Assembly: GCA_002005505.1 (NCBI GenBank)
Contig: KV908642.1
Location: forward strand, 62,001-126,000
Direction: 5' to 3'
DNA length: 64,000 nt
Source: Botryococcus braunii
Taxonomy: Eukaryota; Chlorophyta; Trebouxiophyceae
The notes under the pieces are model-generated. The model was not told the DNA's origin. It saw nothing but the letters and a program-made list of their open reading frames with translations, and did no database searches. The position numbers were made by a program, and so were the translations under genes. Of the stretch, positions 1 through 64,000 are shown piece after piece (within the stretch, counting starts at the first letter, position 1; each line of letters starts with the position of its first letter).

Positions 1-783
1 ACTTTCCTCCATCCACAGAACACTTCACATAGACCCCAGCATCTCTCTTACACACCTCATATCCCATGGTATGCAGCTTCTCATTCAGGGTCTTGTGCCA
101 TGCCCTTGGTGCTTGTTTCAGGCCATACAAAGCCTTCTTCAAGCGACACACCGTGTTGCCATCCCCATTTTCAAACCCAGGAGGTTGTGTGACATACACC
201 TCTTCTTCCAATTCACTATTCAAGAATGCAGTTTTGACATCCACTTGGTGGATCTCAAGACCCTCTTGCGCAGCCACTGACAGTAATGCTCTTCTAGACC
301 CATAACTGCTGGTAGGTGCAAATACCTCCATGACATCTACTCCAGGGATTTGCCTGCATCCCTGAGCCACCAGCCTTGCCTTGAACCTTAACACATTACC
401 ATGAGCATCCATTTTCACTGAGAAAATCCAGTGAACTGGAATAACTTTATGGCCACGAGGTCTCGGGACATACTCCATTACCTCGTGGGCATCCAACGAA
501 TTCTGCTCTTCCTGCATGGCAGCCTTCCAATACTCCCATTGAGGAGACTGCTGTGCCTCTCTCAAGCTTGAGGGCACACTTATTTTGCTGAAACGCACTC
601 CAGTATGCTTCCCCTTTTCTCCCTGACTCTCAGCAGTGCTGCTCTCATTCTCTCTCTCACCCACTACTCTTCCACTGACTGTCGCCGCACTGCAAGTTGG
701 AATAGCCTGAACAGGTTCAGAGTTTCCTCTCTGCTCTGTCTCTCTTTTAGACTCGCAGTTTGCCTTTTCAAGCTTACTGCTCC
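1..783 (-). pseudogene. pol: B-prime pol: linker end and reverse transcriptase N-terminal part
   Basis: The reading frame is open on the minus strand from 783 to the window edge. It gives the end of the integrase-RT linker, including a CESKRE stretch and GRVVGE, then the conserved copia RT start GKHTGVRF, QWEYWKAAMQEEQNSLDAHE, HWIFSVKMDAHGN and DVKTAFLN, and finally the thumb-side AWHKTLNEKL. The catalytic YVDD motif would lie just left of position 1. It matches the B copy at about 9370-10160 closely. The segment was cut from the rest of B-prime pol (14931 onward) by insertion of B. It belongs to a dead element and is not an independent gene. Confidence 0.85.
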
Positions 784-1184
784 TGTACAATTCTGGGCGT
801 AATATTCCCTGTATGTCCCGGCACGAAGGGTGTTAAGCTCGGTCGGGTCTCTTGCTGTGTGTAGGAGAGCAAGCAGAGCCCGACTGTGTGTTGACACTTG
901 TGGCAACTGATCAGAGATAAGCACCCGGAGTGCTCTTTCAGTCCCAAACAAGTGCCGAGCCCGTCATGCCTGCTGCCTATATCCTTTCTCGCAATAACGC
1001 GTCAAATTGCATTACTCTCTCTTTCTAAAATGGAATCGGTCCAGATCAATTATGGCAGAACTCTAGAGTTCTGCCATCCATTACTCTACCTCTAAGATTG
1101 TTCACCTTGATTGCTTTAGGGAAACCTGGCCACTATTACTCTTCTGAGGGAAAGTCACTAATCTGTTCTTTCACTATTATAACA
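784..1184 (-). repeat. 3' LTR of element B, short form with a single leader exon
   Basis: The repeat is 401 bp, begins TG and ends CA on either strand, and is bounded on the right by the polypurine tract (minus-strand aagtcaaggggaag, 1185-1198) and on the left by target duplication GCTCC. It matches the 5' LTR at 14197-14925 except that it holds one copy of the 145-nt leader exon (809-953) instead of two. The U3 part contains a perfect 22-bp palindrome with half-site GGCAGAACTCT at 1053-1074, and a TATA-like ATATAG about 27 nt upstream of the leader exon start. Confidence 0.9.
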
Positions 1185-1202
1185 CTTCCCCTTGACTTTT
1201 CC

Positions 1203-1957
1203 TCACAAAAACTTGGCCAGTCCTAGAGCCTCACGATGGCCCTGAAATACCTGCCTTGTCAACGGCTTGGTAAATATATCTGCCACATTCCTAGCAGATG
1301 GAACGTATTTCACATCCACCTGTCCCAATGTAATAGCTTCCCGAGCAAAATGGAAGCTGATTGCAATGTGCTTGGTATGCTTTGAGAACACTGGATTTCT
1401 GAGATGATTGATGCATCCCTGATTATCACAGTGGATCTTCACAATCCAAGGAGAAATACCAATTTCTTCAAGGAATCCCTTCATCCAATTTGCCTCCTTA
1501 ACAACTGCACTTGCTGCCATGAACTCAGCCTCTACTGTGGATGTGGCCACTGCAGACTGCTTCTTGCTTCCCCAAACTACAGCACCTCCAAATACACGAA
1601 TTACGTAACCCGTAGTGGAAAACCTGTGATCCTGATCACCACCATAATCTGCATCCACAAAGCCCTCCAGCTCTGTGTCCTTCCCTCCAAGTACTAACAC
1701 AAGATCCCTGGTAGCCATCAGATACTTCAACACTCTGATGGCTTCATTCCAGTGAGCAGTGGTGGGGGTAATCCTGTACCTGGAAAGCACTCCCACAGCC
1801 TGGGAAATATCAGGCCTTGTGGTGTTTGCAATGTACAACAGTGACCCAACCAGTTCACAATATCTGTGCCCTGGTGGTAAGGGACTCCCAGCTCCAATGC
1901 TGGCACTGTTGTCCTTGGACATCGGTTGCTGTGTGGCCACAAAATCCTTAGTCATAG
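1203..1957 (-). pseudogene. pol: B pol: C-terminal RNase H part
   Basis: The open frame of about 250 residues starts at TKDFVATQQP, directly continuing the B reading frame interrupted at 9098 (..SVGPDTPM). It contains the copia connection SLLYIANTTRPDISQAVGVLSRY and the RNase H domain: DADYGGDQDHRFSTTG with its catalytic aspartate, GSKKQSAVATSTVEAEF with the catalytic glutamate, HCDNQG, and the end ADIFTKPL..GLAKFL. The stop is followed at once by the polypurine tract and 3' LTR. Position 1957 is the exact insertion point of element A. Confidence 0.9.
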
Positions 1958-2648
1958 TGTTGTGTTAATTAATTTTATGCCTTTCCCTCAGAGGAGTAAT
2001 AATGGCAAGTCTCCGTATGAAGACAATACCAATTAGGAAAGAGAGGCAGAACCCTGAGTTCTGCCAGGCAATACATGCATTTGAACGAAGACTATCATAA
2101 CGCAAGTTACAGACACGTTTGTAGAAAGGAGGCATATGGGGCAAGCACGGATAGGGAAGGCACTTGGTTGGAACTATAGTGGCACTCCGGGTGTCTATCA
2201 ATCAGTTGCTAACCAGTCCTTGACTTGTATATGTCCGTGCCTACTTAACAACGCACAAGTAGGAGGACATCGTCTAACACCCTCCGTGCCGCCACCATGC
2301 AGGTGACTTAATCCTTATTGTATTCCTGGATTTAGCACTCAGATGAACATTGTTAGAACATGTTAGACATATAGAGTTGAGTTTAGCTCATCGGACAAAG
2401 TAATGAACACGACCTGGGTGAGAGCAGGTTAGGCGTGTTTGAACTGCGTCACCTTGTTAGGAGAGATGAGAGATATTGTAACACTTGGTTGGAACTATAG
2501 TGGCACTCCGGGTGTCTATCAATCAGTTGCTAACCAGTCCTTGACTTGTATATGTCCGTGCCTACTTAACAACGCACAAGTAGGAGGACATCGTCTAACA
2601 CCCTCCGTGCCGCCACCATGCAGGATACGCCAAGCCCAGAATATTTCA
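1958..2648 (+). repeat. 5' LTR of element A
   Basis: Starts TGTTGTGTTAATT and ends GAATATTTCA. It holds an imperfect dyad GGCAGAACCCTGAGTTCTGCC (2045-2065) about 96 bp upstream of the first leader exon copy (2161-2302, 142 nt). That copy is followed by a donor-like GTGACT. A 179-nt spacer ending in TGTAA (2477-2481) leads to a second identical 142-nt copy (2482-2623), followed by GGATACG. The TATA-like CATATGG lies about 30 nt upstream of 2161. Confidence 0.93.
2303..2623 (+). other. Predicted leader intron within the 5' LTR of A
   Basis: Runs from GTGACT directly after leader exon copy 1 to the CAG that ends copy 2, 321 nt, with GT-AG borders. Splicing would join copy 1 to GATACGCC just before the PBS, giving the same sequence as copy 2 plus U5. 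The same donor, TGTAA and acceptor layout is seen in the LTRs of B, B-prime, D, E and F. No RNA evidence is available here. Confidence 0.6.
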
Positions 2649-2662
2649 GGTTATGGGCCCAC
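2649..2662 (+). other. Primer-binding site of A, internal initiator tRNA-Met type
   Basis: GGTTATGGGCCCAC abuts the LTR end. It is complementary to the anticodon arm of initiator tRNA-Met (GTGGGCCCATAACC) and not to a tRNA 3' end. This half-tRNA priming is known for Drosophila copia. Confidence 0.8.
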
Positions 2663-2716
2663 GGGCTCGGATGCTGAGAGTGGGTGGCGCCTAAATCGGA
2701 GCTCACTAGACTGTGA

Positions 2717-2989
2717 ATGGCGAAGAAGCGGACAAAGCAAACAGCCAGGAAGACCACCAACCTCAACGTTCCAGCGCGCTTGAGATCAGGACCTCCGTCA
2801 TACAACGAACTAATCAGAGAAGGAGGACAACGTGGAGACCGCAATCCTGACGAGAGAGCCTTTATCGTCAAAGACTACATCTTTCACCTTCACGTTGGCT
2901 GTCCGTTAGCTCAACCCACCTGGTTCAGAAGTAAGATCTTGCTGCTACCTTGCGAGTACTGGAGTTATAAGACAACTGGGGAATTATGA
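2717..2989 (+). CDS. ORF1 of A, truncated, histone H3 tail-like N-terminus
   Basis: A 90-codon frame starts MAKKRTKQTARKTT. Residues 5-14 equal histone H3 positions 2-11 (RTKQTARKST) except for Thr at the Ser10 position. Then comes the part conserved in the ORF1 of D and B: RSGPPSYNELIREGG, NPDERAFIVKDY and PLAQPTWF. After about residue 70 the frame runs into unrelated sequence, KILLLPCEYW, so roughly 95 residues, including the acidic C-terminus seen in D and B, are missing, probably by internal deletion. Its TGA overlaps the gag start as ATGA (2986-2989), a layout known from stop-start reinitiation. The role is unknown; a chromatin-directed decoy is an inference from the tail. It is the most truncated ORF1 among the otherwise intact elements. 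Confidence 0.75.
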   Translation: MAKKRTKQTARKTTNLNVPARLRSGPPSYNELIREGGQRGDRNPDERAFIVKDYIFHLHVGCPLAQPTWFRSKILLLPCEYWSYKTTGEL

Positions 2990-5900
2990 CTTCCAAGAAG
3001 AAAGGATCATCAGCTAGTGGAGCATCAACGTCAAGCAGTGAACCAGCCTCATCCACACCCATCAGAGAACCGTGTACTCCCAGCACCTCAAGAGGCAGCG
3101 GAGATGAGCTGCCCAAGATTATCCCAACAAATGTCAAGGTACACATAAAACTGAAGGAACGGGGGACAAATATTATTGTTTGGAAGAATGCATTTTTGGC
3201 AGCAAATGAGTCAAAAGGGTCTTTGCCTGCCATCCTGGAGGCTATGCCTGGTACAGCACATGACGCAGCCGCAATGTTACTGATTTATGAGTCAGTCCCA
3301 GAGGAATGGCTGGGACCTCTGTCTAATCTGCCCTCTGCTTATGATGCATATGAGTTCATCTGCAGAAAGTTTATTGGTGGATATAATATCGAGGCCAATG
3401 CAGATTGGCTCCAAGAAATGAGCCAGGGAATGAAACATGACGAGACGATTTCGCAATATGTCAACAGAATGATCAACCTGAAGGCATGCCTTGACAGGAA
3501 CAACCATGCTCTACTGGATGCACACGTTGCAACCCAGATTGTGCAGGGCTTGCCTGATGCAGCTAAAGAGCCAGGAATGATCACAACTGCTGCAGCACAA
3601 CCCCTGGAGAAGCTGGCTGGACTTCTGCGCAACACAGCAGCTGCAGTGGGTTTTGATGAATATGCTCCTCGCCAACCAAGGGTTTTGGCTCTTGGACAAG
3701 GCTCCAGTGGAACCAACGCCCCACCAGCTGCCAGTGCAGCCCATCAGCAGGCCCAACCAACTGTCTCTGAGGCCAAGTCCGAGACAAAGGGCATCTGCAA
3801 CTACTGCAATAAGAAGGGGCATTACTGGAGGGACTGTCGAAAGAGGAAGCGGGACGAGGAGACCCAACGGAACGTAGTGGCAGCGGTCCAACAATTGCAG
3901 GGAATGTGGCCACAGGGACCTCCACATATGGGTGGCCCACACCCTCCTGCAGCCCAGCTGGCGCACCCTGGACTGGATGCCTTTCCGGCATGGTTCCAAC
4001 CCCCAGCTCCCCCACCTCCACCACCTGGAGGTATGCCATACATAATTTCCCTCAACATCCTGAAGACTCCTGTCAGAAATTCGTCTCTGCAATCCTGGCT
4101 GGTGGACAGTGGAGCATCTGTACATCTGGTGAATGATGTGACCCTACTACATAATCCAACTGTGCATGCCAAACCCATCCCATTACATCTGGCCACTTCA
4201 GATGCCACTGGAGGAATTGTAGCATCAGGCTCTGTCTGCATCCTCAGTCGAGTGGGAGTTCCCCTGTGGATACATCATGTTCAGTGTGTTCCTTCTGCAA
4301 CCTCAAACATACTGTCAGTATCTGCAGCATTGCGGGATGGGGCAGTCTTTCGCACAGATGATGTTGGAGCGTTCACTGAAGTCTGTGGTCCAAACAGCTG
4401 GAGGTCTCGGATCAGTGCAGAGAAAGGGCTATTTTATATTCATCAAGTTGTAGCTCTGAGTCCCAGTGTTAACCACAGAAGAATTTCAGCTGCTGTGAAG
4501 TCCAAAACCCCCACCCAAAACTCACACAACTGTGCCAGACGATACCTCTGGCATAGCAGAATGGGACATCCAGGTGAAACATGGATGCAGCGCCTAACCA
4601 ATGAGGACCTGGTCTCGGGACTTGATACATCCCTATGTCCCTGCTCCAATTGTCCAGTCTACTGTGAAGCATGTATTGAGGGAAAGACGTCTCGGCCTCC
4701 ATTTGGAATAAGCAGTAGACCAGCTGTTGAACCACTTGACAGAGTACATATTGACACTGTGGGCCCCATTTTTCCTGCTGCAGTAACTGGTGAACGTTAC
4801 TGGGTGACTGCTTTGGATGAGTCATCTCAGTTAAAGGCGGTCCTGCCTGTGAAGTCCAAAGATGCCATCAGTGCTGCTGTGAGGGACCTCATTCTATACT
4901 GGCAGACCCAGAAGAAAACCAAAGTGAAGTGTGTCCGGTGTGACCGTGGAACTGAATTTCTGAATGCCACGTTCAAAGAATTTTGTGCATCCCAGGGGAC
5001 TAAATTGGAGACCTCAGCTCCTTACACCCCGCAACAGAATGGAGCGGCTGAAAGAGCCAATCGCACCCTCAAGGAACGTACCAGGACTCTTCTGGCTTTT
5101 GCAGCTGCCAGTCCAACGTTGTGGAAGGAGGCCCTGGAAACTGCATGCACCCTACTGAACATGGGTCCCAGTACCGGGAGGGACCGCACGCCATCAGAAT
5201 TATTTTTTGGCTACAAACCAAATGTAACCCCACTGCGTACCTGGGGTTGCTTGGCCTTTGTGCACATTCCTGATGTCCAGCGCTCTGTGTTTTCCCCTAA
5301 AACTGTGCCAGGGATGCTTACTGGTTACTCAGCCTCCTCCAAAGCCTATCGGATCTATGTGGGAGGGGGTATCTGGAAGGAGAGCAGAGATGTGGTTTTC
5401 GTGGAGCACCTCAGGGGAGCCTCTCGGGTTGGCATGAGCGTTTCCTCAACACAGTCTACAGAGTTTCTGTGTCCTGAGCCCTCTGCAAGTGACACTCCCC
5501 CAGTCTTTCCCGGCACCTCCCCTGGCACAACCAACATCAGCCTTGAGACAGATCTTGATGACCCACACAGTGAGCCTGAGTACCTGCCAGCCTCCAGCAA
5601 CCTCCCCACACAGCCTGTCACAGGACCCCCCAGTGAGGCTGAGCCCGAGCCTGAATCCAGAAGACTGTGTGACCCAGTGGAGATGGATCAAACCCTGGAG
5701 GCAGTACAGGACTTAGCCAGAGGAGTGAGACAGGACTCCCACCTTCGACCGCAGATGGAGCGAGCCCAGGAGGTCCTCAGACCAACTAGGTCTGATTGCC
5801 GCAACCACCAATTGGATGGCCTGACCCGGGCTCAACGACACGAACAACGCACTGCCGCCAAAGACCTCCTGCTGCCACAGGAGAAGGGAGAGAGCAGAGA

Positions 5901-8388
5901 GCGAGAGGGGTTGACTGAATGTGACTCTCTGTCACAGGGACCAGGGGAAGTGCAGCTAGAGGATGATTCACATGAGGGGCATGAATTGCATGTGAGTGCA
6001 GTGAGGGGGGCAGCTACATGCAAAGCTGCAAATGGTCCCGGGGAGCTGAGCAGTATGGGTGGGTCTTGTTCAGTGACTGAGAGAAATGTAAGAGATGTGA
6101 CCATGCAGAGTTCTTCTGGCAACCCGTCCAGTCAGAGCACTCCTGGACGGGACTGTGGTGGCAGCCACCGGTCAGAGGAAGCATCATATGCTTTCTCTGC
6201 ACCAGCCAAACATGATTGTGAGCGGGAGACAGGATCTGCATCCTTGACTCCATGTAAGGGACGAGAGGAGGAGGTGAATCAGGAGCACAGACATTGTGGA
6301 GACAGACCAAATTACAAGTGCTCACTGAGAGGTACCTGTGCCTGGGAGAGTGATGTCAGAGATGTGAGGTCACTCCCAACAGTGACATGCAGTCGGTCTG
6401 AGAGGCATGTGGATCACATAAATCAGGGGAAGTATGCAGACACTCTGCCATATCCCGATGTTGCTTGTGAGAGACCTGAAGAGTCTGAACTCTTGCAGGC
6501 ATGTCAGAGTGTGTCTGAGGAGGTGAATCGGAAGTCTGGACAATGTGAAGGGATTCCAAATTACAAAGACTGTCCGAGAGGTACCTGTGCATGGGAGGAT
6601 GATGTGAGGGATGAGCAGAGTAACTTGTGCAAAGCCAAGTGTGAGTCCAAGCGAGAGCGTGCTATGAGAGAGCATTCTACTTCTACTGGAGAGCCTGTGA
6701 TGTGTAACTCAGCGAGTGTCAGTGGAAGAGTAGTGGGTTCTGGACAAAGTGAGAGAAAATCAGGCAATTCAGAGGAAAAGCACACAGGTGTCAGATTTGG
6801 GAAAATTCACGTTCCCTCTAATTTGAGAGAAGCACAGATGTCTCCCCAGTGGGAATACTGGAAGGCAGCTATGCAGGAAGAGCAAAATTCTCTAGATACT
6901 CATGAGGTCATGGAGTATGTTCCGAGACCTCGTGGACATAAGGTTATTCCAGTTCACTGGATATTTTCAGTGAAAATGGATGCACATGGCAATGTTGTGA
7001 GATTCAAGGCCAGATTAGTGGCACAGGGATGCAGACAAATCCCTGGAGTGGATGTGATGGAGGTCTTTGCTCCTACTAGTAGCTATGGAGCTAGAAGAGC
7101 TCTGCTTGCTGTTGCTGCAAGAGAGGGCTGTGAAATTCATCAGGTGGACGTTAAGACCGCCTTTCTGAATGGTGAGCTCGAGGAGGAAGTATATGTAACG
7201 CAACCTCCTGGCTTTGAGAATGATGATAAGAATATTGTGTGCCGATTGAGAAAGGCGTTGTATGGCCTGAAGCAGGCTCCACGTGCCTGGCACAAAACCC
7301 TGAATGACAAACTTGAAGTCATGGGGTATGAGGTGTGCAAGAGTGATGCGGGAGTGTATGTGAGATGCTCTACTGATGGAGGAAAGTCCTATGTGCTGAT
7401 CTATGTTGATGATCTTCTGATAGTTTCCAAGGGCATGTCAGAAATCGAGAGAGTGAAGGGACTTCTCAAGAAAGAATTCACCATCCATGATCTTGGGGAA
7501 GTGAAGGATTTCTTGGGATGTCAAGTGATGAGAGATAGAGATAAAGGGCTGATCACCCTGAGTTGCATCCCTAAAATCGATGCACTTGTAGAGAAATTTG
7601 GCTTGGATCTTGAGTCAGTGGGACCTGATACTCCCATGACAAAAGATTTCGTAATGTCCCAAAGGCCTGCACCGAGAGATGGGAGCGACAGCATTGGTGC
7701 TGGCAGTCCACTACCTCCAGGTCACCGTTACTGTGAGTTAGTAGGGTCTCTTCTGTATATAGCCAACACCACACGTCCCGATATAGCTCAGGCAGTAGGT
7801 GTATTGTCTCGTTATCGCATATCTCCCACCACAGCACATTGGAATGAAGCCATCCGTGTGTTGAAGTATCTGAAAGGAACCCGAGATTTGGTTCTAACTC
7901 TCGGAGGGGGGGAGATAGAGCTAGAAGGCTATGTGGATGCCGACTATGGAGGTGATCAGGATCATCGCTTCTCTACCACTGGCTTTGTCCTCACTGTGTT
8001 TGGAGGAGCAGTAGTGTGGGGAAGTAAAAAGCAATCTGCTGTTGCCACTTCAACAGTGGAGGCTGAATTCATGGCAGCAAGTGCTGTTGTGAAGGAAGCA
8101 AATTGGCTGAGAGGTTTCCTGGAGGAAATTGGAGTGTTACCGTGGATAGTGAAGATTCATTGTGACAACCAAGGGTGTATAAACCACCTGAGGAATCCGG
8201 TGTACTCCAAACACACAAAGCATATTGCAATTAGCTGTCATTTCGCACGTGAAGCTATTGCAAAGGGGCAGGTTGAATTCAAGTACATTCAATCTGCTAG
8301 AAATGTGGCTGACATTTTTACCAAACCACTAGTTAGACAAGTGTTTCTGGGACATCGTAACTCACTGGGACTGGCCAAGTTTCTGTGA
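2986..8388 (+). CDS. gag-pol: Copia gag-pol polyprotein, intact (element A)
   Basis: The 1800-residue frame starts MTSKKKGSSASG. Domains in order are: gag capsid region (about 45-240, KVHIKL, AMPGTAHDAAAML); CCHC zinc knuckle CNYCNKKGHYWRDC near residue 271; aspartic protease SWLVDSGASVHLVND near 371; integrase zinc-binding part (WHSRMGHPG and CEACIEGK, about 522-575); and the DDE core with Asp in HIDTVGP, Asp in RCDRGTEF and Glu in NGAAERANR (about 589-690). A linker of roughly 440 residues contains Cys repeats. The RT includes VIPVHWIFSVK and catalytic YVDD near 1473, and RNase H has DADYGGDQD and TSTVEAEF (about 1648 on). All catalytic motifs are present. It is expected to make virus-like particles, cDNA and integrate. 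No frameshift separates gag from pol, so both would come from one polyprotein. Confidence 0.96.
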   Translation: MTSKKKGSSASGASTSSSEPASSTPIREPCTPSTSRGSGDELPKIIPTNVKVHIKLKERGTNIIVWKNAFLAANESKGSLPAILEAMPGTAHDAAAMLLIYESVPEEWLGPLSNLPSAYDAYEFICRKFIGGYNIEANADWLQEMSQGMKHDETISQYVNRMINLKACLDRNNHALLDAHVATQIVQGLPDAAKEPGMITTAAAQPLEKLAGLLRNTAAAVGFDEYAPRQPRVLALGQGSSGTNAPPAASAAHQQAQPTVSEAKSETKGICNYCNKKGHYWRDCRKRKRDEETQRNVVAAVQQLQGMWPQGPPHMGGPHPPAAQLAHPGLDAFPAWFQPPAPPPPPPGGMPYIISLNILKTPVRNSSLQSWLVDSGASVHLVNDVTLLHNPTVHAKPIPLHLATSDATGGIVASGSVCILSRVGVPLWIHHVQCVPSATSNILSVSAALRDGAVFRTDDVGAFTEVCGPNSWRSRISAEKGLFYIHQVVALSPSVNHRRISAAVKSKTPTQNSHNCARRYLWHSRMGHPGETWMQRLTNEDLVSGLDTSLCPCSNCPVYCEACIEGKTSRPPFGISSRPAVEPLDRVHIDTVGPIFPAAVTGERYWVTALDESSQLKAVLPVKSKDAISAAVRDLILYWQTQKKTKVKCVRCDRGTEFLNATFKEFCASQGTKLETSAPYTPQQNGAAERANRTLKERTRTLLAFAAASPTLWKEALETACTLLNMGPSTGRDRTPSELFFGYKPNVTPLRTWGCLAFVHIPDVQRSVFSPKTVPGMLTGYSASSKAYRIYVGGGIWKESRDVVFVEHLRGASRVGMSVSSTQSTEFLCPEPSASDTPPVFPGTSPGTTNISLETDLDDPHSEPEYLPASSNLPTQPVTGPPSEAEPEPESRRLCDPVEMDQTLEAVQDLARGVRQDSHLRPQMERAQEVLRPTRSDCRNHQLDGLTRAQRHEQRTAAKDLLLPQEKGESREREGLTECDSLSQGPGEVQLEDDSHEGHELHVSAVRGAATCKAANGPGELSSMGGSCSVTERNVRDVTMQSSSGNPSSQSTPGRDCGGSHRSEEASYAFSAPAKHDCERETGSASLTPCKGREEEVNQEHRHCGDRPNYKCSLRGTCAWESDVRDVRSLPTVTCSRSERHVDHINQGKYADTLPYPDVACERPEESELLQACQSVSEEVNRKSGQCEGIPNYKDCPRGTCAWEDDVRDEQSNLCKAKCESKRERAMREHSTSTGEPVMCNSASVSGRVVGSGQSERKSGNSEEKHTGVRFGKIHVPSNLREAQMSPQWEYWKAAMQEEQNSLDTHEVMEYVPRPRGHKVIPVHWIFSVKMDAHGNVVRFKARLVAQGCRQIPGVDVMEVFAPTSSYGARRALLAVAAREGCEIHQVDVKTAFLNGELEEEVYVTQPPGFENDDKNIVCRLRKALYGLKQAPRAWHKTLNDKLEVMGYEVCKSDAGVYVRCSTDGGKSYVLIYVDDLLIVSKGMSEIERVKGLLKKEFTIHDLGEVKDFLGCQVMRDRDKGLITLSCIPKIDALVEKFGLDLESVGPDTPMTKDFVMSQRPAPRDGSDSIGAGSPLPPGHRYCELVGSLLYIANTTRPDIAQAVGVLSRYRISPTTAHWNEAIRVLKYLKGTRDLVLTLGGGEIELEGYVDADYGGDQDHRFSTTGFVLTVFGGAVVWGSKKQSAVATSTVEAEFMAASAVVKEANWLRGFLEEIGVLPWIVKIHCDNQGCINHLRNPVYSKHTKHIAISCHFAREAIAKGQVEFKYIQSARNVADIFTKPLVRQVFLGHRNSLGLAKFL

Positions 8389-8406
8389 GGTAAAGGCAAG
8401 GGGAAG
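8389..8406 (+). other. Polypurine tract of A
   Basis: GGTAAAGGCAAGGGGAAG lies between the gag-pol stop and the 3' LTR. It primes plus-strand DNA in LTR elements. The same tract precedes the 3' LTRs of D and B. Confidence 0.85.
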
Positions 8407-9097
8407 TGTTGTGTTAATTAATTTTATGCCTTTCCCTCAGAGGAGTAATAATGGCAAGTCTCCGTATGAAGACAATACCAATTAGGAAAGAGAGGCAGAA
8501 CCCTGAGTTCTGCCAGGCAATACATGCATTTGAACGAAGACTATCATAACGCAAGTTACAGACACGTTTGTAGAAAGGAGGCATATGGGGCAAGCACGGA
8601 TAGGGAAGGCACTTGGTTGGAACTATAGTGGCACTCCGGGTGTCTATCAATCAGTTGCTAACCAGTCCTTGACTTGTATATGTCCGTGCCTACTTAACAA
8701 CGCACAAGTAGGAGGACATCGTCTAACACCCTCCGTGCCGCCACCATGCAGGTGACTTAATCCTTATTGTATTCCTGGATTTAGCACTCAGATGAACATT
8801 GTTAGAACATGTTAGACATATAGAGTTGAGTTTAGCTCATCGGACAAAGTAATGAACACGACCTGGGTGAGAGCAGGTTAGGCGTGTTTGAACTGCGTCA
8901 CCTTGTTAGGAGAGATGAGAGATATTGTAACACTTGGTTGGAACTATAGTGGCACTCCGGGTGTCTATCAATCAGTTGCTAACCAGTCCTTGACTTGTAT
9001 ATGTCCGTGCCTACTTAACAACGCACAAGTAGGAGGACATCGTCTAACACCCTCCGTGCCGCCACCATGCAGGATACGCCAAGCCCAGAATATTTCA
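8407..9097 (+). repeat. 3' LTR of element A
   Basis: 691 bp, the same length as the 5' LTR and without visible differences, which indicates recent insertion. It contains the same duplicated 142-nt leader exon with TGTAA before the second copy. CATAG follows at 9098-9102. Confidence 0.95.
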
Positions 9098-12000
9098 CAT
9101 AGGGGTGTCAGGCCCCACAGACTCCAGATCCAGCCCAAATTTCTCAGCTAAGGCATCAATCTTTGGGATGCAACTCAAAGAAATCAACCCTTTCTCTCTA
9201 TCTCTCATCACTTGGCAGCCTAAGAAATCTTTCACCTCTCCTAAATCATGAATGGTGAACTCTTTCTTCAACAAACCTTTCACTCTCTCTATCTCACTCA
9301 TGCCCTTTGAGACTATCAAAAGATCATCAACATAAATCAGCACAAAGGATTTCCCTCCATCCACATAACATTTCACATAGACCCCAGCATCACTCTTGCA
9401 CACCTCATACCCCATGGTATGTAGCTTCTCATTAAGGGTCTTATGCCATGCCCTTGGAGCTTGCTTCAGGCCATACAGAGCCTTCTTCAAGCGACACACA
9501 GTGTTCCCATCCCCATTCTCAAACCCAGGAGGTTGTGTGACATAGACCTCCTCCTCTAATTCACCATTTAAAAATGCAGTCTTGACATCCACCTGGTGAA
9601 TTTCAAGACCCTCCTGTGCAGCCACTGACAATAAAGCTCTTCTAGACCCATAACTGCTGGTGGGTGCAAATACCTCCATCACATCCACTCCTGGAATTTG
9701 CCTACACCCTTGAGCCACCAGCCTGGCCTTGAACCTGAGCACATTGCCGTGTGCATCCATTTTCACTGAGAAAATCCAGTGAACTGGGATGACTTTGTGC
9801 CCACGAGGTCTAGGAACAAACTCCATCACCTCATGAGCATCTAAGGAGTTTTGCTCCTCCTGCATTGCAGCCTTCCAGTATTCCCATTGTGGGGACTGCT
9901 GGGCCTCCTTTAGACTTGAAGGCACACTAATCTTCCCAAAACGCACCCCAGTGTGCTTCCCCTGCTCTTGCTTATTCTTACTCTCACTCTCACCCACTAC
10001 TCTTTCGCTGAATGTCGCCGCACTGCACGTGGGAACTGTGGGCAAAGACCCAAATCTCTCCCTCTGCTCTCTCTCTCTCTCTTAGACTCACAGCTTGCCC
10101 TCTCAAGCTTGCTGCCAGCCTCTCTCACATCATCCTCCCAAACACAGGTACCTCTCGGAAAGCTCTTGTAATTGGGGGAGTTCTCACACTGTCTTGGCTT
10201 CCGATTCACCTCCTCAGACACACTCTCACATGGCTGACGGTTTGCAGTCCCGTCAGGACTCTCATAGTCATGTGAACCACTCTGCATTGCATGAGCACTT
10301 GGTCTCTCTTGCTGCTGTGCCCAGGTCTCTCGCTCTCTCTGTCTGCTGCCCACTAGACATGAGCGCTGGGGCGCAGGCCCAGCAGCACACTCCCATGCAT
10401 GGCCCACGCTTGCGTGGCTGGCACCACATTGTCCTTGGGCATCACTGATAGAGTTCTCATCACTCACATTTCTCTCAGGCACTGAGCAGGTCCCACCCAT
10501 ACATCTCAGCTCACTTGGACCATCTGCAGTCTGATCAGAGACTGCCCCCCTCTCATCTCTTACAAGTGAAACAGGTCTCTCGGTGTCCTGCCCCAATTCC
10601 TGCGCTTCCCCTGGTCCCTGTGACTTTGTGTCACCTTCAGTCATCCCCTCTCGCTCACAGCACTCTCCCTTATCCTGTGCCAGCAGGATATCTCGAGCTG
10701 CAGTTCGTTGCTCATATCGTTGAGCCCGCGACAGTCCGTCCGGAGGTGAGATGGTAGTAGCCGGATGCGGATTACGCAGTGACTGCTGTAGTCGCTCTAA
10801 AGTCTAATGATGTTGTCCGCTGTCTGCACTTCCTCGCGCCAGTCGTTGAATAGCGTCCAGAGCCCCGGACTGATCCAGGTCCGGCAGCTGCTCTCCCGTG
10901 CTTGTTTCGGGAGACACAGTGAGAATGCCCTCCTCTTGGGAAGGCTTCCCCTGACCATCAGGCTCAGTTGCAGCCTGGTCAGAGGGTACCGGGAAGGAGC
11001 TGTCAGGTCTACTGCTGGAGCATGGGATGCTGACAGGCTGGTTCTGCATGCTGCGCTGTGACAGTGGCACCACTGGATTGCTGCTGTGCAATTGCCCTGA
11101 TAAGTCTTCAGGGTATGAAAACAGCTGAGGCTGGTCAGGGAGAACAACCATTCCCACCCGAGTAGCTCCTCGAATGTGTTCCACAAATTGAACATCTCTG
11201 CTCTCTCTCCAGATCCCCCCTCCCATATAGATACGATAGGCCTTTGACACTGGTGAGTAACCAGTGAACATCCCAGCCACAGCCTTTGGTGCAAAGGTCC
11301 CCCTCTGCTGGTCAGGAACGTGGACAAATGCAAGGCATCCCCATGTGCGCAGCAAGGATACATCTGGCTTATATCCCATGAACATTTCGCAGGGAGATAG
11401 GGGCCTGCCTGTGCTGGGTCCCATATTTAAAAGGGTGCAGGCTGTCTCCAGGGCTTCCTTCCACATAACAGGGCTTGCTGCAGCAAAATTGAGGAGGGTC
11501 CTGGTGCGCTCCTTGAGGGTTCTGTTGGCTCTCTCAGCAACTCCATTCTGCTGAGGGGTATATGGGGCAGATGTCTCCAGCTTAGTGCCCTGGGATGCAC
11601 AAAATTCCTTGAACTTGGCATTTAAGAACTCTGTCCCTCTGTCACTGCGGATGCACTTCACTGTAGTTTCCTTCTCAGTTTGCCAGTACAGAATTAAGTC
11701 TCTGACAACAGCTGCAATTACATCCTTTGACTTCACTGGCAGCACTGCCTTCCACCCAGATGCCTCATCAGTTACAGTTACCCAAAAGCGTTCCCCAGTA
11801 ATGGCTGCTGGTGATATAGGACCCACAGTGTCAATGTGGATTCTGTCAAGGGGTTTCTCAGCAGGTCTAGAGCTTTCACCAAATGGGGGACGTGAATGCT
11901 TCCCCTCAATGCATGCTTCACAGTACTTAGGACACTTTTCACAGGGGGACATCAAGGTGTCTAGGCCAGTAACCAGGTGCTCGCTGCTCAGGCGTTTCAT

Positions 12001-13602
12001 CCAGGGGTCTCCTGGGTGTCCCAATCTGCTGTGCCACAGGAAACGTTTGGCACAGTCATGGCTTTGACCTTTGGAGCATTTCTTCTTTAAGGCAGCTGTC
12101 ACTGAATAAGGGACCTTCACTGGTGCTACTGGGAGGCAGTTGTGAATATAATAGAGACCATTCTCTGGTTTCACAGGCATCTGCCAACCACTCGGTCCTG
12201 AGACAGCAGTGAATGCTCCCAGTCTATCTGTACTGAACCGGATTCCATCACGCAAAGCAGCAGATACTGAGAGAATATTGGTGGTGGCTGAGGGAACACA
12301 CTGGACATGATGCAGCCACACTGGAATATGCTGAGAGGACAGGAGGCACACTGATCCAGTAGCAACAATACCCCCAGTGGCATCAGACGTAGCAAGCAGC
12401 AGTGGAATAGGGTGGTCATGTACTGTAGGGGCATGCAGCAGGGACAAGTTGTTCACAAGATGTACAGACGCTCCACTGTCCACAAGCCACGACTGTTTGG
12501 ACTGCTGGTGTTTACTGCCATCCAGCACATTATAAGATACCACGTATGGCATACCTTCTGAGGGAGGAGAGGGTGGTCTTGGAGGAGGGTGCAGCAGTGG
12601 GAACGCTCCAGTGCCTGGGAATGCATGCTGCACGCTTGGAGGCGGTTGGGGTGCACCAGGAAACTGACCTTGGGGCCACATGGCAGCAAGTTGCTGTACT
12701 GCTGCCACCACATTGCGTTGGGTCTCTGCATCCCTTTGACGTTTGCGGCAGTCTCTCCAGAAGTGGCCTTTCCTGTGGCAGTAGTTGCATGTGCCTCTCA
12801 CTTCTCCCTTAGACTCTGTGTCTGCTGGCTGTCTGGAGGGATTGGCCCCGCTAGTAGAAGGGGCAGGAGCAGTCTCCCTTTGAGCAGGCATTGCTTGCAT
12901 CACCATGGCAGGCTGTTCTCCATCATCGTTGTAGCCATAAGCTTCTGCAGTGGTGGAAATGAGAGCTGCCAGGTCATCCAGGGGGCAAGCTACTGCAGTG
13001 GGCAGCATCCCGGGAGGATTAGCTGCTGCTGGCAGTCCCTGCACGATCTGGGAGGCCACATGACCATCCAGGAGGTCATGTCCATTGCGTTTCAAGCAGC
13101 TTTTGAGATTTATCATTCTGGACACATACTGAGAGTTTGTTTCTCCACGCCTCATCCCTTTTGACATTTCCTTCAGCCAGTCTGCGTTGGCTTGAGTGTT
13201 GTAACCACCAACAAATTTCTTGCAAATAAACAGATATGCATCATATGCTGACTGCTTACTTGACACTTCTCCTAACCATTCTTCAGGCACTGACTCATAC
13301 AGCAGAAGCATTGCAGCCGCATTATGGATGGTTCCAGGCATGGCTGACTGAATGGCAGGAAAAGAACCCTTGGCACTATTGGCAGCAGTGAAGGCATTGT
13401 CCCATACCACAAAATTTGTGCCATGACGATCCAATTTAATATGCACCTTGACTTGGGTGGCTATAACCTTGGGAAGTACATCTCCCTCGCCCTTTGATGT
13501 GCTGGGTGTACACGGCTGTCGTGTGGGAGACGATGTAGATGCTTCCTCTGTTGTGGGATCCTCCTCAGATGGCTCCCTTGATTTAGATCTCTTTCTCGCC
13601 AT
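9098..13602 (-). pseudogene. gag-pol: Copia gag-pol of element B, N-terminal two thirds, broken
   Basis: The frame opens at 13602 with MARKRSKSREP. It encodes gag, a CCHC knuckle CNYCHRKGHFWRDC near residue 270, protease DSG near 375, the integrase zinc domain and the DDE core (HIDTVGP, RSDRGTEF, NGVAERANR). An in-frame TAG at 10806-10804 ends it after ARGSADSGQHH, but the same frame continues through the linker (TLERLQQSLR onward), with its Cys modules, to about 10045. There a frameshift occurs, and RT resumes (SERVVGE, HWIFSVKM, catalytic YVDD near 9330) to SVGPDTPM at 9098, where element A splits it. The rest lies at 1957-1203. It is closest to B-prime and more distant from A and D. Confidence 0.9.
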
Positions 13603-13613
13603 GCTGATGTCTC

Positions 13614-14138
13614 TCAGTCTGCGTTAGGTTCTGACCGCTGTGAGTCCCTGTCGTCGTCTCCTTCGTCTGTGTCCGTGCACCACTCCTCTGGGCTGAATCC
13701 TTTTCTGCTGCCCAGAAGGGAAAGTAGGAAGTCCTCGTCAAGAGTAGCGAGAGCACACTCCACTGCTGTGTAGGCTGCCCTTTCTTCCCAGTACTCGGGT
13801 TTGCTGGGTCCTCCGAGCTGTTGTAGATGTCGTTCAAATAATGCTCGCGTGACGAAGCCTGGGTCCGCGTTGATGAATGAACACTCCCACGCAGTTACTT
13901 TGTATGCTGGGTAAGCAGAGAATCGTCGTCTGAACCACAGAGGCTGTTCGAGTTTGCCCAGTCCGTACGCGCGGCTGACAAAATCCTTCACTATAAATGC
14001 TCGTTCTTCTGGTGTTCTCGGTCCCGTATCTCCTCCAGCTCGCCTCAAGCTATCATATGTCGGTGGTGAAGGAGGTGGGGGAATAAAAGGTCTTTTGCCG
14101 CCGGTCGACATCCTTCCGCTCTGCTTCGTTCGTCCCAT
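13614..14138 (-). CDS. ORF1 of B, histone H3 tail-like with Met at the Lys9 position
   Basis: An intact 174-codon frame starts MGRTKQSGRMSTGGKRP. Aligned to histone H3 residues 1-16, 11 of 16 positions match, including R2 T3 K4 Q5, R8, S10 T11 G12 G13 K14 and P16, while Lys9 is replaced by Met. Removal of Met before Gly would leave a free N-terminus like that of H3. A Pro-rich hinge follows, then the domain shared with the ORF1 of D (YDSLRRAGG, GPRTPEERAFIVKD, AYPAYKVTAWECSFINADPGF), and an acidic end (CTDTDEGDDDRDSQ). No known domain is recognised in the body. The stop is 11 nt before the gag ATG, so gag may be reached by reinitiation. A histone-mimic role is inferred from the tail only. Confidence 0.8.
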   Translation of the reverse strand: MGRTKQSGRMSTGGKRPFIPPPPSPPTYDSLRRAGGDTGPRTPEERAFIVKDFVSRAYGLGKLEQPLWFRRRFSAYPAYKVTAWECSFINADPGFVTRALFERHLQQLGGPSKPEYWEERAAYTAVECALATLDEDFLLSLLGSRKGFSPEEWCTDTDEGDDDRDSQRSEPNAD

Positions 14139-14180
14139 CGTAGGCTCGGAACATACTTTCAGTTGCCCAGCTCAAGAGTT

Positions 14181-14196
14181 TGGTGGGCCCATAACC
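14181..14196 (-). other. Primer-binding site of B
   Basis: Minus-strand GGTTATGGGCCCACCA directly abuts the LTR. It is complementary to the anticodon arm of plant-type initiator tRNA-Met. Confidence 0.82.
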
Positions 14197-14925
14197 TGTA
14201 CAATTCTGGGCGTAATATTCCCTGTATGTCCCGGCACGAAGGGTGTTAAGCTCGGTCGGGTCTCTTGCTGTGTGTAGGAGAGCAAGCAGAGCCCGACTGT
14301 GTGTTGACACTTGTGGCAACTGATCAGAGATAAGCACCCGGAGTGCTCTTTCAGTCCCAAACAAGTCATTACATTGCTTCTTGCTCTCTCTCAACGCCAA
14401 GGAATTCAAACTACCTCTTCTAAGCATCGACTGATAGTTCGCATTACCATTGTTCGATGAGTCAAGCATTAGCAATATTCTAATACACTTATCTAGACCT
14501 CTTCCTAATCAATTGTCCATGCAAGTTACACTTGGATGCAGCACTTCACCTGTATGTCCCGGCACGAAGGGTGTTAAGCTCGGTCGGGTCTCTTGCTGTG
14601 TGTAGGAGAGCAAGCAGAGCCCGACTGTGTGTTGACACTTGTGGCAACTGATCAGAGATAAGCACCCGGAGTGCTCTTTCAGTCCCAAACAAGTGCCGAG
14701 CCCGTCATGCCTGCTGCCTATATCCTTTCTCGCAATAACGCGTCAAATTGCATTACTCTCTCTTTCTAAAATGGAATCGGTCCAGATCAATTATGGCAGA
14801 ACTCTAGAGTTCTGCCATCCATTACTCTACCTCTAAGATTGTTCACCTTGATTGCTTTAGGGAAACCTGGCCACTATTACTCTTCTGAGGGAAAGTCACT
14901 AATCTGTTCTTTCACTATTATAACA
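14197..14925 (-). repeat. 5' LTR of element B, long form with duplicated leader exon
   Basis: 729 bp. In element orientation leader exon copy 1 is 14694-14550 (145 nt), then GTGAAG, a 183-nt spacer with TGTAA two bases before copy 2, then copy 2 at 14366-14222, then GGAATATTACG to the LTR end. The predicted intron is 14549-14222, 328 nt, exactly the amount missing from the 3' LTR (784-1184). A perfect 22-bp palindrome with half-site GGCAGAACTCT lies about 100 bp upstream of copy 1. Confidence 0.92.
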
Positions 14926-14930
14926 GCTCC

Positions 14931-15137
14931 GCACACTTACATCATTCTCCCAGACACAGGTATCTCTCGGAAAGCTCTTGTAGTCTGGGGTAATCACACA
15001 TTGTCCGAGCTTCCGATTCACCTCCTCATTCTCACTCTCACATGTCTGACGAATGGCAGCTTCGTCAGTTCTCTCACAAGCATCCTGAGCACCCTGCCGG
15101 ATTTGTGTGTCTGTTCCTTCTAGGCACTGTGCTAGTG

Positions 15138-15199
<62 letters not shown>

Positions 15200-18100
15200 G
15201 TCCTCCCACTAAACATGAGCGCTGGGACGCTGGCCCAACTGCGCGCTCACAGGCATAGCCCCCATTTGTGTGGCGGGCACCACATTGTACATGGGCTTCA
15301 TGAACTGGGACTGTGCAGTTCATGCTCGTCTCACAGGATACATCTCTAACATCACTCTCAGGCACTGTACAGGTCCCACCCAAGCAACTCAGCTCACTTG
15401 GACCAGTTTCAGTCTGATCAGAGACTGTCCCCCTTTCATCGCTCACATGTAGTGCAGGTCTCTCGTGATTCTGACTCCTGTCCTGCACTTCCTTTGGTCC
15501 CTGTGACTCAATGTCACATTCTGTCAGCCCCACTTGCTCACAGCTCTCTCCCTTCTCCTGTGCCAGCACGAGCTTGCGTGCAGCAGTTCGCTGCTCGTAG
15601 CGTTGTGACCTCGTCAACCCGTTAGGAGGTTGACTGGCAGAGTCTGGCTGTGTATCTCGGAGTGACTGCTGTGCTCGCTCCAAAGCCTGTTGATGCTCTC
15701 CACCGTCGGGATTCCCTCTAGCCATTCGACGAAGTGTCTCCACCATGCCGGACTGGTCCAAATCCAGGGGTTGTGACTCTCAGAAGGGTCAAGTTGAGCG
15801 TCCGCTGGATGACTCCTCTGGAATAGACTTCCCCTGACAGACAGGCTCGGTTGCAGCCTCGTCCGGGGGTTCTGGGAAGGCGCTGTCAGGGCTGTTGCTG
15901 GAACAGGGAGGGCTGACAGCTTCCTTCTTGATGCCTGCCTGGAGTGTGTCTGTGGGAGGCTCACTGGGTGGTAGCTGAGTCTGGAGGTCTGCTGGGTACG
16001 AGAAATTCTGTGCTTGCCCAGGTGTACTGTTGGCTCCCACTCGAGAGGCTCCTCGAATGTGTTCAACAAATTCCACATCTCTGCTTTCTCTCCAGACCCC
16101 CCCTCCAAGATAAATCCGGAACGCTTTGGACACTGGGGAATATCCAGTAAACATGCCAGGCACTGCCTTAGGTGCAAACACTCCCCTCTGATGATCTGGT
16201 ACATGGACAAAGGCAAGGCATCCCCACGTACGTAAGAGGGAAACATCTGGTTTGTATCCCATAAACATTTCAAAGGGAGTGAGAGGCCTGCCTGTGCTGG
16301 GTCCCATATTCAGGAGAGTGCATGCTGTTTCCAAGGCTTCTTTCCACATGACAGGGCTCGCTGCAGCAAAATTAAGCAGGGTTCTGGTTCGCTCCTTCAA
16401 GGTCCTGTTGGCTCGCTCTGCTATCCCATTCTGCTGTGGGGTGTAGGGAGCAGACATCTCCAATTTAGTGCCCTGAGAAGCACAGAACTCCTTGAATCTG
16501 GCATAAATAAATTCAGTACCTCTGTCGCACCGGATACACTTCACTGTGACTCCTCTTTCTGTCTGCCAGAACATAATAAGGTCTTTAACAACAGACCCAA
16601 TGACATCCTTAGTTCTCACTGGCAGAACAGCCTTCCATCCAGACGCCTCGTCTGCCACTGTCACCCAGAACCGTTCTCCTGTGATGGCAGCTGGGGAGAT
16701 GGGACCCACTGTATCAATATGAATTCTGTCAAGAGGATTTACTGCAGGCCTGGAACTTTCACCAAATGGAGGTCGGGTGTGCTTCCCCTCAATACATGCT
16801 TCACAATACTTTGGACAATTCTCACATGGTGACAGGGAAGTGTCAATGCCTGTGACCAGCTGTTCGTTGCTCAGGCGTTGCATCCATGGTTTACCCGGAT
16901 GTCCCATTCTGCTGTGCCACAAAAATCGTCTGGCATAGTCATGCTACAGGTTTTTCTTGGATTTGTTCTTCACTGCAGCTGCCACTGGTAATGAGTTTTG
17001 CATTTGGGCAACAGGTAGAGAGTCATGTACGTAATAAAGACCATTTTCTGCTCTGACGGGCATTTTCCAGCCATTTGGACCAGAGACTGTGGTAAATGCA
17101 CCCAAGCCGTCTGTGGCAAAACAGGCTCCATCACGAAGGGCAGCAGAGACAGACAGGATGTTCGTCGTTGCAGAAGGAACACACTGAACATGATGCAGCC
17201 ACAGTGGGACACATTGCTGGTTCAATAGGCAGACTGATCCTGTGGCAATAATTCCTCCTGTTGCATCAGACGTGGCCAGCTGCAGAGGGATGGGAGCAGC
17301 ATGTACTGTGGGAGCATGCAGCAGTGACAGATTATTTACAAGATGAACCGACGCTCCACTGTCTACCAACCAGGACTGTCTGGATATTCTCCCCTTGCAT
17401 GGTTTGAGGACATTATAGGATACCACGTGTGGCATACCTTCTGGTGGAGGAGAGGGTGGACCAGGTGGTGGGTGCAGTAATGGAACGACTCCAGCGGCAG
17501 GGAAGGCATGCTGGACTGCTGGAGGGGGCTGGAGTCCTCCTGGAAGCTGCCCTTGAGGCCACATGCCAATCAGTTGCTGCACAGCTGCCACCACATTCCT
17601 TTGTGTCTCTGCGTCCCTCTGTCTCTTGCGGCAGTCTCTCCAGAAGTGCCCCTTTTTGTGACAATAGTTGCACGTACCACGTACCTCCACCTTAGCCTCT
17701 GTGTCTGCTGGCTGTCTGGTCTGAGTCGCAGCACATGCAGCCGGAGCAGGGGCTGCAGCAGCTGGGTTTGGCTGTGCTGTCATGACCACTGCGGGCTGAT
17801 CTGGGTCGTCGTTGTAGCCCATTGCTTCTGCTGTGGTGGAGATGAGGTCTGCCAGCTGGTTCAGGGGATAAGCAACTGCTGTAGGCAGTAGTCCAGGGGA
17901 GCTGGCAGCTGCAGGCAAACCCTGTACAATCTGTGTGGCTACGTGCCCATCCAAGAGATCATGTCCATTTCGTTTCAGGCAGCCTTTCAGATTGATCATC
18001 CTATTGACGTACTGGGAGATTGTTTCACCTTGTTTCATGCCACGTGACATCTCTTTCAACCAGTCAGCATTGGCCTGAGGGTTGTAGCCTCCCACAAACT

Positions 18101-18479
18101 TCTTACAGATATGCACATGTGCATCATAGGCTGATGGTTTACTTGACAGTTCACCCCACCACCAGTCTTCTGGAACTGATTCATACAGCAACAGTAATGC
18201 AGCAGCATTATGGATAGTCCCAGGCATAGCTTCTTGAATGGCAGGCAGAGAACCCTTTGCATCATTGGCTGCAGTAAATGCATTGTCCCACACCACAAAG
18301 TTCTGGCCTTTACGCTGCAGTTTTATGTGGACTTTGACTAGTGTAGCAATGACCTTGGGAAGGGTGTCTCCTTCCCCCTTTGAAGTACTGGGAGTGCATG
18401 ATTCCCTGGTAGGGGTCGACGTAGACTCCTCTTCTGCTGATTTTGATTCAGAGCTGGTGCTGGTACCCTTCTTCTTCAT
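14931..18479 (-). pseudogene. gag-pol: Copia gag-pol of B-prime, gag to linker, decayed
   Basis: Starts MKKKGTSTSSES at 18479. Gag, the CCHC knuckle CNYCHKKGHFWRDC and protease SWLVDSGASVHLVNN are open to an in-frame stop at about 16944. The integrase continues in the same frame (WHSRMGHPG, CEACIEGK, HIDTVGP, RCDRGTEF, NGIAERANR) to two further stops near 15789-15770. The linker resumes in the same frame (LDLDQSGMVETLRRMARG), then runs into a (CT)n tract at 15140-15196 that encodes Arg-Glu repeats and shifts the frame. A last Cys module (EEVNRKLGQCVITPDYKSF) ends where element B inserted. RT continues at 783-1. It is non-functional. Confidence 0.88.
15140..15196 (+). repeat. (CT)n microsatellite inside B-prime pol
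   Basis: About 28 CT units. On the coding strand they read as (RE)n. Element B has only a short RERE at the same place, so the tract expanded within B-prime. Confidence 0.95.
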
Positions 18480-18494
18480 GCTGTTTGGTGCTGG

Positions 18495-19026
18495 TTAGCC
18501 GTCGCTCCTCTCTGACAATCTGGAGTCTCCGTCCTCGTCCTCACTGTCGTCCTCTGTGACCCACTCGTCCACGTGGAACTTGCCCTCGCTGTGGAAAATT
18601 AGTCTGTCAATGAAGTCGTCTCCCAGACTGCTCAAGGCCAACTCAATAGCTGCGTAGGCCGCTTTCTCTGTCCAATATGCTTCGTGTGACGGTCCTCCCG
18701 TCTGCTGTAGGCACCTCTCAAAGATTGCGCGTGTCAGATATCCAGGCTCTCCGTTGATGAACGAAACTTCCCACACTGTAAATTTATAGGCTGGATATAT
18801 TGGAAAGCGATCTTGGAACCACTGAGGAGGCGTGAGTGCACCCCGTCCGTGAGCTTCGTTGACCTTCCTCTTCCTTCCTTTACAAGAAATGCTCGTTCTT
18901 CAATCGTTCGTGGTCCTTTCTCTCCTCCTGCCTTTCTTCACTCGTTATATGTTGGAGGAGGAGGTGGAGGAGGAGGAGGTCCAGCTCCGCCCGTGCTCAT
19001 GCGTCCGCTTTGTCGCGTTCGCGCCA
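18495..19026 (-). pseudogene. ORF1 of B-prime, H3 tail-like start, broken
   Basis: Reading from 19026, the product starts MARTRQSGRMSTGG, even closer to the H3 N-terminus (ARTKQTARKSTGG) than B at position 1, again with Met at the Lys9 position and with Arg at Lys4. A run of eight prolines and TYNE follow, then an in-frame TGA, then RKAGGEKGPRTIEERAFLVKE in the same frame, after which the frame shifts. The C-terminal third is open again (18776-18498): WEVSFINGEPGYLTRAIFERCLQQ and an acidic end EDDSEDEDGDSRLSERSDG. The stop is 15 nt before the gag ATG. It is a decayed homologue of the B ORF1. Confidence 0.75.
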
Positions 19027-19077
19027 TTGCAGATTACTTTGCTCGAGTCATACATTTTACATGCCCCGCACAAGAGT

Positions 19078-19093
19078 TGGTGGGCCCATAACC
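19078..19093 (-). other. Primer-binding site of B-prime
   Basis: Minus-strand GGTTATGGGCCCACCA directly abuts the LTR at 19094; initiator tRNA-Met anticodon-arm type. Confidence 0.82.
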
Positions 19094-19825
19094 TGTAAAC
19101 TTCTGAGCTTGGCGTTTCCTGTATGACCCGGGCACGAAGGGTGATTAGCTCGTTGGCACTCTTGTTGTGTGTTGGAGAACAAGCAGTGACCGAATGTGAA
19201 TGAGGACTTGATAGGCAACAGTTAAGAGATAAGCACCCGAAGTGCCTTTATTGTCCCAATCAAGTCATTACAATGCTACTTGCTTTCTCTCATCACTCCG
19301 TAATTCAAACTACTTAATCTACGTAACTACCGATAGTCTGAATTACCAGTGTTCAATGAGCAAAAGCATTAGCACCAACTTAATAACATTACCTAGACCT
19401 CTTCCTAACCCATTGTCAATGAGGCTTCTGTCACTCAATGTCAGGTTACCTGTATGACCCGGGCACGAAGGGTGATTAGCTCGTCGGCACTCTTGTTGTG
19501 TGTTGGAGAACAAGCAGTGACCGAATGTGAATGAGGACTTGATAGGCAACAGTTAAGAGATAAGCACCCGAAGTGCCTTTATTGTCCCAATCAAGTGACT
19601 CGTCCTTGCACGCCGGCGTCATAAATCCTTTCTAGCAAACCGTGTCCGATTACCTCATTCTCCGTAATCTACGCGAAATTGGTCTAGATTGGTTCTGGCA
19701 GAACTCCTAGGTTCTGCCGCCTATTACTCATTCTAATGAATGTTCCCGCTAGTGATTCCGAGCTGAGCTGGCCACTATTTCTCTTCTGAGGGAAAGGCAC
19801 CAAATGTTCTTTCACTATTATAACA
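19094..19825 (-). repeat. 5' LTR of B-prime
   Basis: 732 bp. In element orientation leader exon copy 1 is 19596-19450 (147 nt), donor GTAACC, spacer with TGTAA two bases before copy 2, copy 2 at 19265-19119, then GAAACGCCAAG. Near-palindrome GGCAGAACTCCTAGGTTCTG lies about 102 bp upstream of copy 1. A TATA-like TTTATGA lies about 30 nt upstream of copy 1. Confidence 0.9.
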
Positions 19826-19898
19826 GTATGTATGTATGTATGTATGTATGTATGTATGTATGTATGTATGTATGTATGTATGTATGTATGTATGTGTG

Positions 19899-19932
<34 letters not shown>

Positions 19933-20166
19933 TGTATATATATATATGTATATATATATGTATATATATATGTATATATATATATATGTATATATATATG
20001 TATATATGTATATATATATATGTATATATGTATATATGTATATATGTATATATGTATATGTATATGTATGTATATGTATGTATATATGTATATATATGTA
20101 TATGTATATGTATGTATACATGTATATATGTATATATATGTATATGTATGTATATGTATATGTATA
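19826..20166 (+). repeat. (TATG)n grading into (TA)n/(TATG)n microsatellite
   Basis: A pure TATG run to about 19893, then interrupted TATATG repeats up to the inverted-repeat element. The long frames on both strands here are low-complexity artefacts. Confidence 0.97.
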
Positions 20167-20895
20167 TACCGTACCGTCGCAAATTATTGTTCATTATAAT
20201 TTATTTGAACACCCAAAAAAGGCCAGATATTAATTATAAATATTAAAAATGAGAAAATCTAATGGCGCTAAATGTTGAACACCCCCCTCGGGGGGTTTTC
20301 TGAATATTTTTTATTTCTGAACATCTCCAAAAACTACCAGAGAACCTTCTAAACATCTAGATAATGTTTAAACACTCCTAAAAAAATGTCTTAGCCACCA
20401 AGAACCTCTAACACCATATGTAAAACCCATAGTAGTCCACCTCGGGACGTGATGATGTCCCGCCCTACTCAACTAACTCTAGATCACTATCTTGGCTACT
20501 TGAGTCATTATCTGATTCACTGCCTTCCTCAACTGAACTGAGCTCTGTCTCTGCCTCTGAGCTGTCATATGTCTGAGCTGTCATCACTGTGCGCTTGTTC
20601 TTGCTGCCCTTAGGTCGCCGGGGCCCCCTCTCGGCACAACCTTGGTCATATCTGATCCTAGATCAGAATTGACAAAATCGGTTTCTAGGCGATGAAAACA
20701 CGTCCCATTATATTTTTTAACGATGCAATAGTGTCTTCCGATCATCCGTGCAAGTCGGGGATGCACGTGCCGCTGTTTTTAATTCCGAAATTTAATGGCG
20801 CAAATTATTGAACACCCGATTTTGGGGTTTTCTGAATATTTTTAAATTTGAACACCCAAATAATTATGTGAACAATAATTTGCGACGGTACGGTA
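20167..20895. mobile_element. Small inverted-repeat element with TACCGTACCG ends
   Basis: The 729-bp unit is bounded by a perfect 27-bp inverted repeat beginning TACCGTACCGTCGCAAA (20167-20193 and 20869-20895), with (TA)n tracts directly outside. Subterminal motifs recur (GGCGC-AAATTATTGAACACCC at about 20792, a variant at 20265; TTTTCTGAATATTTTT). On the minus strand a C-terminal peptide can be read near 20640-20465 (RRPKGSKNKR, resembling an AT-hook, then a Ser/Glu/Asp-rich end). This may be the tail of a lost transposase. No superfamily is assigned. Confidence 0.65.
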
Positions 20896-21240
<345 letters not shown>

Positions 21241-21527
21241 ATTATTTTCTGGAATTTTTTCCAGCATACGGACGCCTACGAGGTGTAGGAGAGTTCTCGA
21301 GACACTTTGACATTATATAAAAACTCGGTAATGAAGGTTTGGGCCAATTAAGTGTTATTCAGTGCTGATGTAGGTTAGGATATGAGGATATTAAGTATAT
21401 TCTTATTATTTTTAACTGTCTTGAGAGGGGGGGTTAATAATTTGCGCCATTGTTTTTAGGATATTTTCTTATTTTTAATTAATAAATCGGGTTTTTTGGG
21501 GGGTCAAAATAAAAATATGGGTCAATC

Positions 21528-21530
<3 letters not shown>
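21241..21530. other. AT-rich interval, no gene seen
   Basis: No credible coding frame. It has fragments related to the inverted-repeat elements (TTAATAATTTGCGCCATTG near 21433; GGGGTCAAAATAAAAATATG near 21500). Confidence 0.6.

Positions 21531-21620
<90 letters not shown>
21531..21620 (+). repeat. (GT)n microsatellite
   Basis: About 90 bp of GT with one interruption. It replaces the downstream part of element F. Confidence 0.97.
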
Positions 21621-21623
<3 letters not shown>

Positions 21624-21625
<2 letters not shown>

Positions 21626-21839
21626 GTAACCACGATGGTCGAGGAAGAGGGCGTCCAGCGTACAGGTGAAGGACGTAATATTTGAGGATGAGTGCTCGCT
21701 CGTCTGGAGTACGATCTCCTCGAGGTCCCCCGGCTTTAATTCGATCGTTGTACGAAGGAGGTCCGGTCCTTAAGTGAGCAGGAACGTTGACACAGGTGCT
21801 TTTTCTTGCCGGCTGCTTCGCGCGGCGTTTCTTAGCCAT
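21624..21839 (-). pseudogene. ORF1 fragment of copia element F, H3 tail-like
   Basis: The first roughly 70 codons of an ORF1 very close to that of D start MAKKRRAKQPARKST, followed by CVNVPAHLRTGPPSYNDR, TPDERALILKYY and LPRPSW. It keeps an H3-like ARKST with Lys at the Lys9 position, but Thr6 of the tail is Pro. The sequence then breaks off into the (GT)n tract, so the remainder of element F is gone. PBS and 5' LTR lie immediately upstream (21889-22597). Confidence 0.8.
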
Positions 21840-21888
21840 TCACGGCTGTCTTCCTCTGTTCTCAGAGCCACCCACACTCAACGGAAGA

Positions 21889-21905
21889 GTGGTGGGCCCA
21901 TAACC
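21889..21905 (-). other. Primer-binding site of F
   Basis: Minus-strand GGTTATGGGCCCACCAC, adjoining the LTR. It forms a potential hairpin with the LTR end (GCCCATAACC, loop TAACA). Confidence 0.82.
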
Positions 21906-22597
21906 TGTTAGGTTATGGGCTTGGCGTATTCCTGTGCAGTGGCAGCACGGAGGGTGTGAGTCACGGTCCGCTCTACTGTGTGTCGAAGAGTAGAAGCAAG
22001 GACATGAACAATCAAGGACTGATTGGGCAACTTTAAGGAAACACCCGGAGAGTTTGTGTAGTCCCAATCAAGTCTATTACAATTGCTCTCTCGTTCTCTC
22101 TTAACAGCGGAATTCAAACTACCCTAACTGGTTCTCACTCAGATAGGATCACTCTCATTGTCCGATGATAAGAAAGCCAAGCACATACACACAACATGAT
22201 ATACTGAAGGCTTACAGAGCCTCAAATATCCTAAACCATTTACAATTACGTTACCTGTGCAGTGGCAGCACGGAGGGTGTGAGTCACGGTCCGCTCTACT
22301 GTGTGTCGAAGAGTAGAAGCAAGGGCATGAACAATCAAGGACTGATTGGGCAACTTTAAGGAAACACCCGGAGTGCTTGTGTAGTCCCAATCAAGTGCCT
22401 TGCCCATCCGTGCAAACACCACTACCTTCCTGCACCAAGCGTGTCTGTAACTTGCGTTACCTTTATCTACAGCTAAACTAACCATAACTACGTTGTCTCT
22501 AAGGTTTCGCCCTATTTATTTATAATTATTGTCACTGACGGAAATGCCACTATTACTCCTCTGAGGGAAGGGCATAAAACCCTCATCCATCACAACA
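21906..22597 (-). repeat. 5' LTR of element F, same family as D
   Basis: 692 bp. In element orientation leader exon copy 1 is 22396-22255 (142 nt), donor GTAACG, spacer with TGTAA three bases before copy 2, copy 2 at 22073-21932, then GAATACGCC. It is clearly homologous to the D LTR (24814-25509). Confidence 0.9.
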
Positions 22598-23130
22598 GTT
22601 TTGTAAAACACGTTTGTTTGTAGAACGTAGGCCCTCGTCGGGATCCGTTGACGCCACAGAACTCCGTGACTAATAAAACATAATTATGAACTTGGTAATA
22701 CACAAAATAACATATAAATCATGCTTGGATGGTGCATACGACAACCCCATCTTTTTTCCATGAATCGTGATCTACCGAGATCGGGAATGCGACCGGTGTT
22801 CACCGTCGGAATGATAAAAAGCGATCAAGGGAACCCACAGACCCCTGCTTTGATACAGACTTATAACCTTTCATTGATTTTTTGCGTTAAAGACATTGTT
22901 TGTGAAACATTCGGCTGCAATAGCGGGAGGAAGCAGGCTCTGCAGTACATATACAAGGTTCAATGTATCCCTGTGTCCGAAAGTGCGGATGGGTAGTGTG
23001 CGGCCACCACTGCCGACGAGGAGGACATGGGTTCAAATCCCACTCGAAAAAAGAAGGAAAAAAAGTTACTTTCCTTGAGCCAGGTGATATGGGCAGGAAG
23101 CTGGGGGATACTAGGAGGAAACTGAGGATA
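22598..23130. other. Unassigned interval with a tRNA-like promoter motif
   Basis: No gene recognised. At 23030-23040 GGTTCAAATCC matches a pol III B box, and TGGGTAGTGTG at 22990-23000 is an acceptable A box 40 nt upstream. The cloverleaf does not close convincingly (acceptor arms do not pair), so a tRNA-derived SINE head is more likely than a tRNA. Confidence 0.3.
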
Positions 23131-23230
23131 AGGCGGGGTATATGGAGTTAAGGCGGGGTATATGGAGTGAAGGCGGTGGTATATGGAGTGAAGGCGGTGG
23201 TATACGGAGTTAAGGCGGTGGGATATGAGA
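23131..23230 (+). repeat. Minisatellite, about 22-bp unit
   Basis: Four to five copies of AAGGCGGTGGTATATGGAGT with small variations. Confidence 0.85.
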
Positions 23231-23309
23231 GGCCACGTGGTGCAGCGCAGACTAGCCGAGGAAATACATCATTTATTTCACCGGCAAAAACCCCCCCATA
23301 TCACCCAGC

Positions 23310-24046
<737 letters not shown>

Positions 24047-24078
24047 CTTTCATACCAGCTATTCCGGGGCTAGAGGGT

Positions 24079-24168
24079 GCTTCCCGAGGGAAGCTGTGGA
24101 AATTTCTGAGATCCCGAGGGCGTTAGCCCGAGGGATCCCAGAAATTTCCACAGCTTCCCGAGGGAAGC
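24079..24168. repeat. Imperfect hairpin, 43-nt arms
   Basis: 24079-24121 and 24126-24168 form an inverted repeat with loop GTTA. Each arm contains a smaller dyad GCTTCCC/GGGAAGC. Function unknown; it may be an inverted-repeat element of minimal size. Confidence 0.75.
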
Positions 24169-24808
24169 AGTACGAGATTTCGTGGTATCACCTGACCAGC
24201 CTCGGAATAGCTGTTATGAAATATGCTTAGAAAGAGTTTTAAGTGTGCATGACCCGGCACACGCGGAGACGAGATTATGTAAGCACCACCAATACTCCCC
24301 ATGGGCCCCATACCTACACGAAGGGCCTTGGCCTCCACCCAGCATAACCAAGCCCTTGAAGAAAATCACAGACAGACCAATGGCATACAATTAGTTCCTG
24401 GTTTGTGGCGGGCGACCCTGTCATCCGGATAGATCCACAGCATCCCCAGCAACCTGTGGATGTACACGGAAACAGGGACGTGGTATAGAAGTGAAGGTTT
24501 TATTACCTAACAGGGGGATGCTTACACTCGGATATGAGTGAGTACACGTTTAAAATAGTGAGAGCTGTTATTGGAACATGCCTAGGGGGTCTGCACCGTA
24601 CCTGTGTCTATAGGTTTGGGTGGGAATTCTGATTGCAGATGTGATCAGTATCTGAATCAGAATCCCGTGTACGTGGATGCAAGTCAATAGCGTGTTTGTG
24701 TGTCTTGGCAATACCCTCTGTATGCATTCATGGGTATTTAAGTGTTCAGTCAAAGGAGCTTTTGGCAATATGTATGGGCCCCAATAACTCTTATGTTCGA
24801 CAGGGTGA
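24169..24808. other. Unassigned flank of element D
   Basis: No convincing reading frame, RNA gene or repeat was seen. It ends with the target duplication AAACT of D (24809-24813). Confidence 0.5.
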
Positions 24809-24813
24809 AAACT

Positions 24814-25509
24814 TGTTGTATTAGATGAGTTATTTGTGCCTTTCCCTCAGTGGAGTAATAGTGGCTTTTCCGTCAGTGACAATAATAAATGACTAATATG
24901 GGCGAAACTGCAAAGACTCCGCGGTTATAATCAGTTTGAATGTAGATAGAGATAACGCAAGTTACAGACACGTTCAGTGCAGGAAGGTAGTGGTGCTAGC
25001 ACGGACAGGCAAGGCACTTGTTTGGGACTACACAAGCACTCCGGGTGTTTCCATAAAGTTGCCCAATCAGTCCTTGATTGTTCATGTCCTAGACTCTACT
25101 CTTCGTCACACAGTAGAGCGGACCTTGACTCACACCCTCCGTGCCGCCACTGCACAGGTAACGTGATTGTGAATAGAATAGGAGATTTGAGGCTCTGTTA
25201 GCCTTAGTATTTCATGTTATGTGTATGTGCTTGGCTATCTTGTCATCGGACAATGAGATTGATCCTTTGTGTACTAGTACGTACCAGTTAGGGTAGTTTG
25301 AATTCCGTTGTTAAGAGAGAGCAAGTGAGCAATTGTAATTGACTTGTTTGGGACTACACAAGCACTCCGGGTGTTTCCTTAAAGTTGCCCAATCAGTCAG
25401 TGATTGTTCATGTCCTAGACTCTACTCTTCGTCACACAGTAGAGCGGACTTTGACTCACACCCTCCGTGCCGCCACTGCACAGGAATACGCCAAGCCCAT
25501 AACCTAACA
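24814..25509 (+). repeat. 5' LTR of element D
   Basis: 696 bp. Leader exon copy 1 is 25016-25157 (142 nt), donor GTAACG, spacer with TGTAA at 25334-25338, copy 2 at 25342-25483, then GAATACGCCAAGCCCATAAC to the LTR end. The copies differ at only a handful of positions. The predicted intron is 25158-25483 (326 nt). Confidence 0.93.
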
Positions 25510-25526
25510 GGTTATGGGCCCACCAC
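25510..25526 (+). other. Primer-binding site of D
   Basis: GGTTATGGGCCCACCAC fits the plant-type initiator tRNA-Met anticodon arm over 17 nt. The LTR end just before it carries GCCCATAACC, so a 10-bp hairpin with loop TAACA can form across the LTR/PBS border. Confidence 0.85.
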
Positions 25527-25575
25527 TCTCCCGTTGAGTGTGGGTGGCTCTGAGAACGGAGGAAGACAACCGTGA

Positions 25576-26073
25576 ATGGCTAAGAAACGCCGCACGAAGC
25601 AGACGGCAAGAAAAACTACCTGTGTCAACGTTCCTGCTCACCTAAGGACTGGACCTCCCTCGTACAACGATCGAATCAAGGCTGGGGGACCTCGAGGAGA
25701 TCGTACACCAGACGAGCGAGCACTTATCGTCAAAGACTACGTTCTTCATCTGTACGCTGGACGCCCGCTTCCTCTACCATCGTGGTTTGGGGAAAGATTT
25801 CCTCTATATCCAGCTTACAAGTTCACCCCGTGGGAGATTTCGTTTGTGAATCTTGAGCCCGGGTTCATCACGAAGGCTAAGTTCCTGAAGTATTGGCGTA
25901 CCATCGTTTGGCTGAACAGAGAGCAGGAAACAGCTGAAATTACAGCGTACAACTCAGTGGAGTTAGCATTGTCCACTATCCCTGTAGCTGCTTTCAAAGA
26001 CACCCTGTCTCTGAGTGTTCGAAGTGAAGCTGACTGGGAGACGGAGTCAGACAGTGATGAGTCCGATGGTTGA
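25576..26073 (+). CDS. ORF1 of D, full length, histone H3 tail-like
   Basis: A 165-codon intact frame starts MAKKRRTKQTARKTT. Residues 6-15 equal H3 residues 2-11 except Ser10 to Thr, keeping Lys4 and Lys9. A basic stretch (KKRR) precedes the tail match. The body is conserved with B and A: RTGPPSYNDRIKAGG, RTPDERALIVKDYVLHLYAG, WFGERFPLYPAYKFTPWEIS and EPGFITKAKF. The C-terminus is acidic and Ser-rich (DWETESDSDESDG). No known fold is recognised in the body. It lies between the PBS and gag, with the stop 45 nt before the gag ATG. That ORF1 is open while the neighbouring gag-pol is decayed could be chance. A role as histone mimic is an inference. Confidence 0.8.
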   Translation: MAKKRRTKQTARKTTCVNVPAHLRTGPPSYNDRIKAGGPRGDRTPDERALIVKDYVLHLYAGRPLPLPSWFGERFPLYPAYKFTPWEISFVNLEPGFITKAKFLKYWRTIVWLNREQETAEITAYNSVELALSTIPVAAFKDTLSLSVRSEADWETESDSDESDG

Positions 26074-26118
26074 GGTGACTGCCTGAGTGTTCCTTGTTCA
26101 TCATACATATTGCAGACA

Positions 26119-29100
26119 ATGACATCAAAGAAGAAGGGGCAGTCAACGAGTGGGGCTTCAACATCAAACAGTGAGACCACCACCTCTACACCTGTCCGAG
26201 AACCCTGCACCCCAAGTACATCAAGGGGGGAAGGTGATGTGTTGCCAAAAGTCATCCCCACTCAGGTTAAAGTACACATCAAACTGAGGGAAAAGGGACA
26301 AAAATATTCTGATCTGGAAGAGTGCATATTTGGCAGCTAATGAGGCAAAGGGGTCTCTTCCTGCAGTGCTGGAGGCCATGCCACGCACGTTGCATGATGC
26401 AGCAGCTCTGTTACTGTTGTTTGAATCTGTGCCAGAGGAGTGGCAGGGAGAACTGGCAGAGCTGGCATCTGCATATGATGTTTATGAGTACATATGCAGG
26501 AAGTTCATTGGTGGACACAATCTTCAGGCAAACATGGACTGGTTGCAAGAAATGGGTCAGTGGATGAGACATGATGAAACAATTTCTCAATATGTGAATC
26601 GTATGCTCAATCTCAAAGCATGCCTCCACAGAAATAATCATCATCTGATGGATGGCTTTGTAGCGACCCAAATAGTGCAGGGTCTCCCTGAGGCAGCTAA
26701 GGAGCCTGGCAGCCTGTCCACAGCCGTCGCACACCCACTCAACAAGCTGGCTGAATTACTGCGTACCACTGCAGCAGCCCTGGGCTTTGATGAGACAGCT
26801 CCCCGCCAGCCCAGAGTCATGGCCATTACCCCAGGCACAGGTGGAGCCAGCAACCCGCCAGCAGCAAGTGCAGCAACTACTCAGCAGTCTTCTGGTCCCC
26901 CTGATCCCAAGGGAGTATGCAACTACTGCAACAAAAAGGGCCATTATTGGAGAGACTGCAAAAAGAGGCGCAGGAACGAGGAGACACAGAGGAACGTGGT
27001 AGCAGCAGTCCAGCAGCTGCAAGGCATGTGGCCTCAGGGCCAGCCACCAGTGGGTGGACACCATCCTCCAGTAGCCCAACTGGCCCATCACGGTGCAGAA
27101 GCCTTCCCTGCATGGTTCCAGCCTCCTGCTCCACCTCCACCTCCTCCAGAAGGTATGCTGTACACAATATCCAACAATGTCCTGGACAGTACGATCAATA
27201 AACCTTTGCAGCACTCCTGGCTGGTAGACAGTGGGGCATCAGTGCATCTAGTAAATGACGTGGCTTTGCTGCATAATCCTATCATCCATGCCAAACCAAT
27301 CCCCCTGCACTTGGCTACCTTTGATGCCACGGGTTGTATCATTGCATCTGGGTCAGTCTGTATTTTGAGCCCTCAACGCACTTTTGGATCCACCATGTGC
27401 AGTGTGTTCCCTTAGCTACCACCAACATCCTGACAGTGTCTGCTGCCCTTAGGGACGGTGCAGTATTTCGAACAGACAATGTGGGTGCCTTTTCGCACGT
27501 CAGTGGACCAAACCACGGGAGAGCTCAGGTCACTGCAGAGATGGGACTGTACTACATTCACAGTGTAGTTGCAGTGAGAGGGACCAGCACGTTAAAGCAT
27601 GCAGCCAGTGCAACCAAACAGTCAAAGTCCAGTACTTTGTCACACAGCTGTGCCAAACGTTACTTATGGCATGACAGGATGGGACACCCGGGAGATACGT
27701 GGATGCAGCGTCTGGCTAAGGAGAACCTGGTGACTGGGATTGACACCTCTCTCTCTCCCTGCACTGTCTTCCCGGTACACTGTGAAGCGTGTATTGAAGG
27801 AAAGACTGCCAGACCCTCTTTCGGAACCAGCACCAGACCTGCCTTGGAACCCCTGGACCGAGTGCACATAGATACTGTGGGTCCCATTACACCTGCAGCC
27901 ATTACTGGTGAACGTTTGTGGGTTACTGTACTGGATGAAGCTTCTCAGTGGAAAGATGTTATCCCAGTAAAGTCCAAAGACACCATCAGCGCAGCAGTCA
28001 CAGACTTATCGGTTTACTGGCAGACGCAAAGGAAAACCACTGTGAAGTGTATCAGATGTGACAGAGGAACTGAATTTATTAATGCTCGGTTCAAGGAGTT
28101 CTGTGCCTCCCAGGGGACTAAGCTGGAGACCTCTGCTCCCTACACCCCACAGCAGAATGGAGTGGCAGAACGAGCCAACCGAACCCTGAAGGAAAGGACC
28201 CGGACCATCCTAGCCTTTGCTGCAGCCAGTCCCACCCTCTGGAAAGAAGCACTGGAGACAGCATGCACCCTGCTCAACATGGGACCAAGTACAGGCAGGG
28301 ACCTTACCCCCTTTGATTTGTTCTGGGGATATAAGCCTGATGTCTCACTTCTGCGCACATGGGGCTGCCTTGCATAAGTGCATATTCCAGATGTACAGAG
28401 GCCAGTCTTTGCACCAAAAACTGTGCCGGGAATGCTCACCGGTTATTCAGCCTCCTCCAAGGCCTATCGTATATACATGGGTGGGGGTATATGGCGAGAG
28501 AGCAGAGATGTCATTTTTGTGGAGCACCTCAGAGGGGCCTCTCGTATCGGTCTCAGTGTGACTCCAGCTCAGTCTGAGGAATTTCTGTGTCCTGTTTCCT
28601 CTGAGACCAGCACTTCCAAACAGTACTCAGAGCCAGTTCATGTATCCTGTGAAAACGACAATGAGGCAGAGATTCGGGATTCAGCCAGTGAGTCATTACA
28701 CCCTCACATTTCCCAGAAAGACGCAGACTCAGAATGTCCAGGACCCTCTGGGAAGGCTGAGCCCGAGCCTGACCCCAAGAGATCCCCTGCTCCCGCGGAG
28801 ATCCGAAGGACCATCGAAGCAGCTCTGGACCTGGCTCGCGGCACTCATTCGGACTCGGGTCTACAGCAACAAATGATGCGAGCTCAGGAGACTCTCAGAC
28901 CAACTGGCCTGGAGAATTCCAATCTGTCTGCTGATGGGCTGACAAGAGCTCAGAGGCATGAGCAACGAACACTTGCAAGAGAACTCCTACTGTCACAGGA
29001 GATGGGAGAGAGCAGAGGTAGAGTGGGGCTGACTGAAAGTGACACACCGTCACCGGGACCAGGGGAAGTGCAGGTAGATGGGTGCCAGTCTGAGAGCTCT

Positions 29101-31519
29101 GACGGCTCTGACTTTCATGTTAGTGATGGGAGGGGGGCAGCCACAATCATGACTGCACATGGTCCCAGGGAGCTGAGTCGCACGGGTGGGTCCTGTCCAG
29201 TGAATGAGCTTCATGTCAGCGGTGAGACTTGTGTGGAAACGTCTGGCTCTCCCCAGCAGTGGCGTGGACTGGTAGGGGAAGGTGGTGACAGCCACAGACC
29301 TGAGAAGAGACATCCCACTCTCTCGGAAGCAGCCAGAAATGTCTGTGAGAGCAGTGCTGGGTCTGCATCCCAATACATGTGTGAGAGCCGAGAAGAGGAG
29401 GTGAAAAAGGTGCACAGACAGTGTGTGATACCACCAAATTACCAGTGCAGCCCGAGAGGTACCTGTGTATGGGAGAAGGATGTCAGGGATGAGAGGTCAC
29501 AGACTGTTGTGACACAATGTGGAAGTCAGAGACACACAAGTCAAGAAAGTGAGGGGAAGCTCAGGGGTGAACAGAGCCTACCTCATCCTGCCTGTGAGAG
29601 CCCTCAAAAGCCTGAGCTTGAGAGGATGTGTAAGCGTGTGGATGTGGAGGTGAACCGGAAGCTCAGACAATGTGAAAAGCCTCCTGACTATGGATGCTTC
29701 CCGGGAGGTACCTGTGTCTGGGAGGAAGATGTGAGTGTGCGAGACTGCAAACTGAGCAGTGCAAAGTGCGAATCTAAGCGAGAGAGAAACATGAGAGAAA
29801 GTTCTGATCACACTGAGAGAAAAGCTAGCTGTAGTGCGGCGAGTGTCAGTGGAAGAGTAGTGGGTTCTGAGGGTGTAGCCAACAGCTCTCCCAAGGGTAA
29901 GGGAGAGGAGGGGAAGCACACTGGTGTTAGATTTGGTAAAATCCATGTTCCCTCTAATCTAAGGGAAGCTCAGATGTCCCCTCAGTGGGAATATTGGAAG
30001 GCTGCTATGCAAGAAGAGCAGAATTCATTAGACACCCACGAAGTTATGGAATATGTTCCCAGACCTCATGGGCATAAGGTGATACCAGTTCACTGGATTT
30101 TCTCAGTAAAAATGGATGCACATGGCAATGTTGTGAGATTCAAGGCAAGATTGGTTGCTCAGGGATGTAGACAAATTCCTGGAGTAGATGTCATGGAGGT
30201 ATTCGCACCAACTAGCAGCTATGGAGCTAGGAGAGCCCTGCTAGCAGTGGCTGCCAGGGAAGGTTACGAGATTCATCAGGTAGATGTTAAGACAGCCTTT
30301 CTCAATGGTGAGCTGGAGGAAGAAGTGTATGTAACACAACCTCCAGGGTTTGAGAATGGCGATCGCAATACCGTGTGTCGACTTAAAAAGGCACTTTATG
30401 GCCTAAATCAGGCCCCACGTGCCTGGCACAAGACCCTTAATGACAAACTTGAAGTCTTGGGGTATGAGGTGTGCAAGAGTGATGCTGGAGTTTATGTGAG
30501 ATGCTCTGAGGATGGAGGTAAATCTTACGTGCTAATTTACGTAGATGATCTCCTGATTGTGTCCAAGGGCATGTCAGAGGTGGAGAGAGTGAAAGAGCTT
30601 CTCAAGAAAGAAATCACCATCCACGATCTGGGGGAGGTGAAGGATTTCTTAGGTTGTCAAGTCATGAGAAATAGAGAGAAGGGGTTAATCTCCCTGAGTT
30701 GCATTCCTAAGATAGATGCACGTGTGGAGAAGTTTGGTCTTTGTCTTGAGTCAGTTGGGCCCGATACCCAAATGACAAAAGATTTTGTAATGTCTCAGAT
30801 GCCTGCACCAAAGGATGGGAGTAACAGTATTGGTGCTGGAAGTGTTCTGCCTCCTGGTCACCGATACTGTGAGTTAGTTGGGTCACTGCTCTACATAGCT
30901 AACACCACTCGCCCTGATATATCCCAGGCTGTAGGAGTACTGTCGAGGTGCAGGATGTCACCCACAACAGCACACTGGAATGAGGCTGTCCGTGTGTTGA
31001 AATATCTTAAGGGAACCCGAGACCTGGTTCTGATCCTTGGTGGAAAAGAAACAGAGTTGGAGGGATATGTTGATGCTGATTACGGTGGCGATCAAGACCA
31101 CCGTTTCTCCACCACCGGCTTCGTCCTCACTGTGTTTGGAGGAGCAGTTGTGTTGGGAAGTAAAAAAGCAATCTGCTGTGGCTACTTCCACAGTAGAAGC
31201 AGAGTTCATGGCAGCAAGTGCTGTTGTGAAGGAAGCTAATTGGCTGAGGGGATTCCTAGAGGAAATTGGCGTGTTACCCTGGATAGTGAAGATACATTGT
31301 GATAACCGAGGGTGCATCAACCACCTCAGGAATCCAGTGTATTCTAAACATACCAAGCACATTGCAATCAGCTGTGCACGTGAAGCTATTGCAAAGGGGC
31401 AGGTTGACTTCAAATACATTCAATCTGCCAGAAATGTGGCTGACATCTTCACCAAACCACTTGTGAGATTAGTATTTCAGAGTCATAGAAACTCACTAGG
31501 TCTTGCCAAGTTCTGGTGA
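26119..31519 (+). pseudogene. gag-pol: Copia gag-pol of D, several disruptions
   Basis: It is homologous to A throughout, starting MTSKKKGQSTSG. Disruptions: an extra A near 26310 shifts the frame in gag; a shift near 27375 just after the protease region (LVDSGASVHLVND present); an in-frame TAA at about 28375 in integrase (GCLA then VHIPDVQ); and an extra A in GGAAGTAAAAAAGC near 31165 within RNase H. The CCHC knuckle CNYCNKKGHYWRDC, integrase DDE residues and RT YVDD (near 30540) can still be read. The linker has two Cys modules (GTCVWEKDVRD near 29460; GTCVWEEDV near 29708). Two residues are also missing in SCAREAIAKG compared with A. It is not functional without several repairs. Confidence 0.92.
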
Positions 31520-31520
31520 G

Positions 31521-31537
31521 GAAAAGGCAAGGGGAAG
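31521..31537 (+). other. Polypurine tract of D
   Basis: GAAAAGGCAAGGGGAAG, adjacent to the 3' LTR start at 31538. Confidence 0.85.
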
Positions 31538-32183
31538 TGTTGTATTAGATTATTTATTTGTGCCTTTCCCTCAGTGGAGTAATAGTGGCTTTTCCGTCAG
31601 TGACAATAATAAATGACTAATATGGGCGAAACTGCAAAGACTCCGCGGTTATAATCAATTTGAATGTAGATAGAGATAACGCAAGTTACAGACACGTTCA
31701 GTGCAGGAAGGTAGTGGTGCTAGCACGGACAGGCAAGGCACTTGTTTGGAACTACACAAGCACTCCGGGTGTTTCCATAAAGTTGCCCAATCAGTCCTTG
31801 ATTGTTCATGTCCTAGAATCTACTCTTCGTCACACAGTCAAGCGGACCTTGACTCACACCCTCCGTGCCGCCACTGCACAGGTAACGTGATTGTGAATAG
31901 AATAGGAGATTTGAAACTCTGTTAGCCTTAGTATTTCATGTTATGTGTATGTGCTTGGCTATCTTATCATCGGACAATGAGATTGATCCTTTCTGAGTAC
32001 GTACCAGTTAGGGTAGTTTGAATTCCGTTGTTAAGAGAGAGCAAGTGAGCAATTGTAATTGACTTTTTTGGGACTACACAAGCACTCCGGGTGTTTCCTT
32101 AAAGTTGCCCAATCAGTCCTTGATTGTTCATGTCCTAGACTCTACTCTTCGTCACACAGTAGAGCGGACCTTGACTCACACCC
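31538..32183 (+). repeat. 3' LTR of D, left part
   Basis: Leader exon copy 1 is 31740-31881. Copy 2 begins at 32062 and is broken at 32183 by element E. It continues at 40421-40466 (copy 2 end, GAATACGCC, LTR end CTAACA). Confidence 0.92.
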
Positions 32184-32630
32184 TGTTGTATAAACTGATA
32201 GGTACGTATAGATACGTGATGGCAAACGTACTAGATACAGGGGCGCTATCAGTTTATCAAGTGGTTTTAGGAAACATTGTATAACTTGAATTTCTCCACG
32301 TGTGGAGTACAAGTAAGAAGATGCGCCTGATTGCGTGTCAAAGGGTAATGTATTATGTTCAGTTAGGTTGATCATATAAGTGACCTCCATGCAGTACAGG
32401 TCTTGTACTAGTGACGGTTAGGTCACAAGGTAAAGACTCCATTGAGTGTGTACGCGTGTATAAGTATGAGATCCCTGGTGCAGCTATAGAGCTACACGTT
32501 GGCATAGGGCCAAGTCAGGGTTGTTTATGTGACCATGCAGTACGGTACAGCCTCTCGAAAGGAACTGTACCGTTACCGCCGGTTACGATCAGAAGGCATA
32601 GAAACGCCAGATCGCGAGCAAGCTTGGCAG

Positions 32631-33268
32631 TCGATGGGGTGTGGAATGCATCTGGGCTTCGAACTCCAAGCTGAATAATGTTTGCTCTGTATTGAAGGAC
32701 TGCTTGATATACTGCTGTCACATTCATTTCAATACAGGTAAGCTTGCGATCGCTGGCAAGGGTAACGGTCGCAGTCGTGTGGCTGCGATCGTAGGCGTTA
32801 AGCACATGCATACTGATGTTTCTGCTGATTATGAAACATTACATGTGTCTTGTGTTGCAGGAGCTGCATTGCTTGTATGTTACTGTTGTGCGAACAGTAA
32901 GGCTATTTGTTTGTGACGAGTTGCACACTGGTTATAGCGGTGAGTACAGATACGTATAACAAGCATGCTCCTGCTGGTTAAATAACTGTTTTGTTTTGAT
33001 CTCTGATGATCCACATATTGTGCAGATTGGTTGGGAGTAGCCATTAAACTCCTGGGACTGCTGAAGGGCCAAGGGTGTCCTGATCGGAGAGCAGTCGGTA
33101 CGTACACATATGTGGATAGGTTACGTGTGTGTTTTATGTGGTTTAGATATATTTTATGGACACTGATGAACCCACAAGTAAATCGTAACGCTCGGGTGCA
33201 GGCAGATATAGACGGCAGTGCGAGCACTGGTCTATATAGACATTGAGAGTACTTGGTGGTGTTCACAG
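32631..33268 (+). other. Unspliced four-exon leader segment in the E 5' LTR
   Basis: Exon 1 32631-32737 (107 nt), intron 1 32738-32860 (GTAAGC to TTGCAG, 123 nt), exon 2 32861-32939 (79), intron 2 32940-33025 (GTGAGT to GTGCAG, 86 nt), exon 3 33026-33097 (72), intron 3 33098-33201 (GTACGT to GTGCAG, 104 nt), exon 4 33202-33268 (67), then donor GTAAAT. No convincing coding frame runs through the exons, so a non-coding leader is likely. The same segment is at 39359-39996 in the 3' LTR. Confidence 0.88.
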
Positions 33269-33297
33269 GTAAATATACGTAAACCATTTGTAACGAG

Positions 33298-33622
33298 TCG
33301 ATGGGGTGTGGAATGCATCTGGGCTTCGAACTCCAAGCTGAATAGTGTTTGCTCTGTATTGAAGGACTGCTTGATATACTGCTGTCACATTCATTTCAAT
33401 ACAGGAGCTGCATTGCTTGTATGTTACTGTTCTGCGAACAGTAAGGCTATTTGTGTGTGACGAGTTGCACACTGGTTATAGCGATTGGTTGGGAGTAGCC
33501 ATTAAACTCCTGGGACTGCTGAAGGGCCAAGGGTGTCCTGATCGGAGAGCAGTCGGCAGATATAGACGGCAGTGCGAGCACTGGTCTATATAGACATTGA
33601 GAGTACTTGGTGGTGTTCACAG
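33298..33622 (+). other. Spliced copy of the leader segment in the E 5' LTR
   Basis: Exon 1 33298-33404, exon 2 33405-33483, exon 3 33484-33555, exon 4 33556-33622. The lengths (107, 79, 72, 67) equal those of the upstream exons and there are one to three substitutions in 325 nt. The junctions fall exactly at the predicted splice sites. It is followed by GAAGTGATTC, the presumed exon 5. The counterpart in the 3' LTR is 40026-40350. Confidence 0.9.
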
Positions 33623-33689
33623 GAAGTGATTCTCTGACGGCATACGTACCGCTTACAGTTACGGCATCCTCCAACTAATACACAACAAA

Positions 33690-33703
33690 GGTGCTGGGCC
33701 CAC
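33690..33703 (+). other. Primer-binding-site-like sequence of E
   Basis: GGTGCTGGGCCCAC lies two bases after the LTR. It differs from the initiator tRNA-Met-type PBS of the other elements (GGTTATGGGCCCAC) only at the two bases opposite the anticodon region, so it may be a diverged form or use another tRNA half. Confidence 0.5.
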
Positions 33704-33713
33704 AACTTGCTGC

Positions 33714-34694
33714 ATGCCAGAGGAGGAAGTCATTGTGATCGAAGATACACCGGAACCTGAAGAGCAACGGACGCCGAGACCTTTCCCAACAACGAGAGGA
33801 AGAGGACTGCGACCTGCATTACGTCAACAGCATCCAAGAAGACCAGAATACTCAGAGTATCCCATTCCTTTTGTCAGGACTCACTTTGAAGTTCCTGACT
33901 ATTTTGGAGACCCGGGTCTGTATATTCATATTGAGAGGCCTGGTGTTCCAAAGGGTCAATTTCAAAGGCCAATTGTGCATCACCAAGACATTGTGCTGAA
34001 CAATCTTCCTGATCCTGTTGAACGAGCAAACTACATATTTGTTAAGACTTGTGAAAGTGAAGAAGGGTCCGCTCTGTGTGGAGGAATCATATCAACGGCA
34101 TTCTTGGCTGGTCTGACACAGCCACGAGAGGAGCCCATTTTGGTCAAGTGGGAGGAATTGATTGTGTTCAGTGATCCCCTTGCTGATAGCCTGGTGCATG
34201 AGGTAGCAGAGCTATACGGGAAGAGCCTTCCAAAAGAAGACTGGGAGGTGCACTATTTTCTGAAAGTGTGGAACCGTTTGCAGGAGTTATTTAAGCTAAA
34301 TGCACACGGGCCACGGGAAGGTTTTCCTTCGTTCTTTCTCGACAGAGCTATTGTTGAGGGAAGAGAGGGAACAGGACAGGTACTCAGGTGGTACAGAGAA
34401 TACCATGTGTATATCGAGCTGGTACAGTTCCAGTTCCGTTTACACCAAGGGCAGAGTAAGGCAGTATTTGACCGACTGCCATCATGGAGGGAGGTGGAGG
34501 AGCTGGGACTCAATCCGTTGCGGCTCCATCCGGATTACTTCCAGACCTACGAGGGGATCTCACGGGGGTGGCTGGAACCAGTGATGGGGTTACAGCGACT
34601 GACATGGGAAGAGATTCAGGAGTTGGAACAGCAGTGGCTAGGGGATCTGAACCGGCCAGTACATCTGGCCGGGAAGATCCGACTAGTCCAGTGA
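33714..34694 (+). CDS. ORF1 of E, 326 residues, unknown function
   Basis: An open frame starts MPEEEVIVIEDTPEPEEQ. The hydrophobic VIVI flanked by acidic residues fits a SUMO-interacting motif. A basic RG/RP-rich stretch follows (TTRGRGLRPALRQQHPRRP, about residues 26-44). The remaining roughly 280 residues form a Trp/Tyr-rich globular-looking part (LVKWEELIVFSDPLADSLVHE, VLRWYREYHVYIELVQFQF, LRLHPDYFQTY). DPVERANYIFVK may correspond to TPDERALIVKDY of the D ORF1, which would make the bodies distantly related although the H3-like tail is absent; this is weak. It occupies the same position as ORF1 in the other copias, and its last 211 nt overlap gag-pol in another frame. Confidence 0.7.
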   Translation: MPEEEVIVIEDTPEPEEQRTPRPFPTTRGRGLRPALRQQHPRRPEYSEYPIPFVRTHFEVPDYFGDPGLYIHIERPGVPKGQFQRPIVHHQDIVLNNLPDPVERANYIFVKTCESEEGSALCGGIISTAFLAGLTQPREEPILVKWEELIVFSDPLADSLVHEVAELYGKSLPKEDWEVHYFLKVWNRLQELFKLNAHGPREGFPSFFLDRAIVEGREGTGQVLRWYREYHVYIELVQFQFRLHQGQSKAVFDRLPSWREVEELGLNPLRLHPDYFQTYEGISRGWLEPVMGLQRLTWEEIQELEQQWLGDLNRPVHLAGKIRLVQ

Positions 34695-37600
34695 ACTCCA
34701 GTCTGCAGGTCACCACCTCCTTAGATAGACTGGGTTTTTCGTTGGACATCTGGACACAAAATGTGTTCCATTGTGCCGTGAGCAGGAATGTGCTGGAATG
34801 CCTAAAAACGTCCATGCCAGGGACTAAAGGGGATGCAGTGGCACTGCATTTGTTGCTGCAAAAGGTTCCAGAAGTGTGGGCTCAGAAGGTGGCATTCGCT
34901 GAATCTGCAGCAGTGGCATTTAAATGGATTATGAGCCAGTTCCAAGGGGGAGCAAACTTGGAAATCAATGACCAATGGCTGGAGCTGTTGGACAGTGAAA
35001 TAATGGGGAGTGAGGGCACGTTGGAAGAATATGTGGCTAGGAAAGAGCTGCTGGCAAAAAGACTGAACGATAACAACATGCCAGTAACGCAAACAAAACT
35101 CAAGAAGTCAATCCTGAAGTGCCTTCCGTACCAGTTTGATGCTCATAAACCAAGTTTATCTTCTTCCACTGCTACATGCAATATTAACCAAACTTTGGCT
35201 GCTATAAGGGTGGTTGCAGAAACCATAGGTTTCAATGATCAGCAACCAAGGGCTCCAAGGGCGGCTGTTGTCCGCAAGCCGGGTCCGGCTGTCAGGAACG
35301 ATAATCGGACATGCTATGAGTGTGGTGAGAGGGGGCACATTAAAATGAACTGCCCAAGACTTGTGCACCCTCCTAACCGAGGTAACCCACCCGCTGGAGA
35401 AGAGGTAAATCCAAGGGCAGGGATGGCATCCTCAAAGTTACAAAACACTGGGGAAGGGCAGTGGATTGTTGACACGGGTGCTACTAACCATATATGCAAT
35501 GATTTGCATTTAATGTCCAATGTCATTGTTTATGATGAAGCCAAACCACTGGGACTGGCAGCGAGTGATGGTCAAGGATTGCGAAAGGCACAGGGAAATG
35601 TGTGTCTATCTGTGCAAGGTGGGGGAAGTGTGTTGCTTACACATGTTGAGTATGTCCCGACAGCGACTGATAACCTCTTGTCCGTGTCAGCTGCCGTCAA
35701 AGATGGATGCACATTCTCTGTAAATGAAAAAGGGGAATATGTAGCTGTCATGTGCCAGGCAAATGAGTTCATGTGTGATATTGAACCGAAAGGGAGCTTA
35801 TACTTCCTGTCACACAAAAGTGGGCTCTGTGCATGGGGAGGGGCGGCTGCACTTTTAGTAACTACACGAGAAGAGACAGAGTTGTGGCACAAAAGGTTGG
35901 GACATCCGGGAGTTGTATGCATGTCAAGAATGTTGAGAGAGCAGATTGTGAATGAGGTTAAAGGAAGTGTGGGTGAAGTAGAAAGAGTTGTGACTCACTG
36001 TGACGGTTGTATACGGGGGAAGCAGACTAGGACTCCCACGCCTTCCTCCACTGCGGCTGAGTCTACTGAGAGACTTCAGCTGGTCCATATGGACGTAGTG
36101 GGAGAGCTGCCTGTGGCTGGGCTGAATGGAGAGAAGTATATGCTGGTCCTTTTGGACGACTTCTCGCATAGAATCCAAATCAGGACTTTCAGTTCAAAGA
36201 CTGAGGTAGGAGCACTCGTTCAAGAGGTCCTCTTGAATTGGGAGGTGTCAACTAAATGTAAAGTTGGCACTGTTAGGACGGACAGAGGTACTGAATTTGT
36301 AAACCGCGAGCTGGCAGATTTCTTTGCCAGAAAGGGGATCGCGCATCAGACCTCTGCACCGTACACGCCTCAACAAAATGGCAAGGTAGAGCGTGTAAAC
36401 AGGGTAATCAAGGAACGAGTGAGGGCCCTCCTCTTCACAGCAGAGGCAGGGCCTGAACTCTGGGCTGAGGCAGCACACACTGTGGTACGACTGCTGAATG
36501 TGAGTGCCGTCAGTGGAAAGGAGTCTTGTCCGTATGAGGCATTCTATGGCAAGAAACCCTCAGTTGCTCACCTGAAGGTTTGGGGTTGTTTGGCTTATGT
36601 GAAGCTGCCTGATAGGCAGCTGTCAGCACTTGGTCCGCGCTCAGTTGCGGGCATGTTTGTGGGATATGAAACAGGATCCAAGGCGTATCGGATCCTGGTG
36701 CAAGGCAAGGTAATGGTGAGTAAAGATGTGAGATTTATTGAAGATGAGTTGGGCTATCCGGTTGTAATCCCACCCACACTACAACCTGAAATGAGGGTTG
36801 AAGAGTTGTTTCATGATGAAGAGGAGGCACCTGAGGTTTCTCTGGAAGAGGCAATTGATGCCCCGCGCGAAATTGCGATAAACCCGGAATTACGAGCGGA
36901 CGATATGCATGAAGTCATGAGGCGTGCACGGGAGGTGCTGCAGCAGCTTCCTGCAGAACTTCCAGCCGGGGAAGTGACTGATGAGGGAAATGGTGATGGT
37001 GAAAGTCAAGGGCAGGCAAGTGAGAGAGACGAAGAGCAGCATGATAATGAGGAGAATGCAGAGAGGGGAAGAGGTGGTGGGCGTTACGAATTGAGAGAGA
37101 GAGTTGGCCCGCCAGATAAGTATGTTCCTGGGGCATATCACACGCAAGTAAAAGCCCATGCAGTAGTAGTTGAGGAGGCAAAATTGAAAGCATCAGAGTT
37201 GTCCATTCCAAAACACATTGGAGAAGCGCTTGCCAGTCCTCAAAAGGAGTACTGGAAGCAAGCCATGCAAGAGGAGCTAGATGCTATTGAAGAATGTGAC
37301 ACGTATGAGGTGGTGAGGAGGCCAGAGGGAGCAAAAGTGATTCCTCTGATTTGGGTGTTTGCCTTAAAGACGGATGAATATGGCGATGTCATCCGGTTTA
37401 AGGCAAGACTCGTAGCGCAAGGTTGCAGGCAGGTAGAAGGTGTAGATTGTGATCAAACCTTTGCACCTGTCAGCACCCATGCATGTAGGAGAGTGTTGCT
37501 GAATATTGCAGCAACAGAAAATCTTGAAATCCACCAAGTGGATATCAAGACGGCATTTCTCAATGGAGAATTAGAGGAGGAGGTGTATGTAACGCAGCCT

Positions 37601-38767
37601 CCTGGTTTCTCTAATGGTGATAAAAAAGAGGTGTTTCGCTTGAAGAAGGCTTTGTATGGACTCAAGCAGGCACCTCGGGCATGGCACAAAAGGCTCTCCA
37701 AGGATCTTGGAGAGATGGGTTTCAAGGCATGTAGGAGCGACCCGGCCTTATTCTTGGACTCCGGAAGGGGTGAAGACCGGGCGTTCATTGTTACCTATGT
37801 GCTGATCATCTGCAAGAGTGGTGAGAGAGTGTCAGAAATCAAGGGTGAGTTGAAAGCAAGATTTAAGGTTCACGACTTAGGGGAAGTGAAGAACTTCCTG
37901 GGAAGTGAAGTCAGGCACGATCGCGATGGGGGAGTGATAGTGATTTCCAACGCTCAGAAGATCAAGGATCTTGCGGAGTCATTTGGAGTGAGTGAGAGTG
38001 ACAAGGGAGTGAGCACACCCATGTGTAAAAGCTTTGTGCAGACAGAGCTTCCACAAGGGAAGGTGGGGGATGAGAGTGCGGGTTCAGGGTCTCCACTGCC
38101 GGACGGACACCGGTACCTGGAACTCGTAGGGTCACTGCAGTACCTGGCCAATACCACTCGTCCTGATATTTCGCAGGCAGTAAGCCTGCTGGCACGTTAC
38201 CGTGCTGCCCCAACCACTGCACACATGCGTGCAGGGTTGAGGATTGTGAGATATCTGTTGGGCACCAAGGAGATGGGTTTGGTTTATGGGGGAAAGGGGA
38301 AGCAAAGTCTGGCTGGCTTTGTAGATTCAGATTTTGCGGGAGATGTTGATACACGAAAATCAACAACTGGTTTCGTGTTCATGCTGAATGGGGGAGCAGT
38401 GTCGTGGGGAAGTAAGAAGCAACAGTCAGTTGCTACTTCCACTGTCGAGGCAGAGTTTATTGCGGCGAGCCATGCAATAAAGGAAGGAGTGTGGCTTGGG
38501 AGCTTGTTGGAGGAGCTCGGTCAGTCTGTGTCTGGTGTAGAATTAAGAATGGACAACATGGGCTGTATTGCAAATCTGCAAAACCATGTATTGTCCAAAT
38601 ACACCAAGCATATTAGCGTGTGCTATCATCAAGCGAGGGAAAAGGTAGCATGGGGGCAGATCACGCCGGTGTACGTCAACACAGAGGAAAAAGTGGCTGA
38701 CATTTTTACAAAGCCGTTGGCCAGTCCAGCATTTCTCAAGCACCGTGACAGCTTGAGAATGGGTTAA
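34484..38767 (+). CDS. gag-pol: Copia gag-pol of E, open frame but RT catalytic aspartates missing
   Basis: The frame has 1427 codons. Gag is recognisable from about residue 80 (SMPGTKGDAVALHLLLQKVP), CCHC knuckle CYECGERGHIKMNC near 277, protease QWIVDTGATNHICND near 326, integrase zinc part (WHKRLGHPG, CDGCIRGK, about 467-510), DDE core with Asp in HMDVVGE, Asp in RTDRGTEF and Glu in NGKVERVNR, and RT from VIPLIWVFALK near 950. RNase H has DSDFAGDVDTRKSTTG near 1278 and TSTVEAEFIAA. At the RT active site (about 37794) the text reads TYVLIIC: the Asp-Asp pair that A, B and D show after YV is absent without loss of frame. The enzyme should therefore be inactive. The start codon is uncertain; the first ATG overlaps ORF1 in the -1 frame. 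Confidence 0.9.
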   Translation: MEGGGGAGTQSVAAPSGLLPDLRGDLTGVAGTSDGVTATDMGRDSGVGTAVARGSEPASTSGREDPTSPVNSSLQVTTSLDRLGFSLDIWTQNVFHCAVSRNVLECLKTSMPGTKGDAVALHLLLQKVPEVWAQKVAFAESAAVAFKWIMSQFQGGANLEINDQWLELLDSEIMGSEGTLEEYVARKELLAKRLNDNNMPVTQTKLKKSILKCLPYQFDAHKPSLSSSTATCNINQTLAAIRVVAETIGFNDQQPRAPRAAVVRKPGPAVRNDNRTCYECGERGHIKMNCPRLVHPPNRGNPPAGEEVNPRAGMASSKLQNTGEGQWIVDTGATNHICNDLHLMSNVIVYDEAKPLGLAASDGQGLRKAQGNVCLSVQGGGSVLLTHVEYVPTATDNLLSVSAAVKDGCTFSVNEKGEYVAVMCQANEFMCDIEPKGSLYFLSHKSGLCAWGGAAALLVTTREETELWHKRLGHPGVVCMSRMLREQIVNEVKGSVGEVERVVTHCDGCIRGKQTRTPTPSSTAAESTERLQLVHMDVVGELPVAGLNGEKYMLVLLDDFSHRIQIRTFSSKTEVGALVQEVLLNWEVSTKCKVGTVRTDRGTEFVNRELADFFARKGIAHQTSAPYTPQQNGKVERVNRVIKERVRALLFTAEAGPELWAEAAHTVVRLLNVSAVSGKESCPYEAFYGKKPSVAHLKVWGCLAYVKLPDRQLSALGPRSVAGMFVGYETGSKAYRILVQGKVMVSKDVRFIEDELGYPVVIPPTLQPEMRVEELFHDEEEAPEVSLEEAIDAPREIAINPELRADDMHEVMRRAREVLQQLPAELPAGEVTDEGNGDGESQGQASERDEEQHDNEENAERGRGGGRYELRERVGPPDKYVPGAYHTQVKAHAVVVEEAKLKASELSIPKHIGEALASPQKEYWKQAMQEELDAIEECDTYEVVRRPEGAKVIPLIWVFALKTDEYGDVIRFKARLVAQGCRQVEGVDCDQTFAPVSTHACRRVLLNIAATENLEIHQVDIKTAFLNGELEEEVYVTQPPGFSNGDKKEVFRLKKALYGLKQAPRAWHKRLSKDLGEMGFKACRSDPALFLDSGRGEDRAFIVTYVLIICKSGERVSEIKGELKARFKVHDLGEVKNFLGSEVRHDRDGGVIVISNAQKIKDLAESFGVSESDKGVSTPMCKSFVQTELPQGKVGDESAGSGSPLPDGHRYLELVGSLQYLANTTRPDISQAVSLLARYRAAPTTAHMRAGLRIVRYLLGTKEMGLVYGGKGKQSLAGFVDSDFAGDVDTRKSTTGFVFMLNGGAVSWGSKKQQSVATSTVEAEFIAASHAIKEGVWLGSLLEELGQSVSGVELRMDNMGCIANLQNHVLSKYTKHISVCYHQAREKVAWGQITPVYVNTEEKVADIFTKPLASPAFLKHRDSLRMG

Positions 38768-38898
38768 GCCTAGAGTGTTGAAGTTCTAGGGCTTTAGGGC
38801 TTTAGGGCTTCAAAGATTCTAAGTTTGGCTCGGAAGAGTAGTGCGTTAATGGGAACAATTGAACTCAACATTAATGAACGACATTATACATGTTTTCT

Positions 38899-38911
38899 AA
38901 AAGGGGAAGAT
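38899..38911 (+). other. Polypurine tract of E
   Basis: AAAAGGGGAAGAT lies just before the 3' LTR start at 38912. Confidence 0.75.
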
Positions 38912-40415
38912 TGTTGTATAAACTGATAGGTACGTATAGATACGTGATGGCAAACGTACTAGATACAGGGGCGCTATCAGTTTATCAAGTGGTTTTAGGA
39001 AACATTGTATAACTTGAATTTCTCCACGTGTGGAGTACAAGTAAGAAGATGCGCCTGATTGCGTGTCAAAGGGTAATGTATTATGTTCAGTTAGGTTGAT
39101 CATATAAGTGACCTCCATGCAGTACAGGTCTTGTACTAGTGACGGTTAGGTCACAAGGTAAAGACTCCATTGAGTGTGTACGCGTGTATAAGTATGAGAT
39201 CCCTGGTGCAGCTATAGAGCTACACGTTGGCATAGGGCCAAGTCAGGGTTGTTTATGTGACCATGCAGTACGGTACAGCCTCTCGAAAGGAACTGTACCG
39301 TTACCGCCGGTTACGATCAGAAGGCATAGAAACGCCAGATCGCGAGCAAGCTTGGCAGTCGATGGGGTGTGGAATGCATCTGGGCTTCGAACTCCAAGCT
39401 GAATAATGTTTGCTCTGTATTGAAGGACTGCTTGATATACTGCTGTCACATTCATTTAAATACAGGTAAGCTTGCGATCGCTGGCAAGGGTAACGGTCGC
39501 AGTCGTGTGGCTGCGATCGTAGGCGTTAAGCACATGCATACTGATGTTTCTGCTGATTATGAAACATTACATGTGTCTTGTGTTGCAGGAGCTGCATTGC
39601 TTGTATGTTACTGTTGTGCGAACAGTAAGGCTATTTGTGTGTGACGAGTTGCACACTGGTTATAGCGGTGAGTACAGATACGTATAACAAGCATGCTCCT
39701 GCTGGTTAAATAACTGTTTTGTTTTGATCTCTGATGATCCACATATTGTGCAGATTGGTTGGGAGTAGCCATTAAACTCCTGGGACTGCTGAAGGGCCAA
39801 GGGTGTCCTGATCTGAGAGCAGTCGGTACGTACACATATGTGGATAGGTTGCGTGTGTGTTTTATGTGGTTTAGATATATTTTATGGACACTGATGAACC
39901 CACAAGTAAATCGTAACGCTCGGGTGCAGGCAGATATAGACGGCAGTGCGAGCACTGGTCTATATAGACATTGAGAGTACTTGGTGGTGTTCACAGGTAA
40001 ATATACGTAAACCATTTGTAACGAGTCGATGGGGTGTGGAATGCATCTGGGCTTCGAACTCCAAGCTGAATAGTGTTTGCTCTGTATTGAAGGACTGCTT
40101 GATATACTGCTGTCACATTCATTTCAATACAGGAGCTGCATTGCTTGTATGTTACTGTTGTGCGAACAGTAAGGCTATTTGTGTGTGACGAGTTGCACAC
40201 TGGTTATAGCGATTGGTTGGGAGTAGCCATTAAACTCCTGGGACTGCTGAAGGGCCAAGGGTGTCCTGATCGGAGAGCAGTCGGCAGATATAGACGGCAG
40301 TGCGAGCACTGGTCTATATAGACATTGAGAGTACTTGGTGGTGTTCACAGGAAGTGATTCTCTGACGGCATACGTACCGCTTACAGTTACGGCATCCTCC
40401 AACTAATACACAACA
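38912..40415 (+). repeat. 3' LTR of E
   Basis: 1504 bp, offset 6728 from the 5' LTR. It has the same intron-bearing (39359-39996) and intron-free (40026-40350) segments. Substitutions relative to the 5' LTR include a change in exon 1 of the unspliced copy (CATTTAAATACAG) and one in its exon 3 (GATCTGAG). Confidence 0.95.
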
Positions 40416-40420
40416 CACCC

Positions 40421-40466
40421 TCGGTGCCGCCACTGCACAGGAATACGCCAAGCCCATAACCTAACA
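40421..40466 (+). repeat. 3' LTR of D, right part
   Basis: The last 46 bp of the LTR after E, following the duplicated CACCC (40416-40420). Confidence 0.92.
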
Positions 40467-40471
40467 AAACT

Positions 40472-43139
40472 AAATAAATACAAAAGACGTATGTACCGCA
40501 AATATTGGGGCCAGAGTTTTCGTTTAGTTGACTGTGTAGCGGCAGATCCTCCCCATGGCGAACCCTAAAGTACCCAGATGACTCCCAATCGTGTTCTCCG
40601 TAACCGGAGAGAACATGCATGCTACATACTATATAGCAAAGAACTGAATAGCATGAAAAATAGGATGGAAAGGCGCGCTATTCGGAGGTGAACTGTGGCT
40701 TCGGTAGACAGGTTGACCACCGCCAACATCCGGGGCAGGCAGGAAAGACAGTCTTCCTCGGTACATTAACCACTGGACATGAGCGACAGAAAAGTTGAAG
40801 GGGTCCACACCTGCACCGGACAGAGCTCCTGGTCAGCGGTCTGCGTGGACTGGGAGGTCCACGAGCCGCGACTCGCGGCCCGCGAGTAGTGGAAGTAGGG
40901 TGGGGCTGGCGAGCGGATCCGTGCACGTGCCGAAGGGGAGTAAAGGGCGGGGCGAATGTTGATGATTAGCTGCCTAGGGTACGGGGCGTATGTATGCACG
41001 TGGGATACGGGGCATATGTATGTACGTGGGAAGGGAAAGGAAAGGAAAGAAAAAGTTTTGAAGTGGACGGGAGTCGGCGGATCATATGAGAAAGACGCAC
41101 ACGCCGGGAGGGAGTTACATAGGGGGTTCAAGGTGCAAATGCACCACCAAAGCGGGCTTCGAACGTTCTTCGCAGTACTTGTGGTTTCTGCCCTAGAAAG
41201 GGGGCGATCCTTTAGAGCGCCTTATAAAGTCGTCGTAAGGTAACGTTAGCCGGGTATCCTGCCTGTCTAAACCGATGGTAAAAGTCCACGGTCGCCGTAA
41301 GCCAGCCGTCGGCCGTAGTGCAAATGTTTCTGAACCGCCACAGCTGGGAAAAGATGACGCCTAACTTACATGTGTCAGCCAGGTGTCATGGTTTATCATG
41401 TGACATGTGTTTACAATTTACGTGGTCGTAATTGCTAACGCCCCACGTGAGCAGTACTGTTGCTCGCCTATGGATAGCTTGCGCCGTCTGCTGTATTCTT
41501 CAGATTTTGATGTCTGGGATACTTTTCTAACTTTTTCCTGCATTACCGTGGATACAGACGTTATCTATCTGCCTTGAAGCAGCTTTGACTGTGAATGCGC
41601 AATAGGAACAGTCTCTTTGTTTATCGTATCCTTTCCTTTCGTTAGGTAGCAGAGGCGGGATTCGTTGCATCCCTTAGTCGACAAGCCGACAGCCAGCACC
41701 AGCGATATACAGGAGGTAAGACTAGGAAGTGAGAGCCAAGAGAGCCTCACATTTGCCATGGGGAGCCTGTGATAGCGTAGATCCTGCGTAGGGGACGCCC
41801 ACCAGGGGAGTGTCACACTTTTGGATAGGCACATGTGTGCTTGAGTTATTACACTCAAATTTTATATATATTCCCATCAAAGGCCATTATCTCATTTTCC
41901 CGTTGATATCGTGAGAGGATCTGCCTGTTTCGGACGCCATCGTGTTTAGGTCGTGTTAGGCGCCACGTTCCAGGAGTGACTCGAGCTCGAGTTAAGTGTG
42001 ATAAGGATTTCCTATTTAAAATACCTACGCATTCATCAACTGTGGTTGTGTGTTTTCTTTTTGAATTCCACCTCGTGAGACTCTTCTCGGAGTTTCCGAG
42101 GTCTGCTGTCTTCGTCTTGTTGTGCTTCGGCTGAGATATTTGGGTCGCTTTTTGAGTTTGTTGGGCAATAGACTGCCATATTCTGAAACCCTGTGTTGCC
42201 TTGCGTCATAATTTGAGTCCAGTTATCTCTTCCGGTGTGAGTAAGCTTGCGTGGCCGAGGAAGCTTCGCGCTCTTTAATTTTACATCTGAACAGTGGCAC
42301 ATAAGTCCTTGAGGCAGAGGTTGATAAAGTGTGTTCTAGTAGGACAGTGAATTATCGTGCAAATCTAAGTTCATTTGTCCGAACGTTCAGGCATGCCGCC
42401 TACGCACTTGATCTCCCGGTTAGGCCGTGTTCCACCTCACATTTTTAACATTTGCTGAAAACTAGGAGGATTGATTGACTGGGTTGCAGGCAACACAAGG
42501 CATAGGAAAGGCAGCTTTGCACCGATAAGTCGAGTACCCGAGTGATCGTGGTTCACGCAGACTGAGGATTCGTAAGACAGAACATTATTACACCTGAGCG
42601 TTATATTTGTGAGAGAACACTTGTCATTGTCACAGGAGGATTAATCGAGTGTGGTAGAGCTTGCTTTAGGGGGACAACCGGGAAGTCCGGTATCGCCTTA
42701 GCGAAGAGTTTCTGAGCCCACCACTGGAACTGTGTTAGCCGTCTATACACGTATAACACATTGGCGTCGAGGTATGGAAGCTGATCCTTATTGTGATGTT
42801 GAGATTACTGAGGAATGTAGTCCATCCAGACGTCATTCCCGACATCCGCCTAACGCATTAGAAACACCCGAAGCACCACCTATCAACGAGTCTTTGCAAA
42901 ACATTAAGGATGAGCCTGGTTAGCTGCGTTAATTCCAGCCATGTTACAGAATATAGAGAGAGGATGTGGTCAGCCAGAAGCCCAGCGTTTTGCAGATTCA
43001 CTTAGGGGTGGGATAGACGTTGGCAATGAAGCTGTCCATGTGATGAAGGTCTTGTAGGGCCATACACGAATCTTTGAAGTTAAAGGATAGTGAATGACTA
43101 CTCAGATTACATCAGCAGTCACTGCAGCCGTCAGAAATC
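40472..43139. other. Unassigned interval, possible gypsy 5' end
   Basis: No convincing gene. Near 42757 ATAACACA is followed by TTGGCGTCGAGGTATGG, which could be an LTR end with a TGG-starting primer-binding site. A 49-codon frame starts there (MEADPYCDVEITEECSPSRR..., 42773-42922). No matching second LTR was found, so this is only a suggestion. Otherwise the stretch looks like unique, mostly non-coding sequence. Confidence 0.3.
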
Positions 43140-44986
43140 TGTAGCGTGCTTTACAGGGTAGCCGTGCCCAACGGTATCCAAAATTTTTTGCGTTTAAATG
43201 GCTGAATTTTATCAGGGTTTTGAGTCTGGGTTGTACTGCTGCGGTCAATTACTGTTAAAGGTACGTCTGGACAGGATCGCCACCCAGGGATTACGGCCCT
43301 GAGACCTAGCTGTTACGGTGTGACAATTGATTTACGGTCCGGGGAATGGCTCCGGATTGCGGATTCGGCTTGTGCCGGCTTGTTCGGGTCGGTCGGACTA
43401 TCTTAGTCGGTGAGGCGCGCGGCCACCTAGCTGTGCGGCTACGGTTGAGAGGACTTAAACGATTGCGTCTTTCACGGTTCTGTTATTACTAAAACTATAT
43501 TTGGCGAGCTTACAAGGCTATTCAAGGTTGTATCTATTCTTCCTTGGCTCGAGGGCTTGGGACGATTGTTCCTTACGGCTTGGGTGCGTGGCACTGAACG
43601 TGCGGCTTGTTCTAGGTGCTGTTGCTTCACCTAAGTGTTGTTTATATCTATATTTAATGTTCGGTCTCGTCTAAAGTGTTTGCAATTACTCGTACTCGAT
43701 GGCGTCGTTGCGGATCCCCGCGTGGGTATTACGGCTCCTTGGCTTATGGTACTACGTTACTCGCACAAAGTTGTTGCTGGGGTGTTGCTCAATAATTTCG
43801 ATATTCTTACGTAAATGAGACAATCAGGCAGGTTTCACTGCAGGTACTGCTTTGGTGGGACTAACAACGATCATTCAATCAATCAGGACTCATAACACAC
43901 TATCGGGGCGCGGCCCGGACAGGAGGCAGATTTTGTGGCAAACCTTTTACAACCATACTATCTGGAATCTCACTGTAACTGTGAGGGGGAGGCATCCCTC
44001 TTTATATAGACAACCGGCGCTTTCGTTTGCATACCGGCGTAGCTCTCATGAGAGTTATCACGCAGCTAACGTGATCACGCAGCTAACTTTTAGGAATAGA
44101 CCTGAAACGGTCTTGATCGGCTTAGAGTTGCCAAATCTTCAATCTTTAGGTTCAGGTACATCCGTCGGCATCTATCTGTAGGTGCCTTTAAGTGCCGATC
44201 ACTTCCATGGGGCGACACCACACAGCACCCACCACTAGTAGAAAAATCGCTCTTAATCGAATCGGAATCGGCGCCGAATTTCAGTACGATTATCGAAAAA
44301 TTTCAGATCGAGTTCAGTAGGCTGCGGACGGTCGGCGGACTGAGTCTGGTCTGAAAATTTTAGTACGATTTCAGTTTCGGCCAATTTCAGATTCAATTAC
44401 GAGACAAATCAGTCGGAATTCAGATTTTGTCGATCTCAATCGGTACTGAAATTCATCGGATGCGATTCTGATTCTGAACTGAATTTATGCTGTCGATATT
44501 GTTACATGTACGGTGACGAGACATCTCTACAGCAGAAGTACAAGTGCAGAAACATGTGCTGGGACACTCTGTGCCACTGATGCCATTATCACCAGCTGAA
44601 CATGATTGTGGTGGTAATGGCATACAGTGACACAAAGTACCCCCCACACATGTTCCTGCACTCATACTTAAGCTGTAGATCTAGAGATGGCTCGTCACCA
44701 TACAAGATTACACAGTGATATAAAGGGACTTGAATCCACCCACCATTCCAGCCATGCCCCACCCATGGTGTTGTATAATGTATGACAGTATAGAAAACAC
44801 AGTTGCAAAAGCTTGTGAGGCAACGGTGGAATGAGGCAAGCAGGCAAGAAGTGCAGACGGTGGAATGTGTGTTCCAAGATTGAAGTTCAACAAATTTACA
44901 AGGGGCGCAATCATTCACCAAGCCCCATGACCTTCAAACTGGCAACCGTAGATCAAAAGGAGAGCTTTACGCCAACTGTACGGGTG

Positions 44987-45001
44987 CCCCCCCCCCCCCC
45001 C
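44987..45001 (+). repeat. Poly-C run
   Basis: A run of about 14 C inside the CACTA element. Confidence 0.9.
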
Positions 45002-45497
45002 AATCTAGCTGAGCAAACACCACGTGCGATGTTCAAGAAAGCATATTGCAAACCCCTCAATCCTTGCAATACAGTAGCCTCCGCAGTCCTTAAATAGGCA
45101 TGACATGTCACCGTCCAGCAGGGGTCTGACAGAGCTGCATGTAATGCACAATTATAGTCGCAACCTATGCACGAATGGCTCGCAGTATCTTCCTTCATGC
45201 TGCCACGACTGACATCTTGACAGTGCCTCAGGCTATATGCTAATTCATCCATCGCCGCATGCTGATAGTGCCTGCCTCAGGGAATCACTCCAGAAGTGGG
45301 CATATCGCAAGCCCCCTCATACAGGCCCCTGTGAGCATAACCTTCTGGTGGATCTCCAAGGGCACGGCTGCAGGTTTTGGACGGCAATCCAACACGTCCT
45401 GCAAGACCCGTAACCGGCAGGACCTTGGCTATAGCTATAGCTACATGCATAGGCCAGCCACAAGAGAGTACCGCAGTGGCTCCCCCCCCCCATCCAA

Positions 45498-45774
45498 CAC
45501 ACACACACACACGCACACGCGCGCGCGCGCACACACACACACACATACAGAGACGTACGATCGCACGCACACGCACAGACACACATACAGAGACGCACGC
45601 TCGCACGCACACGCACACAAACAGAGACGCACGCTCGCACGCACACGCGCGCACAGACACAGACACACACATACAGAGACGAACGCACGCACACACGCAC
45701 ACACACAGACCCCACCCACCCACCCACACAGACAGACAGACACACACACCGCAATTCAAGACCATATTTACTCC

Positions 45775-45848
<74 letters not shown>

Positions 45849-45852
45849 GGGG

Positions 45853-45945
<93 letters not shown>
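45498..45945 (+). repeat. (CA)-rich then (GA)n microsatellites, unit 1
   Basis: CA-rich 45498-45752, GA 45776-45942. Frames of Ser-Leu, Arg-Glu or Thr-His repeats here are artefacts. Confidence 0.97.
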
Positions 45946-45947
<2 letters not shown>

Positions 45948-46192
45948 GACATCCATTCAATTTACCTCAAGCTGCGCCGCAACGCAACAACGCAGAAAAC
46001 TATGATCCTCAGATATCAGGCTGCAAGTTAACTGAAATCTTGAATTGTCTAGATGAAAGACACCAAGGCAGGTACCAGTACATTATAAAGTAGGATTTGC
46101 CTCTGACAGTGAGCTGAAATTTTCCATTCCAATATAGCCCCTGCCACACCCACACCCAAGCGGCAGGGAGGAGGGGAGGCAGGAAGGAGGGG

Positions 46193-46198
46193 GGGGGG

Positions 46199-46250
<52 letters not shown>
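46193..46250 (+). repeat. G run and (GA)n
   Basis: About ten G followed by about 24 GA units; the counterpart at 47186-47235 is shorter. Confidence 0.95.
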
Positions 46251-46253
<3 letters not shown>

Positions 46254-46675
46254 CGGGGCGAAGAAATGAGGGCTTACCTTATTCACATAATTGACTACTG
46301 ATCCTGAAACTGCAAAGAGCTATAACTTCTGCCTCAGGAATATGCAAGTACCTGGGCCATTTGCTTGTCCCCCATGGCATGCAATCCATTCATTATGGTG
46401 GTTGCACCAAAGTGTTTCAACTCCTGCAACCCACAGAGCTCTTGAAAGTCCCATAGCGTCAATTTTTTGGAGTGGTTTGTCCAGCCAGGGGTACTGGAAT
46501 ATGTTGTCATACAAAAAGGGACTTGCATGTATGTGTTGGTCTGTGTGAGGAGACGGAAATCCTACACGTCCTGCAAGACCCATAACCGGCAGGACCTTGG
46601 CTATAGCTGTAGCTACATGCATAGGCCAGCCACAAGAGAGTACCGCAGTGGCTTCCCCCCCCCCCCTTCCACCTC

Positions 46676-46852
46676 ACACACACACACACACGCTCGCACG
46701 CACACGCACACACACACACACATACAGAGACGTACGCATGCACGCACGCACACACACAGACCCCCACACACACAGACCCCCACCCACCCACCCATACAGA
46801 CAGACACACACACACACACACACACACCGCAATTCAAGACCATATTTACTCC

Positions 46853-46924
<72 letters not shown>

Positions 46925-46940
46925 GAGAGAGCGAGAGATA
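46676..46940 (+). repeat. (CA)n and (GA)n microsatellites, unit 2
   Basis: CA-rich 46676-46828 and GA 46856-46938, homologous to 45498-45945 but shorter. Confidence 0.96.
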
Positions 46941-47533
46941 GAGGACATCCATTCAATTTACCTCAAGCTGCGCCGCAACGCAACGACGCAGAAAACTATG
47001 ATCCTCAGAGATCAGGCTGCAAGTTAACTGAAATCTTGAATTGTCTAGATGAAAGACACCAAGGCAGGTACCAGTACATTATAAAGTAGGATTTGCCTCT
47101 GACAGTGAGCTGCAATTTACAATCCAACATAGCCCCTGGCACACCCACACACAAGCGGCAGGGAGGAGGGGAGGGAGGGAGAGGGGTGGGGGGGGGGAGA
47201 GAGAGAGAGAGAGAGAGGGGGGGGGAGAGAGAGAATGCGGGGCGAAGAAATGAGGGCTTACCTTATTCACATAATTGACTACTGATCCTGAAACTGCAAA
47301 GAGCTATAACTTCTGCCTCAGGAATATGCAAGTACTTGGGCATTTACTTGTCCCCCATGGCATGCAATCCTTTCATTATGGTGGTTGCAGCAAAGTGTTT
47401 CAACTCCTGCAACCCACAGAGCTCTTGAAAGTCCCATAGCGTCAATTTTTTGGAGTGGTTTGTCCAGCCAGGGGTACTGGAATATGTTGTCATACAAAAA
47501 GGGACTTGCATGTATGTGTTGGTCTGTGTGAGG

Positions 47534-50500
47534 GGGGTTGAGATTGTAGAGAGAGACAGCGTGGGCCAAGAGTGCAAAATGACTAGCCCCTTTGAAGACC
47601 AAACAAGCTCTACCCATGTGGTAGAATGAGTGCATAGAATTTCTAAACATTTCACTTCGGCTGCCTACCAAGTGTGGGTGCCCCCAACTGATGCCATGAG
47701 TTGCACCGTCAACTTGACCCAATAAGTATAACCTTAAAACACGGGGGAGAGTGTAAAGGGGGTGCAAGACAAGGAGCAACAGACAGGGCTCTCCTTGACA
47801 TGGGCTCATTGGCATGAATGTCAGGAGGTGGTAATGGCAAGGAGCTAGAACCAACCCACGTCAGTGAACAGAACACTATATGCCTGAATCTTCCAAAAGC
47901 AACAGCTTCTACCGCATGAGCCAGATAAACAAAACTTCTGTGATGGGGAACAGCTCGCCTTATCTGCGGGCCCACAGACATAGACAGGAGATTGGGACAC
48001 TTTGTGAAAACGTACAAAGGTTTGATGAAGAGTCAACTGCTTGCGCTTCCTTTCCCCGGATGTCATGGAGTTGTTTCGATTACATTTGTTGCAGCAAGAA
48101 GTGAACAAGCCCCTGCACACAACACCTTTGTGACTGCCCTGCATTGATTTCTAGAACAGTATTAGCACCATTACACGCCGCAACTCAAGACCATATTTAC
48201 TCCGTAGCCTCCCATTAAAAGAAAATTCCATGCGACGCCCCATGACAGAATTCTTTCGAAAGAGCAAGAGATCTAAAGCTGCCAACAGTAAAGTGATATA
48301 CAAAGAGCAACAGAAACATACTGAGAGCAACGCAACACGAAGCAAGGTGAACTCACCTTGAAACGCTATGGGGCCATGCGCGAGCATCGGAATGCAAATG
48401 CAGAGTCCCCGGCGTTCGGAGCAATGCAAGTGCCAACAGGCATAGAACGACCTGGGATAAAGCATGAGAGTACTAGCCATGCCATGATATAAAGCTAAAT
48501 GCTGACTGCGAACTAAACAAACGGCTGTATGCTTCGGACGGAGATTCTCAGGAGATTCGGTCCGAGTCAGCGTACTGCGCTACTATTTTTGTACATTAGG
48601 AGTTGTACAATCTTTGAGGGCAATACAATAAAACAGTCTTGAAGTACGAAATGTGTGACATACTAGATTATGACCTTCAATTGTAACTCCATCAACGGCA
48701 AAGGCCTTGACTTCAGGTCCTTGACGCATTACCGACAAGGTGCGAGTGATTACCACGATTCTCACTCTCACACATGCTCACCCACACAATCTCCGACTGT
48801 TGATCTTTAGTCTACCCCACTTTGCACTGCCCCCTCGGTCTCTACCTGTTTGTATCTTATGGCATTAACTTATGCCTCTCCGCGTGGTCATTTGCTTCGT
48901 TCCTGAACACAGCTTTGCTGTAGAACTGGCTGAACAGGTGGAATGTTGGTCATTTTAGCTTAGTTTGCACCGTATTCGTTTACTCCCCCAAGAAAGCACG
49001 TAAAATGCCTTATAACACACTTCATATTCGCAATTACCGTTGAATGAGGGCGTCTGAGCTTCTTGAGTGTGCCACATTGGAATTCCATTGAGTATTAGAC
49101 CGTTTTAAGGATGTTCTGAAATGGTTCTGAATTCCAATATCACAGGACAACGCCCACAAAATGGGCACAGCAGATCACAACTGCCATGTAACATGCAATG
49201 GGATGAGTAATGGACCCCAATCCGATAATTGCGCTGAATTACCTTTTCAAGAAGTAGGCCTTTTGGGGACAACTCTTCACGCGTCTTAAATTGGTCTGAT
49301 CCGAACGCCCGATCTGAATCGAGTCGGAACTATCAGTGCCTATGGGACAAGGTACGATCGGCGGGTTCCGGGGGTCTAAATCTGGATGTGTGCCAAGGCC
49401 CGTGGCCCACGGGAAGCCCCGGGATTTTGCAACGCCTGGAAGTTGTTGCGTTCCTGCTGAGACAGTTGCGACAATGTACGGGTTTGCGCTACAGTATGCG
49501 AACGAGGTTGGTAGACCGATGTATACAGGATTGTGGAGGTGTATAGTCCGATGGATACCCGATGTGAAGACCGTGAAGTGAAGGTCGGTCCGTCCGATTT
49601 TGGTTTTGTGGGGAAGATATTAGATACAGTTTAAATAGTTAATTCGTTGGCATTCCGCCGAAGGAGTCGTCGCGGTACGAGGTTTACAAGAAGTGTAGCC
49701 GTGCAGCTCGTGGGAACCGCACAAGAAACACTGCACTTTGCGTCGGGTGGAAGACATGGTAAGTCCAGCGGGGCTATTGCCGCCTTGTTGAGGCGAAAGG
49801 GGTTCCAATTAGTGCGGGTTCAACGTTTTGTGTGCCTTATCTTAAAGCATTTCGTCCAAGGCTCCATCGTTTTGTTCGTGACGGTTGAGAATATTATTAT
49901 TGACATCTGCAAGGGCATTGGCAAAAGCAGTCAGCTGCAATGCTGTTCCCACGAGCAATGCTATGCAGTCAGGTGTAACCGTTAAATGTACCTTGGTTAT
50001 TGCCGAACGTTGCAGGTGACTGCATAAGCGACATCGGCCCACGTTGTCATTACTAACTTGTAAATAAATGAGAAAGGTGCCATTATCAAGAACGTCAAAT
50101 CTTCAAGCCAAAGACAACTACAAAAGGAGGGAAAAACAAAGGGAAAAAAACGGCTTACCGTGCACAATCGGGAAGGCTAGGTCCAAAGCCGTCGCCCTTG
50201 CTGCTGGTGGCACCGTGTACTTCGTGTGTATATCGAGTATGGTATTACGCTGTATACAAAAGTGGAGGAAGAAGAAAAAACAGGCTTACCTGGACGGCCA
50301 TCATGGCGAAAGCCAAGGCTGCACACCCGAAGCCCAACATGTCCGTTCTCCTCTATGTATTAAAGATCAAATAGATATGCGTGTTTGCTTTATTGTTCTT
50401 CTTTGATATTAAATAGTTATGGCTTCTGAAGGACACAAGCTACAGTTTTTAAGGCAACGAAAAGCCGTTTGAGGCAACGAGAAGACAAACAGGCATCACG

Positions 50501-50632
50501 TGGTCGTATGAGCCTCCCAAGAGGTACCACAGAGCGCGCGGGAAAAGTCCTCAGGAGCTCTGTAGAGAACTGCCGATCGTAATCAGACAACGCGATCGGA
50601 ATAAGATCGGAGTAAGAGCGTTTTTTCTACTA
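47534..50632. other. CACTA interior right part, nothing recognised
   Basis: Short frames only. A minus-strand stretch 47655-47344 (KCLEILCTHSTTWVELVWSS, then PFCMTTYSSTPGWTNHSKKL) is partly duplicated in unit 1 (46528-46334) with conserved reading, so it may be an exon of a transposon-borne or captured gene. It matches no family I recognise. Confidence 0.3.
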
Positions 50633-51204
50633 GTGCACGAGAAGGTAAATCTATTCAGTCTGAAGCCAATGTCTACTTCTGGCTGTACTCCCTAACACGG
50701 GACTTCCTGAGGGTCCTAATTGGCCTTGAAAGGGGCCAGAAATCAGGAGCCACAGGGCAAAAGGTCTTGCCCATTTTCTAGGTCTTATTCCCCAATGGGA
50801 TGAACATGTACCATCATAATTTCCACTCGATTCCGAGCTGTCAAATGTCTTACTTTCGCCGGCATCATATTTCTACCGGTTTCGCATCATAAACACAACA
50901 ATTATTGATTGTCCACTTGCAGTCACAGCCACACGCCATTTCACGACATATGTAGCGTGCTTTCCCCCCCTCTAAAAGGAGAGAAAGACTGTGAAACGTC
51001 TTTCTGGTGCTTGGTTATAAAGATAAGGTACGATCATCCGAGCATAAGGTACATCATGCAGGTATCTCAAGTGCAGCTTGTCCTCCACAGGGAGGCACAA
51101 CTCCTTTATTTAAACAGTACTATTGTTCATGTCTTTCAGTCTTGTATGATTCTCAATAACATTCTATTGCTTGTTTGTTCTCAAGCCAACTCTCAGGCGG
51201 GATT

Positions 51205-52364
51205 TTAACGGCGGTCGTGATGGTACTTTCCAATAGTGTGGATGGATTCCCTCCACATCTTTCCTTTAGAATTTTGGATAACAAGCGTGCTGTCGTCGTA
51301 GTACTCCTTGAAGATGAAGGGGCCCACAAAGGGTGGGGCCAACTTGTGCTTCTTTCGAATTTTGACGGCTATTAAGTCTCCAGGCTGTAGGTTACGTAGC
51401 CCTTCTTCAATCTTGCTCGTGATGACTGCTCTGATGTGAGCGAGGACGCTCTCATGTAGGGGAGGGGGAAGTTGTAACGGCAGGAAGCTGCCAGGTCCTG
51501 AAATGTGTAGGATTTTGGGCAGGAAGCTGCCAGGTCCTGAAATGAAGGTTCTGGAAAGTGGCACGCGTCTTGGCGTCGAAGGAAGTCCTAGTGCTGACCG
51601 GCTTGTAACAGATTCCTCTAACCTGACTGGTGTCTCGTCTCTCTCTCTCTTCCTTTGCCACTATAACAGTTCTCTTGCGTTTATTGGTAGCAGCACTGGC
51701 AGGCACATAAGTGGTAAACTTGCGTGTCTCAATTGGCATAGGCGTAAAAGAAAATCAGTATCTTCAGTATCTTCTTCAAAACCCTGGTTATAATTTGCGT
51801 AGCCTCTACCGGATCCGCGTCCCCTGCCTCTGTAGTTAGTGTTGCAGTTATCCGTGAAGTTCCCTTGGTTCTGATCATTCTCTCCCTGCGAATTGTTCAC
51901 TTTTCCTGCCTGCATGTTGTTAGTAATGATAATCTCAAACGTCGCTGCTTTTTCGGGCAACCCAACCCAATGCTTACATCCTACATCCTTGATCTCAGTG
52001 ATATACTCACCTGCAGGTTGATTTTCCCTCTGACATTTTGTTCTCAATAAGGCAAGATACCCAGTGTGATCAGGTTTAAACAAAGGATTAGTATCACAAA
52101 GAATTCTTTGACATAAGCAATGTTCTTATCTATGGGTGCTGAATCAATGCTTGACGCCACTTCATTGTTCACACGCGCAGCCTTCTTGACTGCATCAAGA
52201 ATCTCTGCTTCTGATAAACCTGTGCCATCCTGTCGTATGATGGCCTTGACGTGATCGATCCAAAATGTAATTGCACTGCCCTTGACGAGTGCGGGAAGAC
52301 GCTCTGATAGCATCTTCCTTCGAGTTGACTTTTCTCGCGGAGTTGGGACGTTGCTGGCTGGCAT
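51205..52364 (-). pseudogene. Gag and integrase-end remnant of a gypsy-like element (Z)
   Basis: On the minus strand, 52364 starts MPASNVPTPREKSTRRKMLS with a gag-like region (AITFWIDHVKAIIRQDG; then, after a frameshift near 52080, LLRTKCQRENQPAGEYITEI) and a glycine/arginine stretch RGRGRGSGRG near 51820. After a deletion, 51490-51205 encodes an integrase C-terminal segment (LQPGDLIAVKIRKKHKLAPPFVGPF, then KGKMWRESIHTIGKYH). Protease, RT, RNase H and the integrase core are gone. It lies between two inverted LTR copies (see findings). The copy is dead. Confidence 0.65.
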
Positions 52365-52376
52365 AGGTCTTTGATT

Positions 52377-53605
52377 TGTCGTGAAATGGCGTGTGGCTGT
52401 GACTGCAAGTGGACAATCAATAATTGTTGTGTTTATGATGCGAAACCGGTAGAAATATGATGCCGGCGAAAGTAAGACATTTGACAGCTCGGAATCGAGT
52501 GGAAATTATGATGGTACATGTTCATCCCATTAGGGAATAAGACCTAGAAAATGGGCAAGACCTTTTGCCCTGTGGCTCCTGATTTCTGGCCCCTTTCAAG
52601 GCCAATTAGGACCCTCAGGAAGTCCCGTGTTAGGGAGTACAGCCAGAAGTAGACATTGGCTTCAGACTGAATAGATTTACCTTCTCGTGGGTGCTGTGTG
52701 GTGTCGCCCCATGGAAGTGATCGGCACTTAAAGGCACCTACCGATAGATGCAGACGGATGTACCTGAACCTAAAGATTGAAGATTTGGCAACTCTAAGCC
52801 GATCAAGACCGTTTCAGGTCTATTCCTAAAAGTTAGCTGCGTGAGAGCTACGCCTGTATGCAAACGAAAGCGCCGGTTGTCTATATAAAGAGGGATGCCT
52901 CCCCCTCACAGTTACAGTGAGATTCCAGATAGTATGGTTGTAAAAGGTTTGCCACAAAATCTGCCTCCTGTCCGGGCCGCGCCCCGATAGTGTGTTATGA
53001 GTCCTGATTGATTGAATGATCGTTGTTAGTCCCACCAAAGCAGTACCTGCAGTGAAACCTGCCTGATTGTCTCATTTACGTAAGAATATCGAAATTATTG
53101 AGCAACACCCCAGCAACAACTTTGTGCGAGTAACGTAGTACCATAAGCCAAGGAGCCGTAATACCCACGCGGGGATCCGCAACGACGCCATCGAGTACGA
53201 GTAAGTGCAAACACTTTAGACGAGACCGAACATTAAATATAGATATAAACAACACTTAGGTGAAGCAACAGCACCTAGAACAAGCCGCACGTTCAGTGCC
53301 ACGCACCCAAGCCGTAAGGAACAATCGTCCCAAGCCCTCGAGCCAAGGAAGAATAGATACAACCTTGAATAGCCTTGTAAGCTCGCCAAATATAGTTTTA
53401 GTAATAACAGAACCGTGAAAGACGCAATCGTTTAAGTCCTCTCAACCGTAGCCGCACAGCTAGGTGGCCGCGCGCCTCACCGACTAAGATAGTCCGACCG
53501 ACCCGAACAAGCCGGCACAAGCCGAATCCGCAATCCGGAGCCTTTCCCCGGACCGTAAATCAATTGTCACACCGTAACAGCTAGGTCTCAGGGCCGTAAT
53601 CCCTG
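52377..53605 (+). repeat. Right copy of the Z LTR, inverted and truncated
   Basis: Begins TGTCGTGAAATGGCG at 52377 and follows the left copy in reverse orientation to GGGCCGTAATCCCTG at 53605. The last roughly 150 bp of the LTR are missing. It has the unoccupied CACTA target (ACCTTCTCGTGGGTGCTG at 52679-52696). The sequence is very close to the left copy apart from a missing stretch near 52842. Confidence 0.8.
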
Positions 53606-54974
53606 CGGCCGTCTCATGCCATGAACACTCAACATATTATCTTAGAACACTTATTGCTTATCCTAACTGCATCATGTATGTACTGCAGAGCGAGAGCTTC
53701 CAGGCATTAAGGATCTACGGATTGGGCTACCGCATGCCCTGATCACCAGTCTTCATATTCAATGGAAGTATGCGTTGCTACATGCAGATTCTGCATTTTC
53801 TACAGCGCGGGCATGTTGCTTAATGCACGTGGGATCGTACGTGTGAGGGTGCTGAGTGACAGGTGTTGTTTGGAAGCATGTAGTACATGTACATATATGG
53901 ATTGGGGTGACTCTAAGCTTAACGCTTCTAAGCTTCATATAATTAGATTTACAGCTTCATCGAATTAGATTTGCAGCCTGTCTTAGGGTGACAGGCGTTG
54001 TACACTGTTGTTGGAGATCTCACCCCAATCTAAAGATTGGAGTGACAAGAAGGATTGTTTTAGAGTTGAGCTTGACACACAGACTATATTTGCACTTTGT
54101 GCAGTTGGGGTGTCTGCATGGCACATGGTGCCCCTCATACAGGAGTGTCATTGTAATTACCATTCAAGCCTCAGAACATCTCATGTCTTCTGGTGCAGCA
54201 CTCAAGTACTTCACAAAAGTTCCTATACACTTCCCATGCCAAGCCCATAAGGTCTGACACACTTCCCATACATCTTGTGAACATCTCATGTCTTCTAGAG
54301 CCAAAGTCATGTTCTTCACAAAAGTTCCTACAAACTTCCCAGACATCTTGTGAACATCTCATGTCTTCTGCTGCAACACTCAAGTTCTTAACAATAGTTC
54401 CTATACACTTCCCAGGCCAATCCCATAAGGTCTGACACACTTCCCATACATCTTGTCAACATCTCATGTCTTCTGATAACGTCTGATACGAATCTTGTAC
54501 ACTTCATGCAATGTTCTCGTAACTTCTCATAAGTCCCCGGACTTCTCATATACTGCTGATTCCGTTCATGGTACATCTCATACTCTTCCCATACTCTTCC
54601 CATAACATCTCATTTACGTCACGATCGTGCTGAACCTCGACTTCTAAGTGGTTTTGAGATGTCTTATAAACGTCGGATTCAGGTCTGGGAAACTTCTTAA
54701 AAGGCGACATATGCGCTGAAAACGCTCATACTTTCTTATACTTGAGATGGAAGTATATGAGAAGAGTGAGGACTTACGAACTGGACAAGATGTCTTGGGA
54801 AGAATATGGTAAGATCTCGAGATCTTCTGAAAAGTTCTCAAAATTCGTGAGAAGATTATGAGAAGTCCTCTTATCATATTTCCTCTAGATTTTATGAGAT
54901 GTTTTCGAGAAGTTTCTAGACGATTCAGACGTATATGAGAGGAACTCGTCCTGCCAGTGTTCAGACACACAGGT
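53606..54974. repeat. Unassigned interval with a minisatellite at 54170-54480
   Basis: The minisatellite repeats ACATCTCATGTCTTCT, TTCACAAAAGTTCCTA and TAAGGTCTGACACACTTCCC in 60-190-bp units. No gene was seen in the remainder. Confidence 0.5.
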
Positions 54975-55329
54975 AGGGGTGGGCCAATTCATGATAGCCT
55001 CAACCTTCTTCGGGTCCACCCTCACTCCCTCACTAGAAATGACATGTCCCAAATACTCCACCTCGGGTGCGCAAAACAAACACTTGGAGAGTTTACAGTA
55101 AAACTGATGGTCTCGTAGTGCCTGAAGTACAAGTCTCAAGTGTTGCAAGTGTTCCTCAAAAGACTTGCTATATATGAGGATGTCATCTAAATAAACCAGC
55201 ACAAACCTGTCTAAGTAAGGCGACAGAACAGTATTCATCACGTATTGAAACGTTGCGGGGGCGTTTGTCAGACCAAAGGGCATCACAGTAAAATAATAGT
55301 GACCATACTTTGTCTTAAAAGCAGTCTTC
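54975..55329 (-). pseudogene. pol: Gypsy RT fragment (element I), cut by H
   Basis: Minus-strand peptide [20 protein letters not shown] through catalytic [11 protein letters not shown] to [20 protein letters not shown] and MNWPTP. This is the Ty3/gypsy RT palm and connection. It starts abruptly at the H LTR (55330) and loses homology near 54975. Only about 118 residues remain, so it is a relic. Confidence 0.85.
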
Positions 55330-56779
55330 TGTCACGTCCTTTATCGGGTACCCGTTACCCAAGGTAGACAAATTTTTTTCTGATTGAAATCGGAGATTAT
55401 GCAACTACGGTTAGTAATAGCTGGGCTGCGGCTTCTGTATCAAGGTAAATTATGCGGATCGCCACTCAAGGATTCGGCTTGAGACCTGGATTACCGGATT
55501 ACGGGATTACTGGTACTTACGATTGTGCGATTTTTAGTCGGGGATTTGTAGTCGGGGTCACCGGCTTACGGCCTATCGCAGGCCGGACTATCGGACATTG
55601 GGGTTGACGTCTGGAGTATGAGTTCAACTGATGTGATAGGTCGTGCGTTTCACTTCCAAGGGTACTAAATGGAATTATTATTACTCTGTTATTAGGTTTT
55701 GTAGCTCCCTTTTAGGATTCGGGCTGGTCCACGTTCGGTGTTGTTGCGGCTTGGATGGAGCGGACTGGAAAGCACCTTGCGGCACTGGTAAACGGAATTA
55801 TGAAAAATGTTATAGTGATCAAATAATTATCGAAAGTATTACGTCGGGTCAAATTGTTGTATCTCTATGTATAACGTGCGGTTATATCTCTGATCAAAAC
55901 TTAAGTTCAACCACGTAGAGTGTTATCGTTCGGAAACTATCAGGGTTTGGGTATTATTTAGTAAGAAAATACTGATAATCTGACACTTAGGGGTGTTGTT
56001 TCACAAATACGACAAGTCAGGTCGAGTGGATCAAGTACGATGATGCAAGTAGGCAAACAGACAGGCACATTAACGCAGTGGTCACGGACGAGGCTAGTAG
56101 GAATTTTTGGGATTCAAACTTGTGCGGTTACAAAGACTCACGACAGAGGTTTCCCTCACCTAACTTCCTAGCACAGCGTGGTTTAGAGGACGGCTGGACG
56201 CCCTTATATAGTCGACCCCGAACTTACGCGGAGATTCTGGAAGATTCTGGACCCTTCTAACCGAAAGGTCCAGAAGAACTTAGAACCTTCTGGAGGAATC
56301 CAGAGACGCTCTTACAATCAGCCACGCATTTCAAATGCATGACAAACTGACACGTATAAGAAATCTAGAGAGTTCTAGACTGATGGAGAAAGTTCTAGAC
56401 ACGAAGTTCACAATGAAGAGACGCTAAACATTACACGTCACCACTGTTCTAGAAAGTACGAGCTGATTCCTGAAACATCAAGGAACTGTTTAGCAGCTGC
56501 TTATGAACTGCACATTAAAACTGGCCTTCAAGCGGGCCCACAACGTGTCAAATAGCAAATTTCCTTCTAAGTCCCACTCCAGACCAACACGTGCGGGGCT
56601 GGGACTTAAAAGGGCACAAGATTGAGGGTTTTATCAAGCAGTACAAAATCCTCTCGAGCCGCGGAAGTCCCGACTCGAGGGCGCAGTCTTCCCGGTCTCC
56701 AGGGCACCCGGAAAGGACATATTCTGTTCGAAATCCATAATGGCTACTTAGTATAACAGGCACTTGCTATATCGTCACA
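55330..56779 (-). repeat. 3' LTR of gypsy element H
   Basis: 1450 bp from TGTCACGTCC to TATCGTCACA, followed by a pyrimidine-rich tract CCTTTCCCTCCCC (minus-strand polypurine tract, 56795-56807). It interrupts RT fragment I. It is related to the Z LTR. Confidence 0.65.
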
Positions 56780-57281
56780 TATGTCACGTCCTTTCCCTCC
56801 CCTAAAAGGAAGGAAAAGACTGGGTACGTCTTTTCGAGAAGCAGCTTTTTGGCCTGCATAAGGTACAGCTTGTTAGGTAAAATAAGGTACGATTTGATGT
56901 TGCATGAGATGTTAAGTCTAACTCAGGGGCCAACTTCTCATATACGTGGAAATCCTGACTCCCAAAGAGGGTTTTGCTTGCATTGAGGTGGTCACAATAT
57001 ATTCTTGTACTGCAATGAATGGGTCAATAAGGTACAACCTATGTACTGCGTGCGGATGCGTAACTTTGCCAATATGGTGGCATATCAGATACCACTTGTA
57101 GAAACGCATAATTACCATAGACGACTAATTATTTTCCTCCACCAGAGTTCGAATGCGTCAGATTGCTTCCACCATGAAGGTGTACATGGTTGATTAAAGC
57201 CAGTCTTTCGGGACTAGAAGCCTGTGTGATATTATGGCTCCCACTTCGGGAATCCAAACCCTACCAAATTTGCTGCTCCAT
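56780..57281 (-). other. 3' untranslated part of H
   Basis: Polypurine tract complement and non-coding sequence between the pol remnant stop and the LTR. It contains ATAAGGTACGATTTG and ATAAGGTACA repeats also present near 51005-51055 in Z, supporting relationship of H and Z. Confidence 0.5.
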
Positions 57282-58601
57282 TTAGATTGATGCTCGGATG
57301 CGCTGACGTGTTGCATATTTCCCGTTGAGATATCCATGATAGCAAAATGACCCAAGTTGTGACGGCGGCATGCGGCACACCTGGTCCTTGGTCATTGACC
57401 CTGGAATAACTTCTTGTACTTCGCCCTTGCTGCAAGGTACTTTGTAGGTGTCGTTGTCGGTTGCTGCCCGTTGGGGAGGGGATTCAGTATGCACAGCATT
57501 TGCGGCATCACCGTTGTTGATCGGGGACCCTTGGTCCATGAGTGTAGTTGCGCAGGGCTGAATTGCTCGTGCCGCGGCTCCTTGCTTACGTATTCCTTCC
57601 AAATCCAAACTCCGACATGCCAACATGTTACTGCTTTGGCTAAAGTCCCCTAAAGCAAGCTTCTTATCATGCATGGTCTTCCTTCGTAGGGAGTTTGCAT
57701 TCTTTAGCATTCTACCGGTGGTGATATAAGCTACTTTAAACCTTTTTAATGCGGGCAATACTATTCCCTTTCTAGATATTTCAACACGTCTTGTGGGAAT
57801 TCCAAATACTCTAGGTAAAACACTACAACATTTGTGCGTCCAGCCTAAAGAAGGCATGGCACACCCAGTACTATCATGTGGGGCACTTTTAAAGTGAACT
57901 GGTTCTAACATAGGACACATTACTTTTGCTGACGCGAACGTTGGACTGAAGTTGTCTGAGTCTATTATGTTGCATAAACTCTCTTGGGCGATGCACGAGC
58001 GAGGGCTCGTGGGTGAACTTGATGTATTGTGACTACTGTTAATCTGAGGCTTCTGCATACTATTTACTGCGTGTTGAAGGTGATCCGGGGAATGCTCATC
58101 CCGGGATTGCGTCGGTAGACGTAAATTAAGTACTTCTGATTGTACTGCGGCAGACTTAGGCTGCATGGGAACTCCCGTTAGACTTTTGTCCTGGTGTACC
58201 ACTGCTTCTGCAGGGACAGCGATAAGGTGCGGCAAGCCGAGGTCTATCCTATGATGCATCAAAGTAGTACGTTGCTGCGTAATGCCAGGGGAAAACACAT
58301 CCCTGTACTCCTTAACAAGTCCAAGGGTGCGCTCGCGCTCCTCGGGTAAAATCTTGGTCCCCAGGGGAACATCTTCGGGCTCAAGGTGGTCTGTCTCTTC
58401 TTCAATTATTTGGATGTCTGGCAATTTCTGTAGGCCGGGGTCTTCAGTCAAGTTGGGTGCAGGGGTCTTCACAATCATCACCGGCCAACGGGTAGGCCCC
58501 ACACGCATGCGAGAAGAGCTGGGGGATCGTCCCGGGGCTGTAAACAGCTGCACTCCTGGAGGATATTGTCGAACGATTTGGAATTTCTCCATTACTATCG
58601 G
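57282..58601 (-). pseudogene. pol: Gypsy pol fragment of H (region before RT), cut by G1
   Basis: An open minus-strand frame of about 440 residues. Residues 95-145 show the segment that precedes RT in gypsy elements (LPEERERTLGLVKEYRDVFS, HHRIDLGLPHLIAV). Upstream residues (GPTRWPVMIVKTPAPNLTED) are probably the protease-RT spacer. The remaining C-terminal part is Ser/Thr-rich with no RT motif, so RT was lost or replaced. The frame has no start of its own because G1 inserted at 58602. Confidence 0.55.
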
Positions 58602-58842
58602 TGTCACGGACCGATCGGCAAAGGTCCCAAACCCCGACTGCCACGAACCTTACATAATGGGGCTCCATCTCTCGCCCAAGGTCTCTATAACTCTAAACCC
58701 AAGCCTTTAGGTGCCTAGACTATCCTAACACCTCTCTATCTTGTCCAATCTCTGCCCGCACAGCAGCACCACCGGTGCGCTACTGCACGTGTAACGCCGT
58801 TATGCGTCACGAGGTTCACCCGATCGTTGAACCCCTGTTACA
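58602..58842 (-). repeat. 3' LTR of gypsy element G1
   Basis: 241 bp, TGTCACGGACC to CCCTGTTACA, followed by polypyrimidine TCCTCCCCCTCCT (polypurine tract on the minus strand). Nearly identical to 60310-60550. Confidence 0.9.
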
Positions 58843-59342
58843 TCCTCCCCCTCCTATCTTGGACGTCCCGGCCAAGTAGGTAAGGAGACTAACCTAACCA
58901 CCCAAGGCTTTAGGTTTTGGAGCTTTAGAGACCGAGAGTCGCTAGTCCGGCGTCCCCAGCCCCAGCCGGACCCCTTGTCCTGTCCATTCCTTACATATCC
59001 AGTCCAGTCCGTGTATGTTCCTACATGTCCAGTCCTGTCCTTTACGCGAACCCGGGAACCGATACGACAACTAGTCCGGTCCTTTCCACTGGTCCTTTCC
59101 ACATCACGATACATCAGGGTAAACACAAGTCGCGACACTCTACACATGTGTCCTGTCCAGGGTGAGCGGTTAGCACCGCACGCACCCGAGAGGGGCCAGG
59201 CGCCTCACTCTCGTCCGTTCCCATGTCCGTTCCACTCTTAAGGTCTACCCATACTGGAGTACCCCCAAGGTGCACTCTGGTTGCCACGTCCAGAGCTTCC
59301 CACAAAAGGAGCACCAAGGGGCCGACCCGACCTGCCAGGGCG
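58843..59342 (-). other. 3' untranslated region of G1
   Basis: Polypurine tract (58843-58855 on the minus strand), then about 490 bp of non-coding sequence up to the pol stop. Repeated almost identically at 60551-61050. Confidence 0.7.
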
Positions 59343-60309
59343 TCAAGCACGCCTAGCACGCTTGCGTTGAGATGTAGCTTCCGTTCCTGTCCGTTTAGCT
59401 TCCGACCCACGCCCCGTGGTTAGACTCCAGTACTGCTGTACCGCCTCTCGAGAATGCACTAAGTTTTCCTCAGGTTCCCAGGTATTATGGATGCTCTCAT
59501 AGCCGGACCACTTAATAAGATACTCGCGCACTACTTTCTTGCCCCTAAGTTTCCGCTCTCTATGTGCAAGCACTGCCTCCACCTCATATTCTAGCTCACC
59601 ATCTATGATTTCAGGAGGAGGTGGGGGTTGCACGCTTCCGTCAGTTTTATACGGTTTGAGAAGGGAAACATGGAATACGTCGTGCATGCGCATATGCGTA
59701 GGTAGCAGCAACTTGTATGCTACCGGGGAAATAACCCGGGTGACCGGAAAGGGGCCAATGTACCTTGGCAACAATTTCTTAGTCCGGGAATGTTTGAACT
59801 TAATATTCTTTGACGAAAGCAGGACTTGTTGACCTACTTCAAAGCCTGGTAGGTCCCGCCTTTTATTGGCGTACGCCTTCTGTCTTTCTTGGGCTGCCTT
59901 AAGGCAAGTCCTGGCCCGTTCTAAGTCCCACCGCATACGTCTGACAAACTCAGCCGCAGCTGGAACATATTCTTGCTCGATACCACGACCAAGAACAGGT
60001 GCATCATAGATTTCTTGAAAAGGGATCACAGGGTCCTGCCCAAAAGTTAAGCGAAACGGAGTAGTATTGATAGATTGATTGTAAGTGTTATTATATGCAA
60101 ACTCGGCCTCACACAAATGCTTATCCCAATCAGTCTGTCTCCCCCCCACATAGTGCCGAAGGTAATCTTCCAAGATTCTGTTGATGCGTTAAGTCTGGCC
60201 GTCGCTCTGGGGGTGGAAAGCAGTAGACAAGGCGGACCGGCACCCCGTGAGCCTAAACAACTCTTGACAGAACTTGCCCACCCAACGTGGGTCTCTATCT
60301 GAAACTATC
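59343..60309 (-). pseudogene. pol: G1 integrase C-terminus and chromodomain, cut by G2
   Basis: The minus-strand frame runs from the integrase core (LCEAEFAYNNTYNQSINTTP) through the GPY/F module (RYIGPFPVTRVISPVAYKLL) and a C-terminal chromodomain (YEVEAVLAHRERKLRG, YLIKWSGY, NTWEPEENL) to RKRARRA. Just upstream an in-frame TAA replaces Glu in the QTERINR integrase motif (about 60189). The coding sequence stops at 60309, where the G2 LTR begins. It is almost identical to 61051-62017, so the copies are recent. Confidence 0.9.
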
Positions 60310-60550
60310 TGTCACGGACCGATCGGCAAAGGTCCCAAACCCCGACTGCCACGAACCTTACATAATGGGGCTCCACCTCTCGCCCAAGGTCTCTATAACT
60401 CTAAACCCAAGCCTTTAGGTGCCTAGACTATCCTAACACCTCTCTATCTTGTCCAATCTCTGCCCGCACAGCAGCACCACCGGTGCGCTACTGCATGTGT
60501 AACGCCGTTATGCGTCACGAGGTTCACCCGATCGTTGAACCCCTGTTACA
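60310..60550 (-). repeat. 3' LTR of gypsy element G2
   Basis: 241 bp, same ends and flanking polypyrimidine as G1. Flanked on the left by CTATC of the G1 integrase gene; the other target-site copy should lie beyond 64000. Confidence 0.92.
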
Positions 60551-61050
60551 TCCTCCCCCTCCTATCTTGGACGTCCCGGCCAAGTAGGTAAGGAGACTAA
60601 CCTAACCACCCAAGGCTTTAGGTTTTGGAGCTTTAGAGACCGAGAGTCGCTAGTCCGGCGTCCCCAGCCCCAGCCGGACCCCTTGTCCTGTCCAGTCCTT
60701 ACATATCCAGTCCAGTCCGTGTATGTTCCTACATGTCCAGTCCTGTCCTTTACGCGAACCCGGGAACCGATACGACAACTAGTCCGGTCCTTTCCACTGG
60801 TCCTTTCCACATCACGATACATCAGGGTAAACACAAGTCGCGACACTCTACACATGTGTCCTGTCCAGGGTGAGCGGTTAGCACCGCACGCACCCGAGAG
60901 GGGCCACGCGCCTCACTCTCGTCCGTTCCCATGTCCGTTCCACTCCTAAGGTCTACCCATACTGGAGTACCCCCAAGGTGCACTCTGGTTGCCACGTCCA
61001 GAGCTTCCCACAAAAGGAGCACCAAGGGGCCGACCCGACCTGCCAGGGCG

Positions 61051-64000
61051 TCAAGCACGCCTAGCACGCTTGCGTTGAGATGTAGCTTCCGTTCCTGTCC
61101 GTTTAGCTTCCGACCCACGCCCCGTGGTTAGACTCCAGTACTGCTGTACCGCCTCTCGAGAATGCACTAAGTTTTCCTCAGGTTCCCAGGTATTATGGAT
61201 GCTCTCATAGCCGGACCACTTAATAAGATACTCGCGCACTACTTTCTTGCCCCTAAGTTTCCGCTCTCTATGTGCAAGCACTGCCTCCACCTCATATTCT
61301 AGCTCACCATCTATGATTTCAGGAGGAGGTGGGGGTTGCACGCTTCCGTCAGTTTTATACGGTTTGAGAAGGGAAACATGGAATACGTCGTGCATGCGCA
61401 TATGCGTAGGTAGCAGCAACTTGTATGCTACCGGGGAAATAACCCGGGTGACCGGAAAGGGGCCAATGTACCTTGGCAACAATTTCTTAGTCCGGGAATG
61501 TTTGAACTTAATATTCTTTGACGAAAGCAGGACTTGTTGACCTACTTCAAAGCCTGGTAGGTCCCGCCGCCTTTTATCGGCGTACGCCTTCTGTCTTTCT
61601 TGGGCTGCCTTAAGGCAAGTCCTGGCCCGTTCTAAGTCCCACCGCATACGTCTGACAAACTCAGCCGCAGCTGGAACATATTCTTGCTCGATACCACGAC
61701 CAAGAACAGGTGCATCATAGATTTCTTGAAAAGGGATCACAGGGTCCTGCCCAAAAGTTAAGCGAAACGGAGTAGTATTGATAGATTGATTGTAAGTGTT
61801 ATTATATGCAAACTCGGCCTCACACAAATGCTTATCCCAATCAGTCTGTCTCCCCCCCACATAGTGCCGAAGGTAATCTTCCAAGATTCTGTTGATGCGT
61901 TCAGTCTGGCCGTCGCTCTGGGGGTGGAAAGCAGTAGACAAGGCGGACCGGCACCCCGTGAGCCTAAACAACTCTTGACAGAACTTGCCCACCCAACGTG
62001 GGTCTCTATCTGAAACTATCTCACGGGGAAAGCCATGTAAAGTGAAGACACGCGTGCGCAATAGTTGGGCAATGTCAGCGGCGTCGGCCTCCTGTGACGT
62101 CGGCGCAAAATGGGCAAATTTAGATAATCTATCAACCCCAACCCAAATTGCATTGTACCCAGATTTGGTCTTAGGTAATCCCGTGATGAGATCCATGGAC
62201 ATGGACTCCCATTTTCGAGAAGGGATTTCTAAGGGGTGTAACAACCCTACAGGTAAGCCTGAAAAAGGTTTTACTCTTTGGCACGAGTCGCAATGCGCTA
62301 CATAGTCGGTTACATCTGCATTTACCCCTGGCCACCACCAAGATCTGGCGACCAGCTCGATTGTCCTGTCCCGCCCTTGGTGACCCACTATGGGGGGTCC
62401 ATGAAGGTTTTCAAGTATTTCCCTACGGAGGTTCCTTTCCGCCCCGTCCACTGAAACGTAATGCGAGGGCACATACAAACGCGAGTTTTTATACCAGAAC
62501 CCGTTCCGGTGGGCCAATTTCCGACGGTTTTGTTTACGCGAGAGCCATCCATCAACTAAATAAGCATCCTTGAGAACCCGCACCCATGCTTCCATTCCTT
62601 CCAGTTGCGAGGGTAGGGAGTGAGAGTCTGCAGCCTCCCCTGCCCCCATCATATCCGCTTCGACAAGGAGAGAGTGCTCCCCCAGATGTTCACCCGACAC
62701 GTTGGCCACGGCCAGGTTAGGACATCTTGAAAGTGGGTCTGCTGGGTTGCCAACCCCAGGTGACCATTCCCACTTAATGTCAAATTGTTGCAGATATTCG
62801 GCCCACCGCGCCCTTCTGGGTGAAAGGAGAGATTGGGTTCGTAAAACGCTGTTAGCCTTATGGTCAGTGACAACAACAAATGAGGTGCCTAGGACATAGC
62901 AGCGCCACTCTTTCAAAGCATATAAGACTCCAAAAAGTTCTTTTTCAGTTGTGCTATATCGCGTCTCAGCTTAATTGAATTTTTTTACTGAAATAAGCGA
63001 CCGGCTTTTGGTCTTGTAATAAAACTGCACCAACTCCTATGTCACTAGCATCGGTAACGACACGGTACGGCTTTTGTGGATTTGGCAATACCAAGGTGGG
63101 AGCATTGACTAAGGCATTTTTGAGACTATCAAAAGAATGTTGCTCGGTGTTGCCCCAAATCCATGGAGTCTTGCCAGTTAGATGGGTAAGTGGGACAGCT
63201 ATCGTACTATAGTTTTTGACAAACTTGCGGAAGTAGTTGGCTAGCCCCAGAAATTGCCGTACGTGCGTCGCCGTAGTGGGAGTTGGCCAGTCCTTGATAG
63301 CTTTAACTTTAGCCGGATCCACTTTCAGCCCGTCCCGTCCAACAACATGTCCCAAGTAACACAACTCTGACGTTAGGAAGTCACATTTGGATAACTTAGC
63401 ATACAGTTTCTGTTCCCGGAGCCGCTCGAGCACACGTGCCAAATGTTGGTAATGATCCTCTAAGGATTGACTGTGGATTAACAAGTCATCTAGATAAATA
63501 ACGACGAAGCCTTCACGAATAAAGTCGTGAAATATTGAATTCATCAACCTTTGAAAAGTTGACGGAGCATTCGTTAGCCCAAAGGGCATAACCAAAAACT
63601 CATAGGACCCAAAAGGTGTCCTAAATGCTGTTTTGGGTACATCCGCCTCATGCAGTCGTACTTGGTGGTAACCCGACAACAGGTCAAACGAACTGAAATA
63701 TCGTGAGCCTTGTAGTTTATCTAGCAAATCGTCAATTCTTGGTAATGGATATTTGTCTTTCCTTGTGAGATTATTGACCGCTCGATAGTCGATGACCATA
63801 CGGAAAGAACCATCCTTTTTTCTAACAAACAGAATTGGGCTGCCATAAGGAGAGGAACTAGGCCTAATGAACCCTTGGGTTAAGAGTTCTTCGACGTGCC
63901 GCCTACATTCTTTGACTTCAGGTTCAGCAAGCCTATAGGTGGGTCGGCACGGGGGTACATGGCCTGGTTCCATTGGTATAGTGTGAGCTACCCCCCTATC
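61051..64000 (-). pseudogene. pol: G2 pol: RT, RNase H, integrase, chromodomain, one frameshift
   Basis: From the right edge: RT with KKDGSFRMVIDYRAVN, PLPRIDDLLDKL, SSFDLLSGYHQ, TAFRTPFGSYEF and catalytic YLDD (63500 region), LGHVVGRDGL, then RNase H start VVTDASDIGVGAVL. A one-base frameshift near 62970 (after AYFSKKIQLS) separates this from the next frame, which gives AETRYSTTEKEL, TDHKANSVL, the HHCC zinc domain (HGPPIVGHQGRD, CDSCQRVK), DDE core (SMDLITG, VSDRDPRW, SDGQTERINR), GPY/F module and chromodomain. The chromodomain keeps aromatic residues at the three cage positions (Y in YEVE, W and Y in KWSGY), the pattern of H3K9-methyl readers. The frameshift could be real or a sequencing error. 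Confidence 0.93.

Follow-up and report, generated by a model that had tools for sequence, protein, structure and literature searches.

A Ty1/copia retrotransposon of Botryococcus braunii whose long terminal repeat probably regenerates itself through RNA splicing

The stretch of DNA analyzed here (the window, 64,000 nt of contig KV908642.1 from Botryococcus braunii) contains a Ty1/copia-type retrotransposon, element E, at positions 32184–40415. It is bounded by two long terminal repeats (LTRs) on the plus strand, the 5' LTR at 32184–33687 (TGTTGT..ACAACA) and the 3' LTR at 38912–40415, each with a length of 1504 nt and with an identity of 99.67% to each other. The LTRs have TG..CA ends, and the 5-bp target-site duplication (TSD) CACCC is found on both sides of the element. 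The internal region contains two plus-strand open reading frames (ORFs). The one at 33714–34694 (326 aa) has no Pfam match, and the one at 34484–38767 (1427 aa) is a gag-pol ORF that contains a zinc knuckle, protease, integrase, and reverse transcriptase, in the Ty1/copia order. The Pfam domains herein are Pol_BBD (residues 327–409), gag_pre-integrs (454–514), rve (529–629), SH3_retrovirus (688–756), and RVT_2 (939–1181); the protease motif DTGA lies between the zinc knuckle and the integrase (motif and zinc knuckle were read by eye). Inspection for a primer-binding site and a polypurine tract gave TGGGCCCA a few bases after the 5' LTR and AAAAGGGGAAGA ending 1 base before the 3' LTR. With the pol order protease–integrase–reverse transcriptase, the paired TG..CA LTRs, and the 5-bp TSD, E is like other Ty1/copia elements (Pseudoviridae). 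The two closest protein relatives of gag-pol are JGI proteins with 80 and 71% identity over residues 560–1427. Among the 120 matches listed of 3694, the top named relative is from Tetradesmus obliquus and others are from land plants, Haematococcus, Myrmecia, Volvox, and the fungus Microbotryum; no relative turned up when viral contigs were scanned with the pol protein.

E itself was apparently inserted into the LTR of another copia-like element, as window positions 31538–32184 are 97% identical to 24814–25464. Elsewhere in the window, a tandem duplication of ~1.72 kb (58594–62026, 99.2% identical) overlaps gypsy-like pol ORFs on the minus strand, and long, nearly pure (TA)n arrays occur at 20894–21143 and 23341–23956 with (TG)n runs close by.

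The LTR of E has the order U3, exon 1, intron 1, exon 2, intron 2, exon 3, intron 3, exon 4, a 29-nt spacer, exons 1–4 joined, and a 65-nt tail. The upstream part of U3 (32184–32628) would hold the promoter, with a TATA-like CATAGAAA ~30 nt before 32629 (weak and read by eye). Leader exons 1 (32631–32737, 107 nt), 2 (32861–32939, 79 nt), 3 (33026–33097, 72 nt), and 4 (33202–33268, 67 nt) are delimited by block alignment with the second copy. They are separated by intron 1 (32738–32860, 123 nt, GTAAGC..TTGCAG), which is missing from the spliced copy, intron 2 (32940–33025, 86 nt, GTGAGT..GTGCAG), and intron 3 (33098–33201, 104 nt, GTACGT..GTGCAG). The original prediction had described four such blocks with GT-AG separators, recurring in joined form at 33298–33622 and present in both LTRs. 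All of this is borne out: the joined blocks align over 325 nt with 3 mismatches and 0 gaps, the borders are those given above, and the 3' LTR repeats the arrangement. Because of the length and identity of the match, a chance origin is excluded. The region common to both copies begins 2 bases earlier than first noted, at an AG (32629 and 33296), and the shared start reads AG[TC]TCGATGG in both. The putative transcription start is the A of the first AG (32629), since the variable join described below precedes the same AG in the second copy. The second, intronless copy thus comprises AG plus exons 1–4 (33296–33622), and its first 10–20 nt would be R. Stop codons occur in each of the three forward frames of this spliced leader.

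Upstream of the spliced copy lie TGTAA (33289–33293), a candidate chlorophyte poly(A) signal and the sole TGTAA in the LTR of the window, and a hypervariable join directly before the AG (33294–33295), the putative landing point of strong-stop cDNA. The spliced copy is followed by the family-specific U5 tail (33623–33687), which would be exon 5 of the mature leader. The spacer and the entire spliced copy together (33269–33622) begin with a donor, GTAAAT, and end in an acceptor-like TTCACAG/G. Judged by these borders, they can be a fourth intron, as the earlier-proposed junction 33268/33623 had implied.

The assembly (176 Mb, 989 contigs) was searched for the junctions of this arrangement with up to 3 mismatches. 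The exon 4–29-nt spacer–exon 1 junction occurs at 75 places, by a pattern that does not catch LTRs in which exon 1 is preceded by two additional bases (AGTC); the spliced exon 1–exon 2 junction occurs at 133 places (100 listed), and the intron 1–exon 2 junction at 118 (100 listed). In two further searches, 40 of 229 and 40 of 227 candidates were scored. Loci were picked by similarity or pattern and, hence, are not random samples. Eighty fetched loci were classified by segment, L054 being the same place as L016. The standard order is found in 60 of them, and both copies are present, although cut or with an extra unit, in another six (L041, L055, L067, L069, L051, and L052); the others are spliced-only (4), have an unspliced leader joined to U5 (2), are otherwise truncated (6), or lack an LTR (2). 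Both copies are readable in 66 loci (65 places), and in 66/66 three introns are present in the first copy and none in the copy adjoining U5, with the qualifications that the second copy of L067 is cut after exon 3, that L069 is without the tail, that L061 lacks 7 nt at the intron 2 donor, and that the extra middle unit of L052 retains intron 3. A search for other E LTRs had been proposed, in which unrelated blocks added independently to a shorter ancestor would have spoken against a splicing origin. Instead, 78 of the 80 loci consist of the same blocks in order or of shorter or longer forms of these blocks, and the other two, fetched as partner LTRs, hold no LTR part.

For comparison of the two copies, 62 LTRs and the window reference were aligned, leaving out 15 of 77 loci (odd or truncated structures and L054). 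Matching 5-bp flanks were found for 9 of 12 candidate pairs. Of the 13 recognised pairs, 9 are TSD-confirmed, the other four being paired by spacing and structure only. One LTR of each recognised pair was dropped, so that allele, distance, and site counts refer to 49 LTRs. Scoring of the 325 paired positions gave 115 minor alleles. Seven of them are carried by at least 4 LTRs, and 85 of their 91 carriers have the allele in both copies; the six unmatched cases belong to L061 (3) and L022 (3), LTRs that look mosaic. For the 20 alleles carried by at least 2 LTRs, the 119 carriers divide into 95 with the allele in both copies, 11 in the exons only, and 13 in the spliced copy only. Nine of these 24 unmatched carriers again fall in L061 and L022 and 15 elsewhere, four of the latter at the CpG that ends exon 2. 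Alleles seen in the spliced copy only are each carried by 2 LTRs at most. The 95 private alleles behave differently, 68 being present in one copy and 27 in both, of which 19 are in the diverged L076 (19 of its 32 private alleles). The copies of L076 show 31 and 33 differences from the window and 13 within itself. The mean distance between the exons and the spliced copy of the same LTR is 0.0058, compared with 0.0176 between LTRs, a value reached in 0 of 2000 shuffles, and 22 of the 49 LTRs have zero differences between their own copies.

Pairs of LTRs show the state of an element at insertion. Seven of the nine TSD-confirmed elements have no exon/spliced difference common to both LTRs; the exceptions are the element of the window with one shared difference and L022/L023 with six. 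For this six-difference spliced copy, there is no close donor in the sample (the nearest has 5–6 differences), and it shares alleles with older lineages. As common changes are shared by the copies, recent ones mostly are not, and seven of nine pairs agree at birth, homogenisation takes place before or at insertion, and the agreement is lost afterward. Hence, as far as these alignments go, the spliced copy is not a relic, and its evolution is concerted with that of the intron-bearing copy throughout the family.

The join in front of the spliced copy reads TTTGTAA plus 1–3 bases, followed by the AG[TC]TCGATGG of the second copy. Nine forms were found in 54 joins (all fetched loci of that stage minus 14 dropped, with L051 and L052 contributing two joins each): CG 28, CC 9, TG 9, C 2, CCG 2, and G, TC, CT, and GG once each. 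Before the first copy, the sequence is GC in 60 of 61 cases, the exception (G) being the spliced-only L066, where landing would have been on the first copy. Changes were counted on a tree built from 32184–33268 of 47 LTRs (the 49 minus L067 and L055). Column 33295 changes 10 times, the most of 1540 columns (next 6), and the join string 19 times, which is above every 2-nt window of 1501 (the join window 17, the next 11 in the tail); the first-copy counterpart of the join site shows 0 changes in the 47 LTRs. On a tree of U3 and leader, columns 3' of the join may show more changes simply because they come from another RNA, and tail column 33683 is changeable too, with 11 for its 2-nt window versus 17–19 at the join. 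The join state is identical in both LTRs of 13/13 recognised pairs (nine of them TSD-confirmed). Such a variable join is what repeated first-strand transfer at this place would leave, namely added or slipped bases at the cDNA end that corresponds to the cap, and the C before AG in 12 of 54 joins may reflect starts one base upstream of 32629.

A second family of LTRs (family 2; L034, L042, and others) displays a sharp border at the other end of the spliced copy. In 50-nt windows, its U3 is 78–90% identical to that of the window up to ~32533 and 90–98% nearer the leader, and its leader, introns, and spliced copy are 96–100% identical. The high identity stops within one base of the exon 4–U5 border (33622/33623); the tail is ~76% identical, and the internal region becomes unalignable within ~100 nt. 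Such a pattern would arise if the unspliced copy were the template for rewriting the spliced one and U5 were kept in cis. A leader exchanged between families would then be carried by rewriting into the spliced copy as far as the splice junction, and the tail (exon 5) would stay. Individual LTRs combine both families. L061 has a family-1 leader followed by a spliced copy that is nearest to family 2 (2 differences versus 6 to its own exons), the family-2 AGTC start in the second copy only, and a family-2 tail; its two copies, hence, stem from different families. L028 has a family-1 U3 (344/347 with the window) and a family-2 U5 tail (64/67), with a leader and spliced copy that do not discriminate the families, so that its break is not placeable at the join; L081, probably its partner LTR, has the same tail and a U3 that reads N. 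Mosaics are expected if strong-stop cDNA of one RNA lands on another RNA.

The splice signals themselves are conserved. Across the 49 LTRs, 1 of 16 GT/AG positions varies by substitution (the intron 4 donor GT, lost in L070), compared with 80 of 277 inner intron sites; gaps touch 3 of the 16 positions, in L061 and L067. TGTAA is present in 49/49 aligned LTRs and at 74 of the 75 junction places, one reading TGGAA, and the donor at 33269 sits 20 nt upstream of it. In the chlorophytes studied, except Pyramimonas, UGUAA is reported in PMC1868727 to peak ~17 nt before the cleavage site, and experimental proof of its role as poly(A) signal is, according to that account, lacking. Such a spacing would put the end of E RNA near 33306, ~10 nt into the spliced copy.

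On the combined evidence, E is a Ty1/copia retrotransposon that probably renews its LTR by way of RNA splicing. In the proposed cycle, transcription would start at ~32629, ahead of the intron-bearing leader, and introns 1–3 would be spliced out together with intron 4, which takes the old spliced copy and TGTAA with it. The mature RNA would, thus, begin with exons 1–4 joined to U5. In the 3' LTR, the RNA would traverse the still unspliced leader and be cleaved just past TGTAA, 10–20 nt into the spliced copy, and this short stretch would serve as R. Minus-strand strong-stop cDNA would copy U5 and the spliced exons, land on the R of the 3' LTR, and be extended into the unspliced leader and U3. 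The LTR of the child element would then consist of U3, the intron-bearing leader, the spacer, a newly written spliced leader, and U5—meaning that the unspliced copy would act as inherited master and the spliced copy would be remade in each cycle with the introns left intact. The core of this cycle, a spliced 5' leader that is reverse-transcribed and written behind the unspliced one, is what the original prediction had put forward. It is supported by the concerted evolution, the agreement of the copies in seven of nine elements, and the variable join, and, on this comparative evidence, the writing does not look like one past event.

It counts against the model that the same introns would have to be removed at the 5' end and retained at the 3' end of one RNA, and that intron 4 would have to use the very end of exon 4 as its acceptor, where the pyrimidine tract is poor. 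In a stricter form of the model, which we regard as somewhat more likely than not, no spliced copy would ever descend from the parental spliced copy. The latter would be discarded within intron 4 in the 5' LTR and barely transcribed in the 3' LTR, and an RNA-written, disposable copy would be re-created every generation from the mature leader beside the inherited master. As the poly(A) signal lies within intron 4, splicing would also silence polyadenylation in the 5' LTR. The arrangement may have originated when spliced strong-stop cDNA was first transferred to a place past the unspliced leader and not onto the first exon.

Among other readings, the use of two start sites is considered unlikely. 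Most genomic RNA would here start at 33296, and the spliced copy would be an ordinary R-U5 copied from itself and rarely overwritten by a spliced transcript from 32629. An AAATATA 19–25 nt before 33296 would suit such a start, any start at 33296 fits a variable join at 33294–33295, and L022/L023 was born with its six differences between the copies. However, the overwriting would have to be frequent, because seven of nine elements were without a difference at birth and alleles of the spliced copy alone are each carried by two LTRs at most, and the C found before AG in 12 of the joins matches the base in front of 32629 (GGC/AG) and not the usual CG/AG. DNA gene conversion between copies would keep them alike, would yield concerted evolution, and would act over a mere ~350–670 nt between the paired blocks. 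It appears very improbable, as four blocks of 67–107 nt would need to be converted without moving an intron at any of the 66 loci, and the variable join would be left unexplained. The 68 unmatched private changes and the concentration of the matched ones in L076 (19/27) further argue against general homogenisation after insertion.

A single ancient event that wrote the spliced copy, with both copies inherited separately from then on, would account for the same 29-nt spacer and order at all 75 junction places. The alleles would then not match between copies, yet nearly all carriers of common alleles (85/91) match, and L076 would differ within itself as much as from others; this reading retains hardly any plausibility. 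For an assembly artefact, nothing was found in favour other than the fragmented state of the assembly; with the structure at 65 places and different target sites in the nine TSD-confirmed elements, its probability is negligible. Hence, the single ancient duplication, DNA gene conversion, and the assembly artefact were rejected on this evidence.

Within Ty1/copia, PMC3601003 reports a very short R in two groups from plants, Sire (10 bp) and Retrofit, and the putative R of E would be very short like theirs. The Ty1/copia norm is one R-U5 copied unchanged from the RNA 5' end; in E, the spliced copy follows the upstream leader exons instead. This is a departure in mechanism, not descent, and we know of no described Ty1/copia member that has both introns in the LTR and an intron-free copy of that leader. 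In foamy viruses, as outlined in PMC3694450, the major splice donor lies in R just ahead of the LTR poly(A) signal, and U1 snRNP at this donor suppresses 5' LTR polyadenylation. By sequence only, the donor-like GTAAAT at 33269 upstream of TGTAA at 33289 resembles this arrangement described for foamy viruses; unlike them, E contains whole introns (donor and acceptor) inside the LTR, which ordinary reverse transcription would erase. To our knowledge, foamy viruses have no spliced copy in the LTR. Some Penelope-like elements keep introns through retrotransposition, as E does, but they replicate by target priming without strong-stop transfer, and no spliced copy beside an unspliced one is known to us from them. 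A full-text search of the open-licence PubMed Central literature yielded no evident precedent for LTR introns plus a spliced copy; the phrase 'intron in the LTR' occurs in a paper on an engineered lentiviral vector (PMC5542766). E is an element of known kind whose mode of LTR regeneration appears new.

A retroelement would be expected to lose every intron that splicing removes from its RNA. If the proposed reading holds, the E family splices its leader in every cycle and yet keeps the introns, because the LTR holds a landing strip that matches the spliced RNA. Strand transfer would then be readable from genomic DNA, with each insertion recording start sites, untemplated bases, splice products, and exchange between co-packaged RNAs at a fixed place, and the arrangement suggests a simple means of silencing the 5' LTR poly(A) site.

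Spliced-only LTRs (L036/L037, L048, and L066), which are without TGTAA, are the expected product of cDNA landing on the first copy, and, lacking that signal, they may be dead ends. L036/L037 has the TSD CCTCC (read by eye); the partner LTR of L048 and L066 was sought in two fetched regions (L079 and L080) and is absent there. In L071 and L072, exon 4 of an intron-bearing leader directly adjoins U5, spacer and spliced copy both being absent, as removal of intron 4 would leave it; L072 is without the spacer TGTAA but has its own TGTAA elsewhere. These two and the spliced-only forms could also stem from recombination between repeats. L051 (C163:71550–73405) consists of three units (unspliced, spliced, and spliced), and L052 (C21:785801–787767) has an extra unit of exon 1–exon 2–exon 3–intron 3–exon 4–spacer. 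Both can be read as captured, partly spliced RNAs, but unequal recombination in exon 4 or exon 3 would yield the same units. L078 (C21:779052–780556), the probable 5' LTR of the element of which L052 is the 3' LTR, is without the extra unit, which speaks for recombination as the origin of the unit in L052. Finally, four E LTRs (L015, L003, L033, and L004) lie ~6.7–7 kb apart on one strand at C41:397242–419457, possibly as a tandem LTR–internal–LTR array or as nested copies.
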